Positions 1 through 64,000 of a DNA stretch of 64,000 nucleotides are shown one piece after another (position 1 is the stretch's first letter; each line of letters starts with the position of its first letter). The translations under genes and the position numbers were made by a program. The notes below the pieces were generated by a model. That model worked only from the letters and a program-made list of their open reading frames with translations, was not told the DNA's origin and did no database searches. Source of the stretch: Paucibacter sp. TC2R-5 (GTDB lineage Bacteria > Pseudomonadota > Gammaproteobacteria > Burkholderiales > Burkholderiaceae_C); assembly GCF_025717605.1 (NCBI RefSeq), contig NZ_JAJIRQ010000002.1, positions 515,884 through 579,883 of the forward strand, written 5' to 3'.

Positions 1-469
1 TTGCCGCCATGCCTCCCAGGGTCGCGTCAGCGCCGGGGTCAATCGGGAAGAACAGGCCGGCATGGCGCAGCTCGGCATTGAGCTGGCTGCGGGTCACGCC
101 GGCCTGCACGGTGACGGTCAGATCCTCGGCATGCACCTGCAAAATGCGCTGCATTCGCGACACATCCAGGCTGATGCCGCCTTGCACCGCCAGCAGATGG
201 CCTTCCAAGGAGCTGCCGGCGCCGTAGGGAATGACGGGCACAGCATGCTGGTTCGCCAGCGCGACAACAAAAGCGACCTCCTCGGCCGACTCGGCGAACA
301 CCACCACATCGGGCGGCGGTACATCAAACGGCGACTCGTCCCGGCCGTGCTGTTCGCGCATGGCCAGCGCGGTGTTGCAGCGTTCACCGAAGCGCTGCTG
401 CAAGCCCAGCAACAAGGCTTGCGGGACTGGCCGTGGCTTCAAGAGATCAAGAGGCAAGGTTTCGAGCAT
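1..469 (-). CDS. FAD-linked oxidase, N-terminal part (D-lactate dehydrogenase/GlcD type)
   Basis: Partial gene that runs off the left edge. Reading the minus strand from the ATG at 469 gives an open frame of about 156 codons with no stop. It carries the FAD-binding PCMH signature PYGAGSSLEGH near residue 80 and ends near PGADATLGGMAA, both typical of flavin 2-hydroxyacid dehydrogenases (cytochrome-linked D-lactate dehydrogenase, glycolate oxidase GlcD). Such enzymes oxidise a 2-hydroxyacid to a 2-ketoacid and pass electrons to the respiratory chain. The C-terminal substrate domain is outside the window, so the substrate cannot be assigned. No other gene shares its direction on this side. Confidence 0.88.
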   Translation of the reverse strand, partial: MLETLPLDLLKPRPVPQALLLGLQQRFGERCNTALAMREQHGRDESPFDVPPPDVVVFAESAEEVAFVVALANQHAVPVIPYGAGSSLEGHLLAVQGGISLDVSRMQRILQVHAEDLTVTVQAGVTRSQLNAELRHAGLFFPIDPGADATLGGMAA

Positions 470-618
470 GACAAGAGCTTTCAACCGGCACGGGCGGCCG
501 GCTCTAGAAACAAACAAACTGTCGACAGAGTAGCCCAGCTTTGACCCAAAGCGCTTGTCAATGAGTCGCCCGGGTGCGAGCATCAGGCATCACTGAAAAA
601 TCATTGGAGGTATTCGCT

Positions 619-876
619 ATGTTCGGAATTGATCTTGGCTGGTTGGCGTTGATCGTGGTCTTGCTGCTCGCCGTGGCCGGTGTGATGCGCTGGGATCTGC
701 TGCGCGCCATCGGCCGCGACGCGCTCGACAAGTCGGCGCAGCCGCCGGCCAATCTGCCAGTCGGCAAGGCCGAAGCCGAATTCGGCAGCCCACCGCGGGA
801 GCTGCACCATGCCGAGCAACATCAACACCCCAGCCACAACAAGCCCGAGATCCATCGTTCGGGCAAGCGCCACTGA
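619..876 (+). CDS. Small membrane protein, unknown function
   Basis: An 85-residue protein. The ATG at 619 is chosen because GGAGG lies at 606-610, eight bases upstream. One hydrophobic helix spans about residues 7-24, followed by a soluble, charged tail rich in His, Pro and Gln (residues 60-85). It resembles small single-span inner-membrane proteins of Burkholderiales, but I do not recognise a family. It stands alone between the divergent oxidase and the adenosyltransferase gene. The reality of the gene rests on the ribosome site and the membrane helix; the function is unknown. Confidence 0.6.
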   Translation: MFGIDLGWLALIVVLLLAVAGVMRWDLLRAIGRDALDKSAQPPANLPVGKAEAEFGSPPRELHHAEQHQHPSHNKPEIHRSGKRH

Positions 877-963
877 ACTGAATCTGCATAGCCCTGCGCT
901 GCAGGAGGGCAGGCATTTCAGGCAAGATGCCGCCCATTCTTGAACTACATAGGCGCAGCAGCC

Positions 964-1545
964 ATGGCCAACCGACTCTCACAAATAGCCACCCGCACCG
1001 GCGATGACGGCACAACCGGGCTTGGCGACGGCAGCCGCGTGCCCAAAGACCACTTGCGCGTGCAAGCGATGGGCGATGTGGATGAGCTGAACTCCAACCT
1101 CGGCGTGCTGCTGGCCGAGCCGCTGCCGGACGATGTGCGCGAGTTGCTGATCACCATCCAGCATGAGCTGTTCAACCTTGGCGGTGAGCTCTGCATGCCG
1201 GGTTACGAACTGCTGAAGATGGACGCGGTCTTGCGTCTGGATGAGGCCTTGGCCCATTACAACGCCGCCCTGCCGCGCCTGAAGGAGTTCATCCTGCCGG
1301 CCGGCACCCGCAGTGCGGCGATCTCGCATGTCTGCCGCACCGTAGCGCGCCGCGCCGAGCGCGCCGTGGTCACTCTGGCCGCGCAGGAAGCCATCAACGC
1401 CGCACCCCGCCAATACCTGAACCGCTTGTCTGACTTGTTATTCGTACTGGCCCGTGTGCTGAACCGCGCCAATCTGGACGGACTGGGTGGCGACGATGTC
1501 TACTGGCATAGCGAGCGGCTGCAGCGCCAGGACGCCGAGGCCTAA
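964..1545 (+). CDS. Corrinoid adenosyltransferase, PduO type
   Basis: 193 residues. It transfers adenosyl from ATP to cob(I)alamin or cob(I)yrinic acid diamide, giving coenzyme B12. The N-terminal ATP loop TRTGDDGTTGLGDGSR (from about residue 9), the conserved MGDVDELNSNLG helix, RRAERAVV and the C-terminal YLNRLSDLLFVLAR motif are all present, and the length fits the family. The start at 964 (MANRLSQ) is preferred over an in-frame start at 940 because homologues begin just before the TRTGD loop. No cobalamin riboswitch is visible upstream, and no other B12 gene is adjacent. Confidence 0.93.
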   Translation: MANRLSQIATRTGDDGTTGLGDGSRVPKDHLRVQAMGDVDELNSNLGVLLAEPLPDDVRELLITIQHELFNLGGELCMPGYELLKMDAVLRLDEALAHYNAALPRLKEFILPAGTRSAAISHVCRTVARRAERAVVTLAAQEAINAAPRQYLNRLSDLLFVLARVLNRANLDGLGGDDVYWHSERLQRQDAEA

Positions 1546-1636
1546 ATCTTCAATTAGACTGACCCTGACAGTCATATTGCTGTCGCCGTGGAGGGCCAAA
1601 CTGGCCCATCCACTCAAGCTCAGGGAGATGATTCAA

Positions 1637-2038
1637 ATGGGAATGTTCAGCAATATCCTCAACAAACTCGGTTTTGGCGCCAAGCCGGCTGCAGCCGCCG
1701 AAGTACCGGCTGTCGCAGTGGAAGCAGCTGCAGCTGCTGCACCGACCGTCGCCGAAGCAGCACCGGTCGCCATTTCGGTGGTTGACGTGGTGGCGCAACT
1801 TGACGGTCTGGCGGCCGCGCATGCAGAAAAGCTCAACTGGAAGGTCTCGATCGTTGATCTGATGAAGTTGCTGGAACTGGACAGCAGCCTGGCCTCGCGC
1901 AAAGAGTTGGCCACCGAACTCGGCTGCCCGGCCGAAAAGATGAGCGACTCGGCTCAGATGAATATGTGGTTGCACAAGACCGTGCTACAAAAGCTGGCCG
2001 ACAACGGCGGCGATGTGCCGCTTGAGCTGCTGAGCTGA
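1637..2038 (+). CDS. DUF3597 domain protein
   Basis: 133 residues. The N-terminus MGMFSNILNKLGFG is followed by an Ala/Val/Pro-rich linker (about 15-50) and then the conserved DUF3597 region: VVAQLDGLAAAHAEKLNWK, a Leu-rich SIVDLMKLLELD segment and NMWLHKTVLQKLADNGG near the end. The family is widespread in proteobacteria and uncharacterised; the C-terminal half resembles small helical domains. The start at 1637 follows AGGGAG at 1622-1627 with nine bases of spacing; 1643 is possible. It lies about 90 bases after the adenosyltransferase in the same direction and may be cotranscribed. Confidence 0.85.
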   Translation: MGMFSNILNKLGFGAKPAAAAEVPAVAVEAAAAAAPTVAEAAPVAISVVDVVAQLDGLAAAHAEKLNWKVSIVDLMKLLELDSSLASRKELATELGCPAEKMSDSAQMNMWLHKTVLQKLADNGGDVPLELLS

Positions 2039-2164
2039 TTTACTGTTGCTCTGTTTTTTTACTGGCTCAGCCTATGAGCTAGTTGCCAGACAAACTCCGC
2101 TGCAAGGTCAGACGAAAGTGGTGTTCATCCCTTTCGCAGCTGGCCGGCAACCCCGGAGCACACC

Positions 2165-3304
2165 ATGGCACAGATCACCGCAGCGGCAGTAGTTCTAGAC
2201 AACACCAAGTTCGGATCGGCACAAAGCCCGGCCCAATTAGAACTAGGCATCGAGCCAGCGGGCCTTCAAGACGCCCGCGAACCCGGCGCCATGGTGCCGG
2301 CCACCCAAAGCGTGGGCTTTGCGCTCGGCTGGGACTTTGCCCATCATGGCCTGACCCCACCGGCGCTGCAGCTTTATGCCAGCTCGCCCTTGCGTCAGGG
2401 TTTTCAAGCTGGCAGCGCCACCTTCGGCCGCCGCACCTTGCGCGCCAATCGCCACACCCAGCAATGGCTGCTGCTGCGCACCCATGCTTGGTCGCGCGGG
2501 CGCAGCTTCGAAGAAGTTCAGCTGACGCCCAACTACCTGCAGCAGCTTGGGGTCAACTTCTGCCCCATCACCCGTCAGCCCCTGGATGCGCATCAAGGCA
2601 GTCGCCACCAGGCACAGCTCGACCGAGTGCGGGATGACGCTGGCTACGCCGCCGGCAATCTGGTGATGATGAGCCGGGCGGCCAATCTGGCCAAGGCTCA
2701 ATATGGCTGGGCAGAGGCCGCCGAGGTGGCTCGCAGCGTCGAGACAGGGCCTATCCGCCGAATCGCCGGCTTAGGAGCTGCCGAGTGGCAACGCGTGGCC
2801 TTGCTGTGCAGTTTCGTGACCGAGCTGCCACATGCGCAGGCAGCCGCCCTGCCCTTGCTGGTTCTGCCGCCAAACCGCCTGCGCTTGTTCAACCCAATCC
2901 AGGCTTTGCAAGCAATGTTGACGCGCCAACTGGCCACGCCGGGCTGGAGCGCCCGCTTGGCGCGCATCGAAGCGCTCTTACCCACCGAAGCTTGCAAGGC
3001 CGACTTCAACCGCTTTGTCTTGGCCCTGGCGCCGCGCGTGCTGGCGGTCAGCAATCTGCACCGCGAGCAAGAAATCCGCTGGGCGCTTGAAGACGCCTGG
3101 CAGCAGCCGCTGCTGCTCAAGCGCTGGACCCGCTTTGCCCTGCAACTCAGCGCGGCTCAGGCCGAGGCCTTGCTGCAACGCGCTGCCGCCAAGCAGTTGG
3201 TCAATGCCGTCCATGTCCAGCACTTGACACAGCCCAACGCCATTGATGGTTGGGCCCTGGAGCGCGGTGGGTTTTGCGCTGCCAGCCAATATCTTGAACA
3301 TTGA
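2165..3304 (+). CDS. Hypothetical protein with an HNH-like motif
   Basis: 379 residues, no named family recognised. About residues 135-185 read FCPITRQPLD, then QLDRVRDD, GYAAGNLVMMS and AANLAKAQ. This order (Cys-Pro-Ile-Thr, Asp-Arg, GY..GN, Asn..Lys) resembles the core of HNH-type zinc/metal nuclease folds, although only one Cys is present and the classical His pair is not obvious. The rest is helical and rich in Ala, Leu and Arg. A GGAG sits just before the ATG at 2165. There is no signal peptide or membrane segment, so it should be cytoplasmic. A nuclease activity is only a possibility. Confidence 0.75.
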   Translation: MAQITAAAVVLDNTKFGSAQSPAQLELGIEPAGLQDAREPGAMVPATQSVGFALGWDFAHHGLTPPALQLYASSPLRQGFQAGSATFGRRTLRANRHTQQWLLLRTHAWSRGRSFEEVQLTPNYLQQLGVNFCPITRQPLDAHQGSRHQAQLDRVRDDAGYAAGNLVMMSRAANLAKAQYGWAEAAEVARSVETGPIRRIAGLGAAEWQRVALLCSFVTELPHAQAAALPLLVLPPNRLRLFNPIQALQAMLTRQLATPGWSARLARIEALLPTEACKADFNRFVLALAPRVLAVSNLHREQEIRWALEDAWQQPLLLKRWTRFALQLSAAQAEALLQRAAAKQLVNAVHVQHLTQPNAIDGWALERGGFCAASQYLEH

Positions 3305-3494
3305 CTTGGTCTGCTCGTCCCTCCACCTTGAATGCCGGAGGAGGACTACAGGGGTCAATTCACGACTGCATCATGCGCCACCAGCATAGTCCGCCTGCAC
3401 CACCACGCTGACAGGGAGGAGGAACACCCAGAGACTTGCAAAGGGGTGAATGAACAACAAACAAACACCTACTTTCTACTTTTTTGACTACCTC

Positions 3495-3698
3495 ATGCAA
3501 AAGACTCTGCTCGCCCTGGCCCTCGCGGCTGCGGCCATCGCGCCGGCACAAGCGGCTTTGAAAACCGGCGACTTGGCTTTCACTTCCTTCAATGCCGATG
3601 AAGACGGCTGGGCGATGGTGACCTTGTCGGCTTCGTGGCTCGCCGCCGCGCTGCCAAGTAAACAGGCCGTCAACGACAAGAAGCCTGTCGCGGCCTAG
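3495..3698 (+). pseudogene. Secreted-protein remnant (PEP-CTERM-like N-terminus)
   Basis: 67 codons. The first 20 residues are a clear Sec signal peptide ending AQA, and the next ones (ALKTGDLAFTSFNADEDGW) match the start of large exported Burkholderiales proteins that carry a lamin-tail-like domain and a PEP-CTERM sorting tail. After MVTL the similarity stops and an unrelated short tail ending KKPVAA closes the frame. I read this as a gene that lost most of its length by deletion. An in-frame ATG at 3450 behind AAAGGGG is an alternative start. It could still make a short exported peptide. Confidence 0.5.
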
Positions 3699-3919
3699 CC
3701 CGGCAGGCCCACGCTGAGTCGCTCCAGATCACCGAACTGATCTTGTAAAGCGACGTGATAGCCCAGCGCACCGAACCAATTGGCCCATTCTTGGGCCAAT
3801 TTTTTTGTCGGCAGCCAAGGCCCGGTTTTATCAAGAATGACGCGGTTGGCGCGACGCTCGTAAAACACGACGCGCCACATACCGGTAGAGACCGAATGAC
3901 TGAAACTGTTGTTGAGCAT
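3695..3919 (-). CDS. Small hypothetical protein
   Basis: 74 residues (61 if translation starts at the internal Met at 3880). It is rich in Trp and charged residues: WRVVFYERRANRVILDKTG, then TKKLAQEWANWFGALGYHVALQDQ. The alternating pattern suggests a compact alpha/beta domain. No signal peptide or known motif. The stop overlaps the end of the converging remnant gene by four bases. A strong plus-strand hairpin with a T-run lies inside this frame, which weakens the case for coding, but amino-acid composition is protein-like. Confidence 0.5.
   Translation of the reverse strand: MLNNSFSHSVSTGMWRVVFYERRANRVILDKTGPWLPTKKLAQEWANWFGALGYHVALQDQFGDLERLSVGLPG
3779..3807 (+). terminator. Intrinsic terminator-like hairpin
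   Basis: ATTGGCCCA (3779-3787) pairs perfectly with TGGGCCAAT (3792-3800) around a four-base loop and is followed by seven T. It would end transcription of the plus-strand remnant at 3495-3698, yet lies inside the minus-strand frame 3695-3919. Confidence 0.6.
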
Positions 3920-3969
3920 GGGGAGGCGGCAATGTATCAGAGTAAGCCGTTACTTGCCTGCAAGTGCCG

Positions 3970-4419
3970 TCAAAGCAGGGCCAAAAACTCTTCCGTCCCC
4001 AGCACGCTGAAGGCCGGATGCTTCAACTGCTTCGCGTAGCGCCCAAGACTGTTGCGCAACTTGGGGCAATCGCTGACGACATGCGCCAGGCTCGCTTCAG
4101 CGCTAAGGGCTGATCGAACCAGCGTCAGCAAAGGCAGCGACTCCAACTCGGAGCTGGCGGGCATCTGGCCGTTGACCACCTCGGCATAGGGCAAAAAATC
4201 CGCCAACAATTCAAGCTGCTGAGCTTCGTCAAGCTTAAAAGCCGGAAAGGCCAGCGCCTGCATCAAGGCCTGTGCAGAATCGGTCGCAACCAAAGCTTGG
4301 CATTGCCCCGTTTGCCAAGCTCTGCGCAGCAGTTTGGCGTTCGCATCATTGAGCAGCAGCGCCCTCAAAACAACGGCGGTATCGAAGGCTACCCGCGGCG
4401 GCTGGGCAGGGCTCATCAC
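3970..4419 (-). CDS. PIN-domain toxin-like protein
   Basis: 149 residues. The start RVAFDTAVVLRALL carries the first acidic residue of a PIN ribonuclease fold, and the C-terminal SLAHVVSDCPKLRN fits the last acidic position before the final strand, as in the 'putative toxin component, PIN family' group of VapC-like RNases. It overlaps the upstream AbrB-like gene by four bases (ATGA), the classical arrangement in which the antitoxin is translated first and coupled to the toxin. Predicted role: RNA cleavage neutralised by the partner. Not every catalytic residue could be placed with certainty. Confidence 0.8.
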   Translation of the reverse strand: MMSPAQPPRVAFDTAVVLRALLLNDANAKLLRRAWQTGQCQALVATDSAQALMQALAFPAFKLDEAQQLELLADFLPYAEVVNGQMPASSELESLPLLTLVRSALSAEASLAHVVSDCPKLRNSLGRYAKQLKHPAFSVLGTEEFLALL

Positions 4420-4820
4420 TTGACCGCCTTGGCAAAGGCGCGACTCAGGCCCGCTTTCAAATCCGCTGTTGTAGCGGAAGTCTTGCGTCGTCCACCGCCT
4501 GCAACAGCTGGCAATGGTTTTGCAACCGATTTTTTGGAAGCTGCGGCTGCCTTGCCTGATTTCTTGGCCGCCGGCGATACGGGCCGCGCAGGCGCCGACT
4601 CAATGGTTTTGGCGTCGATTTTGAGCTCCGCCAGCTTGGCCCTGAGCGCGTCGCCACGTTGAATCCGCACCGGTGTCAGGATGATTTGCCCGGCCTTGTT
4701 TTGGACCTCGAAGTACTGCACCGGCCCGAGTTCATCGGTCACGCTTTTGGGCAGGGTCAGCTGATTTTTTGAAGTGAGTTTGGCGAGCAATTTTCGTCTT
4801 TTCGCAAAGTAAGGATTCAT
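4416..4820 (-). CDS. AbrB/SpoVT-type antitoxin with basic tail
   Basis: 134 residues. The swapped-hairpin AbrB DNA-binding domain lies at about residues 12-55 (LAKLTSKNQLTLPKSVTDELG, then a beta hairpin ending in LTPVRIQRG). It is predicted to bind its own promoter and to inhibit the PIN toxin. The C-terminal half (about 80-134) is unusual: a Lys/Ala/Pro-rich, histone-H1-like segment (PAAKKSGKAAAASKKS) followed by a short helix ending AFAKAVK, which may be the toxin-binding end. First gene of a two-gene operon. Confidence 0.82.
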   Translation of the reverse strand: MNPYFAKRRKLLAKLTSKNQLTLPKSVTDELGPVQYFEVQNKAGQIILTPVRIQRGDALRAKLAELKIDAKTIESAPARPVSPAAKKSGKAAAASKKSVAKPLPAVAGGGRRKTSATTADLKAGLSRAFAKAVK

Positions 4821-4885
4821 TACTTTCGCGCTTCCTTGCGGACGGAAAGCAAGAAAGCAATGAGTAAAAAAAGGCTTGGCAAAAC

Positions 4886-4917
4886 TTGACCCTCAAGGCG
4901 AAATCGAGGGTTCAAGC
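4886..4917. repeat. Imperfect inverted repeat, REP-like
   Basis: CTTGACCCTC (4886-4895) faces GAGGGTTCAAG (4907-4917), with one extra base in the right arm and an 11-base loop. It lies in the 204-base gap between the antitoxin and GNAT genes. The GACCC core recalls the longer inverted repeats near 14.4 and 52.0 kb. Confidence 0.45.
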
Positions 4918-5024
4918 GGGCTGGAAAGACACCGTAAAACAGGCCGAAAAAAAAGCCGCGGCACCCGGGCTCACGGCTTATTCGTGGCGGCCATCTTGCG
5001 ATGGCTGCGCTGTTCAAGGTCGGT

Positions 5025-5543
5025 TCAGACCAGCGAACGCTGCAGGCGCAGCTCTTCCAGACGCGTACCGGCGACCTCGGTGGTCTTGGCGCTGCCCAGC
5101 TCACGCTTGAAGCCGGCCAACTCAAAGAAGCGCAGCGCACGCTCGTTGCGCAGATAGGTCCACAAGGTGACCTTGGTGCAGCCCTCTTCTTGCAAGCCGT
5201 CGCGTGCGGCGTCCCACAAGGCCAGGCCCACGCCTTTGTCCCAATGGATGGGGTTGGCATACATGGCCCAGATCTCGCCGGTGCTGGACGGTGTGCCCTT
5301 GTCGCGCGAACGGTCGAAGCCCACAAAGCCCATCAGCTCATTGTCGATATGGGCAACGATCACCTGGGGCTCGCACAGGTCGATCGCTTCACGCCAAAAA
5401 GCCTGGCGCTTTTGCACAGAAAGTGCGTCCAGCGCGGCGTCGGGCAAAAGCCCTTTGTACGCGTCCTGCCAAGCGGCAACATGAATTTCTGCGATGCCTT
5501 TGGCATCACGCAGTGTGGCGGGGCGAACCTGAATACTCGACAT
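5025..5543 (-). CDS. GNAT family N-acetyltransferase
   Basis: 172 residues with the GNAT fold. VRPATLRDAKGIAEIHVAAW forms the first strand and helix; EIWAMYANPIHWDKGVGLALWDAA contains the acetyl-CoA pyrophosphate loop; LWTYLRNERALRFFELAGFKRE is the typical C-terminal motif. It transfers acetyl from acetyl-CoA to an amine. The substrate cannot be read from sequence; the pattern is like the many RimI/YjaB-like stand-alone acetyltransferases. The start at 5543 (MSSIQVRP) is preferred over one at 5666 because the extra residues are not GNAT-like. Single-gene unit. Confidence 0.9.
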   Translation of the reverse strand: MSSIQVRPATLRDAKGIAEIHVAAWQDAYKGLLPDAALDALSVQKRQAFWREAIDLCEPQVIVAHIDNELMGFVGFDRSRDKGTPSSTGEIWAMYANPIHWDKGVGLALWDAARDGLQEEGCTKVTLWTYLRNERALRFFELAGFKRELGSAKTTEVAGTRLEELRLQRSLV

Positions 5544-5696
5544 ACGGAAGCAACTTTGCTGGAACAAATACGAATCGGAAGGGCGGTATTTTGCTTGCCA
5601 AAACGGCTGACATCGGCGCTTGACAGCGCGATATTTTTGTAGCCCTGAGCCCCAATCCACGCCCAATCCACGCGTAAACAGCGCTCCAAGCCCCCG

Positions 5697-6371
5697 TCAA
5701 TGCGTGGCCAAGGCTTGCACGCCTTGGCGTTTGACATAGTCTTGCACACTGCGTTTGAGCGCCGATTTATGCGCTCGTTGCAGCTGATTGAGCAGGCCAT
5801 GCTCCACCGGCAACGAGCCCAATTCGCCCGCAAAGCGCTCGGCAATATCGTGCTGCATGCGCAGCAATAAATGAGCGGTTGTCATTGCATCGGCCATGGC
5901 CCGGTGAGCTTTTCCTGAGTCCGGCAAGCCATGAAACTGCGCCAAAGTGCCGAGCCGGCAGTTGGGCGCGTCGAGATAAAGCCTGCGCGCCAGCAAGACC
6001 GTGCAGGCAAAACTCTCATGAGCGGGGTCGGGCATACAGCCTGCCCTGGCCATCTCCGCCTGCCAAAAGCCCCGGTCAAAGGCCGCGTTGTGCGCGACCA
6101 AGGGGCAGCCCTGGGTGAACAAGGCCAAGTCCTGCATGACGCTCTCGGCGCTGGGTGCGTCCGCCAGCATTTCATTGCTGATGCCGGTCAGCTCTTCAAT
6201 GAAGGGCGGCACCCAAGCACCTGTGTGCATCAAGCTTTGATAGGCATCGACGATAAGTCCGCCGCTTACCAAGACCGCCGCGATCTCGGTTGCGCGGCCC
6301 CCGCCATTCGGAGACAAACCCGTGGTCTCAAAGTCGATCACCGCGATGGTTTGCACAGCGGCCTTGCTCAT
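5697..6371 (-). CDS. DEDDh 3'-5' exonuclease (DnaQ-like)
   Basis: 224 residues. Exo I motif DFETTG begins at residue 13 (Asp and Glu metal ligands), Exo II lies in VAHNAAFDRGFW near residue 100, and Exo III in KAHRAMADA near residue 155 with the His of the DEDDh class. The family removes nucleotides from the 3' end of DNA or RNA, as in polymerase III epsilon or RNase T. It lacks the polymerase-binding tail of true DnaQ, so a repair or turnover role is more likely. The ATG overlaps the stop of the upstream MazG-like gene by four bases, so the two are co-translated. Confidence 0.88.
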   Translation of the reverse strand: MSKAAVQTIAVIDFETTGLSPNGGGRATEIAAVLVSGGLIVDAYQSLMHTGAWVPPFIEELTGISNEMLADAPSAESVMQDLALFTQGCPLVAHNAAFDRGFWQAEMARAGCMPDPAHESFACTVLLARRLYLDAPNCRLGTLAQFHGLPDSGKAHRAMADAMTTAHLLLRMQHDIAERFAGELGSLPVEHGLLNQLQRAHKSALKRSVQDYVKRQGVQALATH

Positions 6372-6691
6372 GAAGCACTGGCCACCGGATGTTTGATCGC
6401 ATTGAGCAGCAACTTTCGTTCAAGCGCAGCGTTGATGTCGACACCGGTGTGGTCGGCGATCTGCAATAGGTAAAGCATCACATCGGCAATCTCTTCGCCC
6501 AGATGCTGATGCTTGGCCGGGTCGTTCTGAATCTCCTGAGACTGTTCAGGCGTCAGCCATTGAAAAATTTCCACCAGCTCTGCCGCCTCAACCACCATGG
6601 CCATGGCCAGATTTTTAGGCGTTTGGTAGGGCTGCCAATCGCGCTCGATGGCGAATTGGCGCAGCCGCTTTTGCAAGTCTTCGATATTCAT
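6368..6691 (-). CDS. MazG-like nucleotide pyrophosphohydrolase
   Basis: 107 residues, a single-domain all-alpha NTP pyrophosphohydrolase. The magnesium-binding pair of helices is visible: EAAELVEIFQWLTPEQ (about 35-50) and EEIADVMLYLLQIAD (about 68-82). The family hydrolyses (d)NTPs to monophosphates and cleans the nucleotide pool; short members are close to RS21-C6/dCTPase-like enzymes. It is first in an operon with the DnaQ-like exonuclease, which joins nucleotide sanitation and exonuclease repair. Its start codon is 100 bases from the triplet repeat of the DnaA-box module upstream. Confidence 0.9.
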   Translation of the reverse strand: MNIEDLQKRLRQFAIERDWQPYQTPKNLAMAMVVEAAELVEIFQWLTPEQSQEIQNDPAKHQHLGEEIADVMLYLLQIADHTGVDINAALERKLLLNAIKHPVASAS

Positions 6692-6821
6692 GGGAGCTCA
6701 GTGTGGCATGAGCCCGAGTGAATTTGGGCCAACTGTGCAAGCGCAAAAAATGTTCACGCGTTTCTTATTCATAGCAATTCAATCTTTTAACTTAGTAGTC
6801 TTAGTAGAGCGGGCTTGTTTC

Positions 6822-6830
6822 TGTGGATAA
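6822..6830 (-). promoter_or_regulatory. DnaA box A1 (perfect)
   Basis: TGTGGATAA on the plus strand, TTATCCACA on the minus strand, an exact match to the TTATNCACA consensus. It is part of an 11-base string CTGTGGATAAG found three times in the two modules (6821, 6940, 11122). Confidence 0.8.
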
Positions 6831-6940
6831 GCCAAATTTATCTTGACGCCACAAGCACTTAGCTTGTTTCAAACCATGTGGGCGAAGCCCTCTTGCTGCT
6901 GTCACTCAAACAGGAACAACTTTCAAATTTCAGCCCACCC

Positions 6941-6949
6941 TGTGGATAA
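6941..6949 (-). promoter_or_regulatory. DnaA box A2 (perfect)
   Basis: Exact TTATCCACA on the minus strand, 119 bases from box A1 and in the same orientation. Confidence 0.8.
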
Positions 6950-6968
6950 GGTCTGGCTTGATCTTTTT

Positions 6969-6977
6969 TTATCCACA
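6969..6977 (+). promoter_or_regulatory. DnaA box A3 (perfect, opposite orientation)
   Basis: Exact TTATCCACA on the plus strand, facing box A2 with 28 bases between their starts and a T-rich spacer between them. Confidence 0.8.
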
Positions 6978-7231
6978 GCCTTGTTCATTGACAACATCTG
7001 GTCGACCCGGTAGCTAGCCCCGCCAGACCAAAATAAAGCCAACAGCTACGCTGTCCCCGACGTGACAAGCTTTTCGAGCGGCTCCTCTAAATTGACATAA
7101 ATCCCGTGTATGGGCGCCACAGATGGGGATAAACCCCGGCGAGGAAGCGGGTCCGAGTCGATAGAGTGAAGCAGCGCTGCAAGCCAGGATGGTTTGACAG
7201 TCAGGTGCAGAAATAAGCAGGAGACAACACC

Positions 7232-8377
7232 ATGAAGAAGTTTCACATCACCCTTTTGGCGCTTGCGGGCAGTTTGCTCGTCAGCGCTTGTGGCGGCGGC
7301 AGCAGTGCCGATACCACGCCTGCCGTGTCCATCACGGCGGTCAAGGTCTTCGGCGACAGCCTGGCTGACTCGGGCACCTTCGGGCTCAAGTTCACGGTGC
7401 AAAGCCCGGACAGCTTGATCTACCCCGAGCGCATTGCAGCGGCCTATGGCCAGACCCTTTGCAATTTCTACACCTTTACCGGCGTGACCTTCGCCCCGAA
7501 TCCCAAGGCCGGTTGCAGCAACTTCGCCATCGGCGGCGGTGTGATCAATTCAGCCAGCTTGGCCGCAGCCGACCCACGCCGCGTGCCGGTTCAATTGGCA
7601 ACCGCAGCAGCCGTGGGCAGCTTCAGCCCCACCGACCTGGTGGTGATCGACGGCGGCGGCAATGACGCTGCCGACCTGGTGGGCGCCTACCTCACTATCC
7701 CCAGAGACGGCGGCGCGGCCTATATGAAGCTGCTGGGCACCCTGCTGACGCCGGCACAGGTCGGCGCGATCATGAGCGGCGGTGCAAGCACCATTGCAGC
7801 GGGCGGCGCCACCTATATGCTGGCCCTGGCCGATCTCTTCCATGCATCGATCAAAGCCAATGTGTTGGACAAATCAGCGCAGCGCGTCGTGATTCTGAAC
7901 ATGCCCAGCATCACCAACACCCCACGCTTTCAAATGGTGTTGGACGGTATAGCGGCCGCTTCGGGCGGCGGCACAGCAGGTGCAACGGCACGCGCCCAGT
8001 CGGACGCTTTGTTCAGATCCTGGATGACGGCCTTCAACAAGCAGCTGGACAGCAAATATGCCGGTGAAAGCAAGGTGGCGATCGTTGACTTCTATTCCGG
8101 CTTCAATGATCAAGTGAACTTCCCCGCGCAGTTCAGCCTCAGCAATGTGAAGACGCCTGCTTGCCCAGCGACAGGCATGGGCGCTGATGGCTTGCCGACC
8201 TACACCTTCGAAACCTGCACGGCCAAGGCCTTGTCGGCTGCACCGCCTGCCGGCGTCAGCGGCGCCGATTGGTGGAAGAGCTATGCCTTCTCCGATGGTT
8301 TCCACCCCACGCCCTATGGCCATCAGTTGTTGGGTCAGCTGGTTTCCAAGGCCATCGCCATCAAGGGTTGGCTGTAA
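7232..8377 (+). CDS. GDSL/SGNH-family esterase lipoprotein
   Basis: 381 residues. A lipoprotein signal ends LLVSAC with the lipidated Cys at 20, followed by a Gly-rich linker. The SGNH hydrolase blocks are clear: FGDSLADSG (nucleophile Ser about 43), the Gly of NFAIGG, GGGND (about 141-145), and DGFHPT with the catalytic Asp and His about 355-358. The family hydrolyses esters or lipids; this one should be anchored in the outer membrane or periplasm. A good AGGAGA precedes the ATG by eight bases. OmpW follows 31 bases downstream, suggesting one transcript. Confidence 0.92.
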   Translation: MKKFHITLLALAGSLLVSACGGGSSADTTPAVSITAVKVFGDSLADSGTFGLKFTVQSPDSLIYPERIAAAYGQTLCNFYTFTGVTFAPNPKAGCSNFAIGGGVINSASLAAADPRRVPVQLATAAAVGSFSPTDLVVIDGGGNDAADLVGAYLTIPRDGGAAYMKLLGTLLTPAQVGAIMSGGASTIAAGGATYMLALADLFHASIKANVLDKSAQRVVILNMPSITNTPRFQMVLDGIAAASGGGTAGATARAQSDALFRSWMTAFNKQLDSKYAGESKVAIVDFYSGFNDQVNFPAQFSLSNVKTPACPATGMGADGLPTYTFETCTAKALSAAPPAGVSGADWWKSYAFSDGFHPTPYGHQLLGQLVSKAIAIKGWL

Positions 8378-8408
8378 AGCGCGGCCGAGCATCAGGAGCA
8401 TTCACACC

Positions 8409-9077
8409 ATGAAAAAATATCTCTTCTCCCTGAGCGCGATCGCTGTTTTCGCAGCCGGCGCAGCACAAGCCCAAACCGTTGGCAGCTTCACAGTTCGACT
8501 CGGCGCCACGACGATCCGGCCGGCCGTCAGCAGCGGCGATCTGTCGGCACCCAGCCCCGCTGGCACCAAGGTTGATATCAACAATTCCAGCCAAGTCACC
8601 GGTGGCATTTTTTACATGTTGACCGAAAACATCGCCATCGATGTGCCCGTCGGCATTCCGTTCAAGCACGAAGTATTGGGCGCTGGCGCGATTGATGGCA
8701 CGGGCAAGCTGTCCGATGTCAAGGCCTTGCCCATCACCGTCACGGCGCAATACCGATTCGGCGCCCCCACCAGCATGTTCCGGCCCTTTGTCGGCGCGGG
8801 TGTGACCTATGCGGTGTTCTCCGATACCAAGGCCACCTCTGTGCTCTCCGGCATTACCGGCGGCTTGCCGAGCAATCCGACCACCATGTCGATGAAGAAC
8901 TCCTTCGGCCCGACCGTGCAACTGGGTCTGGACATGAAGCTCTTTGATCGCTGGTCGCTCAATGTCTCCGCCACCAAGGTGATGTTGAAAACGACCGGGT
9001 CCTTGTCCACCGGTCAGACCATCGAGGTTGAACTGAACCCGATGGCCTATTCATTCGGAGTTGGCTACACCTTCTAA
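8409..9077 (+). CDS. ompW: OmpW family outer membrane protein
   Basis: 222 residues with a Sec signal peptide cleaved after AQA (about residue 21). Alternating hydrophobic strands and the last residues YSFGVGYTF, ending in Phe, mark an eight-stranded outer-membrane barrel. OmpW members form a narrow hydrophobic channel for small hydrophobic molecules. The sequence contains the typical ALPITVTAQYRFG and FRPFVGAGVTY segments. The start at 8409 is chosen over an upstream in-frame start because the signal peptide begins there. A terminator follows directly. Confidence 0.9.
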   Translation: MKKYLFSLSAIAVFAAGAAQAQTVGSFTVRLGATTIRPAVSSGDLSAPSPAGTKVDINNSSQVTGGIFYMLTENIAIDVPVGIPFKHEVLGAGAIDGTGKLSDVKALPITVTAQYRFGAPTSMFRPFVGAGVTYAVFSDTKATSVLSGITGGLPSNPTTMSMKNSFGPTVQLGLDMKLFDRWSLNVSATKVMLKTTGSLSTGQTIEVELNPMAYSFGVGYTF

Positions 9078-9101
9078 GTGCTGCTCGTTCCGGGCTGAAG
9101 A

Positions 9102-9127
9102 AAGGGAGCCTTGGGCTCCCTTTTTCT
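9102..9127 (+). terminator. Rho-independent terminator after ompW
   Basis: GGGAGCC and GGCTCCC form a seven-base stem with a three-base loop, followed by a run of T (9121-9125). It closes the GDSL-ompW unit. Confidence 0.88.
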
Positions 9128-9137
9128 ATTCAGCTCA

Positions 9138-9773
9138 TCAGGCAATGCCGATGACCTTGTGCATCTGCACCGAGAGACGCCACTGCGGGTGTGCCATGCA
9201 ATAGGCGACCGCCTCGCAGGTGTGCTGGGCCTTCAGAATGCTGTCCATCGGTTGCAAGAAGAAATGCTGAAAGCCCATAGCTTCGAAGCGCTCGGGCCGC
9301 GCCAAGGGCTGTGGAAACACCAGTTTCAGCTCATGGCCATGCGTCAGGACCATCTCGGCATCGGCCTTGGGGCTGACGCAGATCCAGTCCAGGCCCGCCG
9401 GTGCAGGCTGGGTGCCATTGGTTTCCACCGCAATCTCGAAGCCGCGCGCATGCAGCGCGTCAATCAAGGCCGGGTCGATCTGCAACAAGGGCTCTCCGCC
9501 GGTGCAGACGACATAGGGCTTGCCGGCTACACCTGTTGGCCATTTGGAAGCAATTGAATCAGCCAGTTCTTCAGCAGTACTGAACTTGCCGCCACCCTCA
9601 CCATCGGTGCCTATGAAGTCGGTATCGCAAAACGTGCAGACCGCTGAAGTGCGATCTTCTTCCCTGCCGTTCCAAAGATTGCAACCGGCAAAGCGGCAGA
9701 ACACCGAAGCACGACCGGCTTGAGCGCCCTCGCCTTGCAAGGTGTAGAACATTTCTTTCACTGCGTAAGTCAT
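9138..9773 (-). CDS. queE: 7-carboxy-7-deazaguanine synthase
   Basis: 211 residues, a radical SAM enzyme that converts 6-carboxy-tetrahydropterin to 7-carboxy-7-deazaguanine in queuosine synthesis. The [4Fe-4S] cluster Cys are C31, C46 and C49, spaced CX14CX2C as in the structurally known Burkholderia enzyme and unlike the usual CX3CX2C. The N-terminal FYTLQGEG, the CTGGEPLLQ strand and VETNGT are present. It follows the queD-like gene by nine bases and is surely cotranscribed. queC is not in the window. Confidence 0.94.
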   Translation of the reverse strand: MTYAVKEMFYTLQGEGAQAGRASVFCRFAGCNLWNGREEDRTSAVCTFCDTDFIGTDGEGGGKFSTAEELADSIASKWPTGVAGKPYVVCTGGEPLLQIDPALIDALHARGFEIAVETNGTQPAPAGLDWICVSPKADAEMVLTHGHELKLVFPQPLARPERFEAMGFQHFFLQPMDSILKAQHTCEAVAYCMAHPQWRLSVQMHKVIGIA

Positions 9774-9782
9774 GCTGATCCT

Positions 9783-10889
9783 TCAGACCGGAATTACCGG
9801 CCCCTCAATATCCGCACTGACGATGGACCCGCAACCGCGCGTTTCATACATATCGACACGGTCCAATTGCGGCAGCACAGCCCGGCCCTTGGCCAGCACC
9901 CAGGCGGCCAGGCTGGCGGTGTCGCCATCGGGCAGATCGGCAATCTCGAACAGCGGCCGGTGATCGATCGCCTTGAAGATCGGATCGAACTGTGTCTTGA
10001 CGTCACCAAAGTCAACCGTCCAACCCATCAGCTGATCTAACTCGGCACTCAGGTGCAAGCGCAGCGTGTAGGTGTGGCCGTGGATGCCGCGCAGCGGGTG
10101 CTCGGTGGGCGCGCGCTTGAGCTGGATGGCGCTGTCCAATGTCAGCTCCTTCCAGATGCGGTAATTCTTGCCATCGAAGTTCGCACCACAGGAACCGGTT
10201 TCGTATACCGTCAGCCATGAGAGCTCGGGCAGCTGCGGCTTCATACGCGCCCACAGCCAAGCCGAGATGACCTCGCTGGTCGGGTTGCCCAAGCCTTCGA
10301 TCTCGTTCAGGCAGTGGTAGTTGAGCAGCATATGAAACGGCGCCCAGACTTCATCCAGATGGTCGTAGTCAACGCTCAGATCACGCTCGCCTAAATCCTG
10401 ATTCGCATGGACGATGACCTCGAAGCCATGGCCATGCATGCGGCCGCATTTATGCCCCGGCGGCACATTGGGTAGTTGGTGCGCCGCCTGGAAGCGATAG
10501 CGCCGCCAGACATGAGCCATGCCATCGGCGTCCAGATCGACGCCCGAATGTTGCGTGCTTTGAATGCCGACCTGCTGAATACCGGGCACGCCGAACTCGG
10601 TCTCCAAGCGTTGCTTGATCCAGCGTGCGATGTTCTCGTCGGTCGGCTCGGCGATCGAATGGTTGAGCAGGGCGTGATCCAAGGGTGCGGCGCAAGCTTC
10701 CAGGCGGCGGCGTAGCTCTTCCACCTCCGCACCCGGAAAAGGTGCCCAGTCGGGCGGCAAATGGGCTCGGATGGTGGCGAAATAGCTGTGGCCGTGCAGG
10801 CCGCGACTGCGGTGGCCCTCGGGCAGCGCGGAGATCTGGCAAGCAGACTCGAAGCTGCAGGAGGCGGAGTAAATCGTTTGAGTGCGCAT
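9783..10889 (-). CDS. queD: Three-domain 6-carboxytetrahydropterin synthase (QueD-like)
   Basis: 368 residues, three times the usual QueD length of about 120. Three tandem T-fold units are visible. The middle unit (about 128-245) has the full zinc triad H137, H152, H154, the catalytic Cys148 in GHKCGRMHGHG and the substrate Glu in VYETGSCG. Unit 1 (about 5-125) keeps LHGHSY and LDHALLN but has Cys17 where the first zinc His should be, and no catalytic Cys. Unit 3 (about 248-360) keeps GIHGHTY and MYETRGCG but lacks the first His (DSAIQL). The reaction makes 6-carboxytetrahydropterin, the substrate of QueE encoded next. Confidence 0.88.
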   Translation of the reverse strand: MRTQTIYSASCSFESACQISALPEGHRSRGLHGHSYFATIRAHLPPDWAPFPGAEVEELRRRLEACAAPLDHALLNHSIAEPTDENIARWIKQRLETEFGVPGIQQVGIQSTQHSGVDLDADGMAHVWRRYRFQAAHQLPNVPPGHKCGRMHGHGFEVIVHANQDLGERDLSVDYDHLDEVWAPFHMLLNYHCLNEIEGLGNPTSEVISAWLWARMKPQLPELSWLTVYETGSCGANFDGKNYRIWKELTLDSAIQLKRAPTEHPLRGIHGHTYTLRLHLSAELDQLMGWTVDFGDVKTQFDPIFKAIDHRPLFEIADLPDGDTASLAAWVLAKGRAVLPQLDRVDMYETRGCGSIVSADIEGPVIPV

Positions 10890-10949
10890 GAATATCGTGC
10901 CGGCCGGCGAGGCGGGCTGGTTTGAGCCTGAAAAGCAGCGCTCTGTATC

Positions 10950-11175
10950 TATCTCCTTATTGTAATTTTTATACTTGGTAGTCGTAGTGGTGCAGGCCTG
11001 TGGCTGTGGGTAAGTGCAGTTTTCTCAGTCGATTCAAGCACTTGGATGCGGCCAAACAATGTGGGCCAATGTGCCTGAACATTCGCATGGGCAGATAACA
11101 ACTTTGCAAAACGAGACTGAGCTGTGGATAAGTCAACGGTTGTTCAAATGCTATCCACAGCTTTGTGCACAGCGA
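10950..11175. other. Origin-like DnaA-box module B (diverged copy of A)
   Basis: An AT-rich stretch (10952-10973), degenerate triplets (10974-10990), a GC-rich segment and box-like sites at 11005-11013 (TGTGGGTAA, one change), 11123-11131 (perfect), 11151-11159 (CTATCCACA, one change) and 11163-11171 (TTGTGCACA, one change). Aligned without gaps to 6791-6890, 65 of 100 bases match by my hand count, and distances between landmarks agree to the base up to AAAC.ATGTGGGC (11054). It fills most of the 295-base gap between the queD-like gene and the methyltransferase. Confidence 0.55.
11123..11131 (-). promoter_or_regulatory. DnaA box B2 (perfect)
   Basis: Exact TTATCCACA on the minus strand, 118 bases from the degenerate first box and 28 from the third, the same geometry as in module A. 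Confidence 0.75.
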
Positions 11176-11184
11176 TTTCCGGCT

Positions 11185-11883
11185 CTAAAAGCCTTTGCGT
11201 CGATAGTGCAGCAGCCGGCCACTATAGGCCGGCACGCCCAGGCCGGCCAGTGACTTGATGCTCTGCTCGGCCAGTGTGTAGCCCAGTGCTGCCATATGCT
11301 TGCTGAAGGCCGAGCGGTTGCCGCGGTTGGGGTCGACGATCATCACTTCGCTGGCGGGCAGCGCATGTTGGTTGATGAAGTCCGCCAGCGTGCCGGCCTC
11401 ATCGCGCTCGTACAGCACATCGCTGCCCATGATCAGATCAAAACGGCCTTGCACCAGCGGCACGCGCAGCGTCGGCGCCTGGCCGGCGATCAGGGGCGCC
11501 CAGTTGCCATGGCAGTAGCGCAGTGGCGGCAGGTCGTTGAGGCGCAGGTTCTCCAGCATGAAGCTGGCGGCCATCGGATGGCAGTCGCTGGCGGTGACGA
11601 GGCTGCCGCGCCGGTGGCTGACCAGGCTGGCCAGTCCCAGGCCGCAGCCGATCTCCAGAATGCTTTCGTCTTTGACCATGGGCCGCTTGGCCATTGCCTC
11701 GGCCAGATGCAGGCCGGACGGCCATAGCAAGCCGAACAAGGGCCAGGCCGCCGAGGAAATGCCCAGCGCCTCGGCCTCGCCCAGCGGGTCGGCGAATTGC
11801 TGCTTATCGAGCAGCGAGCGTATGGTCAGCGCGGCTGCGCCTTCAATGCTGATGCATTCCTGTTTGTACAGAAAACCGGGCAT
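11185..11883 (-). CDS. Class I SAM-dependent methyltransferase (protein-lysine type)
   Basis: 232 residues. The SAM-binding motif I ILEIGCGLGLASL is near residue 80, followed by TASDCHPMAASFMLENLRLND and FDLIMGSDVLYERD. This set is typical of the Methyltransf_16 group (nicotinamide/protein N-lysine methyltransferases such as ETFB-lysine methyltransferase). The start at 11883 (MPGFLYKQE) is preferred; an in-frame Met at 11898 is possible. The target is unknown. It lies upstream of the queD operon in the same direction but the DnaA-box module separates them. Confidence 0.82.
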   Translation of the reverse strand: MPGFLYKQECISIEGAAALTIRSLLDKQQFADPLGEAEALGISSAAWPLFGLLWPSGLHLAEAMAKRPMVKDESILEIGCGLGLASLVSHRRGSLVTASDCHPMAASFMLENLRLNDLPPLRYCHGNWAPLIAGQAPTLRVPLVQGRFDLIMGSDVLYERDEAGTLADFINQHALPASEVMIVDPNRGNRSAFSKHMAALGYTLAEQSIKSLAGLGVPAYSGRLLHYRRKGF

Positions 11884-12058
11884 GACGATTCCCCTCACGG
11901 GTCACCAAGCGCGGTTTGAGCGCGCGCATGGTCTTTCAATCGGCGCAATGCAGCACGGGGATGGTCGGGTCAAACGCCTGAGTGGGCGATGACGGGAGGC
12001 AGGCACGGAGGCAAGACGGAGAGCCCTCAGTGTAGGGCCCGCCAGGCTTTGGCTTGCC

Positions 12059-14320
12059 TTATCTGCGCCCGCCGCGCGACTGCCACAGCGGCTTCTTGCC
12101 CTTCAAGTGCCGCTCAATCCCGTCGTTAAGCCGGCTGCGCAAATCGACCACATCCGCCACCTGGCCGAAAACACCAGGGAAGCGCAGATCCAGCCACAAC
12201 CAAAGTGTGCAGGAACGCAAAGCTTGCTCCATGCGGTCGAGCCGGCTGTGTTCGTCCACTTCCTGCAGAAACCAGGGCGAGCCGGCTTTGCCGGTGATGG
12301 CATGGCGGTGCGTCCATTCGAGGAACTGCTGCACCTGTGCGTCGGTGCGGGTGTCGACCGGCGCTTGGGCATAGATGAAGCGCTGCTTGAGGCCAAGCGA
12401 GCCGGCGCTGCGGTCCAGCTCATCGGCCAGCTGCAGCATCTGTTCCAACTCGGCCACTTCGAAATGTGCATCGTCCAGGCGCAGCTGATCCATGAAGACG
12501 GTCAAGACCGCATGCAGCTTGTTGAGTCCCAGGCGGGTGGCGATGGTGTTGACATGCCACCAGTTCGGCGCCACGGCGGCCTTGAACTCGCGCGGGGCGC
12601 GTGGCGTCTTGGGCAGCAGCTCTTTGAGCGTACGCGCCGCTTTGACCTCGGCCTCGCGCAGCACGCCGACAAAGCCTTCGTCATGCATGCCATAACGCCC
12701 AGCCCGACCGGCAATCTGGTGCACCTCGGAGACGGTCAGATCACGGTCACCCTGGCCGTCGAACTTGCTCATGGTGCTGAACAGCACGCGCCGAATCGGC
12801 AGATTCAGGCCCATGCCGATGGCATCGGTGGCGACCAATACATGGCTGGCGCCTTGGGCAAAGCGCTCGGCCTCGCGGCGCCGCACCTCGGGCGGCAGCG
12901 CGCCATAGATGACCGAGACCGGGTGGCCTTCGGCAGCGATCTGATCGCGCAACATCAAGACCTCGCGGCGGCTGAAGGCCACCACCGCGTCGCCCTTCTT
13001 GAGTGCCGCGATGGACACCGGCGCGGGCAGCAGCTGCACCTCTTGCTTGCGCTCGAAATGGCGCACCGTGCAGCGCTCGCCGCACAGGCCCAAAAGGTTC
13101 TCGATCGCCGGCACCGCATAGGCCGAACAGATGATGATCAGCTCATTGGCCGGCACCGCCACGATGGCCTGCGTCCAGGCCCAGCCGCGGTAGAGATCGA
13201 AGAGCATCTGTGCTTCGTCGATCACCGCCACGTCGATGGGCTTGGTGGTGTTGACCATTTCGATGGTGCTGGACACCACGCGGGCGGCTTCGGCCGGCAC
13301 ATTCTCTTCGCCGGTCAGCAGCGAGCAGGGCACGCCGCGGCCGACCAGGCGGTCGCGGCCTTCCAGCGCCAACAAGCGCAGCGGTGCCAGGTAGGCGCCG
13401 TCGTGTGCTTGCGTTAGGCGTTCAAACGCCGCATGGGTCTTGCCGCTGTTCGGCGGGCCGACAAACAGGGTGACGGTGCGCTGCAGGCGGCGCGCGGCGT
13501 CAAAGGTGTCGGGATAGCCTTGAAAAGCCAACTCGCTATTCAGTCCGGCCAGGGTGTTGAGCTCGGCGACACGGTTCTCCCAGCGGTCTTGGGCGCGCGT
13601 GCAGCCGGCTTTCAGCTCGGCAATGCCTTGCGGGGTCGCGCATTCGGCCTGCAGACGCGGCAGCAGCGAATCCATATGCTCGGCGTGGCCGGAGGCGCTG
13701 CGCGCGATCAAGCCCTCAATATGGGCCAGCAATTCGCTCGCATGCTCGAACGCGGGCTGCGGGCCGATGGCGGCTTGCAGTGCCGCCTGATCGCCGCTGC
13801 GGAAGAAATCCCAGATCGGGCCGGCATCGGCGCTGACCTTGAAGGCCACCGGCACCTGCCAGCCGGCATGCGAGAGCTTCAAGGCCTGTTTGCACAAGCG
13901 GCTCCAAGCCAGGCCACTGCGGCTCAAGCCGACGGCCTCCAGCTGGGCCGCGCGTTGCAGCATCAGTGCGCGTACGCCAGGCGCAGTGCCGACGACATCG
14001 AGGTGCGCCAGGGCGACGCTCATCAAGTCGGGTGCGATCCAGCGGCTGGGCCGCGCGCCCGCGACGGCTTTTTGCAAGAGGATCAAACCCTGTTGATCGA
14101 GTTGTTCCTCGGCGCCTTCGGCATCGCTGAAATCGGCCGGCGTGCTGACTTGCGGCAGCTGGTAGGCGGCTTGGCGGATACGCAGCAATTCCTCGGGCCC
14201 GATCTCGGGCGGCAGGCGGCTCAGGTGGCGGGCAACCGGCAGGGCGGGGCCCTTGTTGGCGACGGGGGGCTTTGTTTGTTGTTTGTTTTCAATCACCCCG
14301 CGAGTTGAACACAGCTTCAT
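12059..14320 (-). CDS. Suv3-like DExH/D RNA helicase
   Basis: 753 residues. Walker A GPPNSGKT is at 288-295, motif II DEAQ at 368-371, SAYAVPAIENLLG follows, and QIAGRAGRYG (motif VI) is near 550. The N-terminal 280 residues are helical and the C-terminal part has the Suv3 helical region. Suv3 helicases unwind structured RNA, in mitochondria together with PNPase-like exonuclease; bacterial copies are patchy. The start at 14320 (MKLCSTRG) is chosen because longer frames run into a perfect inverted repeat. It is divergent from the antiporter gene. Confidence 0.88.
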   Translation of the reverse strand: MKLCSTRGVIENKQQTKPPVANKGPALPVARHLSRLPPEIGPEELLRIRQAAYQLPQVSTPADFSDAEGAEEQLDQQGLILLQKAVAGARPSRWIAPDLMSVALAHLDVVGTAPGVRALMLQRAAQLEAVGLSRSGLAWSRLCKQALKLSHAGWQVPVAFKVSADAGPIWDFFRSGDQAALQAAIGPQPAFEHASELLAHIEGLIARSASGHAEHMDSLLPRLQAECATPQGIAELKAGCTRAQDRWENRVAELNTLAGLNSELAFQGYPDTFDAARRLQRTVTLFVGPPNSGKTHAAFERLTQAHDGAYLAPLRLLALEGRDRLVGRGVPCSLLTGEENVPAEAARVVSSTIEMVNTTKPIDVAVIDEAQMLFDLYRGWAWTQAIVAVPANELIIICSAYAVPAIENLLGLCGERCTVRHFERKQEVQLLPAPVSIAALKKGDAVVAFSRREVLMLRDQIAAEGHPVSVIYGALPPEVRRREAERFAQGASHVLVATDAIGMGLNLPIRRVLFSTMSKFDGQGDRDLTVSEVHQIAGRAGRYGMHDEGFVGVLREAEVKAARTLKELLPKTPRAPREFKAAVAPNWWHVNTIATRLGLNKLHAVLTVFMDQLRLDDAHFEVAELEQMLQLADELDRSAGSLGLKQRFIYAQAPVDTRTDAQVQQFLEWTHRHAITGKAGSPWFLQEVDEHSRLDRMEQALRSCTLWLWLDLRFPGVFGQVADVVDLRSRLNDGIERHLKGKKPLWQSRGGRR

Positions 14321-14360
14321 GGCGACGGTGGGGCGGGCGCTGAACTCTGTTTTCCGCCCC

Positions 14361-14434
14361 AAAATGGGGTCAGGTTCATTTTCCCCCCTTTGTTCTGCGC
14401 CAAGGCGAGAAGAAAATGAACCTGACCCCATTTT
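14361..14434. repeat. Perfect 23-bp inverted repeat (REP/MITE-like)
   Basis: The left arm 14361-14383 and right arm 14412-14434 are perfect reverse complements around a 28-base loop; the core is TGGGGTCAGGTTCATTTTC. Sequences with a GGGTCAGGT core are frequent in proteobacteria and are commonly near RAYT-type (IS200-like) transposase genes. Here it sits in the 142-base gap between divergent helicase and antiporter starts, where it would form a strong hairpin in either transcript. No transposase is in the window. Confidence 0.85.
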
Positions 14435-14462
14435 CAAAAATCTCGCAAACTCAAGCCCCGTC

Positions 14463-16328
14463 ATGGAACATCACTCTTGGTTGAACGCCCCCTTGGTCTA
14501 TCTCGGCGCGGCCGTGGTGGCGGTGCCGCTGGCGCGGTTTTTGGGCCTGGGCTCCATTCTTGGCTATCTGGCGGCGGGCATCGTGATCGGGCCGGGCGTG
14601 TTGGGCTGGGTCAGTGACGCCGGGGCGATTCTCGAATTCGCCGAATTCGGTGTGGTGTTGATGATGTTCTTGGTCGGCTTGGAACTGGAGCCGCGCCGGC
14701 TGTGGGCGATGCGCAGGCCGATCTTTGTCTGGGGCAATGTGCAGCTGCTCGGCTCGGCCGCCCTGATGTGTTTGGCGGCGGTCGCTTTGGGCGTGCCTTG
14801 GCGGGTCGCCTTGGTGGCATCGATTGGCCTGGCAATGTCTTCGACTGCGGTGGCCATGGCGGTGTTGGGTGAGCGCAATTTGGCGCCGACCAGCGCCGGC
14901 CAGGGCATCTTGAGCGTGGCCTTGCTGCAAGATATTGCAGCCATCCCGCTGCTGGCCTTGATCCCGCTATTGGCCATGGGCGGCGACAGCCACCCGCAGG
15001 GCAGCGCCTGGCTCAGCGCGGCCAAGGCGGTCGGCGTGATCGCCGCCATCGTGCTGGGCGGGCGCCTGCTCTTGCGCCCAGCGCTGCGCTGGATTGCCTG
15101 CAGCAAGACGCCTGAGATCTTCACCGCCGCCGCCCTGCTCTTGGTCGTGGCGACGGCGTCCTTGATGCAGGCGGTCGGCTTGTCGATGGCGCTCGGCGCC
15201 TTTCTGGCCGGCGTGCTCTTGGCCGAGAGCGAATACCGCCATGAGCTGGAAACTGATATCGAGCCTTTCAAAGGGCTGTTGCTGGGTTTGTTCTTCATCG
15301 CCGTGGGCATGGGGCTGGACCTGAACGTGCTGCGCGAGCAGCCGCTGCTGATCGCGGCGCTGCTGACCGGCTTGTTGCTGATCAAAGCGGTGGTGCTGCT
15401 CTTGATGGCCCGCTGGATGCCGCTGCCCTTGATGGAGCGGCCGGTGTTTGTGATCTTGCTGGCGCAGGGCGGCGAGTTCGGTTTTGTGGTGTTTCAAACC
15501 GCCACCCAGGCCGGCATTCTCAGCGCCGGCCAGTCTTCGACGCTGGTGGCTGCCGTGGCCTTGTCACTTTTGTGCACGCCGGCCCTGCTCTTGATCAGCC
15601 AGCGCTGGGTCGAGCCTTGGCTGGCCAAGCATTGCGCGCCCAAGCCGGCGCTCAAGGAGATCGATCAAGCGCAAGACGCGCCCATCATCATCGCGGGCTT
15701 TGGCCGCTACGGGCAGATCGTCGGCCGCCTGCTCTATGCCAAGGGCCTGCCCGCCACCGTGCTGGAGCATGACAGCGAGATGATAGAGACGGTGCGCAAG
15801 TTCGGCTGGCAGCCCTTTTATGGCGACGCAACCAGGCTGGACCTGCTGCGCACCGCCGGCGCGGCCAAGGCCCGCGTGCTGGTGCTGGCCATCGATGATG
15901 TGGCGCAGAGCCTGCAGTTAGCGGCGCTGGCGCGCGAACATTTCCCGCAGCTGCAAATCGTCGCGCGTGCCCGCAATGTGCAGCATTACTACGGCCTGCG
16001 TGACCTGGGCGTTAGCTTGATCGAACGTGAAACGCTGGATGCAGCCTTGGCGAGTGCCAGCTCGGTGCTGGAGTTGATGGGTTTGTCGCCCACCGAGGCC
16101 CGGGATTCGGCGCAGCGCTTTCGTCGCCACAATGTGGCGCAGTTGGAGGAACTTTACCCGCACCATCACGACCAGGCCCAGCTGATCGCCATGACCAAAC
16201 AAGGCCGCCAGCAGTTGGAGGAGCAGTTTGCCCAGGAACGCGAAATGGCGCTGCAGCAAGGCGACAAGGGCTGGATCGCACAGCCGCCGGTACAGGCGCA
16301 AGAGCCAGAACCTACACTGCCGCGCTGA
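14463..16328 (+). CDS. Kef-type potassium/proton antiporter (CPA2)
   Basis: 621 residues. About 12 membrane helices of the Na+/H+ exchanger fold (residues 1-385) with the LGSILGYLAAGIVIGP and EFGVVLMMFLVGLELEP segments typical of KefB/KefC, then an RCK/TrkA-N domain starting at about residue 400 (IIAGFGRYGQIVGRLL, a Rossmann nucleotide site) to the end. Predicted to move K+ out of the cell in exchange for H+, gated by nucleotide or glutathione adducts. Start 14463 matches family N-termini. The next two genes follow closely in the same direction. Confidence 0.92.
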   Translation: MEHHSWLNAPLVYLGAAVVAVPLARFLGLGSILGYLAAGIVIGPGVLGWVSDAGAILEFAEFGVVLMMFLVGLELEPRRLWAMRRPIFVWGNVQLLGSAALMCLAAVALGVPWRVALVASIGLAMSSTAVAMAVLGERNLAPTSAGQGILSVALLQDIAAIPLLALIPLLAMGGDSHPQGSAWLSAAKAVGVIAAIVLGGRLLLRPALRWIACSKTPEIFTAAALLLVVATASLMQAVGLSMALGAFLAGVLLAESEYRHELETDIEPFKGLLLGLFFIAVGMGLDLNVLREQPLLIAALLTGLLLIKAVVLLLMARWMPLPLMERPVFVILLAQGGEFGFVVFQTATQAGILSAGQSSTLVAAVALSLLCTPALLLISQRWVEPWLAKHCAPKPALKEIDQAQDAPIIIAGFGRYGQIVGRLLYAKGLPATVLEHDSEMIETVRKFGWQPFYGDATRLDLLRTAGAAKARVLVLAIDDVAQSLQLAALAREHFPQLQIVARARNVQHYYGLRDLGVSLIERETLDAALASASSVLELMGLSPTEARDSAQRFRRHNVAQLEELYPHHHDQAQLIAMTKQGRQQLEEQFAQEREMALQQGDKGWIAQPPVQAQEPEPTLPR

Positions 16329-16390
16329 GACCCGGGCCAACAGGTTTGCTCGGTTCGCCCGGTTCACCCGATTCATATGGGGAGTGATGT

Positions 16391-17857
16391 TTGAGTTTGC
16401 CTAAAGATGCCGCAGCCGCAGCAAGTTTGACGCCGCCCGCTCAGCCCATGGGGCGGCTGGCGCGCTTGATCCAGTTCCAGGCCGTGCGCATTGCCGAGCA
16501 AACCCAGCAGCCGCTGGATGATGTGCAGGCGATGCGTGACGCCCACGCCGCCCATGCCGGCTATCCGGAGCGGCTCTTGGAGCGGGCTGCGCGCCTGGCC
16601 CCTCAGCTGGGCCTCGACAAGGAAATGGCCAGCGCACGCGAGCGCCTGATCGTCGTGGGCCTGCTGGCGACACTTTTGGTCGGCCTGCTGTCCTATGGCC
16701 TGGTGCTCAGCGTCGTCGGGCATGACCGGCGCATCAACGCGATGGCGGCGCTGGTCGCCGTGCTTGGCCCGCATTTCTTCAGTCTCGCGCTGTGGCTGCT
16801 GGCCTTGTTGACGGGCGGCACAGGGGGCGGCTTGCTCAAGCGTTTATTGGCCTTGAGCACGCGCTTGCCGCTGCTGGGTCAGCCCAGCAGCCGCCTGCTT
16901 TTGCAAGCCACGCTGGACGTCTTGGCGCGTTCGCGCGGGCTGACGGTCTGGTTGTTCGGCTTGATGACGCATCTGATCTGGGCGCTGGCTTTTGTGCTGA
17001 CCTTGCTGGGCCTGCTATTCGCCTTCTCGTTCTTGGCCTATCAGCTGACCTGGGAAACCACCATTCTTGACGGCGAAACCTTTGCCCGCTTTGCTCAGGC
17101 AACAGGCCGTTTACCGGCTTTGTTTGGCTTCGCCACCCCGGCGGTCGACCATTTGCTTGAGGGCAATGGGGACCATCGTGCCTGGGCGATCTGGTTGCTC
17201 GGCTGCACCTTGATCTACGGCCTCGGCCTGCGTTTGCTGCTGGTGCTGCTCAGCGGCTTGCGCAGCGGGCAGCTCTTGGCCGGCCTGCAGTTGCAAGACG
17301 CGAGTGACCCCTATGTTCGGCGCTTGATCGAGCGCTTCGAGGCCATGCAAGCGGTGCAGCTGCTGGACGCCGAGTCACTTGCGGCTGGCGCAGGGTCAGC
17401 AGCAGCAGCAGCGGTGGCGGGCGCAGCGCACTCTGAGGCCGGGTTCCGGCCTGGCCTGGCCATGATCGGTTTCGAGCTGCCCGACACGCTGGCCTGGCCG
17501 CCGTTGGCGAGCAACGTACCGACGCCGCTGCTGAGCGCCCGCAGCGACGGCAGCGTGGCCGACAAGCGTGCCCTGTTGGACAGCCTGCATCAGCTCGCTC
17601 CCGCGCAGCTGCTGCTGGTGTGCAACGCAGCCGCCAGCCCCGACCGCGCCACCGAGCGCTTTTTGCGTGCGGCCGCCGCGCAGGCCGGCGCCACGGCGGT
17701 GCTACTCGCCGGCGAGCTAGGGAATGAGGCCTTGGCACAGCGCTGGCGCGATTGGCTGGCACCGCTGCCCCTGCAGGCAGTCTTTGCCGACAGCGCGGCT
17801 GCCGCTGCCTGGGCAAACCTAGCTTCAAACTCAGCAGGAGCGCAGACGCATGGCTAA
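16391..17857 (+). CDS. DUF2868 membrane protein
   Basis: 488 residues. Four or five hydrophobic blocks at about 80-105, 115-140, 185-220 and 265-295 place it in the inner membrane; the C-terminal third is soluble. It fits the DUF2868 family, of unknown function. It starts with TTG at 16391, behind GGGGAG (16379-16384, six bases), because the nearby ATG and GTG are out of frame. Its stop overlaps the start of the GTPase gene by eight bases, which implies translational coupling and probably a complex. Confidence 0.82.
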   Translation: MSLPKDAAAAASLTPPAQPMGRLARLIQFQAVRIAEQTQQPLDDVQAMRDAHAAHAGYPERLLERAARLAPQLGLDKEMASARERLIVVGLLATLLVGLLSYGLVLSVVGHDRRINAMAALVAVLGPHFFSLALWLLALLTGGTGGGLLKRLLALSTRLPLLGQPSSRLLLQATLDVLARSRGLTVWLFGLMTHLIWALAFVLTLLGLLFAFSFLAYQLTWETTILDGETFARFAQATGRLPALFGFATPAVDHLLEGNGDHRAWAIWLLGCTLIYGLGLRLLLVLLSGLRSGQLLAGLQLQDASDPYVRRLIERFEAMQAVQLLDAESLAAGAGSAAAAAVAGAAHSEAGFRPGLAMIGFELPDTLAWPPLASNVPTPLLSARSDGSVADKRALLDSLHQLAPAQLLLVCNAAASPDRATERFLRAAAAQAGATAVLLAGELGNEALAQRWRDWLAPLPLQAVFADSAAAAAWANLASNSAGAQTHG

Positions 17858-19229
17858 GCCCATCAGCCTGGCCTTGGTAGGCCATACCAACGCCGGTAAG
17901 ACGTCTTTGCTGCGGACCCTGACGCGCCGCGCCGACTTTGGCGAGGTCTCCAACCGGCCCGGAACCACCCGCCAGGTTGATGCATTGGCCTTGCGAGTGG
18001 ATGGCCGCGATGCACTGCGCTTTCTGGACACGCCGGGGCTCGAAGACGCGCCCGCCCTGCTCGACTATGTGCAGCAGATGGACGCAGGCCTGAGCCATGA
18101 ACAGCGTTTGCAGGCTTTTTTGCGCGGCCCGGCGGCCAAGGACGAATTCGAGCAAGAGGCCAAGGTTTTGCGCTGCTTGCTTGAAGCCGATGCCGCACTG
18201 CTGGTGATAGACACCCGCGAGCTGCCGCTGCCCAAATTCGCCAGCGAGATCGAGCTCTTGATGTTGTGCGCCCGGCCGCTGATGCCGGTGCTGAACTTCG
18301 TTCGCCATGCCGAGGCGCAAGAGCCGGCCTGGCGCCGCCTGCTGGCCTCGCATGGCCTGCATGCCTGCCTGCAATTCGATGCGGTGGCGCCTTTTGTCGG
18401 CGCCGAACAGCATTTGTATGCCGATCTCGGCGCCTTGCTGCCCCAGCGGCGCGAGGCGCTGAACAAGGTCGCCGAGCACTTGCTGCGTGAGGCGAGTGCG
18501 CGCCGCGCGGCCAGCCTGCAGGTGCTGGCCGAGCTGCTGCTGAGCCTGGCCGCCTATCGTCAGCCTGTCTCTAAGGCCAGCCTGGCAGACGCGGGTCAAA
18601 AAGCAGCCTGCGTTGCGGCTTTTCAGGCGCAGATCCTGGCGCGCAGCCGAGCGGCCCAGAATCAGCTGCTGGGCCTGCATGGCTTCGGTCTGGGCAGCGC
18701 CGAGGCCGCCGAGCTGCCGGCCCTGAGCGGGCGCTGGGAGTCCGAGCTCTTCAACCCCGAGGTCTTGAAGACGGCGGGCAAGCAGCTGGGCGCGGGTGCA
18801 GCCATTGGCGGTGCGCTCGGCTTGGGGCTGGACGTGGCCCTGGCCGGTCTGTCCCTGGGTGCGGCGGCCACGGTGGGCGCTGCGCTGGGCGGTGTGGCCT
18901 CGCAAGGCTTTGGTGCGGTGGGCCGCAGCTTGAGCCAGAAATTGCGCGGCATCGTCGAGCTGAGCCTGGAAGATCAGGCGCTGCTGCTGCTGGCTGCGCA
19001 AGGCCTGACCCTGTTGCAGGCCTTGGAGCGGCGCGGCCACGCGGCGCTGGAAGTCTTGCAAGTCAAGGTCGAGCTGGCCTTCAGTGCCGAGCAGGCAGCC
19101 GCGCTGCTGGCGGCCTTCGGCGTGGCCCGCGCCCACCCGGACTGGGCGGCAGCTTCGCCATTGCCGCCCAGCGTTGCCGCTCGGTGGGCGCAGCAAGTGG
19201 CAGCCGTGGTCGATGGCTTGGGGCCTTGA
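17850..19229 (+). CDS. GTPase with DUF3482 domain
   Basis: 459 residues. The N-terminal GTPase domain shows G1 GHTNAGKTS (about 11-19), a threonine-rich G2 (RPGTTRQ) and G3 DTPG. No standard NKxD is visible; VLNFVRHAE stands in its place. The C-terminal DUF3482 part contains a Gly/Ala-rich hydrophobic segment (about 310-350) that could insert in the membrane. Members pair with DUF2868 proteins, as here. The arrangement recalls the E. coli YcjX/YcjF pair, but no function is established. Confidence 0.85.
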   Translation: MAKPISLALVGHTNAGKTSLLRTLTRRADFGEVSNRPGTTRQVDALALRVDGRDALRFLDTPGLEDAPALLDYVQQMDAGLSHEQRLQAFLRGPAAKDEFEQEAKVLRCLLEADAALLVIDTRELPLPKFASEIELLMLCARPLMPVLNFVRHAEAQEPAWRRLLASHGLHACLQFDAVAPFVGAEQHLYADLGALLPQRREALNKVAEHLLREASARRAASLQVLAELLLSLAAYRQPVSKASLADAGQKAACVAAFQAQILARSRAAQNQLLGLHGFGLGSAEAAELPALSGRWESELFNPEVLKTAGKQLGAGAAIGGALGLGLDVALAGLSLGAAATVGAALGGVASQGFGAVGRSLSQKLRGIVELSLEDQALLLLAAQGLTLLQALERRGHAALEVLQVKVELAFSAEQAAALLAAFGVARAHPDWAAASPLPPSVAARWAQQVAAVVDGLGP

Positions 19230-19233
19230 GCCC

Positions 19234-19821
19234 CTATTTGTCCGCCGCTCGGTCGCCCAGCTGGCGCTGCATCAGCGCAAAGAAGCGGTCATAGAAAGCA
19301 CCGGCAGGTATCGTCTCCGACGCGACCTTGACCAGCGAATCATCCGAGGACGACAGCGGCAGCGAGATCGAGCCGATCGCGCTGACGCCGATGCTGGATG
19401 AGTTGGGCGTCTTCTTCAGCGAGTAACGGTCTTGTTGGGCGGATACAAAGGCGGTGGTCAGCGCGTCGCCTTGGCCGTCCGGCACGCAGACCACATTGAA
19501 GCTGATCTCCACATGCACATCGCCCTCGGGCTGAAAGTGCTTGCGGCCGGTGATGCGGCCCTTCGGCGTGTCGGTGATCAGATAGCCTTGGCTGAGCAAG
19601 GCCCGGCGGGCGGCTTCGCAGGTTTCCTCGACGCGGCTATCAAACAGGCGCGAGAAGGTTTCATCCGCGTGGAAGTTCTCGTTTTGGTAGACCTGCGAAT
19701 GGGCCGGCTTGTCGCCCTTGGTCGTGAACGGCGCACTGATGCCGCAGCCGGCCAGCAAACAGGCACAAGCAGCGCAGGTGAGAGCGCAGGCAGCTGCGGT
19801 GGAGGAAAAGGATCCAGTCAT
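19234..19821 (-). CDS. DUF2242 lipoprotein
   Basis: 195 residues. A signal peptide ends CLLAGC with the lipidated Cys near residue 26. The body contains HADETFSRLFDSRVEETCEAARRALLSQGY and RITGRKHFQPEGDVHVEISFNVVC, matching the DUF2242 family of proteobacterial lipoproteins. It should sit on the inner face of the outer membrane or in the periplasm. It converges on the GTPase gene with four bases between the stops. Confidence 0.82.
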   Translation of the reverse strand: MTGSFSSTAAACALTCAACACLLAGCGISAPFTTKGDKPAHSQVYQNENFHADETFSRLFDSRVEETCEAARRALLSQGYLITDTPKGRITGRKHFQPEGDVHVEISFNVVCVPDGQGDALTTAFVSAQQDRYSLKKTPNSSSIGVSAIGSISLPLSSSDDSLVKVASETIPAGAFYDRFFALMQRQLGDRAADK

Positions 19822-19935
19822 TGCAAAGAATTGGCCATGGAATCGGCATTATCCCGGCAAGGCGAAAACTCGGCCTCGAAGCGCTGCTGATCCGCGCACA
19901 ATCGCCGAGGTACAAAAGCCTTGTGGAGACCACAG

Positions 19936-20694
19936 ATGAACATCCCCTCGATCAGAGCCAAGGTCAGCGAACAAGAGTGGCAGCTGCGCTGTGACTTGGC
20001 GGCTTGCTACCGCTTGGTGGCGCATTACGGTTGGAGCGATTTGGTCTTCACCCATATCAGCGCGCGCCTGCCCGGCGCCGAGCATCACTTCTTGATCAAC
20101 CCCTACGGCTTGATGTTCGACGAGATCACCGCCTCCAGCCTGGTCAAAGTGGATGAGGGCTGCAACAAGGTGATCGACAGCCCCTTCCCGGTCAACCCGG
20201 CGGGCTTTGTCATCCACAGCGCGGTGCATGAGGCGCGCGAGGATGTGCAATGCGTGTTGCACACGCATACCCGCGCCGGCGTGGCGGTCAGTGCGCAGGC
20301 GGCAGGCATCTTGCCCATCAGCCAGCAGTCGACCTTTGTGCTGGCCTCGCTGGCCTATCACGACTACCAGGGCGTGGCCTTTAGGCCGGAAGAGAAGCCC
20401 AGTCTGCAGGCCGATCTGGGGCGGGCCAACTTCCTGGTCCTGCGCAACCACGGCTTGCTGACGGTGGGCCGCACGGTCGCCGATGCCTTCTTGGCTATGT
20501 ATACCTTTGAGAGCGCCTGTCAGATCCAGATTGGCGCGCAGTCCGGTGGGACCGAGCTGACCCTGGTGGACCCGCAAATCGTCGCCGGCACGGCCCAGGC
20601 CTTCAAGGTGCAGACGGGTGGATTGGGCGGCAGCTTTGTCTGGCCGTCCTTGCTGCGCAAAGCCGAGCGGCTGGATCCGAGCTTTCGTACTTGA
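19936..20694 (+). CDS. Class II aldolase/adducin family protein
   Basis: 252 residues. The divalent-metal site is visible in the LHTHT pair (about residue 112) and the later RNHGLLTVG His (about 172). GLMFDEITASSLVKVD is the typical substrate loop. Members cleave sugar phosphates (fuculose-, ribulose-phosphate) or are decarboxylase-like; this group of proteobacterial homologues has no proven substrate. The start at 19936 (MNIPSIRAK) follows GGAGA; the extra upstream residues of the longer frame are unlikely. Single-gene unit. Confidence 0.88.
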   Translation: MNIPSIRAKVSEQEWQLRCDLAACYRLVAHYGWSDLVFTHISARLPGAEHHFLINPYGLMFDEITASSLVKVDEGCNKVIDSPFPVNPAGFVIHSAVHEAREDVQCVLHTHTRAGVAVSAQAAGILPISQQSTFVLASLAYHDYQGVAFRPEEKPSLQADLGRANFLVLRNHGLLTVGRTVADAFLAMYTFESACQIQIGAQSGGTELTLVDPQIVAGTAQAFKVQTGGLGGSFVWPSLLRKAERLDPSFRT

Positions 20695-20770
20695 GGCGGG
20701 GCAGCGCGGCTGAGCTAGCATCGGCGCCTTTCGGAAGCTTTCCGCATCTTGGGCCTCAAGCCAGCATCAT

Positions 20771-22609
20771 ATGAAACGCCACCCTAGCTCACACTCGAAG
20801 GCCGCGGCCGCCGCACTTCTGATCCTGGCCCTCGGAAGCCCAGCGCAGTCGGCGCTCGCCTTGGAGGGCCAAGCCCAGCCGCCAGCCGCAGCGCCGGCCA
20901 AGGCTGCGGCCATGAATTTTGACGCCGAGGTCGACGCCTTTTTGGCGGCCTATTGGGCCATGTTTCCTGACGCGGCCGTCGCGGCCGGTCGTTATGCCGA
21001 GGCGGCCCGGCTGCCCGCGCCGACCGAGGCGCGCCGCCAGCAGCAGCTCAAGTTTGCCGAGCAATGGCTCACACGCCTGGCGCGCGTGGCTGCGGCCCCG
21101 GGTTTGACACCGGCCCAGGCCGGCGATCTGCTGCTGCTGGACAACCATCTGCGGGCTCTGCGCTGGAGTCTGACCGAGTTGCGCAGCGAGCGCTGGGATG
21201 CCAGCGAGTACAACGTCGCCGACCCCTTTGCCCAGCTGCTCAACAAGCCCGACTTTGCGCCGCTGCCCAAGCGCCTGCAACTGATAGACCAGCGCCTGCG
21301 CCAGGTGCCGGCCTATTACAAGGCGGCGCTGGCCAATCTGCATGAACCCAGCCCCGTGCATTTGCGACTGGCGATCGAGCAGAACAGCGGTGCGCTGAGT
21401 CTGTTTCGTGAGGACATCCCCAAGGCGATCAAGGAGGCGTCTCTCAAGCCCGCCGTGGCGGCGGAAATGGCTGGCCATAACGCCAAAGCGCAGCGGGCTG
21501 TAGAGGCCTATATCGCCGCGCTGGAGCAGATCGAGAAAAAACAGCAGGCTGATGGCAGCGGGCGCTCTTTCCGCCTGGGCAAAGCCTTGTTTGAGCAGAA
21601 GTTCGACTATGAAATCCAGGCCAGCGTTGACGCGCCGACGCTGTTCCAGCGCGCCCTGGCCGAGAAGGAAACACTGCTGCAGCGCATGAGCGGCTATGCC
21701 GATGAGCTGTGGCCGCAGCTGTTTGCCAATGAGGCCGTGCCCGCCGACCGTCTGGACAAGATCGCTCGGGTCATCGATAAGCTGTCGAGCCGTCATGTCG
21801 CACCGGAGCGCTTTGTCGAGGACATCAAGGCGCAAATTCCGGCGCTGGAGAAATGGGTGGTCGAGCATGATTTGCTGACGCTGGACCCGAGTCGGCCCCT
21901 GGTCGTGCGCGAGACGCCAAGCTATATGCGCGGCGTGGCCGGCGCCTCGATCAGCGCACCGGGCTTGATGGACCCCAAGGGCGTCACCTATTACAACGTT
22001 GACCCGCTGGACAAATACACGCCCGAGCAGGCCGAATCGTTTCTGCGCGAATACAACCACTGGGTGCTGCAGGTCTTGAACATCCATGAGGCGGTGCCGG
22101 GCCACTATGTGCAGCTGCTGTACTCCAACAAATCGCCTTCCAAGGTCAAGGCGCTGTTTGGCAACGGCGCCATGGTTGAGGGCTGGGCGGTCTATGCCGA
22201 GCGCATGATGATGGAAAGCGGCTGGGGCTCGGTGAACGGCAAGCCCAGCGCGGAGATGGGTCTGATGTATGCCAAGTGGAATTTGCGCGTGGTCTCCAAC
22301 GCCATCCTCGACTACAGCGTGCATGTGCTGGGCATGAGCGAGGCCGAGGCGATGAATCTCTTGCAGCGCGAGGCTTTCCAGTCCAATACCGAGGCGGCCG
22401 AAAAATGGCATCGCGCCCAGGTCAGCTCCACGCAGCTGAGCAGTTATTTCACCGGCTTTTCTGAAATCCTGGCCTTGCGCGAGCAGCTCAAGGCCAAGCA
22501 GGGCAAAGACTTCAAGCTCAAGGCCTTCCATGAGGAATTCCTGAGCCATGGCAGCGCCCCGGTGCGCATGGTGCAGCGCTTGATGTTGGAGAAGGCCCAA
22601 AAACAATGA
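20771..22609 (+). CDS. DUF885 family periplasmic metallopeptidase
   Basis: 612 residues. A signal peptide (about 1-30, ending ALA) sends it to the periplasm. The zinc-binding HEAVPGHYVQ motif (HExxGH) lies near residue 439, with a downstream EGWAVYAERMM that supplies the third ligand, the pattern of DUF885 peptidases. The substrate is unknown; members resemble carboxypeptidase-like enzymes. Its stop overlaps the start of the GNAT gene by four bases, so the two are cotranscribed. Confidence 0.88.
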   Translation: MKRHPSSHSKAAAAALLILALGSPAQSALALEGQAQPPAAAPAKAAAMNFDAEVDAFLAAYWAMFPDAAVAAGRYAEAARLPAPTEARRQQQLKFAEQWLTRLARVAAAPGLTPAQAGDLLLLDNHLRALRWSLTELRSERWDASEYNVADPFAQLLNKPDFAPLPKRLQLIDQRLRQVPAYYKAALANLHEPSPVHLRLAIEQNSGALSLFREDIPKAIKEASLKPAVAAEMAGHNAKAQRAVEAYIAALEQIEKKQQADGSGRSFRLGKALFEQKFDYEIQASVDAPTLFQRALAEKETLLQRMSGYADELWPQLFANEAVPADRLDKIARVIDKLSSRHVAPERFVEDIKAQIPALEKWVVEHDLLTLDPSRPLVVRETPSYMRGVAGASISAPGLMDPKGVTYYNVDPLDKYTPEQAESFLREYNHWVLQVLNIHEAVPGHYVQLLYSNKSPSKVKALFGNGAMVEGWAVYAERMMMESGWGSVNGKPSAEMGLMYAKWNLRVVSNAILDYSVHVLGMSEAEAMNLLQREAFQSNTEAAEKWHRAQVSSTQLSSYFTGFSEILALREQLKAKQGKDFKLKAFHEEFLSHGSAPVRMVQRLMLEKAQKQ

Positions 22610-23064
22610 GTAAAAAACCAGAGATGAATAACCACAAGTTGAATTTTCGTCCCGCCGTTCGGGCCGACATCCCCGCGATGTCAGCGATACGCTTGGCCGT
22701 GCGCGAAAACGTCTTGAACAACCCGGCGCGAGTGACGACCCAGATGTACGAGGACTATCTGGAGCGCCTCGGGCGCGGCTGGGTCTGCGAGCAGGACGGC
22801 GAAATCATCGGCTTTTCTTATGCCGAAATGGCCAACGGCTCAATCTGGGCCTTGTTTGTCCATCCCGAAAAGGAGGGCCTGGGTGCCGGAGCGCCCTTGC
22901 TGAAACTGGCGACCGAATGGTTGTTCAGCCAAGGGCATCAAACGGTCACGCTGGGTACGGCGGCCAATACCCGCGCCGACCGCTTCTATCTCGCCCAAGG
23001 CTGGACGCGCGGCGAAATGAAAGATGCTGTCGAGGTGTTTTACACCTTGCGCGCACCGAGCTAG
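22606..23064 (+). CDS. GNAT family N-acetyltransferase
   Basis: 152 residues with the GNAT pattern: FRPAVRADIPAMSAIRLAV at the N-terminus, EIIGFSYAEMANGSIWALFVHPEKEGLGAGAPLL with the acetyl-CoA loop, and ANTRADRFYLAQGWTRG. The start at 22606 overlaps the peptidase stop (ATGA); Met at 22624 is the alternative. Its substrate is unknown. The coupled arrangement suggests the enzyme modifies a product of, or a partner to, the upstream peptidase pathway, but that is speculation. Confidence 0.87.
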   Translation: MSKKPEMNNHKLNFRPAVRADIPAMSAIRLAVRENVLNNPARVTTQMYEDYLERLGRGWVCEQDGEIIGFSYAEMANGSIWALFVHPEKEGLGAGAPLLKLATEWLFSQGHQTVTLGTAANTRADRFYLAQGWTRGEMKDAVEVFYTLRAPS

Positions 23065-23080
23065 GCAGGAGAGCAGCACG

Positions 23081-23431
23081 ATGGGCTGGCTGATCATCAA
23101 ATACCTGCTCAGCGCTGCGGCGGTGGTGGCGGTGTCGGAGTTCGCCAAACGCAGCGACAAGCTCGGCGGCTTGGTCGCCGCGCTGCCGCTGATCACGCTG
23201 CTGGCGCTGATCTGGCTGCAGCTGGAGAAGCAGCCGATCGAGAAGATCGCCAACCATGCGCGCTACACCTTTTGGTATGTGATCCCGACGCTGCCGATGT
23301 TTCTGCTTTTCCCCTGCTTGCTGCCGCGCCTGGGCTTTTGGCCCAGCTTGGGCCTCAGCATTGTCTTCACGGTGCTGTGTTTCGCTGCTTTTGCGTTGCT
23401 GATGCGTCGCTTCGGGATTGAATTGCTTTGA
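23081..23431 (+). CDS. DUF3147-like membrane protein
   Basis: 116 residues, almost wholly hydrophobic, with about four membrane helices. IKYLLSAAAVVAVSEFAKRSDKLGGLVAALPLITLLALIWL is the family-like core. A strong AGGAGA is followed by ATG at 23081. It follows the GNAT gene by 16 bases and ends exactly against the convergent M48 gene: the two stop codons share TGATCA with no gap. Function unknown. Confidence 0.78.
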   Translation: MGWLIIKYLLSAAAVVAVSEFAKRSDKLGGLVAALPLITLLALIWLQLEKQPIEKIANHARYTFWYVIPTLPMFLLFPCLLPRLGFWPSLGLSIVFTVLCFAAFALLMRRFGIELL

Positions 23432-24757
23432 TCAGGGCGTGCCCATCGCTTCCCGCCAGCGCATGGCGGCCAGGATGCGGGTGCGGGCGCTGGGGTGGTC
23501 GAAGAAGATGATTTCTTCCAGCGGGCCCGGATCGGGCTTGCGGTACTCCGCCAGCTTGAGCAGCACCTCGGACATGCCGTGCGGTTCGCGCGCCAGGTTG
23601 AGGCCGAAATAGTCGGCTTCCATCTCGGCGCTGCGGCTCATGCTGTTGATCAGCGGTGTGCCGATGAACATGAATACCGACAGCAGCGCCACCAAAAGCG
23701 GCAAGCTGGCCACATCACTGACCCCGGCCAGGCCCCAGCGACCGCCGTGGCGTGCCAGGACCTTGTTCATCGCCCATTGAGTGAACAAAAAGCCGGCGAG
23801 CAGCAGCAGCGTTATTTCCGCCAAGGACTTGAGCACATGGTTGAGCACGTAATGCCCCAACTCATGGCCCATGACCGCGCGGATCTCGGCCTCCGAGCTG
23901 CGCCGCAACAGGTTGTCATTCAGGCGCACCGCCGCGCTGCCGAATAGGCCGGCCACGTTGGCGCTGACGCGGGTGGTCTGGCGTGAGGCATCGAACTCAT
24001 AAATATTGTCGGCCGGCACGCTATTGGCATGGGCCATGGTCAGCACGGCCGTCCTGATGGCGCCGTTTTCGACCGGCTTATAGGTGTTGAATAGTGGCTC
24101 GATCAGGACAGGCCCGAGCAGCAGCATGAGGGCCAGCAGGCCGGTGGCAGTGAGCGTGCCCCACAGCCACCAGCGCTCGCCGGCGCGGCGAATCACCGCA
24201 TAAAGCGTCGCGATGACCACGCCGCCCAGCAGCATGCTGACGGCCAAACCTATCAGTTGCTCGCCGAACCAGGGGCCCAAGGTCTGGGTGGCCATGCCGT
24301 AAGCATGCTCACGCACAAAGCTCTGGTAAATCGTCAGCGGCAGGGTCAGACCCCAGACCGCCAACATATAGACGGCGCCGTAAATGGCATCGCGCGCAAA
24401 AGCTTTGCGGCCGACTCGGTGGGCCCAGTCGCGCACACGCGCCGAGGCGCGCCCGCGCAGCATCAGGCCCGCAACAACGAGGCCGAGCAAAAAATTCCAC
24501 AGCTGCAACCAGTAGCCGCCCTCGAAATAGGCGTTGGAGCGCGCCACCGTCTCGGGCGGCAGGCGGTCCAAATAGGCTTGGGTCGCCGCCTCGGCCTCGC
24601 GCGGCAGGCTGTGTTGCCAGCCGGGCTCGACCTGCTTGATGGAAAAAACAGGCGTGCTCTTGGCGGCGTCGGGCGAAGCGTGAACGAGGCCGGTGCATGC
24701 CCAGAGCGTGAGGGAGAGCAGCGCAAAACACCCCAGACGGTGCAGACAAGATTTCAT
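23432..24757 (-). CDS. M48 family metallopeptidase (Ste24-like)
   Basis: 441 residues with an N-terminal signal or anchor helix, about five membrane helices, and the catalytic GHELGHYVLNH motif (HExxH) in the second half, followed by EMEADYFGLNLAREP, which provides the third zinc ligand. Ste24-type enzymes cleave membrane proteins or CAAX-like tails and take part in membrane quality control. The start at 24757 (MKSCLHRLG) is chosen at the beginning of the hydrophobic signal; an in-frame upstream Met at 24802 is less likely. Confidence 0.9.
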   Translation of the reverse strand: MKSCLHRLGCFALLSLTLWACTGLVHASPDAAKSTPVFSIKQVEPGWQHSLPREAEAATQAYLDRLPPETVARSNAYFEGGYWLQLWNFLLGLVVAGLMLRGRASARVRDWAHRVGRKAFARDAIYGAVYMLAVWGLTLPLTIYQSFVREHAYGMATQTLGPWFGEQLIGLAVSMLLGGVVIATLYAVIRRAGERWWLWGTLTATGLLALMLLLGPVLIEPLFNTYKPVENGAIRTAVLTMAHANSVPADNIYEFDASRQTTRVSANVAGLFGSAAVRLNDNLLRRSSEAEIRAVMGHELGHYVLNHVLKSLAEITLLLLAGFLFTQWAMNKVLARHGGRWGLAGVSDVASLPLLVALLSVFMFIGTPLINSMSRSAEMEADYFGLNLAREPHGMSEVLLKLAEYRKPDPGPLEEIIFFDHPSARTRILAAMRWREAMGTP

Positions 24758-25033
24758 CGCACGATGCCAAACTGTGAAAGCTGCTGCGGGATGGAGATGC
24801 ATGAGGGCGTTTTCCTGGGCTTGAGAGATGGGTCGCGCCGCGATGGTAGGGCGCTGCGCGTGGCAGCGACAGAGGGTTTCCGGCAGGTGATCCGCTCACC
24901 GACTCTGAGGCTGCGGCTACATGCGTCGGCGATCGGGATTAGGGTTGACACCAGTTCCGCCAACAGCGTCGAAAATTCATCGCTGCGTTAGACTTTCGCG
25001 GCCTGAATGTCATCACTTCAACGAGGAACTCCT

Positions 25034-25714
25034 ATGAGCCGCAAACGTCCCCTGATCGCTGTTTTGTCCGCCGTTTGTGTGGCCTTGTTGGCGGGATGCG
25101 CCAGCACCGGCAACAGCGGCATACAGGAATGGGATGGCCTGGTGCGCCGCCCGGACAGCCGGATCGACGCCGTCTTTGTGCGCCCGGATGCCGAACTGAC
25201 GTCCTTTCGCAGCGTGATGCTGGACCCGGTCCAGATCAGCTTTGCGCCTAACTTCGATCCCAATCAGGGCCGTCGCAGCTTGTCCGGTCGTCTCAACGCC
25301 GATGATCTCGCTGCCATCAAAGAGCGCCTAGCCGGCCTGTTTCATGAAACCTTCCGCGCTGAGTTGGCACGTGGCGGCTACACCCTGGTGGATGTGGCCG
25401 GCCCCGAAACCTTGCGTGTGACGCCGGCCATCGTCAATCTCTTCATTAGCGCGCCGGGCGACACCACGGTCGGCCGTTCGCGGGTCTACACCACCGACTC
25501 CGGCCATATGACCGTGGTGCTGGAAGTGCGCGACTCGGTTACCGGTCAAGTCTTGGCAAGAGCCGTCGATGGCCGCAACGGTCGCTTCTCCGGCCAGATG
25601 ACCTGGACCAACCGGCAGACCAATATGGCCGATGCCCAGCATGCGATCACCATCTGGGCCGGTGCTCTGCGCCGAGGCATGGACGAAGTGAACGCCAAGG
25701 TCGCAGCGAAGTAA
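25034..25714 (+). CDS. DUF3313-type lipoprotein
   Basis: 226 residues. A lipobox ends VALLAGC, with Cys near 22. The body (RPDAELTSFRSVMLDPVQISFAPNF, then RRSLSGRLNADDLAAIKERLAGLFHETFRAELARGGYTLVD) matches the DUF3313 family, seen as outer-membrane lipoproteins with an unknown role. The start is at 25034 behind an AGGA-like site; longer frames add non-signal residues. It stands alone between M48 and gshA, both on the minus strand. Confidence 0.82.
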   Translation: MSRKRPLIAVLSAVCVALLAGCASTGNSGIQEWDGLVRRPDSRIDAVFVRPDAELTSFRSVMLDPVQISFAPNFDPNQGRRSLSGRLNADDLAAIKERLAGLFHETFRAELARGGYTLVDVAGPETLRVTPAIVNLFISAPGDTTVGRSRVYTTDSGHMTVVLEVRDSVTGQVLARAVDGRNGRFSGQMTWTNRQTNMADAQHAITIWAGALRRGMDEVNAKVAAK

Positions 25715-25746
25715 AACAGCGTCGCTGTGTGGCTGCTGCCGCTGCC

Positions 25747-27321
25747 CTAAACCCGAATCTGCTCGGCGGCCATGTACTGCTGCAGATAGGCGTCAAAGGG
25801 CAGCAGATCGGCGGCCTCGATTGCTTGCTGCGCGGCCACAGAGTCGCGCGCCTCGGCGGCAAACTTCTGCGCCATCGCTTCGCTATAGGGCAGGCCCAGC
25901 AGCAACTGGCGGGTTTGTTCGGACTGGTGGCGCATGAAGTCGACATAGCGGTTGTCGAACTTCTCCGCCATCGCCCGCAAGACGCGCGCCGACGGCGTGC
26001 TGTCGGGCTCGGCCAGCGTGCGGCGGGCGGCGGCGAGTGCCTCGGCATGGGCTTGGCCGCCCTGGGCCTGGTCCAGCAGCGCGGCAAAAGGCGCGCATTG
26101 ATCAAGCAACTCGGCACCCCATTCGCTCATCAAGCGGCTGCCGCCGGGAGCCGACGCGTCAAGCAGGCGCAGGCCCGGCTCGCGGCCGCGCTCGGCCACC
26201 AAGTGTTGGTTCTCGCCTAAAGCGGTGATCTCCGCCACGGTGTCGGCCGGGCTCTCGCTGCTCAGGCAATGCAGCAAAAAGACGTCCAGAAAGCGCGCGG
26301 TCTGCGCGTTGATGCCGACCGGCATAAAGGGGTCGAGGTCCATGCAGCGCACTTCTACATACTCGACACCGCGCTCTCGCAAGGCATGCAGCGGGCGCTC
26401 CCCACTGCGCACCACGCGCTTGGGGCGGATGGTGCCGTAGAACTCGTTCTCGATCTGCAGCAGGCTGGTGCTGAGCTGGTTGTAGTCGCCGCCGGGGTTG
26501 CGCACGCCGATTGCCGCATAGGGCGGGTAAGGTCGGGTCAAAGCTTCCTGAAGTGAGTCGGCATAACTGTTGAGGCAGTTATAGCTGACGGCCAGCGCCG
26601 ATTGCGCGTCGCTTTGATAGCCCAGGCGTCCCATGCGCAGCGAGGTCGCGTAAGGCAGATAAAGGCTGTGCTCGCCAAACCGCTGCAGCCGGTGCTCGCG
26701 CCCTTCGACAAAACTCGAACTCAGCGCCGGCGAGGCGCCAAAGAGATAGAGCAGCAAAAAGGAATGGCGGCGGAAGTTGCGGATCAGCGCGAAGTACTGC
26801 TCGCTGGTCACGCCGGGCATTGACCAGTTGTAGTGAATGCCAGAAATGGTTTGCATACGCCGGCCATAGCGCTGGCCCAAGCCCATTCGGTAAATGCTTT
26901 TGGAGCGTCCGACATTGGATTTGCCGTAGCGCCCCAGCGGAATCGTCTCGTCGGTCGGCAGCTCGCAAGGCATCGAGCCGACCCAGAGCCGCTCTTCTTC
27001 CTGCGCCTGTGCGCAACAGCCCAACTCCTGCATCACCCTGTACACACCTTGATGCACCTCGGTCAGCTCGGCCAGGCAGGCCTCCACATCGCCGTGGACG
27101 CCGGTGATCAATTCAAGCTGCGACTCGCTGTAGTCGGTCGTGATGTGCGGGTGGGTCAGTGCCGCGCCGAGGGCGGCCGGGTGCGGGGTGAGTGCTAGCT
27201 GACCGTTGGGCCGGGCGCGCAGGCTTTCTTTCTCGATGCCGCGGCGAATGCCCTTCAGCGAGTCGGCCGTAGCGATGGCGCGTGCGTGGCTTTGACCAGC
27301 GCCTGGTGTGTATTCGCTCAT
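25747..27321 (-). CDS. gshA: Glutamate-cysteine ligase
   Basis: 524 residues, close to the 518 of the E. coli enzyme. It makes gamma-glutamylcysteine, the first step of glutathione synthesis. RRGIEKESLR is the typical N-terminal substrate segment, and TDYSESQLELIT and YGKSNVGRSKSIYRMGLGQRYG are conserved GshA motifs. The start at 27321 (MSEYTPGAG) is preferred over one five residues upstream. Glutathione made here would be the gating ligand of Kef antiporters such as the one at 14.5 kb, but the two genes are not linked. Confidence 0.94.
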   Translation of the reverse strand: MSEYTPGAGQSHARAIATADSLKGIRRGIEKESLRARPNGQLALTPHPAALGAALTHPHITTDYSESQLELITGVHGDVEACLAELTEVHQGVYRVMQELGCCAQAQEEERLWVGSMPCELPTDETIPLGRYGKSNVGRSKSIYRMGLGQRYGRRMQTISGIHYNWSMPGVTSEQYFALIRNFRRHSFLLLYLFGASPALSSSFVEGREHRLQRFGEHSLYLPYATSLRMGRLGYQSDAQSALAVSYNCLNSYADSLQEALTRPYPPYAAIGVRNPGGDYNQLSTSLLQIENEFYGTIRPKRVVRSGERPLHALRERGVEYVEVRCMDLDPFMPVGINAQTARFLDVFLLHCLSSESPADTVAEITALGENQHLVAERGREPGLRLLDASAPGGSRLMSEWGAELLDQCAPFAALLDQAQGGQAHAEALAAARRTLAEPDSTPSARVLRAMAEKFDNRYVDFMRHQSEQTRQLLLGLPYSEAMAQKFAAEARDSVAAQQAIEAADLLPFDAYLQQYMAAEQIRV

Positions 27322-27499
27322 CCGTTTTCCGTCCAATTCAACAACAGCATTTTTTTATTTAGCCGCGCACGGTAACAGACGCGGGCTACACCTGTCTTGG
27401 GCGGGGCTGATCATTTTGCCAAGGCTTGCCGCCTCGGCGACAGTCTGTTGCCCATAAGGGGGCCAAACTCGGGCTCTGCCGCTTAAATCAGGATTCTTG

Positions 27500-28762
27500 A
27501 TGATGAACTTCGACTACAGCCCCAAGGTGCAAGAGTTGCAAGCGCGCTTGCTGGCCTTCTTTGATGCGCATATCTACCCGAATGAGCGGCGCTTTTTTGC
27601 CGAGGTCGAGGCGAATCGGCGCGCCGGCAATGCCTGGATTCCGACCGCGCTGATTGAAGAGCTCAAGCCGCTGGCGCGTGCCGCCGGGCTGTGGAATCTG
27701 TTCTTGCCTAAGTCCAGCCGCGCGCCCGAGGGGCTGTCCAACCTCGAATACGCGCCGCTGTGCGAAATCATGGGGCGGGTGTCCTGGGCGCCCGAGGTGT
27801 TCAACTGCTCGGCGCCGGACACCGGCAATATGGAAACCATCGAGCGCTACGGCAGCGAGGCGCACAAAACCGCTTGGTTGGAGCCGCTGCTGCGTGGCGA
27901 GATGCGCTCGGCTTTCCTGATGACCGAGCCCGAGGTCGCGTCCAGCGACGCGACCAATATCCAATGCCGGATTGAGCGCGATGGTGATGACTATGTGATC
28001 AACGGGACCAAATGGTGGTCGTCCGGCGCCGGTGATCCGCGCTGCGCGGTCTATATCGTGATGGGCAAGACCAACCCCGAAGCCGGGCGGCATGAACAGC
28101 AGGCGATGGTCTTGGTGCCGGCCAACACGCCCGGCGTCACGGTGTTGCGGCCGCTCAGCGTGTTCGGCTATGACGACGCGCCGCATGGTCATATGGAGGT
28201 GCGGCTGACGAATGTGCGGGTGCCGGCCAGCAATATCTTGCTGGGCGAAGGGCGCGGCTTCGAAATTGCCCAAGGCCGCTTGGGCCCCGGCCGCATTCAT
28301 CACTGCATGCGCAGCATAGGTGCTGCCGAGCGGGCGCTGCAGCTGATGTGTGAGCGCGCGATTGCGCGGGTCGCCTTTGGCAAGACCATCGCCCAGCAGA
28401 CCGTCACTCAGGAGCGCATCGCCGAGGCGCGCTGCAGCATCGAGCAGGCGCGCCTGCTGACGCTGAAGGCCGCCTACATGATGGACACCGTCGGCAACAA
28501 GGGCGCCAAGGCCGAGATTGCGATGATCAAGATCGTCGCCCCGAATATGGCCTTGAAGGTGATCGATTGGGCCATACAGGTTTACGGCGGCATGGGCGTC
28601 AGCGACGACACGCCGCTGGCCATGATGTGGGCGCATCAGCGCACCCTGCGCCTGGCCGATGGCCCCGATGAAGTACACCGTAACTCGCTCGCCAAGCTGG
28701 AACTGGCTCGCTACCGCGCGTCGCCGGGCGAAGTCCATATGCCGGTGACTCGTGGTAGCTAA
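27500..28762 (+). CDS. Acyl-CoA dehydrogenase family protein
   Basis: 420 residues with the acyl-CoA dehydrogenase fold: N-terminal helices (to about 125), the [16 protein letters not shown] strand with the FAD-contacting TEP, and a C-terminal helical domain with [31 protein letters not shown] and [14 protein letters not shown]. It oxidises an acyl-CoA at the alpha-beta bond with FAD; the chain length is not readable. It starts at 27500 or 27503 behind AGGA. It stands alone, with no other fatty-acid gene near. Confidence 0.92.
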
Positions 28763-28828
28763 GGGTTAGTACTTCCCTCCTTTGGGGGTCATAGCCAGCG
28801 GAGCGGGGCTGCTTTAGGCTGCCGGCCC

Positions 28829-30313
28829 ATGCCCCGACTGACGCCATTTTTTCAACGCTGCTTGCTAGGCTTGTCTGCCCTCATGGCCCTGGGCTTGCTG
28901 GGCGCGGCGTTTTGGCTGGGGCCGGCCAGGGCGCCTGGTTTGGCGACCATCGCCCTCGGGTTTGCTGGCCTGACCCTGGTGCTCGGAGGGCTGGCGCTGC
29001 GCCATGCCTGGCAGGAAACCGCCGACGCCAAGCGCACGCTGGAAGAAGCGATCGAAGCATTGCCGGCCAGCGTTGAAATCTTTGATGAGAACGACCGTTT
29101 GGTTGCCTTCAACCGCCATTTGGTCGAGATCTACCCGCATATGGAGGCCGACTTCAAACGCGGCGCGCGCTTTGAAGACCTGGTTCGGACCTCGATCGCC
29201 TTGGGCGGTGTGCCCGCCGCCAAGGGCTGTGAAGAGGAATGGCTGGCGCAGCGCATGGCCGCCCGCGCCAAAGCTCGTTTTAACCCGACCGAGCCCCTGC
29301 TGCAGAACTTGCACGAAGACCGCTGGGTGCGCGTGCATGAGCGCCACACCCGCGCCGGCGGCGTGATCGGAGTGCGCATGGACGTCAGCGATCTTGTTCA
29401 TGAGCAGCAGCGCCTGGCGGCCAGCAAGGCCCATTTACAGGCCTTTGTGTTGACCACGCCGAATGGCGTGCTGACACTGGATACCGAGGGGCATGTGCTG
29501 GCCTTGAACCCGGCGGCAGAGGCGCTGTTCGGTTTTGAGGCGAATGAGCTGAAGGGCAGCCATATTGATCTGCTGTTCGGCATCTGGATGGGCGCGCGCC
29601 TGAGTCTGGAGTCCTTGGTCGGAGGCTCGCAGGAATTGACCGCTCGGCGGCGTGATGGGCAAGAGTTGACCCTGCTGTTGAGCGTGGCCGAGGTCAAGAC
29701 CAGCACCACGCACCGCTTTGTCTGCATCATCACCGACCTGAGCGAACGCAAACGCCAGGAGGTAGCGCTGCAAGAAGCCAATGCGCAGTTGGCCAAACAA
29801 TCGGTCACCGATGGCCTGACCGGCGTGGGCAATCGGCGTTACTTTGACCAGCTGTTGCAACAGGAATGGCAGCGCAGCGTGCGGCATGGGCACTCTGTGG
29901 CTTGCATCATGGTCGATATCGATCACTTCAAGCTTTACAACGACCGCTACGGCCATGTGGCTGGGGACGATTGCCTGATCCGGGTGGCCGAGCTCTTGCG
30001 CGCCTGCGCCGGGCGCAGTGGCGAGGCGGTCTGCCGTTATGGCGGCGAAGAGTTTGTTTTGCTGCTGGCTGACTGCGACTTGTCCGGCGCCATGGTGGTG
30101 GCGCAGCGCTGCCTGGACAGCATCCGGCTCGCCGCCATCGAGCATGATGCGTCGCCGCTGCGCCGCCGGCTCAGCCTGAGTCTGGGCGTGGCGGCCGGTG
30201 TTGCCGATGCACAGGGCGTCGCGGTGAGCCTGGTCGAGCGTGCCGATGCGGCGCTGTACGCGGCCAAGCAAGCGGGCCGTGCGCGCATCGTCAGCAGCGA
30301 ATTGGCCGCCTGA
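28829..30313 (+). CDS. PAS-domain diguanylate cyclase
   Basis: 494 residues. Two N-terminal membrane helices (to about 65), then two PAS-like sensor regions (about 70-185 and 200-310, the second with NAAEALFGFEANELKG), and a GGDEF domain whose signature is GGEEF at about 405. GGEEF is an accepted active form. RxxD upstream is not obvious, so product inhibition cannot be judged. It makes the second messenger c-di-GMP from two GTP in response to an unknown signal. Confidence 0.92.
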   Translation: MPRLTPFFQRCLLGLSALMALGLLGAAFWLGPARAPGLATIALGFAGLTLVLGGLALRHAWQETADAKRTLEEAIEALPASVEIFDENDRLVAFNRHLVEIYPHMEADFKRGARFEDLVRTSIALGGVPAAKGCEEEWLAQRMAARAKARFNPTEPLLQNLHEDRWVRVHERHTRAGGVIGVRMDVSDLVHEQQRLAASKAHLQAFVLTTPNGVLTLDTEGHVLALNPAAEALFGFEANELKGSHIDLLFGIWMGARLSLESLVGGSQELTARRRDGQELTLLLSVAEVKTSTTHRFVCIITDLSERKRQEVALQEANAQLAKQSVTDGLTGVGNRRYFDQLLQQEWQRSVRHGHSVACIMVDIDHFKLYNDRYGHVAGDDCLIRVAELLRACAGRSGEAVCRYGGEEFVLLLADCDLSGAMVVAQRCLDSIRLAAIEHDASPLRRRLSLSLGVAAGVADAQGVAVSLVERADAALYAAKQAGRARIVSSELAA

Positions 30314-30368
30314 ACACGCGCGGCTGGGCGTACCATCGCCCGCTTGAGCGACCACTCTTGAGCCAGCC

Positions 30369-30917
30369 ATGACCCATCTCAGCGCGGCCGATTACATCCG
30401 CAGCCATATCCGCACCGTGCCCGACTGGCCCGTCGCCGGTGTGCAGTTCCGTGACATCACGCCGCTGCTGTCCAACCCGCGCGTGTTCCGGGTCTTGATC
30501 GACCAGTTTGTGCACCGCTATTTCGATGAGCGGCCCACCGCGATTGCCGGCCTGGACGCGCGCGGTTTCATCATCGGCTCGGTCTTGGCCTATGAGCTGG
30601 GCGTGGGTTTCATCCCGATCCGCAAAAAAGGCAAGCTGCCTTTCACCACGGTGGCGGAGAGTTATGAGCTGGAATATGGCAGCGCCACGGTGGAGATTCA
30701 CGCCGATGCCGTCAAGCCGGGCGAGCGCATCGTGCTGATTGACGATCTGGTCGCCACCGGCGGCACCATGCTGGCCGGAGCGCGGCTGTTGCAGCGCCTG
30801 GGCGCGGAGCTGATCGAATGTGGTGCCATCGTTGATCTGCCCGAGCTGGGCGGCTCGGCCAAGCTGCGCGCGGCGGGGCTGCCGCTGTTCAGCCTGCTGG
30901 ACTTTGACGGGGCTTGA
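30369..30917 (+). CDS. apt: Adenine phosphoribosyltransferase
   Basis: 182 residues. It salvages adenine with PRPP to form [15 protein letters not shown] near residue 30 and the PRPP-binding [13 protein letters not shown] near residue 125 are diagnostic, and the length is usual. A DUF2805-type small gene follows after 33 bases in the same direction. Confidence 0.95.
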
Positions 30918-30950
30918 GCCCGTCGGCTCGACTGACCGACAATAGCAGCT

Positions 30951-31184
30951 ATGGCCAAACCAATTCCCCGTCTCAGCCCCGATCAAATCAAGCGCGTGAT
31001 CGCCACCGCGTTTGAGGACAAACCGCCTTATAACAAGGTGCTGCAAGAGCACGCCATCAGCGAAGGCGAGCTGATGCAGTTGATGAAACGTGAACTGACT
31101 TCACCCGCCTATAAGCTCTGGGTCGCGCAGGGCAAGGGTGTCAAGAAGCCGACTGTGAAGTCGACCTTTCCGCACGGGCGCTGA
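30951..31184 (+). CDS. TIGR03643/DUF2805 family small protein
   Basis: 77 residues. The pattern IKRVIATAFEDKPPYNKVLQEHAISEGELMQLMKRELTSPAYKLW is that of the small helical TIGR03643/DUF2805 family, found across bacteria with no known function; the helix-turn-helix-like spacing suggests nucleic-acid binding but this is unproven. It ends with a basic tail (KKPTVKST). A terminator follows, so apt and this gene form one unit. Confidence 0.8.
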   Translation: MAKPIPRLSPDQIKRVIATAFEDKPPYNKVLQEHAISEGELMQLMKRELTSPAYKLWVAQGKGVKKPTVKSTFPHGR

Positions 31185-31205
31185 CCCGACACCAACGGGC
31201 TTCGC

Positions 31206-31229
31206 ACACCCCCAAGAGGGGGTGTCTTC
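31206..31229 (+). terminator. Terminator-like hairpin after the apt unit
   Basis: ACACCCCC (31206-31213) pairs with GGGGGTGT (31218-31225) around AAGA. The T-run after it is poor (CTTCTT), so it is weaker than the other terminators. The right arm could also serve as ribosome site for the GTG at 31232. Confidence 0.55.
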
Positions 31230-31231
31230 TT

Positions 31232-31642
31232 GTGGCATTGACCAGTGCGACGCAGTCCAGCTTGCGTATCGAAGCCCTGAACTTCAGCAGCAGTGGTCGT
31301 ATTGCTACGGTTGACTATCAGCAGACGATGAGCAACTTTGTCATCAGCACCAACACAAGTTCACAAAGCAATGGCCTCTCCACCGACACGGCCACCATCG
31401 GCGGTGTGCTGTCAGGCTCGGCCTTGGAAGGCAAGACCATCAGCATCGAGACGCCTGTTGCGCTGACGATCCCGTCTACCCTTGATTACCCGACGGCTAG
31501 CAAGGTCGTCATCAAGGGTGCCGCCAACAGCGTCGTGCAGATGACGGTGCTTCCTAATGGCCGCGTCTTGATAGAACTTGATGCCGATGGCAACGGCTGC
31601 TTTGAGGCCAGCGCCAACAAAGCCTGGAGCGAGCTGCGCTGA
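31232..31642 (+). CDS. Hypothetical protein, possibly 5'-truncated
   Basis: 136 residues from a GTG. No signal peptide, though the content (Ser/Thr-rich beta-type sequence, DADGNGCFEASANKAW calcium-loop-like motif at the end) looks like an exported protein. It follows directly on the apt terminator, so the true N-terminus may be lost by deletion. The stop TGA overlaps the next start (TGATG), a sign of an ancestral operon with the broken gene downstream. Unrecognised function. Confidence 0.45.
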   Translation: MALTSATQSSLRIEALNFSSSGRIATVDYQQTMSNFVISTNTSSQSNGLSTDTATIGGVLSGSALEGKTISIETPVALTIPSTLDYPTASKVVIKGAANSVVQMTVLPNGRVLIELDADGNGCFEASANKAWSELR

Positions 31643-32454
31643 TGTGGCGGGCGCCGCTTGGGCAGGCCCTGCTGGCGCCGTTGCCTTTGCTCGGACTGCA
31701 GCCCTCACGCGCCGCATGTGCCGCTGGGGCTGTTGCGCTGACTGCCGGCGCTCAAGACAGCCGCAGGAATGAGCATGATGCCGAAGGTCGACATTTGCTG
31801 AGCGAGCAGGGGCGCTTGCCCGAGGCCTCCATAGCCTTCAACGTGGTTTGCGGCCCCTGGTCTGCGGAACTGTCTTGGCGTCATGCCGTCGGCAAGCGAG
31901 ATTACGCGGGCTTCAGCAACCATGGCGGCGCGGTGCAGACACACAGCAGCTTTCGTCAGGACGAATGGACTTGGAGCTTGCAGCGCCCGGTGCTGGGCGG
32001 CTCGAGCCTTGGCATTCGGGCGCAGCGCCAAGAGATGCGACGCGAGTTGGCGTCGGTAGGCAAGGTGCTGGGCTACCCGTAGCGGCACGGGCATTGGGTC
32101 TATGCCTTGGGCCTTTTGTCAGAAGGCGCAGCCTGGGGCGAATCGCGCTGGTACCTTGCTGCTTGGTTGGGTGGCGGCCCCGGCGGGCGAGTCCGCATTG
32201 ATCTGCCGATCGCCGATGAAGTCACCTTGCGAACCGGCACGATGCGGCAGGGTGAATTGCAGCTGAAATGGCTGTCAGCGCCTTGGGCCGAGGGCTGGCG
32301 CAGCAGCTTGGGCCTGCACTGGCGCGGCGAGCGGGTTGGCGCGGGCGCAGCGGCCACGCTATGGCGGCAAGGGGTGGCGGTGGGTGGCGCCTTGCAGCCT
32401 CGGCATGAGCTGCGCAGTGCGGGGCTTGAAGTGGGTGTGCAGCTCAGTTTTTGA
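31642..32454 (+). pseudogene. Exported protein gene broken by an in-frame stop
   Basis: A single reading frame of about 270 codons is interrupted by one TAG at 32080-32082 after 146 codons. Beyond it the same frame continues in phase with protein-like sequence (RHGHWVYALGLLSEGAAWGE, WYLAAWLGGGPGGR) to a TGA at 32454. The start has a signal peptide. The second half contains alternating beta-barrel-like strands and ends in Phe (GVQLSF), typical of an outer-membrane protein. Either a nonsense mutation or a sequencing error broke it; suppression cannot be excluded. Confidence 0.65.
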
Positions 32455-32473
32455 GTCGGCCTGTAGGCCCTGA

Positions 32474-33850
32474 CTATTTACCTATACAGAACTTGCTGAA
32501 AATTTCCCCGAGCAGTTCATCGGCGGAGAAGTTGCCGGTGATTTCGCCGAGTGCGCCGTGTGAAAGGCGCAACTCTTCGGCGAGCAGATCCAGCGCCGGG
32601 GGCTCCTGGTGGGCGACGCTCAGAGCCAGGGCTAAATGCTCGCGCGTGCGCTTGAGGGCCTGTACATGGCGTTCGCGGGCAATGAACAAGCCTTCCGGCG
32701 TGGCGTGCCAGCCGACTTGTTGCAGCAGGCGCTGGCGCAGTTCGGGCAGGCCCGCACCCGACTTGGTCGACAGCAGCAGCGCAGCCTCGGGCAGGCCGGT
32801 CACCACGGCCGCATCGGCCTTGTTGAAGACCTGCAAGATGCGCTCAGCTGGCACGTCGCCCAAGCGGGCCGAGATCAGTTTGTCTTCGGCTTCGTAGTCG
32901 GCCTGGCCGACGCGGGTCAGGTCGTGCATGAAGAGCAGCACGTCTGCGTCGGCGATTGCCTCCCAGCTGCGCGCCACGCCGATGCGCTCGACTTCGTCCT
33001 CGGTGTCGCGCAGGCCGGCGGTGTCGCTGATGTGCAGCGGCACGCCTTCGATTTGAATCGTCTGGCTGACCTTGTCGCGCGTGGTGCCTGGGATCGCTGT
33101 GACGATGGCCAGCTCGGCGCCGGCCAGGGCGTTCAAAAGCGAGCTTTTGCCCACATTGGGCTGGCCGGCCAGCACCACCTTGATGCCTTCGCGCAAAAGC
33201 GCGCCCTGCTGCGTGCGGTCCAGCACGGCTGCTAACTTGTTCTGCAAGCGGGCCAAGCGGCCCAGCGCGTCGGCCTGCTGCAGGAAGTCGATTTCTTCCT
33301 CGGGGAAATCCAGCGTCGCCTCAACCAGCATGCGCAGCTTGATCAACTCATCGCGCAGCTCGCTGACTTCTTTGGACAGCGCGCCGGCCAAGGCGCGGCC
33401 GGCGCTGCGGGCCGCCGCCTCTGTGCTGGCATCGATCAGGTCGCTGACGGCCTCGGCCTGCGCGAGGTCGAGTTTGCCGTTCAAGAACGCGCGTTGGGTG
33501 AACTCACCGGGCTCGGCCAAGCGAATACCCATGGCAGCTCCCGCCTCCATGCAGCGCGCCAGCAGCAGCTGCAAGACTACAGGCCCGCCATGCGCTTGCA
33601 GCTCCAGCACATGCTCGCCGGTGTAGGAATGGGGTGCAGGGAACAGGAGTGCCAGACCCTGGTCGATGGCGACGCCGTGGCCGTCGAGAAAAGGCAGATA
33701 GCTTGCCTCGCGTGGCCGTAGCTGGCGCGCACAGATGGCGTCAATCAGCGGGCTCAGTTCTTGCGGGGAGGAGACGCGCACGATGCCGACCGCTCCGCGT
33801 CCGGGGGCGGTGGCGATAGCGGCGATGGGGGCTTGGCGGGAGGACAGCAT
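32474..33850 (-). CDS. mnmE: tRNA modification GTPase MnmE
   Basis: 458 residues. It works with MnmG to add the carboxymethylaminomethyl group to wobble uridine of tRNA. The N-terminal tetrahydrofolate-binding domain starts [19 protein letters not shown], the GTPase G1 is [14 protein letters not shown] (about residue 230), G3 is DTAGLRDT, and the protein ends with FCIGK, the Cys-containing C-terminus of the family. The start is at 33850 (MLSSRQAP). In many bacteria mnmE lies near the replication origin with rnpA and yidC; those genes are not here. Confidence 0.95.
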
Positions 33851-33915
33851 GCGAGGATTCTCGCTGATGCTACTTAGATATGAACCGGCGCCGGGCCGTC
33901 CCAAGCCGGTTCAGC

Positions 33916-33949
33916 GCCCCCTCGGGGGGCAGCGTCGGTAGTCCGACGC
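33916..33949. repeat. Tandem palindromes upstream of mnmE
   Basis: GCCCCC...GGGGGC (33916-33930, loop TCG) is followed at once by GCGTCGG TAGT CCGACGC (33932-33949). The first palindrome type is a common intergenic element in Burkholderiales genomes. Confidence 0.55.
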
Positions 33950-34093
33950 GTGGGGGCACAATGTTTGGCGCGGGGGAGGCCGGAGCAAGCACTCGCATGA
34001 GTCTTGTTCGCTGGCCCAGTTCGCACACCGGTTAGAAGACCACCGGCTGAGAAGCTCTGCCCCGCATGACGCGATTTGAGTCCTTTGCGCCGG

Positions 34094-34121
34094 AAAAAAA
34101 TAGCCCCCCAGATGGGGGGAC
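34094..34121 (-). terminator. Rho-independent terminator after the Crp gene
   Basis: On the minus strand CCCCCC ATCT GGGGGG is followed by CTATTTTTTT. It is placed 46 bases past the stop of the regulator gene. Confidence 0.85.
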
Positions 34122-34166
34122 TGTTGCAGCGATGTGATTTATTCCTCGCCAATGGCGTGGCAATTG

Positions 34167-34805
34167 TTACCAACGAATCGGCAGGGCGCGCAGTCGCTGG
34201 TAGCGGCCGTTGGCAATGCGCGTTAGGTAGCCACCTTGCTCCAGATCCTTGACCAACTTGGAGACCATCTCGCGCGAACAGCCCAGGCGATGGGCCATCG
34301 CTTGATGCGTCAGCATGATGTCGTCGCCGGCGGTCGAGGAACTTTCCAGCAAGGCGCGCAAGCGCCCGTAGACATCATTCAGCGCCAGTTGCTTGGTCGA
34401 CAGCGTGGCGGCGCGAGCGCGGCGGATCACCTTGGTCAAGAGCTCGAAGGCGAACTCCGGATGGGCGGCGATATGGGCCAAGAGGCTGGCGCGCGTCAGC
34501 ATCACGCAGCGGGAGGCCTCTTCGGTGATGACGCTGGCCGAGCGCAGCCCGCCGTCCAAACTCATTTCGCCGACGTACTCGCCGCTACCGTAGATGCCAT
34601 AGGTTACTTCGCGGCCGCGTGCATCGCAGCCATAGACCCGCAGGCTGCCCGAGAGCACCAGGTACAGGCTATCGCCCTGCGAGCCTTCTTCGATCAAGAC
34701 CGCTCCGCGGCCATAGTTGCGAACCAGGCCGCGCGCGGCCAGTTGCCGCAGACTGGGCGGCAAAGCGGCGATATCTAAATCGGTAACGGAAGCTTCTGAG
34801 TGCAT
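34167..34805 (-). CDS. Crp/Fnr family transcription regulator
   Basis: 212 residues. A cyclic-nucleotide-binding jelly-roll (about 20-125, with GDSLYLVLSGSLRVY and GEYVGEMSLDGG) precedes a winged helix with the recognition segment AHRLGCSREMVSKLVKDLEQGG. The Cys cluster of FNR is absent, so it is not an oxygen sensor of that type; cAMP or another ligand is likely. It reads away from the peptide transporter, which lies 40 bases upstream in the same direction and may be its target. Confidence 0.9.
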   Translation of the reverse strand: MHSEASVTDLDIAALPPSLRQLAARGLVRNYGRGAVLIEEGSQGDSLYLVLSGSLRVYGCDARGREVTYGIYGSGEYVGEMSLDGGLRSASVITEEASRCVMLTRASLLAHIAAHPEFAFELLTKVIRRARAATLSTKQLALNDVYGRLRALLESSSTAGDDIMLTHQAMAHRLGCSREMVSKLVKDLEQGGYLTRIANGRYQRLRALPIRW

Positions 34806-34845
34806 ACCCGCAATTATCAGCGCCTCGCGTTACCGCTGACCTAAC

Positions 34846-36393
34846 TCAATGCACACCGTGCATTTTCTTTTTCATCCAAGGTGTCAACAACATCAGCACC
34901 AGGCCGGCGCCGGCTGGGATGAGGGTGAAGATCAGGAAGAAGGTCGACATCGAGTAAGTGGCCGAGATGTAGTCGATATAGGCGCCGGTTTTACCGGCGA
35001 TGAAGTTGGCGATCGCCGAGTTAAGGAACCAGACACCAAACATCAGACCCAGCAAACGCGCCGGAGCCAGCTTGGAGATATAGGACAGGCCCACCGGCGA
35101 CAGGCACAGCTCGCCCATGGTGTGCAGCAAATAGGCCAGCGACAAGAACATCATGCTGACCTGCGCCGTCTTGGCGCCCGGTGGAATGCCGGACGCACCG
35201 TAAGACAAGACCGCAAAGCCCAGACCCAGCAAGACCAGACCGACGCCGAACTTGATCGGGCCGCTCGGGTTCCAATGCTTCTCCCACATCTTGGAGAACA
35301 TCGGCGCCAAGATCACCAGGAAGAAGGAGTTCAGCACGCCGAACCAGGTCGCGGGTACTTCGGATTGGTCGAGCGAAAATTCGCGCGCCAGCATCCAGAT
35401 GATCAAGCCCCAAATCGCCGCAAAGGCCAGTGCCAGGAGCACGATGGGCAGCGGGCTGCGCTTGCCGGTGCCGCGGTGCAACTGCACCAGCAGCCAGGTC
35501 AGGATGGCTGCCGGGATCACCGTCATCAGCGTGTTGACGATCTTGAAGATCAAGCCGCTGGTGCCGACCAGATTGCGGTCGGTGTAGTCGGCGGCAAAAA
35601 TCGTCATCGAGCCGCCGGCCTGCTCAAAGGCGAACCAGAAGAAGATGGTGAAAAAAGCCAGCACAAAGATGGCCTTGAGCCGATCGGCGACGACGTTAGC
35701 GGGCAGATTTTCTTCTGCGTCGGCCTGTGCGGCGGCAGACTTCTCGCCCTTGACCGGCGGCGCGCCAATGTCGCCAAACAGCGATTGGCTGAAGTAGAAC
35801 TGCAAAGCGCCCAGGATCATGAAGATGCCGGCCAGGCCGAAGCCATAGTTCCAGGAGATCTTCTCGCCGATATAGCCGCACAGCAGGATGCCGAAGAAGG
35901 CCCCGGCGTTGACGCCCATATAGAACAGCGTGTAGCCGCCGTCACGGCTGCCTTCGTTGTCCTTGCCGTAGAGCTGGCCGACGATGGCCGAGATGTTCGG
36001 CTTGAACAGGCCGGTGCCGGCAATCACCAAGGCCAGGCCTAGGTAAAAACTCGGGATGGTCTCCATGAACAAGGAGATATGGCCGGCCGCAATGATGAAG
36101 CCACCCAGCACGACCGCGCGGCGCGTGCCGAGGAATTTATCGGCCACGTAGCCGCCCAGAATCGGCGTGAAGTAGACCAGCATGGTGTACCAGCCATACA
36201 GCGAGGTCGCATCGGCGCGGCTCCAGCCCCAGCCGCCCTTGGCGGTCTCGGAGATCAAGAACAGCACCAGCAGGCCGCGCATGCCGTAGTAGGAGAAACG
36301 CTCCCACATCTCGGTAAAGAACAGCACGAATAGGCTGTCGGGGTGGCCGAGGATGGTGTGGCCCCCTGCGGCTTGAATTTTGTTGTTGTTCAA
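34846..36393 (-). CDS. POT-family peptide transporter
   Basis: 515 residues, about 14 membrane helices of the proton-coupled oligopeptide transporter family. The EMWERFSYYGMRG start (ExxERFxYY motif) and GGYVADKFLGTRRAV are diagnostic. The FKIVNTLMTVIPAAILTWL and central cytoplasmic loop are in the usual places. It takes up di- and tripeptides with H+. The start at 36393 gives MNNNKIQAAGG before the first helix. Fits with the many peptidases in this genome. Confidence 0.93.
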   Translation of the reverse strand: MNNNKIQAAGGHTILGHPDSLFVLFFTEMWERFSYYGMRGLLVLFLISETAKGGWGWSRADATSLYGWYTMLVYFTPILGGYVADKFLGTRRAVVLGGFIIAAGHISLFMETIPSFYLGLALVIAGTGLFKPNISAIVGQLYGKDNEGSRDGGYTLFYMGVNAGAFFGILLCGYIGEKISWNYGFGLAGIFMILGALQFYFSQSLFGDIGAPPVKGEKSAAAQADAEENLPANVVADRLKAIFVLAFFTIFFWFAFEQAGGSMTIFAADYTDRNLVGTSGLIFKIVNTLMTVIPAAILTWLLVQLHRGTGKRSPLPIVLLALAFAAIWGLIIWMLAREFSLDQSEVPATWFGVLNSFFLVILAPMFSKMWEKHWNPSGPIKFGVGLVLLGLGFAVLSYGASGIPPGAKTAQVSMMFLSLAYLLHTMGELCLSPVGLSYISKLAPARLLGLMFGVWFLNSAIANFIAGKTGAYIDYISATYSMSTFFLIFTLIPAGAGLVLMLLTPWMKKKMHGVH

Positions 36394-36604
36394 ACGACTC
36401 TCCGTTCATGGTCTGAGTGGTGAAGGTCCTCGCGGCTCCCTCGTGAACCGTGCCGGCCCCTTATCGACGGCTTGTTAGATGTCGCCTCGGTGCCCACAAA
36501 GGACGGGCCGCCCAGAGATCATCTCGGCGGCAGCGGCGCGTATTGTCACCGCTGCCAGCCCTTGGTTTGGGCAGGCATAACCCCAGTCTTTGCAGGCAAA
36601 GCGG

Positions 36605-36640
36605 CTCAATTCCCTGTAGCTACTTCATGGATTAGGCTAT
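36605..36640 (+). promoter_or_regulatory. Possible MerR-type operator of the MerR gene
   Basis: CCCTGTAGCTACTTCATGG (36612-36630) is an imperfect dyad of the CadR/PbrR/ZntR kind, followed by TAGGCTAT as a -10-like element. The -35 (TCAATT) is weak. Confidence 0.4.
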
Positions 36641-36666
36641 GCTCCGTGTCGGAGGTCATAGTCATC

Positions 36667-37152
36667 ATGCGTATCGGAGCCTTGAGCCGCGCCACCGGCG
36701 TCGACATCGAAACCATTCGTTTTTACGAGAAGAGCGGCCTGCTGCCTGGCCCGGCGCGCAGCGAGAACGGGTACCGCGATTACGCGCACGCTCATTTGGA
36801 GCGTTTGGCCTTTATTCGCCATGGCCGTGCCTTGGACATGTCGCTGGCCGATATCGGCTTGCTCCTGGCCAGTTTGAACAGCCGCGATGCGGCCTTGCTG
36901 AGCGGGGTGGATGCGCTGGTCGATGCGCAACTTGCGCGCGTGCGCGCAAGGTTGGCCAGCATGCGGGCGCTGGAGCAGCAGTTGGTGGCGCTGAAGAGCC
37001 GCTGCGACGGTCGCCATGAGCAGCATGGCGCGCAGGGCTGCGGCATCCTGGAAGAGCTGGTGGCGGCCGCCCATGGTGAGGCCTGCGCCTGCCATGTCGA
37101 TGGTGCGGCAGTAGGCCCGGCGCGTCAGCCAAGCGCTAGCTTGAAGCGTTAG
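36667..37152 (+). CDS. MerR family metal-responsive regulator
   Basis: 161 residues. The MerR helix-turn-helix (MRIGALSRATGVDIETIRFYEKSGLLPGPARSENGYRDY) is followed by the long dimer helix and a C-terminal Cys set C113, C125, C140, C142, with CGILEELV as in ZntR/CadR. The first metal-site Cys of divalent sensors (about position 77-79) is replaced by Ser79, a feature of Cu(I)-type sensors. It probably controls the CDF exporter at 37883, whose promoter has a matching dyad; an exported DUF4124 gene lies between. Confidence 0.85.
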   Translation: MRIGALSRATGVDIETIRFYEKSGLLPGPARSENGYRDYAHAHLERLAFIRHGRALDMSLADIGLLLASLNSRDAALLSGVDALVDAQLARVRARLASMRALEQQLVALKSRCDGRHEQHGAQGCGILEELVAAAHGEACACHVDGAAVGPARQPSASLKR

Positions 37153-37185
37153 GCCATGCTGATGACGCGCGCAGGAGTGCAAACC

Positions 37186-37806
37186 ATGCTCAAGGCCAGT
37201 CTCGTGTTGGCAGCCGCCCTGATGGGCGGCAATGCCATGGCCGCTGAGGTCTGGAAATGCCAGGTCGGCGATCAAATCAAATATTCGGATCGCCCTTGCC
37301 AGGCTGCGGGCGAGGCGTTGCCGGCGCGCAGCTTGCAGGGCAATGTGGTGGACGCGGCCGTCAAGCCGCCGCCGGCGCAAGCCGCCAGTGGGGCCGCGGC
37401 CGGCCCGGTCGTGGATGCCCGCCCGCCCGCCAATGTCTGCCCCGCTGAACTTGAAATCAGCGCGATGGAAACCCGCGCCAGTTCGATCAGCCTGAGCCCC
37501 GAGGCCAAGGCTTTTATGCGAGACGAGGTGCGGCGTGCGCGCCAATGTCGCAAAGGCCAGGGCCGCTACATCGCCGCCGACTGGGACATCAGCCGCCAGG
37601 CCCAAGCGGCGCAAAGCAGCTCCAGCGGCGCACAGGACGCCCGCCGGCGCGCCGAAGATATGCACAGCGCCGCCGACCCCGGCGAGGGCGATCGCATCTC
37701 CAGCATGCGCGAACAAGAGCGCGCCCAGCGCGAGGCGCAGCGCCGCCAGGACCAGCGCTTGCAGAACCAGGCGCCTCGCCCGCCGGCATCCATACCCGGG
37801 CGCTGA
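37186..37806 (+). CDS. DUF4124 domain exported protein
   Basis: 206 residues. A signal peptide ends NAMA near residue 20 and the DUF4124 domain follows (EVWKCQVGDQIKYSDRPCQ, with a conserved Cys pair). The remainder is low-complexity, rich in Gln, Arg and Ala, with a charged, helical C-terminus (DRISSMREQERAQREAQRRQDQRL). The start at 37186 follows GCAGGAG with eight bases of spacing. Envelope location is likely; function unknown. Confidence 0.8.
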   Translation: MLKASLVLAAALMGGNAMAAEVWKCQVGDQIKYSDRPCQAAGEALPARSLQGNVVDAAVKPPPAQAASGAAAGPVVDARPPANVCPAELEISAMETRASSISLSPEAKAFMRDEVRRARQCRKGQGRYIAADWDISRQAQAAQSSSSGAQDARRRAEDMHSAADPGEGDRISSMREQERAQREAQRRQDQRLQNQAPRPPASIPGR

Positions 37807-37819
37807 GGCGAAATTGGGC

Positions 37820-37850
37820 TTGACCCTGGTGTGGCTCCAGGCTTTCCAAT
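37820..37850 (+). promoter_or_regulatory. MerR-type promoter of the CDF gene
   Basis: TTGACC (37820-37825) is separated by 19 bases from TCCAAT (37845-37850), the over-long spacer of MerR-controlled promoters. The spacer holds the dyad CCTGG TGTGGCT CCAGG (37825-37841). Confidence 0.6.
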
Positions 37851-37873
37851 CACCTTACTGATACTTGGAAAGC
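37841..37873 (+). promoter_or_regulatory. Leader hairpin before the CDF start codon
   Basis: GCTTTCCAA (37841-37849) and TTGGAAAGC (37865-37873) form a perfect nine-base stem with a 15-base loop, overlapping the -10 and ending ten bases before the ATG. Confidence 0.5.
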
Positions 37874-37882
37874 CCAATAGCC

Positions 37883-38563
37883 ATGTCCGCTCACTGCTGC
37901 AACCATGACGCGCCGGCCGCGTCCGCCATCACCAACTTGCCGCGCTACCGCCGCGTGCTGTGGATCGCCTTGATCGTCAATGCGGCGATGTTTGTGGTCG
38001 AACTGGCGGCGGGCGGCAGCAGTGGCTCGCTGGCGCTGATTGCCGATGCGGTGGACTTTGGTGCCGATGCGCTGAACTATGGCGTCACTTTGGCGGTGCT
38101 ATCGGCGGCTCTCGCCTGGCGCGCCCGTGCGGCCATGCTGAAGGCCGTCAGCATGATGGCTTTTGGCGGCTTTGTGCTGGCCAAGGCGGTCTGGAACCTC
38201 AGCCACGGCCTGACGCCCGACGCCCCCACCATGGGCATGGTCGGGTTGCTGGCGCTGGCGGCCAATTTGGGGGTGGCCTGGCTGCTCTATGCCTTTCGCG
38301 ATGGCGACTCGAATATGCGCAGCGTCTGGCTTTGCACCCGCAATGATGCGATCGGCAACCTCGCCGTGATGGCAGCCGCCTTGGGCGTTTTTGGCACCGG
38401 CAGCGCGTGGCCCGATTTGCTGGTGGCGGCCATCATGGCGACGCTGGCCTTGCGGGCGGGCTGGCAGGTCTTGGGGCAGGCGCGGGCCGAGTTGCGCGCC
38501 CCCGCCCCTCATCATCACCCCCATGCACATCAGCACGCGGGTCATGACGGTCACGGCCATTGA
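37883..38563 (+). CDS. CDF-family cation transporter
   Basis: 226 residues. It begins with a Cys/His-rich tip (SAHCCNHD), then five or six membrane helices of the cation-diffusion facilitator fold. The helix-2 acidic/His site is partly visible in LIADAVDFGADALNY, and a second one in RNDAIGNLAVM. The His-rich tail (HHHPHAHQHAGHDGHGH) is typical of zinc or cobalt exporters. It exports divalent metal in exchange for protons. The ATG at 37883 is preferred over a TTG at 37865 because of the hairpin and fit to family N-termini. Confidence 0.88.
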   Translation: MSAHCCNHDAPAASAITNLPRYRRVLWIALIVNAAMFVVELAAGGSSGSLALIADAVDFGADALNYGVTLAVLSAALAWRARAAMLKAVSMMAFGGFVLAKAVWNLSHGLTPDAPTMGMVGLLALAANLGVAWLLYAFRDGDSNMRSVWLCTRNDAIGNLAVMAAALGVFGTGSAWPDLLVAAIMATLALRAGWQVLGQARAELRAPAPHHHPHAHQHAGHDGHGH

Positions 38564-38609
38564 GAGCCTGAGAAAATAGGAAATGAAGCGAGTGGCATGA
38601 TGATGCCCT

Positions 38610-39353
38610 ATGGCGATTCAATATCTGCAGCGCTTGACAGGGCAAGACCGAACCCTGCTGGCCAACCGCCAACTGGGCGGCATGCTGGCCTTCATTGCCG
38701 GCGCGATCAATGCGGGCGGGTTTTTGGCGGTGCAGCGCTACACCTCGCACATGACCGGCATCGTGTCCTCCATCGCCGATGACCTGGCCACTGGCGGCTT
38801 CGCCTTGGCCTTGGCCGGGTTTGCGGCCTTGCTGTCCTTCATCGCCGGTGCGGCCTGCACCGCCATCCTGATCAATTGGGCGCACCGCCGCCAGATGCAC
38901 AGCAAATATGCGCTGGCCCTGTTGCTGGAGGCCGGCTTGCTGCTCTTGTTTGGCTTGGTGGGCGCCAATCTGCGTTCGCTGGAGCATTTGCTGATTCCTA
39001 CCGCCGTGCTTTTGCTCTGCTTCATCATGGGCCTGCAAAACGCAACCGTGACCAAGATCTCTCATGCCGAAATCCGCACCACCCATATGACCGGCGTGAT
39101 CACCGATCTGGGGCTGGAACTGGGGCGGCTGATCTACTGGAACCGCACCCAGCAGCGCAATAGCGTGCTCACCGTGCGCGCCAACCACGACAAGCTGATG
39201 ATCCATCTGGTGATCCTGAGCCTGTTTTTTGTGGGCGGGCTCGCGGGTGCGCTGGCCTTCAAGCACTTCGGCTTCTCGGCCACGATTCCGCTTGCCTTGC
39301 TTCTGATCGTGATCGCTGCACCGGCGCTGTTGCTGGACTGGCGGCGCGGCTGA
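38610..39353 (+). CDS. YoaK/DUF1275 membrane protein
   Basis: 247 residues with about seven membrane helices. MLAFIAGAINAGGFLAVQRYTSHMTG and GLQNATVTKISHAEIRTTHMTGVITDLG are the two repeats typical of the DUF1275 (YoaK) family. Such proteins are thought to be inner-membrane transporters but have no assigned substrate. The gap to the CDF gene is 46 bases, so cotranscription is possible. Confidence 0.9.
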   Translation: MAIQYLQRLTGQDRTLLANRQLGGMLAFIAGAINAGGFLAVQRYTSHMTGIVSSIADDLATGGFALALAGFAALLSFIAGAACTAILINWAHRRQMHSKYALALLLEAGLLLLFGLVGANLRSLEHLLIPTAVLLLCFIMGLQNATVTKISHAEIRTTHMTGVITDLGLELGRLIYWNRTQQRNSVLTVRANHDKLMIHLVILSLFFVGGLAGALAFKHFGFSATIPLALLLIVIAAPALLLDWRRG

Positions 39354-39419
39354 CTTGGCACACCGCCCCACTGTTTATCTTTCTGCCTGCCTGCCCTCTC
39401 GCCCCTCCCAAAGACCCCA

Positions 39420-40211
39420 ATGCCCGAATCAGCCGACCTTGCCCAGCACCTGAAACCCTTTGTCTACGAGACGCTGAACACCAAAGCGCTGCATTTCTCG
39501 ATCTGTGAGATCCAAAGCCGGATGCAGACGCTGCGCCCGCATGCGCTGGACCTCGACTACACCCGCACCATGGCCGCCTTCCTGCTGTTCAGCCCAGCGC
39601 CGGACATGCTGGCGATGATTGGCCTGGGCGGCGGCTCGATGGCCAAGTTCTGCCATCGCTTCCTGCCGGCTACGCGCATCAAGGTGATTGAGATCAACCC
39701 ACATGTGATCGCGCTGCGCGAGCAGTTCTGCGTACCGCCGGACGACGGGCGCTTCAAGGTGCGGCGCGGCGACGGCGCCGACTTCGTGCGCTTCCCGCCT
39801 TACCGCCTGGACATGCTGCTGGTTGATGGCTTCGACTACGACGGCCAGCCGCCGGCGCTGTGTTCGCAGCGCTTTTATGACGACTGCTATGACGCGCTGC
39901 AGCCCAATGGCTTGGTGGTCATCAATCTGCACGCCGCACATGTCGACTTTGACGTCCATGTGGCGCGTATCCGGCGCACATTTGGCGCCGAAGTTTTGCT
40001 GGTCGCCGATGCCGACGGCAGCAACACCATCGTCTTTGCCTGCAAGGGCTCGCTGGCCCAACGCTTCAAACCCGCCAACTCGCGCCGGCCCGAGCATCTG
40101 GATGCCGACACCAGGGCCGATTTGATGCCGGCCTTTGTGGCGGTGGAGCGCAGCCTGTGCAATCAGCGCTTAGGTGGTGTGGGTATGCAAGGCCGGAAAG
40201 TCGGCAATTAG
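39420..40211 (+). CDS. Spermidine-synthase-like methyltransferase-fold protein
   Basis: 263 residues. IGLGGGSMAKFCHRFLPA (SAM-binding glycine loop), VIEINPHVIALREQF, GDGADFVR and LLVDGFDYD match the SpeE-like class. It lacks the N-terminal beta-barrel of true spermidine synthases, so it may be one of the short SpeE-like proteins of unknown role rather than a polyamine synthase. Ends with a charged tail. Plus strand, 66 bases after DUF1275. Confidence 0.85.
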   Translation: MPESADLAQHLKPFVYETLNTKALHFSICEIQSRMQTLRPHALDLDYTRTMAAFLLFSPAPDMLAMIGLGGGSMAKFCHRFLPATRIKVIEINPHVIALREQFCVPPDDGRFKVRRGDGADFVRFPPYRLDMLLVDGFDYDGQPPALCSQRFYDDCYDALQPNGLVVINLHAAHVDFDVHVARIRRTFGAEVLLVADADGSNTIVFACKGSLAQRFKPANSRRPEHLDADTRADLMPAFVAVERSLCNQRLGGVGMQGRKVGN

Positions 40212-40248
40212 TGCTGCTGTTGCAGTGCCCTTGCCCGTGATCATGCTT

Positions 40249-40551
40249 TCAGGCTCTTGGCTCAGTCGCCTGAAGTCTTTGCTTGCGTTCGGGCGTGTAA
40301 TCCCACCAGGGTCGCGCAGCGTCACCGGCCATGAAGCGCGTGACGGACATGAATACATCGATCACGCAAGGGTCATGCCGCACACCCGTCACCGTGCAAA
40401 GCGCCGCATACATCTCAAACGGGCATTTGCCGAGCAATTGTTCGGGGGCATGTACGCCGAGCAATTCCAAATCCGCCGCACCGGCCTTGCCGATATTGGG
40501 CAGGTCGGTCAGGCGGTGCACACGACTTCGTTCAACCTTGCTGGGATTCAT
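40249..40551 (-). CDS. Helix-hairpin-helix (Cdd1/pathogenicity-locus) protein
   Basis: 100 residues. LTDLPNIGKAGAADLELLGVHAPEQL is a helix-hairpin-helix with the conserved GIG-type NIG turn, and CTVTGVRHDPCVIDVFMSV completes the Cdd1 domain. Members of this group are also annotated as mitomycin-resistance McrB-like. It is likely a small nucleic-acid-binding protein. Single-gene unit at the end of the pyrF-cupin cluster, same strand. Confidence 0.75.
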   Translation of the reverse strand: MNPSKVERSRVHRLTDLPNIGKAGAADLELLGVHAPEQLLGKCPFEMYAALCTVTGVRHDPCVIDVFMSVTRFMAGDAARPWWDYTPERKQRLQATEPRA

Positions 40552-40668
40552 GTTGGCCCGCTCCTATTCAATATTCAATCAAGGCCTCGCTGAGTCTTGC
40601 AGCTATTGACCATGAGCAACTCGTCGGGCTCGGTCTCGAATTCAATCACCTGCTCAGGACTCGCCGGC

Positions 40669-41193
40669 TCAAGCCGGGCTTGCCTCAAAGCACCGGCTCT
40701 GAAACGGCGGTACAGCATGCAGCGCCGAGCCATAGAGGTGGAGGTGGAAGGTGGCCTGCTCTCCAAGAACGGAGGTGGCGTGAATCTCGTCAGGCAACAT
40801 CCAAAGAAGCTGCCCAGCGCCAACGTTGACCGAATCGACGGCAACCACTTGCCGGGAATCCTTGACCACGCTCTGGAACCTTGTGTTGATCTCACAGCCC
40901 TGAATTCCAACAATGACGGCCCAAGTTTTGTGTTCATGCGGCCGGCTTGTCACGCCTGGACCATCCGAGACAAGATAGATCGACGGCCCGCCCTTGGAAC
41001 TAACAGACAAATTGTGCAGCACCTCCTGCCCTGGCCCGGCCTCTTGCAAATCCAGTCGACCGAAGTCAAGTCCGCGACAAAGCTTCAGCAAGTCCTCCGC
41101 CACTGATTGCAAGTCGGCAAGGCTGAGTTCGGCGCGAGGGTCGAAGCGCCGCTCAAGCTGCGTCACGAATCCTTGCAGTGCAGCCTCAATCAT
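40669..41193 (-). CDS. Cysteine-dioxygenase-like cupin
   Basis: 174 residues, with the cupin metal ligands PHEHKTWAVI (two His) and LHLYG (third His), spaced as in thiol dioxygenases. Such enzymes oxidise cysteine or 3-mercaptopropionate with O2 and Fe(II). SSKGGPSIYLVSDGPGVTSRPHEH is typical of this subgroup. Its start overlaps the stop of pyrF by eight bases, so the pair is cotranscribed. The C-terminus is short; frame-shifted protein-like sequence follows in the next 100 bases. Confidence 0.8.
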   Translation of the reverse strand: MIEAALQGFVTQLERRFDPRAELSLADLQSVAEDLLKLCRGLDFGRLDLQEAGPGQEVLHNLSVSSKGGPSIYLVSDGPGVTSRPHEHKTWAVIVGIQGCEINTRFQSVVKDSRQVVAVDSVNVGAGQLLWMLPDEIHATSVLGEQATFHLHLYGSALHAVPPFQSRCFEASPA

Positions 41194-41887
41194 GGGTGAA
41201 CTGCGCTACGGCTTCGGCGAATGCTCGCCGTGGATCAAGTGCCTTGGTGATGGCGCGGCCCACAACGATGTGTGTGGCTCCAGCGAGCGCGGCGGCTCGC
41301 GGATCTGCCGTGCGAGCCTGATCACTTGAGCTTGAGCTTGATGCACTCTTTAACTGCACGCCCGGCGTGAGCACCAGCATGTCCGAAGGCAGCACCCCGC
41401 GAAGCACTTCGGCCTCTTGAGCCGATGCCACCACGCCGTGGCACCCACAGTCGGCGGCAAGGTGAGCCAGACGCAAGACTTGCGCTTGCACCGATGGTTC
41501 CAAACCAATCTCCTGCAGATCCTTGTCGCAGAGACTGGTGATCACCGTCAGGGCCACAATCTTCAGCCCTGGGAACGGCAAGGCCGCCTCGACCGCCGCG
41601 CGCAGCACGGCCGACCCCGCCGAGGCATGCACACTGACCATGCTGACACCTAACTTCCCTGCCGCAGTGACTGCACCTGCGACCGAATTGGGGATCTCGT
41701 GCAGCTTCAAGTCGAGGAAGACCTGCTTGCCGCTGCTGACCAGTTCGCGGACGAGCTCAGGCCCGGCCTCGGTCAGCAATTGCAGACCGACCTTATAGCT
41801 ACGCGCAGCGGCGCCCAGCTCGGTCACAAGCGCAAGCGCTTCACGGCTGGACTCGAAATCGAGGGCGACGATGACAAGCTCAGACAT
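41186..41887 (-). CDS. pyrF: Orotidine-5'-phosphate decarboxylase, class-1-like
   Basis: 233 residues. It decarboxylates OMP to UMP, the last step of pyrimidine synthesis. VALDFESSREA and the catalytic DLKLHEIPNSV are present, but the last catalytic Asp (DxKxxD) is Glu here, and the phosphate loop has LTPGVQ in place of the usual PGIR. A serine-rich insertion (KSASSSSSSDQ) is unusual. Most Burkholderiales use the longer, subfamily-2 PyrF, so this may be a second, acquired copy. The start is at 41887 (MSELVIVALD). Confidence 0.8.
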   Translation of the reverse strand: MSELVIVALDFESSREALALVTELGAAARSYKVGLQLLTEAGPELVRELVSSGKQVFLDLKLHEIPNSVAGAVTAAGKLGVSMVSVHASAGSAVLRAAVEAALPFPGLKIVALTVITSLCDKDLQEIGLEPSVQAQVLRLAHLAADCGCHGVVASAQEAEVLRGVLPSDMLVLTPGVQLKSASSSSSSDQARTADPRAAALAGATHIVVGRAITKALDPRRAFAEAVAQFTHD

Positions 41888-42058
41888 GGTGGGATTGGAT
41901 GAGAGATTCAAACCAGCGGCTCACCTGACCGTTGAAGCCGCTACCGCATAGATCTGCAGCGTGTGCAGCTGGGCCAAGTAGGCGGCACCGCGCGTTGTCA
42001 AACCCATGGGTAAAAAACATCAGCTTGCTCTCATCGTTAGCTCAGCAAGGGCAATTGT

Positions 42059-43069
42059 ATGCAGACAAGCTTGCCCCCGAACGGGCAGATGCCTCGCCTG
42101 CCTGACAATCGCGGGGCGACTTCAGCCCTCAACAAGCCCATGCTCAACTCATCCAGCCCAACGATCAACGCGCCCTCGCAGGCCGGACTGGCACTCGCGG
42201 CCGCCTGTTCGGCAGGCTTTCTTTGGGGCACCGGCGCCTTGGTCGTCAATGTCTTGATCGTCAAATACGGTTTCAAGCCGGAGAACATCTCGTTCTGGCG
42301 TTTTGCGCTTGGCGCAGCCGTGCTGCTGGCGGTTTTCGGTAGCCGCATCGACGGAGCCAAGCTGCGGCCGCTTCTGCCCACCGCGCTGGTCGCCGGCACC
42401 GCGATGGCCGGCTATGTCTTGTGCTGGTTTCTCGGCATAGAGCGCATCGGGGCTTCAATTCCGACCTTGATCGCGCTGTGCCTGCCGCCGGTGCTGGTCA
42501 CCATCGTGGCGCTTGTGCGGGGCCAGGAGCGCTTGGATGCGCCGTTGCTACTGGTGCTGTCGGCGGCGCTGATCGGCACCGTCTTGATCGTCGCCAGACA
42601 TGAGAGCGGGCCGGCGGGCGGGGATCAGCGCGATCTCGTCATCGGCATTGCTTACGCGATCGCCTCGGCCTTGCTCTATGCCGGCTTCACCCTCATCAGC
42701 GGGCGGCTGTCCGCCGAACTTGGCGCCGGCCAGGCGGCCACCTGTCTGACGCTGGTGGCCGCCCTGGTGATGGGCCTGTCGACGCTGTACCGGCCGCTGC
42801 ACTGGCCGACCGGCGTACCGCCGCAGGCCTGGTTCCTCTACCTTGGCTTGGTGACCGCCGCACTGGCCCTGTTGGCCTTCAGCTGGGGCGCGGCACGGCT
42901 GAGCCCTATGGCCCTGACCGTCGCCACCTTGATCGAGCCGCTGAGCGCCGTACTCTTGGCCGCGCTATTGCTTGGCGAGCAGCTGGGCGCCTGGCAATGG
43001 TTTGGTGGGGCCTTGCTCTTGCTCAGTATCTGGGGCTTGGGCAGGCGGGCTGCGGCGCCGGTCAAGTAA
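42059..43069 (+). CDS. EamA/DMT-family transporter
   Basis: 336 residues with ten predicted membrane helices in two EamA repeats, the second ending in LLGEQLGAWQWFGGALLLLSIWGLG, a typical DMT motif. Members export amino acids, metabolites or drugs; no substrate can be named. The ATG at 42059 gives a 40-residue hydrophilic lead; a Met at 42140 is an alternative start. Confidence 0.88.
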   Translation: MQTSLPPNGQMPRLPDNRGATSALNKPMLNSSSPTINAPSQAGLALAAACSAGFLWGTGALVVNVLIVKYGFKPENISFWRFALGAAVLLAVFGSRIDGAKLRPLLPTALVAGTAMAGYVLCWFLGIERIGASIPTLIALCLPPVLVTIVALVRGQERLDAPLLLVLSAALIGTVLIVARHESGPAGGDQRDLVIGIAYAIASALLYAGFTLISGRLSAELGAGQAATCLTLVAALVMGLSTLYRPLHWPTGVPPQAWFLYLGLVTAALALLAFSWGAARLSPMALTVATLIEPLSAVLLAALLLGEQLGAWQWFGGALLLLSIWGLGRRAAAPVK

Positions 43070-43275
43070 GGCAACGCCGACATGCCTGAAAAGGCAAAAC
43101 GCGCCGACGACGTCCAAACCCAATTGTGGTCCAGCTCCCATCCTCTTCATGCCGTTCAGCCAGGCTCAAATTTCTTGCTTTCTTTGGCTTGGATGGAGGG
43201 GATGAACGGGATATGGAGGGGTTAAACAACCCCGATTGATCTGAAGGTCAGCGTGAGTTTGACAGGGCACTGCGT

Positions 43276-43728
43276 TCAGGCTTTTACCGCTTCATTGGGC
43301 CAGCGGTAGCCCAGCACGCATTCAACCGGATATGAGTTTTCACACACGCTATCGAGTTGGTTGCCGCCGTATAAGTAGACCCGGTCGTCTACGGTCTGCA
43401 GGTAGAAACCTACATGCCCCTTCCAGCTTTCCGGCGACTCTCGCCAGAGCACGGCAATACAGCCCGGCCTGGGTTCGCTCAAGGGCTCGCCCCAGGCCAG
43501 CCAGGAGCGCGCCAAGGCCTGGCCGGTGCCCGCGATCCCAACTTGAGCGAAGACCCAATTGGCGAAGGACGAGCACCACGAGGCCTTGTCGTCATACCAA
43601 GGCGTCGTCGTGCAGCGGTGGTAGAGCCCAACGCGTGGGTGGCTCATTCCCGGCGCCAGCGTCCTGACGCCGGCCTCTGCCCTTGCGATGGGCAGCCAAG
43701 GCGGAGTTGGCATATTGAGTTGAGCCAT
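43276..43728 (-). CDS. TIGR02594-like NlpC/P60-type peptidoglycan protein
   Basis: 150 residues. KASWCSSFANWVF carries the catalytic Cys of a CHAP/NlpC-like fold (TIGR02594 group) and GHVGFYLQTVDDRVYLYGGNQ the following His. No signal peptide is seen. Such proteins are often in phage or toxin-delivery contexts; here it is alone, with no holin or spanin nearby. Confidence 0.72.
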   Translation of the reverse strand: MAQLNMPTPPWLPIARAEAGVRTLAPGMSHPRVGLYHRCTTTPWYDDKASWCSSFANWVFAQVGIAGTGQALARSWLAWGEPLSEPRPGCIAVLWRESPESWKGHVGFYLQTVDDRVYLYGGNQLDSVCENSYPVECVLGYRWPNEAVKA

Positions 43729-43749
43729 TGGACAGGCAGCGCAGCGGGC

Positions 43750-45168
43750 TTACTTGCTGCTCTTGAACTCCCCAAACCCCTTCAGTTGCTCAGCCACCGC
43801 CTTGTCACCCACGACAACCAGCGACTGCGTCTCGGGCGAGAAGTACTTTTTGCCAATCTCACGTACCTGCTCGGCGCTAACTTTTTGAATCAGCGGCACA
43901 AACTGGCCCAGGAATTCGGCCGGCAGGCCGACCAGCCAGTTGTTGGCCAGCGTCTGCGCCACTGCGCCCTGCAGCTGCGTGGTCAGCAGATAGCTGCCGG
44001 CCACATAGCGCTTGTTCATCGCCAGCTCCTCGGCCGGCACCAACTCGACGCCGATGCGGCGGTACTCATTGACGAACTCCTGCAGCGAGGCGCCGGTCAC
44101 CTCGTTGCGCACATCGGCGCCGCCTGAAATGGCACCGCCAACGCGGTAGGAGCGCGCCCCGGCGTTGGCGCCATAGGTATAGCCCTTTTCTTCGCGCAGA
44201 TTCTGGTTGATGCGGCTGGAAAAGCCGCTGCCCAGGATGGTGCTGGTCAGACGCAGCGGCACTTGGTCGGCACCATTCGCCGGCGCACCGGGACGGCCCA
44301 GGCGCACGGTGGACTGCACGCTGTCAGGGCGCTCCAACAAGATGTGCTGCGGCTTGGCGCTCAGCGGTGCGGCGGCGATCTCGGCCGGCGCCGGGCCTTG
44401 TGCCTTCCAGTCCCCAAAAGCGGCCTGTGCCAGCTTCATGGCCTCGGCTGCCGTGATGCGGCCGGTGATGACCAGCAGCGCGCGGTCCGGGCGGAAGCGT
44501 TTCGCATGCTCCGCGCGCAAGACTTCTGCCGTGGTGGCTTCAATCGACTCGGCCGTCTCCTGGCTGCGGCCATAGGGGTGCTCGCCATAGATCGCTTGGT
44601 TCAGCGCCTTGCTGGCTCTAAAACCCGGCTGCGCGCTGGCGACCTTGAGCGCTTGCAGCGCGTTGGCCTTGGCCAGCGCCACCTCGCCCTCAGGGAAAGA
44701 CGGGCTGCGGGTCACTTCGGCCAGCAGCTTCATCATGCCTTCGGCGTGTGAGGTGAGCGCGTAGGCGGTCAGCGTGATGCCGTCGTTAGCAGGCGCCGCT
44801 GCCACCCCGCCACCCATGCCTTGGGCGGCCTCGGCGATGGCGCGTGAGTCGCGCTGGGCCGTGCCTTCGTTCAGCAGGCCAGCCAGCAGCTTGGCCTGGC
44901 CGGGCGTGGCGGCCGCGTCCGCGCCGAAGCCGGCACCGCGCAGGGCCAACACATAGTCCACGCGGGGCAGACCCTGGCGCGGCAAGACCCAGACCTCGAG
45001 TCCATTGGCCAGCGTCTTCTTGCTGATCTGCGGCACCTGGATCGCTTTGTCCTGGCCGTACTTGGGCAGCTCGGCCGGCATCTTGATGGCCTCGGCAGCG
45101 ACTGCGATCAAAGGCGTGGCCAGCATGGCAGCCAACACGATCTTGTTCAAAAGAAATTGGTTTTTCAT
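43750..45168 (-). CDS. M16 peptidase family protein, likely non-catalytic partner
   Basis: 472 residues with a signal peptide (ending AVAAE near 24). It has the M16 fold, but the HxxEH zinc motif is replaced by PGQAKLLAGLLNEGT. Such inactive subunits pair with an active M16 partner; the active one is encoded just upstream (21 bases). Together they form a periplasmic heterodimer that degrades peptides. The start is at 45168 (MKNQFLLNK). Confidence 0.88.
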   Translation of the reverse strand: MKNQFLLNKIVLAAMLATPLIAVAAEAIKMPAELPKYGQDKAIQVPQISKKTLANGLEVWVLPRQGLPRVDYVLALRGAGFGADAAATPGQAKLLAGLLNEGTAQRDSRAIAEAAQGMGGGVAAAPANDGITLTAYALTSHAEGMMKLLAEVTRSPSFPEGEVALAKANALQALKVASAQPGFRASKALNQAIYGEHPYGRSQETAESIEATTAEVLRAEHAKRFRPDRALLVITGRITAAEAMKLAQAAFGDWKAQGPAPAEIAAAPLSAKPQHILLERPDSVQSTVRLGRPGAPANGADQVPLRLTSTILGSGFSSRINQNLREEKGYTYGANAGARSYRVGGAISGGADVRNEVTGASLQEFVNEYRRIGVELVPAEELAMNKRYVAGSYLLTTQLQGAVAQTLANNWLVGLPAEFLGQFVPLIQKVSAEQVREIGKKYFSPETQSLVVVGDKAVAEQLKGFGEFKSSK

Positions 45169-45188
45169 GATGTTTGTCTCCCTCTTGT

Positions 45189-46583
45189 TCAAGGCTTGGC
45201 GGCAGTGGCTGCTGAAGCTGCCTCGGCAGGTGGCGCCAACATCGCCACCGGCTTGCGGTCAATCACCGAGCGGTTGGCCACGGTCAGATAGGTCTTGGCC
45301 ACGCGCTGCACATCGGCCGAAGTGACGGCCTCAATCCAGCCCGGAATCTGGTTGACGACATTGGCGTCGCCCCACAGCGTTTGCAGCTTGGCCAAGGTGT
45401 CGGCGCGACTCAAAAAGCTTTCCAGGCCGTTGTACCAATCGGCCAGCAAACGGGTCTTGATCCGCTTCAGCGTCGCGTCATCAACGCCGTTTTTGACGAC
45501 CTTGGCGATTTCTTCGTCCATCGCGGCCAGCAAGACATCGGCCGTGGTGGTCGGCTTGTAGAGCGCAAACACGGTGAAGATGGTCGGGCCGTCGTATTCC
45601 CACACGCTGGTCAGGCCGTAGAGCGACTCGACATTCAAGGCCAACTCACGCCCTTTGACCAAGCCTTGGTAGAAGCGCGAAGCGTCGCCGCCGGCCAACA
45701 GCTCGCCCAGTACCGCAAAGGCGGGCTGGTCGCGGCTAGCCCGCGCGGGCATCTTCCAGGCCGCTGCAATCGCCGGCACTTGCGCCAGCTTGTCGCTTTG
45801 CTGCAGGCGCTTTTCGGCGGTGTTCAGGCCTTCGCTGAAGTCGCTCGGCGCCGGTGTGGGGCGCTTTGGAATCGCGCCGAAATACTGCTGGGCCAGCGCA
45901 AAACCCTTGGCCGGCGTGATGTCGCCCGAGATCGCCAGCACCGCGTTGTTCGGTCCGTAATAGTCGCGGTGGAAGGCGCGAACATCATCGAGGCTGGCGT
46001 TTTCCAGGTCCTTGAAGCTGCCGTAGCCGTCGTGATTGTTCTCCCATTTCTCGAAGGCCAGGCCACCGATGTCGATCCACATAAAACCGCCATAGGGCTG
46101 GTTCTGCACATTGACGCGGATCTCTTCCTTCACCACATCTTGCTGGTTCTTCAGCGTCGCGGCATTGAAGTCCAGTGTCTTCATGCGGTCGGCTTCCAGC
46201 CACAGGATGGACTCCAGCGCCGAGGCCGGCGCGGTCTCGATGTAGTTGGTGAAGTCGGCGCGGGTCGAGCCATTGTTATTGCCGCCGCCGCCGGTGATGA
46301 CCTTGTCGAACACGCCCTTGGGTGCGGTCGGCGTGCCCTGGAACATCAGGTGTTCGAACAAATGGGCGAAGCCGGTGCGGTCCTTGGGCTCCAGCCGCAT
46401 GCCGACCTTGTAGACCACGCTGACGCCGACGGTCGGCGAGCTGTGGTCGGGCGAGACCAGCACGGTCAGGCCGTTAGGCAGCTGCTTGCTGTGCACCGGC
46501 ACCTGCCAGCTGTCGGCGGCTTGCGCTGAGAAAGACAGCGCAAGGCCGGCGAACAAGAGGCTGAATGAATGCTTTTTATACAT
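45189..46583 (-). CDS. M16 zinc peptidase (catalytic)
   Basis: 464 residues with a signal peptide ending SAQA. The inverted zinc motif HLFEH (HxxEH) is present near residue 65, with the expected downstream Glu. M16 enzymes cut small peptides in the periplasm. The start at 46583 (MYKKHSF) sits 30 bases from the upstream S9 peptidase stop. The next gene downstream is the inactive-type partner. Confidence 0.92.
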   Translation of the reverse strand: MYKKHSFSLLFAGLALSFSAQAADSWQVPVHSKQLPNGLTVLVSPDHSSPTVGVSVVYKVGMRLEPKDRTGFAHLFEHLMFQGTPTAPKGVFDKVITGGGGNNNGSTRADFTNYIETAPASALESILWLEADRMKTLDFNAATLKNQQDVVKEEIRVNVQNQPYGGFMWIDIGGLAFEKWENNHDGYGSFKDLENASLDDVRAFHRDYYGPNNAVLAISGDITPAKGFALAQQYFGAIPKRPTPAPSDFSEGLNTAEKRLQQSDKLAQVPAIAAAWKMPARASRDQPAFAVLGELLAGGDASRFYQGLVKGRELALNVESLYGLTSVWEYDGPTIFTVFALYKPTTTADVLLAAMDEEIAKVVKNGVDDATLKRIKTRLLADWYNGLESFLSRADTLAKLQTLWGDANVVNQIPGWIEAVTSADVQRVAKTYLTVANRSVIDRKPVAMLAPPAEAASAATAAKP

Positions 46584-46613
46584 GGGCTTTTCTCTCAGGG
46601 TTGGCCTTGGCAA

Positions 46614-48776
46614 TCAAGGTTGCGTGACGGGCATTTTGAAGGTGTTGGCGATAAAGGACAGCATATCCGCGCGTTCCTCGATGATCTTGGAGGTCGGCTT
46701 GCCAGCGCCGTGGCCGGCCTGCGTCTCGATGCGGATCAGCTTAGGCGCAGCACCGGTGTCCGCCGCCTGCAGCGCCGCTGCGTATTTGAAACTGTGAGCC
46801 GGCACGACGCGGTCGTCATGGTCGCCGGTGGTCACCAGCACGGCCGGGTACTTGACATCCGCGCCGGACTTGATGGTGTGCAGCGGCGAATAGGCCAGCA
46901 GCGCCTTGAACTCATCGGCCTTGTCGCTGGAACCATAGTCCGGCTCCCAAGCCCAGCCGATGGTGAACTTCTGGTAGCGCAACATGTCCATCACGCCGAC
47001 CTGTGGCACGGCCGCGCCGAACAGATCGGGCCGCTGGTTGACCACCGCGCCTACAAGCAAGCCGCCGTTGGAGCCGCCGTTGATCGCCAGTTTGCTGGGG
47101 TTGGTGTACTTGTTGGCAACAAGCCATTCGCCGGCGGCGATGAAGTCGTCGAACACGTTTTGCTTCTTCAGCTTGGTGCCGGCCTCATGCCAGGCCGAGC
47201 CGTACTCGCCGCCGCCGCGGATGGCGGCCAGCACATAGACGCCGCCCATCTTCATCCAGGTCGCGGCCGTAATGCCGTAACTCGGCGTCATCGGCACATT
47301 GAAGCCGCCGTAGCCGTAGAGCAGGGTCGGGTTGTTGCCGTCCAGCACCAGGCCCTTTTTGTGGGCAATGAAGATGGGTACCTTGCTGCCGTCCTTGCTG
47401 GTGACAAAGGCGCGCTGCGTCTCGAACTGCTCTGCTTCAAAGGCTGTCTGCGGGCGCTTGAACAGCGTCGCCTTGTTGGCCGCCACGTCAAAGCGATAGG
47501 TCTCGGTCGGCGTCGTCAGGCTGGTGTAGCTGAAGAAGGTTTCCTTGTCCGACGTGCGGCCGGCAAAGCCGCTCGCGGTGCCAACGCCGGGCAGCTTGAC
47601 CTCACCTTGGAGCTTGCCCTTCATGTCATGGATGCGCACCACGGTCGATGCGTCGCGCAGATAACTCAGGAGCAGGCGGCCGCACACCGCCGAGGCGCCC
47701 GTCATCGCGTCCGCGCCCTCGGCCACCAGGGTCTTCCACGGCTGCTTGCGCGAGGCCTGCAAGTCAATGGCGACCAGGCGTCCACGCGGTGCGTCCTTGT
47801 CGGTCTTGACGATCAAGGTGTTGCCGTTCAAGGCCACCGGCACATATTGGGCGTCAAAAGCCAGGCTGATCGCCTTGGGCTCGCCGCCCGCAAAACTGCC
47901 CTTGACCAGGGGCAGCAGCATCAGGCCGTTCTTCTCGCCGCCCTTCCAGACCGTGATGAAGACGGCCTTGCCGTCGTCCGAGACCTCGGCGCCGAAGCCC
48001 CATTCCTTCTCGTTCGGATTGCTGGCGACCAGCTGATCCTCCGATTGCGGCGTGCCGAGGCGGTGGTAATAGAGCTTCTGGAAATAGTTGGCGCCGGTCA
48101 GCGCCGCGCCCTCGGCCGGCTCGTCATAGCGCGAGTAGAAAAAGCCCTTGCCGTCCGGCGTCCAAGCCGCACCCGAGAACTTTACCCAGTCCAGCTTGTC
48201 GGCCAGGTCGCGCCCGGTCGTCAGGTCGCGCACCTTCCAGGTCTGCCAATCGGAGCCGGCCGCGGCGACGCCGTAGGCCAGCAACTTGCCGTCGCGCGAG
48301 GCCGCATAACCGCCCAAAGCAGCGGTGCCGTCCTTGCTCAGCGTGTTGGGGTCTAGCGCGATCGTTGGCTCATCGGTCGGCGACTTGGCGGTGTAGAGCA
48401 CCGCCTGCTGCTGCAGGCCGTTGTTGCGGGTCCAGAAATAGCGGCCGCCCTCCTTGAAGGGGATGCCGAATTTTTCAAAGTTGTAGAGATCGGTATAGAG
48501 CTTGCGCACCGGCAGGCGCTGCGGCATCGCGGCCAGATAGGCGTCGGTGACCAGGTTTTGCGACTTGACCCAGGCCTTGGTTTGCTCGCTGTTGTCGTCT
48601 TCCAGCCAGCGGTAGGGGTCGGCGACCGGGGTGCCGTGATAGGGGTCGGTTTGCTCGACCTTGGTGGTGACGGGGTAGGTCGGGGCGCTTTGGGCCTGTG
48701 CCTGGTTCAGCGCCAAAAATGTCAAAACGGCTAGCGTCAAGGCCTTGTGGGCCACTGTCTTCTTCATCATCGTCAT
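46614..48776 (-). CDS. Prolyl oligopeptidase (S9 family)
   Basis: 720 residues. A signal peptide (to about 28, ending AQA) is followed by the beta-propeller domain starting DPYHGTPVADPYRWLED and the alpha/beta hydrolase domain with nucleophile GGSNGG (Ser about 568) and the Asp/His pair in DHDDRVVPAHSFK. It cleaves short peptides after proline and works in the periplasm. It heads a same-strand run of three peptidase genes. Confidence 0.94.
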   Translation of the reverse strand: MTMMKKTVAHKALTLAVLTFLALNQAQAQSAPTYPVTTKVEQTDPYHGTPVADPYRWLEDDNSEQTKAWVKSQNLVTDAYLAAMPQRLPVRKLYTDLYNFEKFGIPFKEGGRYFWTRNNGLQQQAVLYTAKSPTDEPTIALDPNTLSKDGTAALGGYAASRDGKLLAYGVAAAGSDWQTWKVRDLTTGRDLADKLDWVKFSGAAWTPDGKGFFYSRYDEPAEGAALTGANYFQKLYYHRLGTPQSEDQLVASNPNEKEWGFGAEVSDDGKAVFITVWKGGEKNGLMLLPLVKGSFAGGEPKAISLAFDAQYVPVALNGNTLIVKTDKDAPRGRLVAIDLQASRKQPWKTLVAEGADAMTGASAVCGRLLLSYLRDASTVVRIHDMKGKLQGEVKLPGVGTASGFAGRTSDKETFFSYTSLTTPTETYRFDVAANKATLFKRPQTAFEAEQFETQRAFVTSKDGSKVPIFIAHKKGLVLDGNNPTLLYGYGGFNVPMTPSYGITAATWMKMGGVYVLAAIRGGGEYGSAWHEAGTKLKKQNVFDDFIAAGEWLVANKYTNPSKLAINGGSNGGLLVGAVVNQRPDLFGAAVPQVGVMDMLRYQKFTIGWAWEPDYGSSDKADEFKALLAYSPLHTIKSGADVKYPAVLVTTGDHDDRVVPAHSFKYAAALQAADTGAAPKLIRIETQAGHGAGKPTSKIIEERADMLSFIANTFKMPVTQP

Positions 48777-48825
48777 CGTCCTCGTGGGTAGTTCTAACTA
48801 ACTATCTGTCTGTCTTGTTGATTGT

Positions 48826-49545
48826 CTAAGCCGTGGCGCTGACCGGCTTTTGCGCCAGCATGCACCACAAAAAGGATTGGCCAAACAAGCCGCTGTCGCG
48901 GGCGTGAGTCCGCATCTGGCGCAAGCTGTGAATTCTGAAGGATGGGCCCCAGAGATCTCGCAGCGCGGCCTCGGTGTATCCAAGCCCGCCACCCAAGGTT
49001 TTGCCTTCCAGCACCTGCTGGTCGGACAAGCCGCTGCCGCCTTCTGGACTGAAGCACACCAGGCCAAAGTGGCCGCCCGGCTTCAAGGCCGCCCAGACCA
49101 ACTGGACATAGGCTTCTCGTTGCTGTGGTGCGAGGTGATGAAAGCAACCAGAGTCGTAAACGAGCTCATAAGTTGCGGGCGCAATGTTCAGGTCAAACAC
49201 CGAGCTGTGGCGCAGGTCCAAGCTGACGCCTGCCTCGCTGGCTCGCTGCGTCGCCCATGTGATGGCTGCTTGGGAATAGTCGACGCCAAGGACTTCAAAG
49301 CCGACCCTGGCCAACAAGACCGCGTTGCGTCCGTTGCCGCAGCCGATATCCAGCGCCGCGCCGCGCTTGAGCGCTGAGTCACTGTTGACCCATTCGGCCA
49401 AGTTCTCGTCCGGCGCTGTGCCGAAGAAGGGAGGCGTCTTCTTTGAGCGGTCCGCATAGAAGTCGTCCCACCAGTCGCCTTTGCGGTCTGACTGGTGCGG
49501 GTCGTTTGGGCTGCACTCTTGGCCTGGGGAGGGCGTGTTAGACAT
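48826..49545 (-). CDS. Class I SAM-dependent methyltransferase
   Basis: 239 residues. LDIGCGNGRNAVLLARVGFEVLGVDYSQAAI is the SAM-binding motif I/II, followed by VYDSGCFHHLAPQQREAY. These resemble small-molecule methyltransferases (tellurite/thiol type). The start at 49545 overlaps the upstream GFA stop by eight bases, so the two are coupled. Confidence 0.85.
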   Translation of the reverse strand: MSNTPSPGQECSPNDPHQSDRKGDWWDDFYADRSKKTPPFFGTAPDENLAEWVNSDSALKRGAALDIGCGNGRNAVLLARVGFEVLGVDYSQAAITWATQRASEAGVSLDLRHSSVFDLNIAPATYELVYDSGCFHHLAPQQREAYVQLVWAALKPGGHFGLVCFSPEGGSGLSDQQVLEGKTLGGGLGYTEAALRDLWGPSFRIHSLRQMRTHARDSGLFGQSFLWCMLAQKPVSATA

Positions 49546-49972
49546 CGATGCGCTCGAAGCCGGACGCTCCGCCAAACTTTGGCAAGTCGTCGTGACAAAA
49601 AGACCAATCGGCTTTGTCGCTGAAGAAGTAGTGGCCGCTCGGCTTGGAGGTCAGCGGCGTGGAGAGAATGCCGGCCGGTACGCCCAGAATGCCGGGAAGT
49701 CGCTTGTCCTCGGTGAACACATGGGTGCCGCACTGCTTGCAAAAATGACGCAGGCCATTTTCGCTGGCTGCGAATTGCTGCAAATTCGTCGCACCGGAGA
49801 TAACCGTTGCTTCGCGCGGCAGGCTCAACCAAGTCGTGAACGCCGCGCCGCTGAGCCGCCGGCATTGCTGGCAATGGCAGTGGATGACGCTTTTTGGCTT
49901 TGCCTCGCAATGCAGACCGACAGCGCCGCAATAGCAGCTTGCGAGCAAGTCTGAGGTTTCGGTGGCGGTCAT
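49538..49972 (-). CDS. GFA family zinc protein
   Basis: 144 residues. The zinc ligands CYCGAV, CHCQQCRR and FCKQCGTHVF match the glutathione-dependent formaldehyde-activating (GFA/CENP-V) fold. Members bind zinc and may act on S-linked adducts; function is unproven. The start at 49972 (MTATETSD) is where homologues begin; the frame is open further upstream. Cotranscribed with the methyltransferase. Confidence 0.88.
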   Translation of the reverse strand: MTATETSDLLASCYCGAVGLHCEAKPKSVIHCHCQQCRRLSGAAFTTWLSLPREATVISGATNLQQFAASENGLRHFCKQCGTHVFTEDKRLPGILGVPAGILSTPLTSKPSGHYFFSDKADWSFCHDDLPKFGGASGFERIDV

Positions 49973-50261
49973 GTGGGCGAGAAATTGAGTGGCTATGGCT
50001 GAAAAGCGCGCTGTGCTCGGGCTGCCGCATTCTGGCAAGCAAGAGCTCATATGACGAAAGGCACGGGTCGCTATTTGCCCCAAAACAGTGCCGATTGCGG
50101 GTTTCCTCGGGGTCTTTGTGTTGTGCAAGGTAAAGATGGGCAAGTTCAAGAGGTGTCAGGTCGAAAACAAGTTCAGAAGCTGGCTTCGATTCGATTCAGC
50201 ACGAAAGAGTCGACAGACAGGCCACCAACTCCTTGACGTTCGATAGCAAAGGACCACCGTC

Positions 50262-50939
50262 ATGAATGCAAGCATTAGCTCGATTGCCGTTTCCGCCAAT
50301 GCCCGCGCTGCAGCGCCGCCGCGCCTTCCTCCCAAGGCCGAGGACGTGTTCAAACAAATTGACAGCGAAGGCAAGGGTTCCGTGACTGCGTCAGACGCGG
50401 CCGCCTACTTGGTGAAGATCTCGCCCGAAGGCGCGCGCAAGGCGGACGCTGCAGACTCTTCTTCTACTTCACAGCTCCAGCAAGATATCGAGCGGGCGCT
50501 CAGCAAGGCCGATGCGGACGGCAATGGCCAACTGAACCAGGCCGAGTTCAAGCAAGCGCTGGCGCAAGGGCCGGCAGGCAGTCGGCGTGCTGGTGCTGAT
50601 GCAGACGGCGACGGCGACAAAGGCGCCGGCGCTGCAGCGGGCCGCAGCCAGGGCGCCGGCCGACACCATGGGCCGCCGCCGGGCGGGGCTGGTGGCGCTG
50701 GAGCAGGGGCGAAGGCAGGCGGCGCGAGCAGTGCTTCGACCAACTACGAAAAAGAAGATGCGAACCGGGACGGCAAGGTCACCGAGCCCGAGCGGCAAGC
50801 CTATGCGGTTCAGCATCCGAAGCAAGCTGCTGCTGAGGCTGCACAGAGTGTGAAGACCGCGACGGCCGCGTCCGCTGTTCGGGCTGCGAGCGATCTGGCA
50901 CTGCAGCGGTATCAAGAAGTGGCTAGCAGTGTTGAGTGA
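50262..50939 (+). CDS. EF-hand domain protein
   Basis: 225 residues with two calcium loops: DADGNGQLNQAEF (about 85-97) and DANRDGKVTEPE (about 165-176), plus an N-terminal helix pair (FKQIDSEGKGSVTASDAA). A Gly/Ala-rich low-complexity linker lies between. No signal peptide. Such proteins of Burkholderiales are likely calcium-binding scaffolds or sensors. AAAGGA precedes the ATG. Confidence 0.85.
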   Translation: MNASISSIAVSANARAAAPPRLPPKAEDVFKQIDSEGKGSVTASDAAAYLVKISPEGARKADAADSSSTSQLQQDIERALSKADADGNGQLNQAEFKQALAQGPAGSRRAGADADGDGDKGAGAAAGRSQGAGRHHGPPPGGAGGAGAGAKAGGASSASTNYEKEDANRDGKVTEPERQAYAVQHPKQAAAEAAQSVKTATAASAVRAASDLALQRYQEVASSVE

Positions 50940-50977
50940 AGAAAAAGGGCTACTTCTCTGGCAAGTACGCAACCGCC

Positions 50978-51805
50978 TTACCGGGCACTGTCTCGCGGCG
51001 TGTCCAGCAGTCCGTACTGGGCGGAAATCCTTTTGATCGCCCCGCTCTTGGCCATGGTCTTGAACTCAAGGTTGAAGGCATCGACCACGGCATCGTCAAG
51101 GGCGCTGCGCGAGAAGGCCACGCCCAAGTGGTTAATGTCGGCCACCAGGATGGGCTCCAACGCTACCCCCTGGCTGCGCGCCTCAAAGACAAAGGAAGGG
51201 CCGACGCCAAAGATGGCACCGTCGGCGCCGAAACGGTCAAGCTTCAAAAGCTTGACCAAGGTTTCGACATTCGCCTCTTCGCTGATTTTCAGTTGTTCGA
51301 TGCGCGCCTGACGCTCACGCAGCTTTTTTGCGCTGGTCGATCCCCGGACCACGCCAATCATCACGCCGTTCAACTCGGCCTCGCTGCGTAAAGCTTTGTT
51401 CTTGCCGGCAACGCGCAGATACACCACATTGGCGGGGAAGATCGGGGCAGGGTTGAACAGGAAGTCCGCCCTGTCCTTGTTGAACGAGAGGCCAACCACA
51501 CCATCGAAAATGCCCGCCTTGACTTCGGCCCAAGCGCGCGCCATTGGACGCACTTCATAGGCACATGTATGGCCTAACCGGGCACAGGCGAGATCCATCG
51601 CCTGCACAAACGCCCCGGTGGGCCGTCCGTCGGCAAGCCAGAAATACGGCGGCTGGTCGGGACCGACGAACTTCAATTCGCGCGCGAACGCACCTGCCGG
51701 CAGCAACAACACAAACCAGCACACCAAGTGCCATAAAGTCTTGCGGTTAGAGTGGTACGGGGCGAGTGTGGGTTTCCTCTTCGAGGGATCAGGAACTGGG
51801 GACAT
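50978..51805 (-). CDS. Periplasmic binding protein (SBP_bac_3-like)
   Basis: 275 residues. A cleavable signal (to about 42, ending AFA) leads to ELKFVGPDQPPYFWLADGRPTGAFVQAMDLACARLG, the typical start of solute-binding domains of amino-acid or polar substrate transporters. GVVGLSFNKDRADFLFNPAP and DINHLGVAFSRSALDDAV follow. No ABC permease is adjacent, so it may be an orphan sensor or transport protein. A long N-terminus precedes the signal. Confidence 0.82.
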   Translation of the reverse strand: MSPVPDPSKRKPTLAPYHSNRKTLWHLVCWFVLLLPAGAFARELKFVGPDQPPYFWLADGRPTGAFVQAMDLACARLGHTCAYEVRPMARAWAEVKAGIFDGVVGLSFNKDRADFLFNPAPIFPANVVYLRVAGKNKALRSEAELNGVMIGVVRGSTSAKKLRERQARIEQLKISEEANVETLVKLLKLDRFGADGAIFGVGPSFVFEARSQGVALEPILVADINHLGVAFSRSALDDAVVDAFNLEFKTMAKSGAIKRISAQYGLLDTPRDSAR

Positions 51806-51946
51806 TGTGGCAATTTGGCGAGGCGTAATTCAGAATAGTGCGCCGGTGCCCCCGAGGAAAGCACGCTGTTTCGATTTTCCAATCTGGGTAAGGATAACTT
51901 CCCAAACTGCGTCAAGTGCTCCATCCATAGCCGCCTGCAGGGGCCG

Positions 51947-51982
51947 GGGTCAGGTCTTGATTTTTAAGGCATGACCTGACCC
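51947..51982. repeat. Inverted repeat with GGGTCAGGTC core (REP-like)
   Basis: GGGTCAGGTC (51947-51956) pairs perfectly with GACCTGACCC (51973-51982) around a 16-base loop. Same core as the 14.36-kb repeat. It lies in the 269-base gap between the binding-protein and GlxA genes. Confidence 0.7.
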
Positions 51983-52074
51983 TCGCGGTGAAAGCCCGAG
52001 AAGTGCATGCGCGCAGCGCAGCACCTTTCGAGGCGACGCGCAGCGAGCCGTGGAGAAGCCGATCAGCCTAAGCG

Positions 52075-53166
52075 TCAGTCCCTGACAGTCAACGCCCAAA
52101 CGCCCACCCGCGATCTAGCCCCCACCCCCGAAAACCTCCCCCGATACTCCTCCGGCGTGATCCCGTTGTGCCGCTTCAAACTCCGCTGCAAGCTGTCCAC
52201 CGACCCGAACCCCGCCCGCTGCGCCACCCGCGCCAAAGGCCAGCTCGTCTGCTCCAGGTGCGATTTGGCGCGGTCCAGCCGCAAGGCCTCGACAAAGCGC
52301 GCCGGCGTCTGGCCGGTTTCGCTCAAAAACAGCCGCGCGAAATGGCGCTCGCTCATATGAACCCGCAGCGCCAGCACAGCAATGCTGAGATCCTCCGCCG
52401 GATGCTCAGCCATCCAGCTCAATAACTCACCCAAGCGTTGTCCCACCTTGCCCGACTTGCTGCTCGCCTGAGTCTGCGCCTGCAGCCCCGCCGAGTATTG
52501 CGACTGCCCGCCGGGCCGGCGCAAGTACAGCACCAAATTGCGCGCCACTTGTAAGGCCAGCGCCTGACCCAAATCGGCCTCCACCAGAGCCAGCGACAAA
52601 TCAATTGCGGCGGTGATGCCGGCCGAGCTGTAGAACGGCGGGTCGGCGACATAGATCGCATCCGGCTCCAGCAAGACCGCTGGAAACATCTGCTTCAGGC
52701 GCTCGCAATACTGCCAATGCGTAGTGGCACGCCGGCCATCGAAGAGCCCTGCCGCAGCAAGCGCGAAAGCGCCGGTACAAACACTGCCCATGCGGCGCAC
52801 CAGCGGTGCGCGGCGCTGCAACCAAGGAATCAGCTTAGGCACCGAGCCAGGTTGCTCCAGCACCGCGTCATTGCCGCCAACCACCAGGACCGTGTCGATC
52901 TCGCCGCGCAGGGCGGACAGCGCCGTCGTCGGGCCGATCTGCAGGCCTGAGTTGCTGGTCATCGGGCCGCCCTCGGGCGAAGCCAAGAGCAGGCGGTAGG
53001 GCATGGTGCGGCCGGCGGCTTTGCAGAAGCCATTGGCCTTGCTGAACACCTCCCAGGGGCCGGTGACGTCGAGCGACTGGCAGCCCTCATAGGCGACGAT
53101 GACAACGGTGCGGGGCGCATCGGTGAGCGGCTTGGCCTTGGCAACTTTGGCAGTATTTGCGGTCAT
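52075..53166 (-). CDS. GlxA family transcription regulator
   Basis: 363 residues. An N-terminal DJ-1/PfpI-like domain (VVIVAYEGCQSLDVTGPWEVF) is joined to a C-terminal AraC-type double helix-turn-helix (SIAVLALRVHMSERHFARLF and FGSVDSLQRSLKRHNGITPEEYR). This architecture senses small molecules and activates catabolic or export genes. The start at 53166 (MTANTAK) is used; the longer frame reaches 53196. A divergent MFS gene begins 42 bases away, a likely target. Confidence 0.9.
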   Translation of the reverse strand: MTANTAKVAKAKPLTDAPRTVVIVAYEGCQSLDVTGPWEVFSKANGFCKAAGRTMPYRLLLASPEGGPMTSNSGLQIGPTTALSALRGEIDTVLVVGGNDAVLEQPGSVPKLIPWLQRRAPLVRRMGSVCTGAFALAAAGLFDGRRATTHWQYCERLKQMFPAVLLEPDAIYVADPPFYSSAGITAAIDLSLALVEADLGQALALQVARNLVLYLRRPGGQSQYSAGLQAQTQASSKSGKVGQRLGELLSWMAEHPAEDLSIAVLALRVHMSERHFARLFLSETGQTPARFVEALRLDRAKSHLEQTSWPLARVAQRAGFGSVDSLQRSLKRHNGITPEEYRGRFSGVGARSRVGVWALTVRD

Positions 53167-53208
53167 TGTGTCAATACGGACATGAGACTCAAGCATAAGC
53201 TATGCCGC

Positions 53209-54432
53209 ATGAACCAACAACATCAAAGCCCCCTCCACACCGTCCGCCTTCTGGTGCTCAGCCAAGCGCTATTCGTCTGCGCCTCGGCGATCGGCCTCAC
53301 GCTCACCGGTCTGGTCGGCGCGATGCTGGCACCGAGCCGTGCCTTGGCCACCCTGCCCTATGCGCTTGTCACCGTGGCCACCGCCTTGAGCACGATTCCG
53401 GTCTCGCTATTGATGCTGCGCTGGGGTCGTCGAAAGGTCTTTATGCTTGGCGCTTTGAGCGGCGCGCTCGGCGGAGCCTTGGCGGCCTGGGCCATCGCTC
53501 GCAATGACTTCTTGTTGTTTTGCTTCGCCAATCTGGCCTTGGGTCTGTTCGCAGCCAGCGCCCAGTACTACCGCTTTGCCGCCAATGAGGCGGCGCCAGC
53601 CGAGTACAAGGCACGTGCGATCGCCTGGGTGATCAGCGGCGGCGTGTTGGCCGCGCTGGTCGGCCCGACGTTGGCGGCCTGGGCGCGGGAGGCGGTGCCG
53701 CGCCATAGCTTTGCCGGCTCTTACCTGGTCTTGCTGGGCCTGGCCATGTTGGGGGCGCTGGTGCTGAGCCGCTTGGCTGGCCAGGGTGAAGCAACATCCG
53801 CCGTGAGGGCGAGCGGCGCTGCCTCGTCGACGCCGCTGGGCCGCCTCTTGCGCCGCCCGGCCTTCCTGGTGGCCGCGACAAACAGCGCCTTGGCCGCCGG
53901 CATGATGATGTTTGTGATGACGTCCAGCCCGCTGGCCGTGGTCGGCTGTGGCCTGCCGGTCAGCGTTGCGGCTTCGGTGATTCAATGGCATTTGCTGGCC
54001 ATGTATGTGCCGGGCTTCTTCAGTGGCCGCTTGATTGCGCGCTTTGGAGTGGCACCAATTCTTGGCCTTGGCGCCGCCCTCTTTGGCCTCGGCAGCGCGG
54101 CGGCACTGGCCGGAGAGACGCCGCTCTTGTTTGGCCTGGCGCTGATGCTCAATGGCTTGGCTTGGAACTTCATGTTCGTCGGCGGCAGCACGCTCTTGAC
54201 CCAGGGCTTTGCCGATGACAGCCCGGCCGACCGGGCGCGGGCGCAAGCGGCCAATGAGTTCATCACGGCGGCGGTGGCGGCCGGCGGCTCCTTGTTGGCC
54301 GGCGTGGTCTTCAATGCCTGGGGCTGGTCGGCCATCCAGGTCGGCATCTTGCCGCTGTTGGCGCTGGCCGGCGGCGCGACGCTGTACGGAACGCTCCGGA
54401 AACAGCGTCAGCTGAACTTGCATGTCATCTGA
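53209..54432 (+). CDS. MFS transporter
   Basis: 407 residues with 12 membrane helices. LRWGRRKVFMLGALSGALGG is the loop-2/3 MFS motif. Likely an exporter of a small molecule; no substrate can be read. The start at 53209 (MNQQHQ) is chosen; an ATG at 53182 lies in frame but further upstream. Controlled probably by the adjacent GlxA-type regulator. Confidence 0.88.
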   Translation: MNQQHQSPLHTVRLLVLSQALFVCASAIGLTLTGLVGAMLAPSRALATLPYALVTVATALSTIPVSLLMLRWGRRKVFMLGALSGALGGALAAWAIARNDFLLFCFANLALGLFAASAQYYRFAANEAAPAEYKARAIAWVISGGVLAALVGPTLAAWAREAVPRHSFAGSYLVLLGLAMLGALVLSRLAGQGEATSAVRASGAASSTPLGRLLRRPAFLVAATNSALAAGMMMFVMTSSPLAVVGCGLPVSVAASVIQWHLLAMYVPGFFSGRLIARFGVAPILGLGAALFGLGSAAALAGETPLLFGLALMLNGLAWNFMFVGGSTLLTQGFADDSPADRARAQAANEFITAAVAAGGSLLAGVVFNAWGWSAIQVGILPLLALAGGATLYGTLRKQRQLNLHVI

Positions 54433-54485
54433 ACGCAGCCGGGTGCGGATAAGTTCTAAGATCGACCCGTCAACGGGAGCAAGCC

Positions 54486-55289
54486 ATGGCAGAGGTCTTT
54501 GGTCTGGACGCCTACTCGCCCAAAGAGATTGCCGAGCGGGTCAATGAGTTCTGCGTCATCAAGGCGCGCTTGCCGCTGCTAACGCTGTCCTTGCTGGGCA
54601 TCTTGGCCGGTGCTTTCATAGGCCTTGGCGCCCTGGTCTACACGCTGGTGCTCAGCGACCCAACGCTTGGTTTTGCAGCCTCGCGGCTCTTGGGTGGGCT
54701 GGGCTTCTCGCTCGGGCTGATCTTGGTCACCGTGGCGGGGGCCGAGCTGTTTACCGGCAATAACTTGCTGGCGATGGCCTGGGCCAGCGGGCGCGTCAGT
54801 ACGGGCCAGGTGCTGCGCAATTGGCTGGTGGTGTCGCTGGCCAATTTTGTCGGTGCGGCGGGTTTGGCTCTGCTGGTGTTCCTGTCTGGCCATGGCGCTT
54901 TGAATGGCGGCGCGGTGGCCGAGACCGCGATACGCATCGCCACCAACAAAGCTGCCTTGCCTTGGAGCGAGGCCTTTTTTCGCGGTGTGCTCTGCAATAT
55001 GCTGGTGTGTATGGCGGTGTGGATGGCATTGGCCGGCCGCAGCGTAACCGACAAGGTGCTGGCCATCGTGTTCCCGATCAGCGCCTTTGTGGCGGCGGGC
55101 TTCGAGCATTCGATCGCCAATATGTACTTCTTTCCGCTCGCCATGGCGCTCGGCGCGCCGCTAAGTTGCGCCGACTTGTTGCGCAATTTGGTGCCCGTGG
55201 TGCTGGGCAATTTGGCCGGCGGCACGCTGCTGGTGGCCGGGGTCTACTGGGTGATCTATCTGCGCGGAACGCGGCACCCGGTGCCATGA
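54486..55289 (+). CDS. Formate/nitrite transporter family channel
   Basis: 267 residues with six membrane helices in the FNT (FocA/NirC) fold. VTVAGAELFTGNNLLAMAWASG and NMLVCMAVWMALAGRSVTDKVLAI are the conserved half-helix and pore segments. It passes formate, nitrite or a similar small anion. No formate dehydrogenase or nitrite reductase is adjacent. Confidence 0.92.
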   Translation: MAEVFGLDAYSPKEIAERVNEFCVIKARLPLLTLSLLGILAGAFIGLGALVYTLVLSDPTLGFAASRLLGGLGFSLGLILVTVAGAELFTGNNLLAMAWASGRVSTGQVLRNWLVVSLANFVGAAGLALLVFLSGHGALNGGAVAETAIRIATNKAALPWSEAFFRGVLCNMLVCMAVWMALAGRSVTDKVLAIVFPISAFVAAGFEHSIANMYFFPLAMALGAPLSCADLLRNLVPVVLGNLAGGTLLVAGVYWVIYLRGTRHPVP

Positions 55290-55292
55290 GCT

Positions 55293-56009
55293 TTAGCGGT
55301 GCCGCGCCAATCTGCGCGCGAGCAAGAGGTAGACCAGCGCCCAGGCGCTGCCAAAGGCCCAGCCGCCCAAGACATCCGAGCCCCAGTGCACGCCCAGCGC
55401 GACCCGGCTCAAACCGACCAGCAAGGTCATCAGCCCGGCCAGACACAGAATGTAGATCCGCTCCGCCGGTTTGCTGCGCGTGCTGGCGAGCAGCGCGCCC
55501 AGGCTCAGAAATACCAGCGCCGACAAGCTGGCATGGCCGCTGGGGAAGCTCAGGCCCGGCTCAATCATCACCGCGAACGCGGCGTCGGGCCGAATTCGCC
55601 CAAACGCCGCCTTGAGCGAAAACACCGCCAACGTGCCGCTGATCACCGAGCTGGCGAGTAGGTAAGCCGTTACTGCCCGCCGCACCAACAAGAGATAGCC
55701 GACTGCGGCGACCGTGAGCAGGGTCAGGAAGACCGTGCTGCCAATGCCGCTCAAATCTCGCAGCACGGAGACCACCCAGGGCTGAGCGCTGCGTGCCTGC
55801 TGAGCCCATAGCAGCAAGGCGGTGTCGACGCCGCGCGTGCCGCCGTCGAGCATGGCGCCGCTGATCTCGATAAAGCTCCAAGCTAAAAGGGCGGCCGCAA
55901 AGCCGGGCAGCAGGGTCTTGACCACCCTGCCATAGCGGTCCGGTGAGGGCTTTGTGTCTGCCGCGTCATCATCATCATGATCATCCGGCATTTCTGTTTG
56001 CTTTTGCAT
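55293..56009 (-). CDS. PAP2-family membrane phosphatase
   Basis: 238 residues with six membrane helices. The three active-site motifs are visible: KAAFGRIRPD, SFPSGHAS and SRVALGVHWGSDVLGG (KxxxxxxRP, PSGH, SRxxxxxHxxxD). It dephosphorylates a lipid phosphate such as undecaprenyl or phosphatidate. The start at 56009 (MQKQTEM) is preferred over an overlap into the EamA gene. It converges on the FNT gene with three bases between the stops. Confidence 0.9.
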   Translation of the reverse strand: MQKQTEMPDDHDDDDAADTKPSPDRYGRVVKTLLPGFAAALLAWSFIEISGAMLDGGTRGVDTALLLWAQQARSAQPWVVSVLRDLSGIGSTVFLTLLTVAAVGYLLLVRRAVTAYLLASSVISGTLAVFSLKAAFGRIRPDAAFAVMIEPGLSFPSGHASLSALVFLSLGALLASTRSKPAERIYILCLAGLMTLLVGLSRVALGVHWGSDVLGGWAFGSAWALVYLLLARRLARHR

Positions 56010-56059
56010 GGCGGTATTTTCCGCCACAGGCAAACGGTGCCCGATCGGTGTGGCGAGGC

Positions 56060-56998
56060 TCAAGCCTTGCGCTGCCCCCACAACACGCCCGCAGCGATCA
56101 AGAGCATGCCGACGATGGTGACCAGATCCGGCTGCTCGCCGAACATGGGCAAGGCCAGCAGGGTTGCCAAGACCGGCGTCAGCGCGCCCGCCATCGCGCT
56201 GCGCTGCGCGCCCAGGCGGGCGACGGCAAAGCTATAGCTCAGCGTCGAGATCAGGCCCACGCCTATGCTTTGAATCAGCAGCTGCAGCCAGAGTTGCTCG
56301 CGCGGCAGCGCCGGCAGGCTCAAGCCGCCTTGGGCTGCTTGCCAAGCCAGCAAAGGCAGCAGCAGCAAGAGCGAGACGCTGGAGATCAGCGCCGCTGCTT
56401 CGATAGGCGCCAGCTTGGCTTGGCGCAGTGCCAAGGTGTAGGCCGACCACATCAGGCTGCCGAGCAAGAACATGGCATAACCCTGAGCCAAACCGGCTTG
56501 CCCGGCCTTCAAGGCCAGCATGGTGGCGATGCCGGCGGCGATGCACAGCAGCGCGGGCCAGCGCGCCAAGGCGGCGCGGCCATGCAGGGCGGCGGCCAGC
56601 AGGGCGGTGAACAGCGGCAAGGTGCCGGGGATCAGCGTCGCGCCATCGGCCACCGGCGCGTGGCGCATACCCCAGCCGGCGATCAGAAAATAGGGCAGGC
56701 CGGCGCCGACGACGATCATCAGCCAGAGCTTGAGCGGCACCTGCGCGAAACGCGCACGCCGCCGCCACAGCAAGGGCATGAACAAGAGCCCGGCCGGGCC
56801 GAAGCGCAGCAGCGCCAGCTCGGCCGGCGGCAGCGCGGCGCGAGCGCCGGCGCGCAGCGAGATGAAGAAGGCCGCCCATATGCACAGCGTCAAGGCCAGC
56901 GCGGCCCAGCCCAGCAGGTCAAGGCCGGGCTTGGCGGCCAGCGGGCGGTGGCTGAGGGTGTGCTGGCTGGCGGAAATGGGTACTGCGGGGCTGGGCAT
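56060..56998 (-). CDS. EamA/DMT-family transporter
   Basis: 312 residues with ten predicted helices in two EamA repeats. LDLLGWAALALTLCIWAAFFISLRAGARA is the first helix region, and GYAMFLLGSLMWSAYTLALRQAKL opens the second repeat. It probably exports amino acids or metabolites. It is divergent from the Lrp gene, 140 bases away, which suggests direct regulation by it. Confidence 0.87.
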   Translation of the reverse strand: MPSPAVPISASQHTLSHRPLAAKPGLDLLGWAALALTLCIWAAFFISLRAGARAALPPAELALLRFGPAGLLFMPLLWRRRARFAQVPLKLWLMIVVGAGLPYFLIAGWGMRHAPVADGATLIPGTLPLFTALLAAALHGRAALARWPALLCIAAGIATMLALKAGQAGLAQGYAMFLLGSLMWSAYTLALRQAKLAPIEAAALISSVSLLLLLPLLAWQAAQGGLSLPALPREQLWLQLLIQSIGVGLISTLSYSFAVARLGAQRSAMAGALTPVLATLLALPMFGEQPDLVTIVGMLLIAAGVLWGQRKA

Positions 56999-57137
56999 GT
57001 TGCGGGAGTGAATCTACTGCTGGAAAGGTAGAATTTTCCGGCTTGAGCCCAGGCGATATTGACTCAAATGGAGCATGAATCGCGGCCGCAAGGGTGGATT
57101 CACCCAATAAAATCCGCGAAATTGACGATTTCAAGCC

Positions 57138-57599
57138 ATGGACAAAATAGACATCCAATTGCTGGAGCTGCTGCAGCGCGACGGGCGGCTCTCGATCGCC
57201 GAGCTGGCCGAGCGGGTGGCGCTGTCGCAAAGCCCTTGCGCGCGGCGGCTCAAGCGCCTGGAAGATGCCGGCTTCATCGCCGGCTACCGGGCGGTGCTGG
57301 ATCGCAAAGCGGTGCAGCTGGCGACCACGGTGTTCGTCAATGTGCGGCTGATGCATCACCGCGAGGATGCGGTGCAGCAGTTCGAAGCGGCGATGGAGGC
57401 GATGGCCGAGGTGGTGGCCTGCCATGTGGTCAGCGGCGCGCATGACTATCTGCTCGAGGTGGTGGTCAGCGAGCTGAGCAGCTACGAGCACATCGTGCGC
57501 CGCCTGCAGGCGCTGCCCATGGTGCAAGACATCACCAGCAATTTTGCGATCCGCTGCGTCAAGAGCGGCGCGCCGCTGCCGCTGAAGGCACTCAAGTAG
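57138..57599 (+). CDS. Lrp/AsnC family regulator
   Basis: 153 residues. A winged helix-turn-helix (IDIQLLELLQRDGRLSIAELAERVALSQSPCARRLKRLEDAGFI) is followed by the RAM (ligand-binding) domain, with VSGAHDYLLEVVV. It senses amino acids and typically controls a nearby transporter; the divergent EamA gene is the obvious candidate. A strong terminator follows. Confidence 0.93.
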   Translation: MDKIDIQLLELLQRDGRLSIAELAERVALSQSPCARRLKRLEDAGFIAGYRAVLDRKAVQLATTVFVNVRLMHHREDAVQQFEAAMEAMAEVVACHVVSGAHDYLLEVVVSELSSYEHIVRRLQALPMVQDITSNFAIRCVKSGAPLPLKALK

Positions 57600-57614
57600 C
57601 CGCAGCTTGAGATG

Positions 57615-57637
57615 GCCCGGGCCCGCCGGGCTTTTTT
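57615..57637 (+). terminator. Rho-independent terminator after the Lrp gene
   Basis: GCCCGG (57615-57620) and CCGGGC (57626-57631) with a five-base loop, then six T. Confidence 0.85.
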
Positions 57638-57663
57638 AGCGGGTTCGGTGGTCTGCTCGGCGC

Positions 57664-59421
57664 ATGGTGTCCAATTCGAGCATGAGCTTATTTAAATCAA
57701 ACCCAGCGGCCGCCCCAGGCAGTGCCAGCCGCCTGACCATTCCGGCCACTGTTGAGCAGGTCTTGCTCGCCGTCAGCCTCTTGTGGGCGCTGACGGCCAA
57801 CCGCTTTTTCTTCAGCGCCGCCTTGAAGGGGCGCAGCTTTGACGACCCGAGCGCCTGGGGCTTTGCCGCCGCCATGGTGGTGCTGGTCTTGGCCTTGCAC
57901 CTGTTCTTGCTGGCGCTGGTGGCCAACCGCTGGACGGTCAAGCCGCTGCTGGTGGTCTTGATCATCACGACCGCCTTCGCCAGCTGGTTCATGCAGGCCT
58001 TCGGCGTCTATCTCGACCCGACGATGGTGCGCAATACCTTGCGCACCGACCCCGCCGAGGCCAGCGAGCTGATTTCGGCTGCGCTGCTCTTGCATGTGTT
58101 GATCTACGCCGGCCTGCCGCTGCTGTTGCTGTGGCGGGTGCGCATTGTCAACCGGCCCTGGCGGCGCGCGGTGCTGGTGCGGCTGGGGCTGATCGTGGTG
58201 GCGGTGCTGGCCATGGTGGCCAGCGTGATGGCGGTGTTCCAGCCTTTTTCCTCGCTGATGCGCAATCACAAAGAGATCCGCTACCTGATCACGCCGTCCA
58301 ACTATGTCTGGTCGCTAGGCAGCACGCTGGCGGCCGAGGCACGCGGCGCGGCCAAGCCCCGTCAAGCGGTGGGCCTGGACGCCGCAGCCGGCCCGAGCTG
58401 GGCGGGCCGCACCAAGCCCAAGGTCGTCGTGATGGTGATAGGCGAAACCGCCCGCGCCGCCAACTGGGGGCTGAACGGCTATGCCCGCCAGACCACGCCG
58501 CAACTGGCGGAGATTGCCGCGCAGCCGGGCTCAAGCCTGATCAGCTTCCGCGATGTGCAGGCCTGCGGCACCAATACCGAGACCTCGCTGCCCTGCATGT
58601 TCTCGGCCATTGGCCGGCGCGACTATGACGAGGCCCGCATACGCGGCACCGATTCACTGCTGCACATCGTTGCCCGTGCTGGGGTCGGCGTGCAGTGGCG
58701 CGACAACCAATCGGGTTGCAAAGGCGTGTGCGACGGCCTGCCCAATGACGCGGTGAGCAAAGTCAATGCGCCGGGCCTGTGCGAGGGCGAGCGCTGCTTG
58801 GATGAAGGCTTGATCGCCGATCTTGACGGCCGGCTCAGTGAGGTGGTCGCGGGCTTCAAGCCGGGTGCTGCGCCGCAGTTCTGGCTGATGCATCAATTGG
58901 GCAACCATGGGCCCTCTTACTTCCGCCGCTACCCGCCCGCCTTCAAGCGCTTTGTGCCGGCCTGTGAAAAAGACGATTTGCGTCTGTGCAGCAAGGAAGA
59001 AATTGCCAATGCCTATGACAACGCCCTGCTCTACACCGACCATGTGCTGGCCAGCCTGATCGCCAAGCTCAAGAGCCGCGCGGCCGAGGTCGATACGGTG
59101 CTGCTCTATGTGTCCGACCATGGCGAGTCGCTGGGCGAGAACGGCCTGTTCCTGCACGGCATCCCCTATGCGATTGCGCCCGATGTGCAGACCCGCGTGC
59201 CCATGCTGATGTGGGCCAGCAGCAGCTTTGCCAATTCGACGGGCCTGGACTGGGACTGCCTGCGCGGCCGAGCCGCCCAGACACCCGCCACGCCGGTCAG
59301 CCATGATCATCTGTTCCACACCTTGATGGGGCTGCTGGATGTGCGCAGCACCTTGTTGGAGCCGAGCTTGGACTTGGCCGGGCAATGCCGCGTTCCCGGC
59401 AACGGGGCGGTGCTCAAGTGA
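57664..59421 (+). CDS. eptA: Phosphoethanolamine transferase, EptA type
   Basis: 585 residues (579 if the Met at 57682 is used). Five N-terminal membrane helices are followed by a periplasmic sulfatase-fold catalytic domain: VMVIGETARAANWGLNGYARQTTP, catalytic Thr in NTETSLPCMFS, and the zinc site in YVSDHGESLGENG. It adds phosphoethanolamine to lipid A, reducing the negative surface charge and often raising polymyxin resistance. Its stop overlaps the next ATG by one base. Confidence 0.93.
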   Translation: MVSNSSMSLFKSNPAAAPGSASRLTIPATVEQVLLAVSLLWALTANRFFFSAALKGRSFDDPSAWGFAAAMVVLVLALHLFLLALVANRWTVKPLLVVLIITTAFASWFMQAFGVYLDPTMVRNTLRTDPAEASELISAALLLHVLIYAGLPLLLLWRVRIVNRPWRRAVLVRLGLIVVAVLAMVASVMAVFQPFSSLMRNHKEIRYLITPSNYVWSLGSTLAAEARGAAKPRQAVGLDAAAGPSWAGRTKPKVVVMVIGETARAANWGLNGYARQTTPQLAEIAAQPGSSLISFRDVQACGTNTETSLPCMFSAIGRRDYDEARIRGTDSLLHIVARAGVGVQWRDNQSGCKGVCDGLPNDAVSKVNAPGLCEGERCLDEGLIADLDGRLSEVVAGFKPGAAPQFWLMHQLGNHGPSYFRRYPPAFKRFVPACEKDDLRLCSKEEIANAYDNALLYTDHVLASLIAKLKSRAAEVDTVLLYVSDHGESLGENGLFLHGIPYAIAPDVQTRVPMLMWASSSFANSTGLDWDCLRGRAAQTPATPVSHDHLFHTLMGLLDVRSTLLEPSLDLAGQCRVPGNGAVLK

Positions 59422-60083
59422 TGGCGGCCGCAAACCCGGTCTGGCGCCGCGACCTTGCCATCACCCTGATCTGCCTGTTCTTGCTGACGCTATGGGAGTT
59501 CAGCGGCCTGGATTTGCCGCTGGTACGCCAGTTCGGCACGGCCGAAGGCTTTCCATGGCGCGAAGCCTGGCTAACCAGCTCGCTGGCGCATGAAGGCGGG
59601 CGGGCGCTGGGCTGGGCGGTATTGATCTGGCAGCTCAGCGACGCGCTGTGGGTCAAGCCAAAATCCATGACGCCGAGCAAGCGTGAGCGCCTGTTTTGGC
59701 TGGGCGTGGCGGTGGCGAATATCGTGTTCGTGCCTGCGCTCAAGCGTGTCAACCTGACCAGCTGCCCCTGGGAGCTGAGCGAGTTTGGCGGCGCGGCCCA
59801 CTATGTGCCGCATTGGCTGATGGGGGTCTATGACGGCGGGCCGGGGCATTGCTTCCCGTCTGGCCATGCGATTGCCGCGTTCGGTTTCTTCGGCCTGTAT
59901 TTTTTATGGCGGCCCTATCGGCCGACGCTGGCACGAGTGATTCTTGGCCTGGTGTTGGCTTTCGGCGCGGCTTTTGGCTTGGCCCAGATGGCGCGCGGTG
60001 CGCATTACCTCAGCCACACCTTGTGGACGGGTTTCATTTGCTGGACGCTGTGCGTGCTGGCCGATCTTTACGCCCGCAGGTGA
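59421..60083 (+). CDS. PAP2-family phosphatase (LpxE-like candidate)
   Basis: 220 residues with six membrane helices. FPSGHAIAAFGF (PSGH) and ARGAHYLSHTLWTG (last motif) are clear; the first motif is a variant (KRVNLTSCPW). It overlaps the EptA-type gene stop by one base. In other genera PAP2 enzymes coupled to eptA act on lipid A phosphates or recycle carrier lipid; that is the likely but unproven role here. Confidence 0.88.
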   Translation: MAAANPVWRRDLAITLICLFLLTLWEFSGLDLPLVRQFGTAEGFPWREAWLTSSLAHEGGRALGWAVLIWQLSDALWVKPKSMTPSKRERLFWLGVAVANIVFVPALKRVNLTSCPWELSEFGGAAHYVPHWLMGVYDGGPGHCFPSGHAIAAFGFFGLYFLWRPYRPTLARVILGLVLAFGAAFGLAQMARGAHYLSHTLWTGFICWTLCVLADLYARR

Positions 60084-60120
60084 GGCCGCAAAACGGCCAC
60101 CTGATCCGAGCAATAAAAAA

Positions 60121-60143
60121 AGGGGCCGACTGGCCCCTTTCTC
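60121..60143. terminator. Bidirectional terminator
   Basis: GGGGCC (60122-60127) and GGCCCC (60132-60137) with a four-base loop. T-run on the plus side and an A-run on the other side, so it serves both the eptA-PAP2 unit and the converging small gene. Confidence 0.8.
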
Positions 60144-60162
60144 ATTTGCGTCAGCCGAGTGA

Positions 60163-60579
60163 TTACTTGGCAGCGGCGCGCTTGGCGGCAGCAGCGGCCA
60201 TGGCGGCGCTGCGGGCTTCGGTTGCAGCCTTCATCTTGGCGTCGAAGTCAGCCTTGGTTGCAGCAGTGGCTTCGGCCTTGGCGTTACGGCGGGCCACCAA
60301 GGGGTCCTTGCCGGCGGCCTTGGCTTCAGCGCCGGCCTTGTCTTGCGCAGCCTTGATGGTGGCGGCGCGCTCGGCGCGCAGTGGGCGCACGGTGTTGTTG
60401 AACTCGGTGCGAGCTGCACGCTGCTCGGCGCGCATCACCACGATAGGGTCGGTGCTGGCAGTGGCGGCTTTGGCCGGCGCAGTTGCGGCAGGCATGGCTG
60501 CTGCTGCGGTAACTTGAGCTTGAGCGGCGCCGCCCAGCAAGGAGACGAGGACGGCAACAGCGGCGATGGAATTCTTCAT
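60163..60579 (-). CDS. Small Ala-rich exported protein
   Basis: 138 residues. A signal peptide (MKNSIAAVAVLVSLLGGAAQAQ) leads to a helical sequence rich in Ala and Lys (RAEQRAARTEFNNTVRPLRAERAATIKAAQDKAGAEAKAAGKDP). It looks like a small periplasmic helical protein of the kind found widely in Burkholderiales; function unknown. The start at 60579 is chosen for the signal peptide; a longer frame to 60699 exists. Confidence 0.72.
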   Translation of the reverse strand: MKNSIAAVAVLVSLLGGAAQAQVTAAAAMPAATAPAKAATASTDPIVVMRAEQRAARTEFNNTVRPLRAERAATIKAAQDKAGAEAKAAGKDPLVARRNAKAEATAATKADFDAKMKAATEARSAAMAAAAAKRAAAK

Positions 60580-60870
60580 GGTGGAGCTTTCAAGAAAAGT
60601 CATAAAAACGCACAGAGTCAACAAACTCGGATGCAGATGCAGGTTCGCTGGCACCATCTGCAGCGCCTTAGCAGCGCCGCAGTCGATTGCGCAGTCCAAT
60701 CCTGCAAAACCTGAGACATATTACGGGTTTTCATGCTGGTTTTCTTCACCTGCATCAATTGGAGCCTAGAAGCCGAGGCCCTTTGTTTCTTTTTTGCCAT
60801 GCTCGGCGTGGCCGGCCCCTGCTTGCGGGGCACAGCACAGCTGCAGGCCGTAGCTGCTACATTCGTCGCG

Positions 60871-61836
60871 ATGAAGTCAGCTTATCGAGACCGTTACGGC
60901 CCGCCCCTTGTGTTGTCGATTCGCGAGCTGCCTGTACCAGCGCCCAAAGAGGGCGAAATTCGCATCCGCGTGCGGGCGGCGACCGTGAACCGAACCGATT
61001 GCGCCATCCTGCTCGGCAAGCCCTTCGTGATGCGATTTTTTTGCGGCCTGAGAAGACCCCGCCATCGTGCGACCGGCACCGATTTCGCGGGTGAAGTCGA
61101 GGCCGTCGGCAGTGGGGTGGATCGCTTCAAGGTCGGTGACCGGGTCTGGGGATTTGACGATGCCGGGCTTGGCTCGCACAGCCAACAGATGCTGCTGCGG
61201 CAGGACAAGGCGGTCGCGAAGATGCCAGCCGGCATAGGCTTTGAGCAAGCCGCAGCGAGCATAGAGGGGGCTCACTATGCCTACAACTTCATCAACAAGG
61301 TCAAGCTGAAAGCCGGGCAGACGGCGCTGCTGAACGGCGCGTCTGGCGCGATTGGCTCGGCCTTGCTGCAGCTGCTCAAGCATTTTGGCCTGCAGGTGAC
61401 GGCGACCTGCGCCACGCCTCAGCTGATGCGCATCAAAGCGCTGGGTGCCGATCGGGTGATTGATTACTTGCAGCAAGACTTCACCCAGGAGCAAGGGCGA
61501 CAGTTCGACTATGTGTTTGACGCGGTGGGCAAGAGCTGCTTTGCCGCCTGCCGCCCCCTGTTGCGGCCTGCGGGCGTTTACATCTCGTCTGAGCTGGGGG
61601 CTTATTTACAGAATCTCTTGCTGGCGCTGCTCTCGCCAATCTTGCCCGGGCCCAAGGTCATCTTTCCGGTGCCCTTCAGGCCGCTGGAAAGCATGGCTTT
61701 CGTAGGCGGGCTGCTCGAACGCGGGGAGTTCAAGCCGCTGATTGACCGCAGCGTGCCGCTTGAGCAGATTGCAGCCGCGTTTGATTTGGCGCTGAGTGGG
61801 CAGAAGGTGGGCAATTTGCTGCTGAGCTTGGATTAG
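60871..61836 (+). CDS. Zinc-independent alcohol dehydrogenase/quinone reductase (MDR)
   Basis: 321 residues. The GroES-like N-terminus (RVRAATVNRTDCAILLG) and Rossmann motif (LLNGASGAIGSALLQLLKHFG) mark an MDR-family NAD(P)H oxidoreductase. Classic zinc ligands are absent, so it resembles quinone oxidoreductases. ATG at 60871 (MKSAYRDRYGPP) is where homologues begin. Substrate unknown. Confidence 0.9.
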   Translation: MKSAYRDRYGPPLVLSIRELPVPAPKEGEIRIRVRAATVNRTDCAILLGKPFVMRFFCGLRRPRHRATGTDFAGEVEAVGSGVDRFKVGDRVWGFDDAGLGSHSQQMLLRQDKAVAKMPAGIGFEQAAASIEGAHYAYNFINKVKLKAGQTALLNGASGAIGSALLQLLKHFGLQVTATCATPQLMRIKALGADRVIDYLQQDFTQEQGRQFDYVFDAVGKSCFAACRPLLRPAGVYISSELGAYLQNLLLALLSPILPGPKVIFPVPFRPLESMAFVGGLLERGEFKPLIDRSVPLEQIAAAFDLALSGQKVGNLLLSLD

Positions 61837-61868
61837 AGCCGGGCCAGCCTGCTCGCCAATCGCTGCGT

Positions 61869-64000
61869 TCAGGCCAGCCAGTGCGGCTTTTCAGACCAGG
61901 CGGCTACCCAGGCGGGCACGGCGGTGGCCGGCATGGGGCGGGCGATGCCATAGCCCTGAGCCAGCTCGCAACCCAGGGCCAGCAGGCGCGCGCCATGTGC
62001 AGCGGTCTCCACGCCCTCGGCAATGACCTGGCGACCGAAGGCTTTGGCCAGGCCGATCACGCCGGTGACGATGGCCAGATCGTCAGGGTCGCTCAGCATG
62101 TCACGGACAAAAGTCTGGTCGATCTTCAACAGCTCGATCGGCAGGCGGCGCAGGTAAGTCAGCGATGAATAGCCGGTGCCGAAGTCATCGAGCGCGAAAT
62201 GCACACCCAGGGTCTGGCAGGCGTGCATCAGTTTGGACATCTGGGCCATGTCTTCCAGGGCGCTCGTCTCTAGCACCTCTAACTGCAGGCCGCATTGCTG
62301 CTCCCCCGCAGTGGGGAGCAGCAATGCAGACAGGCGCGACACAAAATTGGCTTGCTGCAATTGCATCGCGCAGACATTGACGCTGACCTGCAAGTCCAGG
62401 CCCTCGGCGCGCCAGAGTGCAATTTGCCGCAGGGCCTGCGCAATCACCCATTCCCCCACATCCACGCTGAGCGCTTGATCTTCGATCAGCGGCAGAAAAG
62501 CCGCCGGCGGCAGTTCGCCGCGCTCTGGGTGCTGCCAGCGAATCAGCGCCTCGACGCCGACCACGGCGTTGGTTCGCATATTGACCTTGGGCTGGTAGCA
62601 CAGCTTGAATTGGCCCAGGGCGAGGGCGTTGCGCATCTCCGCCAAGCCTTCGCGCTGCTGCTTGGCCGCAGCTTCGTGTGCGATATCGAAGAGATGAAAG
62701 CGATTCTTGCCGGCTTGCTTGGCCAGATACATGGCTTGGTCGGCATGGCGGATCAGGCGGTCCGCATCGGCGCCGTCTTGAGGATAGATCGTGACGCCAA
62801 TGCTGGTGGAAACCTCCAGCAGCAAGTCACCCAGCTGGACTGGCGCGCTGGCCGCTTTCAGCAGGCGCTCCAAGGCCTGTTCGCAATCACGCGGCTGCGC
62901 GAGTTCGCTCAAAACCGCCACAAATTCATCGCCGCCAATGCGTGCCAGCACGTCGCCGTCCCGCAGCACCGACTGCATTCGATTGGCCACGGCAATCAAG
63001 AGCTCGTCGCCGGTGGCATGGCCATGGCGGTCGTTGATGCTCTTGAAGCCGTCGAGATCCAGATAGGCCACCGCCAAAGAAAGCTTGCGGCGCCGGCATT
63101 GCGCCATGGCATGCTGCAGCCGCTGGGCCAACAGGACCCGATTGGGCATGCCGGTGAGTGCGTCGAAATGGGCGTTGCGTTCAAGTTGGCGCAGATGGTG
63201 TTTAGTCTGCGTGATGTCGGTGAACAGCGCGACAAAATTCTGCGTTTCACCCTTTTTGCCCTTGACCTCGCTGATGGTGAGCATGATTGCAACGATATCG
63301 CCCGCGCTGCGCCGAATCCACATCTCACCGCTCCAATAGCCGCCGGCGTGCAGATCGCGCCATAGCTGGGTGTAGAAGCCGGGCGCTTGCGCCGACGAAC
63401 GCAACATCAGGGCGGCTCGACCCAACACGGCTTCGCGCGGGTAAGCGGTGATCTGACTGAAGGTTTCGTTGACATCGATGATGTTGCCCGCGGCGTCGGT
63501 GATGACGATGCCTTCGCGGGCATGCTTGAACACATTGGCGGCCAACAGCAATTGCTCTTCGGCGAGCTTGCGGGCGGTGATGTCGGTGCTGGTGCCCGTC
63601 ATGCGTAGGGCTTGACCCTCGGCGTCGCGGCTTGCGACCATGCCGCGGGCCAGCAGCCAGCGCCATTTGCCGTCTTTGTGCATGCGGCGGTGCTCGCTGA
63701 CATAGCCGGGCGTTTTCCCTGCCAGATGGGCATGTACGGCGGCCCAGGCCGCGTCGAAGTCATCGGGGTGAATCCTGGGCGGTTCGCGGTAGCAGATATC
63801 ACTGTCCAGATCGGCCCCTGAAAACCCCATCATCTCCTTCCAGCGTCGCGAATACTGGGTGATGTTGGCCCTAACATCCCAATCCCAGACACCGTCGCCA
63901 GCCCCTTCGAGGGCGAAGCGCAGCACCACCTCGCTGGCGCTCTTGGCCTCCAATTCCGCGGCCAGAGCGCTGACGTCGCAGTAGCTTCTCAGCCAGCCGC
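61869..64000 (-). CDS. PAS-GGDEF-EAL signalling protein (partial)
   Basis: The gene enters from the right edge: the minus-strand frame has no stop from 64000 down to the stop at 61869, giving 710 codons of its C-terminal part. Two PAS/PAC regions (GDGVWDWDV; IDVNETFSQITAYPREAVLG) precede a GGDEF domain (IGGDEFVAVLSEL) and an EAL domain (GVEALIRWQHPERG, DDFGTGYSSL). Both catalytic motifs look intact, so it could make or degrade c-di-GMP; dual domain proteins often act as phosphodiesterases. The start is outside the window; an apparent TTG at 63953 is not the true start. Confidence 0.92.
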   Translation of the reverse strand, partial: GWLRSYCDVSALAAELEAKSASEVVLRFALEGAGDGVWDWDVRANITQYSRRWKEMMGFSGADLDSDICYREPPRIHPDDFDAAWAAVHAHLAGKTPGYVSEHRRMHKDGKWRWLLARGMVASRDAEGQALRMTGTSTDITARKLAEEQLLLAANVFKHAREGIVITDAAGNIIDVNETFSQITAYPREAVLGRAALMLRSSAQAPGFYTQLWRDLHAGGYWSGEMWIRRSAGDIVAIMLTISEVKGKKGETQNFVALFTDITQTKHHLRQLERNAHFDALTGMPNRVLLAQRLQHAMAQCRRRKLSLAVAYLDLDGFKSINDRHGHATGDELLIAVANRMQSVLRDGDVLARIGGDEFVAVLSELAQPRDCEQALERLLKAASAPVQLGDLLLEVSTSIGVTIYPQDGADADRLIRHADQAMYLAKQAGKNRFHLFDIAHEAAAKQQREGLAEMRNALALGQFKLCYQPKVNMRTNAVVGVEALIRWQHPERGELPPAAFLPLIEDQALSVDVGEWVIAQALRQIALWRAEGLDLQVSVNVCAMQLQQANFVSRLSALLLPTAGEQQCGLQLEVLETSALEDMAQMSKLMHACQTLGVHFALDDFGTGYSSLTYLRRLPIELLKIDQTFVRDMLSDPDDLAIVTGVIGLAKAFGRQVIAEGVETAAHGARLLALGCELAQGYGIARPMPATAVPAWVAAWSEKPHWLA

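Follow-up and report, generated by a model that had tools for sequence, protein, structure and literature searches.

The window analysed here, a stretch of 64,000 nucleotides from Paucibacter sp. TC2R-5, very likely contains the chromosomal replication origin (oriC) of a Roseateles/Paucibacter-type betaproteobacterium, made up of two copies of one module that point the same way and are separated by ∼4.2 kb. This assignment is based on a GC-skew switch, a parS cluster, low duplex stability, conservation of the module in 296 of 300 family genomes, and its location just downstream of dnaA in three relatives. The anatomy and position of the two copies, their conservation, and the constraint on both are shown. 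There is no wet evidence, and the start of replication and the binding of DnaA are inferred. Our confidence applies to a two-module oriC, and not to independent firing of each module. As a very probable oriC, the locus would be of the ordinary DnaA/unwinding type; what is new is the presence of two complete modules, which are 2–7 kb from each other in the genus and do not have dnaA between them.

Anatomy of the two modules

The first module (copy 1) contains three perfect TTATCCACA DnaA boxes within window positions 6752–6985. Measured from start to start, box 1 is 119 bp from box 2 and 147 bp from box 3 (119/28 spacing), and boxes 2 and 3 point toward each other. On the minus strand, to the left of box 1, CTACTAAG is seen twice by eye, followed by AT-rich DNA. 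Read 3' to 5' from box 1, after 14 nt, the triplets are GAT GAT TCT GAT GAT. The AT-rich flank is the least stable 60-mer of the window by nearest-neighbor energies (rank 1 of 63,940, starting at 6745).

A second, diverged module (copy 2) is located at 10,949–11,171 and was found by allowing one mismatch in the boxes, which start at 11,005, 11,123 and 11,151 (118/28 spacing, compared to 119/28 in copy 1). The two copies can be aligned over ∼220 bp, and, by the same energies, the flank of copy 2 ranks second in instability among the separate sites of the window. The features are as follows.

6745–6807, plus strand: copy 1 AT-rich unwinding element (DUE), ending in DnaA-trio-like triplets (6793–6807); from the least stable 60-mer, triplet parsing and the family consensus
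6808–6821, plus strand: copy 1 spacer between triplets and box 1, 14 nt, G+C-rich in its left half only; from the sequence
6822–6830, minus strand: copy 1 DnaA box 1, perfect; box search, 119 bp to box 2 in 15/15 genus loci
6849–6861, plus strand: copy 1 IHF-like position, with a fixed offset of 27 from box 1; a poor match to the consensus (3 mismatches by eye)
6941–6949, minus strand: copy 1 DnaA box 2, perfect; box search
6969–6977, plus strand: copy 1 DnaA box 3, perfect, facing box 2; box search
6775–6991, plus strand: copy 1 module as matched by HMM (E=1.3e-45), with a MazG-like gene on one side and a GDSL lipase gene on the other (by Pfam)
6992–10948, no strand: the ∼4 kb between the modules, with GDSL lipase, OmpW, radical-SAM (QueE-like) and triple-PTPS genes; local cumulative-skew minimum at 10,050
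10928–10987, plus strand: copy 2 AT-rich DUE, second least stable separate site; the degenerate triplets GAT GCT GAT come next, the first 17 nt from box 1
11005–11013, minus strand: copy 2 DnaA box 1, TTACCCACA, 1 mismatch; box search
11123–11131, minus strand: copy 2 DnaA box 2, perfect; box search
11151–11159, plus strand: copy 2 DnaA box 3, CTATCCACA, 1 mismatch; box search
10949–11171, plus strand: copy 2 module as matched by HMM (E=8.6e-37), with a PTPS (QueD-like) gene on one side and a methyltransferase gene on the other

The original prediction, made without database searches, had described three perfect boxes 119 and 147 bases apart, two of them facing, and, on the minus strand, repeated TAG-type triplets followed by AT-rich DNA. 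Both descriptions held, the former by box search and the latter by reading the sequence by eye. The GC-rich spacer it described held in part, being G+C-rich in the left half alone. The second module at 10,949–11,171 and the skew switch inside the window had been overlooked.

Two other features of the region were noted. The QueD-like protein encoded at 9783–10,889 is a single chain with three PTPS stretches. The word AACAACTT occurs in both modules (6915–6922 and 11,097–11,104), and the family alignment shows it to be a conserved element that separates box 1 from box 2. It is not a DnaA box and could be a site for another protein.

The triplet and IHF-like elements were examined across 129 modules. 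At least three GAT among five triplets were found in 117 of them, compared to 0.3% of shuffles. At least three consecutive NAN triplets were found in 57 modules, while 32% of shuffles also pass, and the strict consecutive-trio rule is thus not discriminating. The published rules for the basal unwinding system (BUS) call for three or more consecutive DnaA-trios and a box within 16 nt of the triplets (PMC8287927). Neither window copy has three consecutive triplets: copy 1 has two in a row (four GAT of five), and copy 2 has one, with two in-register GAT that are interrupted. Unbroken runs are present in many relatives. The box-to-triplet distance of copy 1 (14 nt) is inside the 16-nt limit, while the first GAT of copy 2, at 17 nt, is just outside. 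The best match to the IHF word lies at offset 27 in 106/129 modules, and the word is present with no more than one mismatch in 66/129 modules, compared to 15/129 when shuffled.

Conservation in the genus and the family

The module is present in 18/18 genomes of the genus, in exactly two copies in 13 of them. Copy 1 adjoins mazG in all 15 fetched loci, and copy 2 adjoins queD in all ten fetched two-copy loci and in the window. The modules are 2–7 kb apart in the genus, with no dnaA between them; in two of the two-copy genomes (G001 and G003), the two matches are on separate contigs. The distance between boxes 1 and 2 is exactly 119 bp in 15/15 copy-1 loci and 118 bp in 11/11 copy-2 loci, window included. 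All 11 copy-2 sequences from the genus group together (96/94); the duplication is therefore older than the split of these genomes. Three genomes (G012, G015 and G017) have copy 1 and queD, with the region on one contig, and lack copy 2, which is thus dispensable in them. Two others (G011 and G016) are fragmented, at 76% and 79% completeness.

The constraint on the two copies was assessed over 11 loci at 76 informative columns, which were defined outside the genus. The fraction of these columns that agree with the family consensus is 0.900 for copy 1 and 0.867 for copy 2. When the two copies of one genome are compared with each other, their identity is 0.862 at informative columns versus 0.361 at uninformative ones. 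Thus, neutral positions are near saturation, while those that bear function have been held in both copies. The copies were found by similarity to the same profile, which somewhat favors the informative columns. This pattern indicates that the duplication is old and that selection acts on both copies.

Some variation in box position was seen among the copy-2 modules of the genus. In four loci (L074, L077, L079 and L081), boxes 2 and 3 are separated by 40 rather than 28 bp, which adds roughly one helical turn, and L071 and L078 have boxes at both positions. Orthology of copy 2 beyond the genus was considered and is not supported, as the two R. subflavus copies fall outside both the copy-1 and copy-2 groups of the genus.

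An HMM trained on 110 distinct modules, all from outside the genus, matches both window copies. At E values of up to 0.1, it has no matches in the reversed control, and there are none in the 20-kb stretch with dnaA. A second model (R1), built from 50 rows, of which seven are from the genus and include both window copies, has matches in 296 of the 300 family genomes that are at least 95% complete, representing 114 of 115 genera. Its only matches in the source genome are the two places in the window. The original prediction would have been refuted by many copies of the module scattered in unrelated intergenic regions, and this refutation failed. Two or three R1 matches are present in 105/300 family genomes; this count includes many second matches without a position, and stricter filters may lose some of them. 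Other pairs in the family include a tandem pair ∼0.3 kb apart at dnaA (R. toxinivorans), inverted pairs ∼20 kb apart (G324 and G382), and a direct pair 3.7 kb apart (R. subflavus).

A strict three-box pattern was found in 52/399 family genomes (27/141 genera), with no control matches. A slightly stricter pattern, run against 84,980 species genomes, returned 104 stretches, all but one of them Burkholderiales or betaproteobacterial by name. The lone exception (L206) is a Limnohabitans-like origin module on a contig labelled as an Akkermansia muciniphila MAG, and is likely to be a mis-binned betaproteobacterial contig. In an order-wide sample, matches, mostly weaker, were found in 48/120 genomes, four of these 48 being family members. 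Two genomes from a different family of the order (G421 and G466) have two to three weaker module matches within 0.4–1.6 kb of each other; given these, repeated modules are possibly not confined to the family.

The location of dnaA was searched for in 22 module-bearing family genomes, a set drawn from pattern matches and not at random. In three of them (G078, G189 and G199), the module is just downstream of dnaA. In 18, the two share a contig at a distance of 16–593 kb, and in the remaining one they are on different contigs. In complete genomes (G303, G314, G324, G382, G024, G004 and the Comamonas genome G411), dnaA is ∼40–180 kb from the module, and it lies near coordinate 1 in G303, G314 and G324.

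Skew, parS and the position of dnaA

GC skew in the source genome was measured on samples, not on full contigs. Along the 729-kb contig that includes the window, skew is negative in 14/15 samples to the left of the window and positive in 5/5 to the right. The sign changes inside the window, where six of the last seven eighths are positive. The exception on the left comes from the far end of the contig, whose first 20 kb have positive skew, possibly due to a rearrangement or an arm boundary. As the original prediction stated, there is no dnaA or dnaN in the window; the single DnaA match of the genome and a DnaN gene are on another contig. On that contig, skew is positive in 19/20 samples, on both sides of dnaA, and the single non-positive sample, a small local dip (−0.002, with halves of −0.024 and +0.019), is the one that holds dnaA. 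A skew switch elsewhere had been named as a refutation of an origin at this locus; this too failed, since the sampled switch is at the locus and not at dnaA. The mnmE gene that the original prediction placed 26 kb away is confirmed by Pfam (32,474–33,904).

The same relationship is seen in several relatives. In the complete genome G004, 10/11 samples at 3.9–4.32 Mb are negative and 6/6 at 4.34–5.02 Mb are positive. Its two modules, at 4,324.1 and 4,329.7 kb, bracket the cumulative-skew minimum of the 4,319–4,339 kb interval (4,325.0 kb), and dnaA is 96–102 kb off, at 4,228 kb. Skew also switches clearly at the module rather than at dnaA in G303 and G250, the latter with dnaA 593 kb away amid positive skew. 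The switch at the module is weak but in agreement in G411 (Comamonas), G324 and G024. Skew in G382 is noisy, and its sign change, if any, is near dnaA. Between the two copies, the pooled skew is −0.006 (left −0.051, right +0.021), varying per genome from −0.032 to +0.042. These values give no verdict on which copy fires; they are compatible with mixed use, without proving it.

The parS word forms a single cluster per genome in 10/10 genomes, with no control matches. In the source genome, this cluster is 20 kb from the module, and dnaA is on another contig (at least 380 kb away). In the other nine, the distances are 5–94 kb from parS to the module and 53–624 kb from parS to dnaA. Overall, parS is nearer to the module than to dnaA in 9/10 genomes, the tie being G189, where the module adjoins dnaA. 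A search for dif using an E. coli-like consensus with up to three mismatches found no site in any of the 10 genomes.

The locus thus has a skew switch, at least three intergenic DnaA boxes, an easily melted AT-rich element, and parS at 20 kb, all marks of an oriC. One usual but non-defining mark, an adjacent dnaA, is absent, dnaA being on the other contig. The original prediction had left open an origin, a DnaA-titrating or -reactivating locus, or a regulated promoter, and separate lines of evidence support the first of these.

Possible roles of the copies and alternative explanations

Every molecular step of the mechanism proposed here is inferred from the known BUS and from E. coli-type origins. 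DnaA would bind box 1, which adjoins the unwinding element, as well as boxes 2 and 3 at the opposite end of the module, and an IHF-like bend may join box 1 with the latter two. A DnaA filament would then extend from box 1 across the spacer onto the triplets, melting the AT-rich flank. Two helicases would load in the opened flank, giving bidirectional replication. A fork from one module would cross the other, 4 kb away, within seconds, and, if both fired, a single bubble would result; two competent modules would thus be expected to behave as one robust origin. That either module is able to start a round is a further guess, about as likely to be wrong as right.

The order of elements (DnaA box, spacer, GAT triplets, AT-rich DNA), the 3'-GAT-5' triplets, and the 14-nt spacer of copy 1 resemble the BUS of Bacillus subtilis (PMC8287927, PMC6669920), a system predicted in 1755 of 2070 oriCs (PMC8287927; PMC6669920). 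However, the modules differ from it in the interrupted triplet run, the three boxes at a fixed 119/28, the fixed IHF-like position, and the presence of the complete module twice. Similarities to the oriC of Escherichia coli (PMC4285127) include the DUE, a box pointing the same way, an IHF site, more boxes, and an opposite terminal box. E. coli oriC is also located away from dnaA. Unlike E. coli oriC, the locus has a triplet-type unwinding region, a compact three-box module, and two copies with four genes between them.

Bipartite origins (B. subtilis, Mollicutes and Helicobacter pylori) have the DUE in one subregion and a total length of up to ∼2 kb, and their spacer is usually dnaA (PMC4285127). 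As in these origins, the DnaA boxes of the locus form two distinct clusters, separated by DNA or genes. However, a DUE and triplets are found in each half (degenerate in copy 2), the halves are homologous, and they are separated by 4 kb with four other genes (2–7 kb in the genus), with dnaA elsewhere. The locus is therefore not a bipartite origin in the described sense. Gao (2015) states that evidence for a bacterial chromosome with two functional origins was lacking, and proposes candidates (PMC4403523). The putative double origins of DoriC share the idea of two oriC-like regions per chromosome, but the cases considered are far apart or belong to duplicated dnaA regions, and none of them is the homologous pair described here (PMC4403523). 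Origins distant from dnaA were already known (PMC10225481, PMC6323995). We found no paper on the replication origin of this family in the literature searched, which leaves out most subscription journals. The locus provides a natural, conserved pair of complete origin modules, for which single-copy sister lineages can serve as controls, and the motif model locates a probable oriC across a large family in which dnaA is an unreliable marker.

A bolder reading is that the genus has two autonomous, complete oriCs side by side, older than the split of the two-copy genomes. The same reading, taken jointly, includes further pairs elsewhere in the family, in tandem (0.3 kb), direct (2–7 kb) or inverted (up to tens of kb) arrangements, with an origin that moves within the family and is decoupled from dnaA. 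We consider this less likely than not. If true, natural bacterial chromosomes with two firing origins exist.

The strongest alternative to two competent modules keeps the locus as oriC, but has only one module firing (copy 1, which is nearer the consensus), with the other acting as a satellite that collects or loads DnaA, comparable to the second half of a bipartite origin or to a titration site. The weaker boxes and triplets of copy 2 in the window, and its absence from G012, G015 and G017, where copy 1 is kept, favor this explanation. On the other hand, copy 2 keeps the DUE, the box geometry, and on average 0.867 of the informative positions of the family consensus, and no titration site is known to require an unwinding element. 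The single-firing model remains a serious possibility, which we rate at a little short of an even chance. In R. subflavus, the queD-side copy scores 138 bits and the mazG-side copy 111 bits, indicating that the stronger copy can change.

It is very unlikely that the locus is not an origin at all, and instead titrates or reactivates DnaA or contains DnaA-regulated promoters of mazG, the lipase gene and queD. Both modules are intergenic and beside gene starts, as this explanation would have it. However, the skew switch and parS are at the locus and not at dnaA, the module adjoins other genes, or dnaA, in other genera, and the duplex stability is the lowest in the window.

It is likewise very unlikely that the usual dnaA region is the working origin, with the locus as a relic. 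A perfect box 61 bp upstream of the dnaA ORF (C41:156,856), the small skew dip at dnaA, and the module beside dnaA in some relatives are in its favor. Against it, there are no module matches at dnaA in the source genome, skew is positive along the contig on both sides of dnaA, and parS is 20 kb from the locus, on a different contig from dnaA.

A chance cluster of DnaA-box words, for which the only argument is that TTATCCACA is no more frequent in the genome than the same word reversed (17 vs 22), is all but excluded by the probability of ∼2e-11 for three perfect boxes in 156 bp, and is refuted by the conservation of the module in 296/300 genomes and the lack of control matches to the three-box pattern in 399 genomes.

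The underlying counts are as follows. The window has 10 DnaA boxes with up to one mismatch, versus a shuffle mean of 3.86, and none of 100 shuffles reaches 10. The whole genome (5.13 Mb) has 17 perfect boxes, compared to 22 for the reversed control word, and four of the 17 lie within 4.3 kb at the locus. The Poisson probability of at least three perfect boxes in 156 bp is 2.3e-11.

Box-like words were also observed by eye in a dnaA-rpmH-rnpA region (L036, 18,800–19,750), where a perfect DnaA box lies upstream of dnaA with several such words beyond it. These may be related to autoregulation of dnaA.
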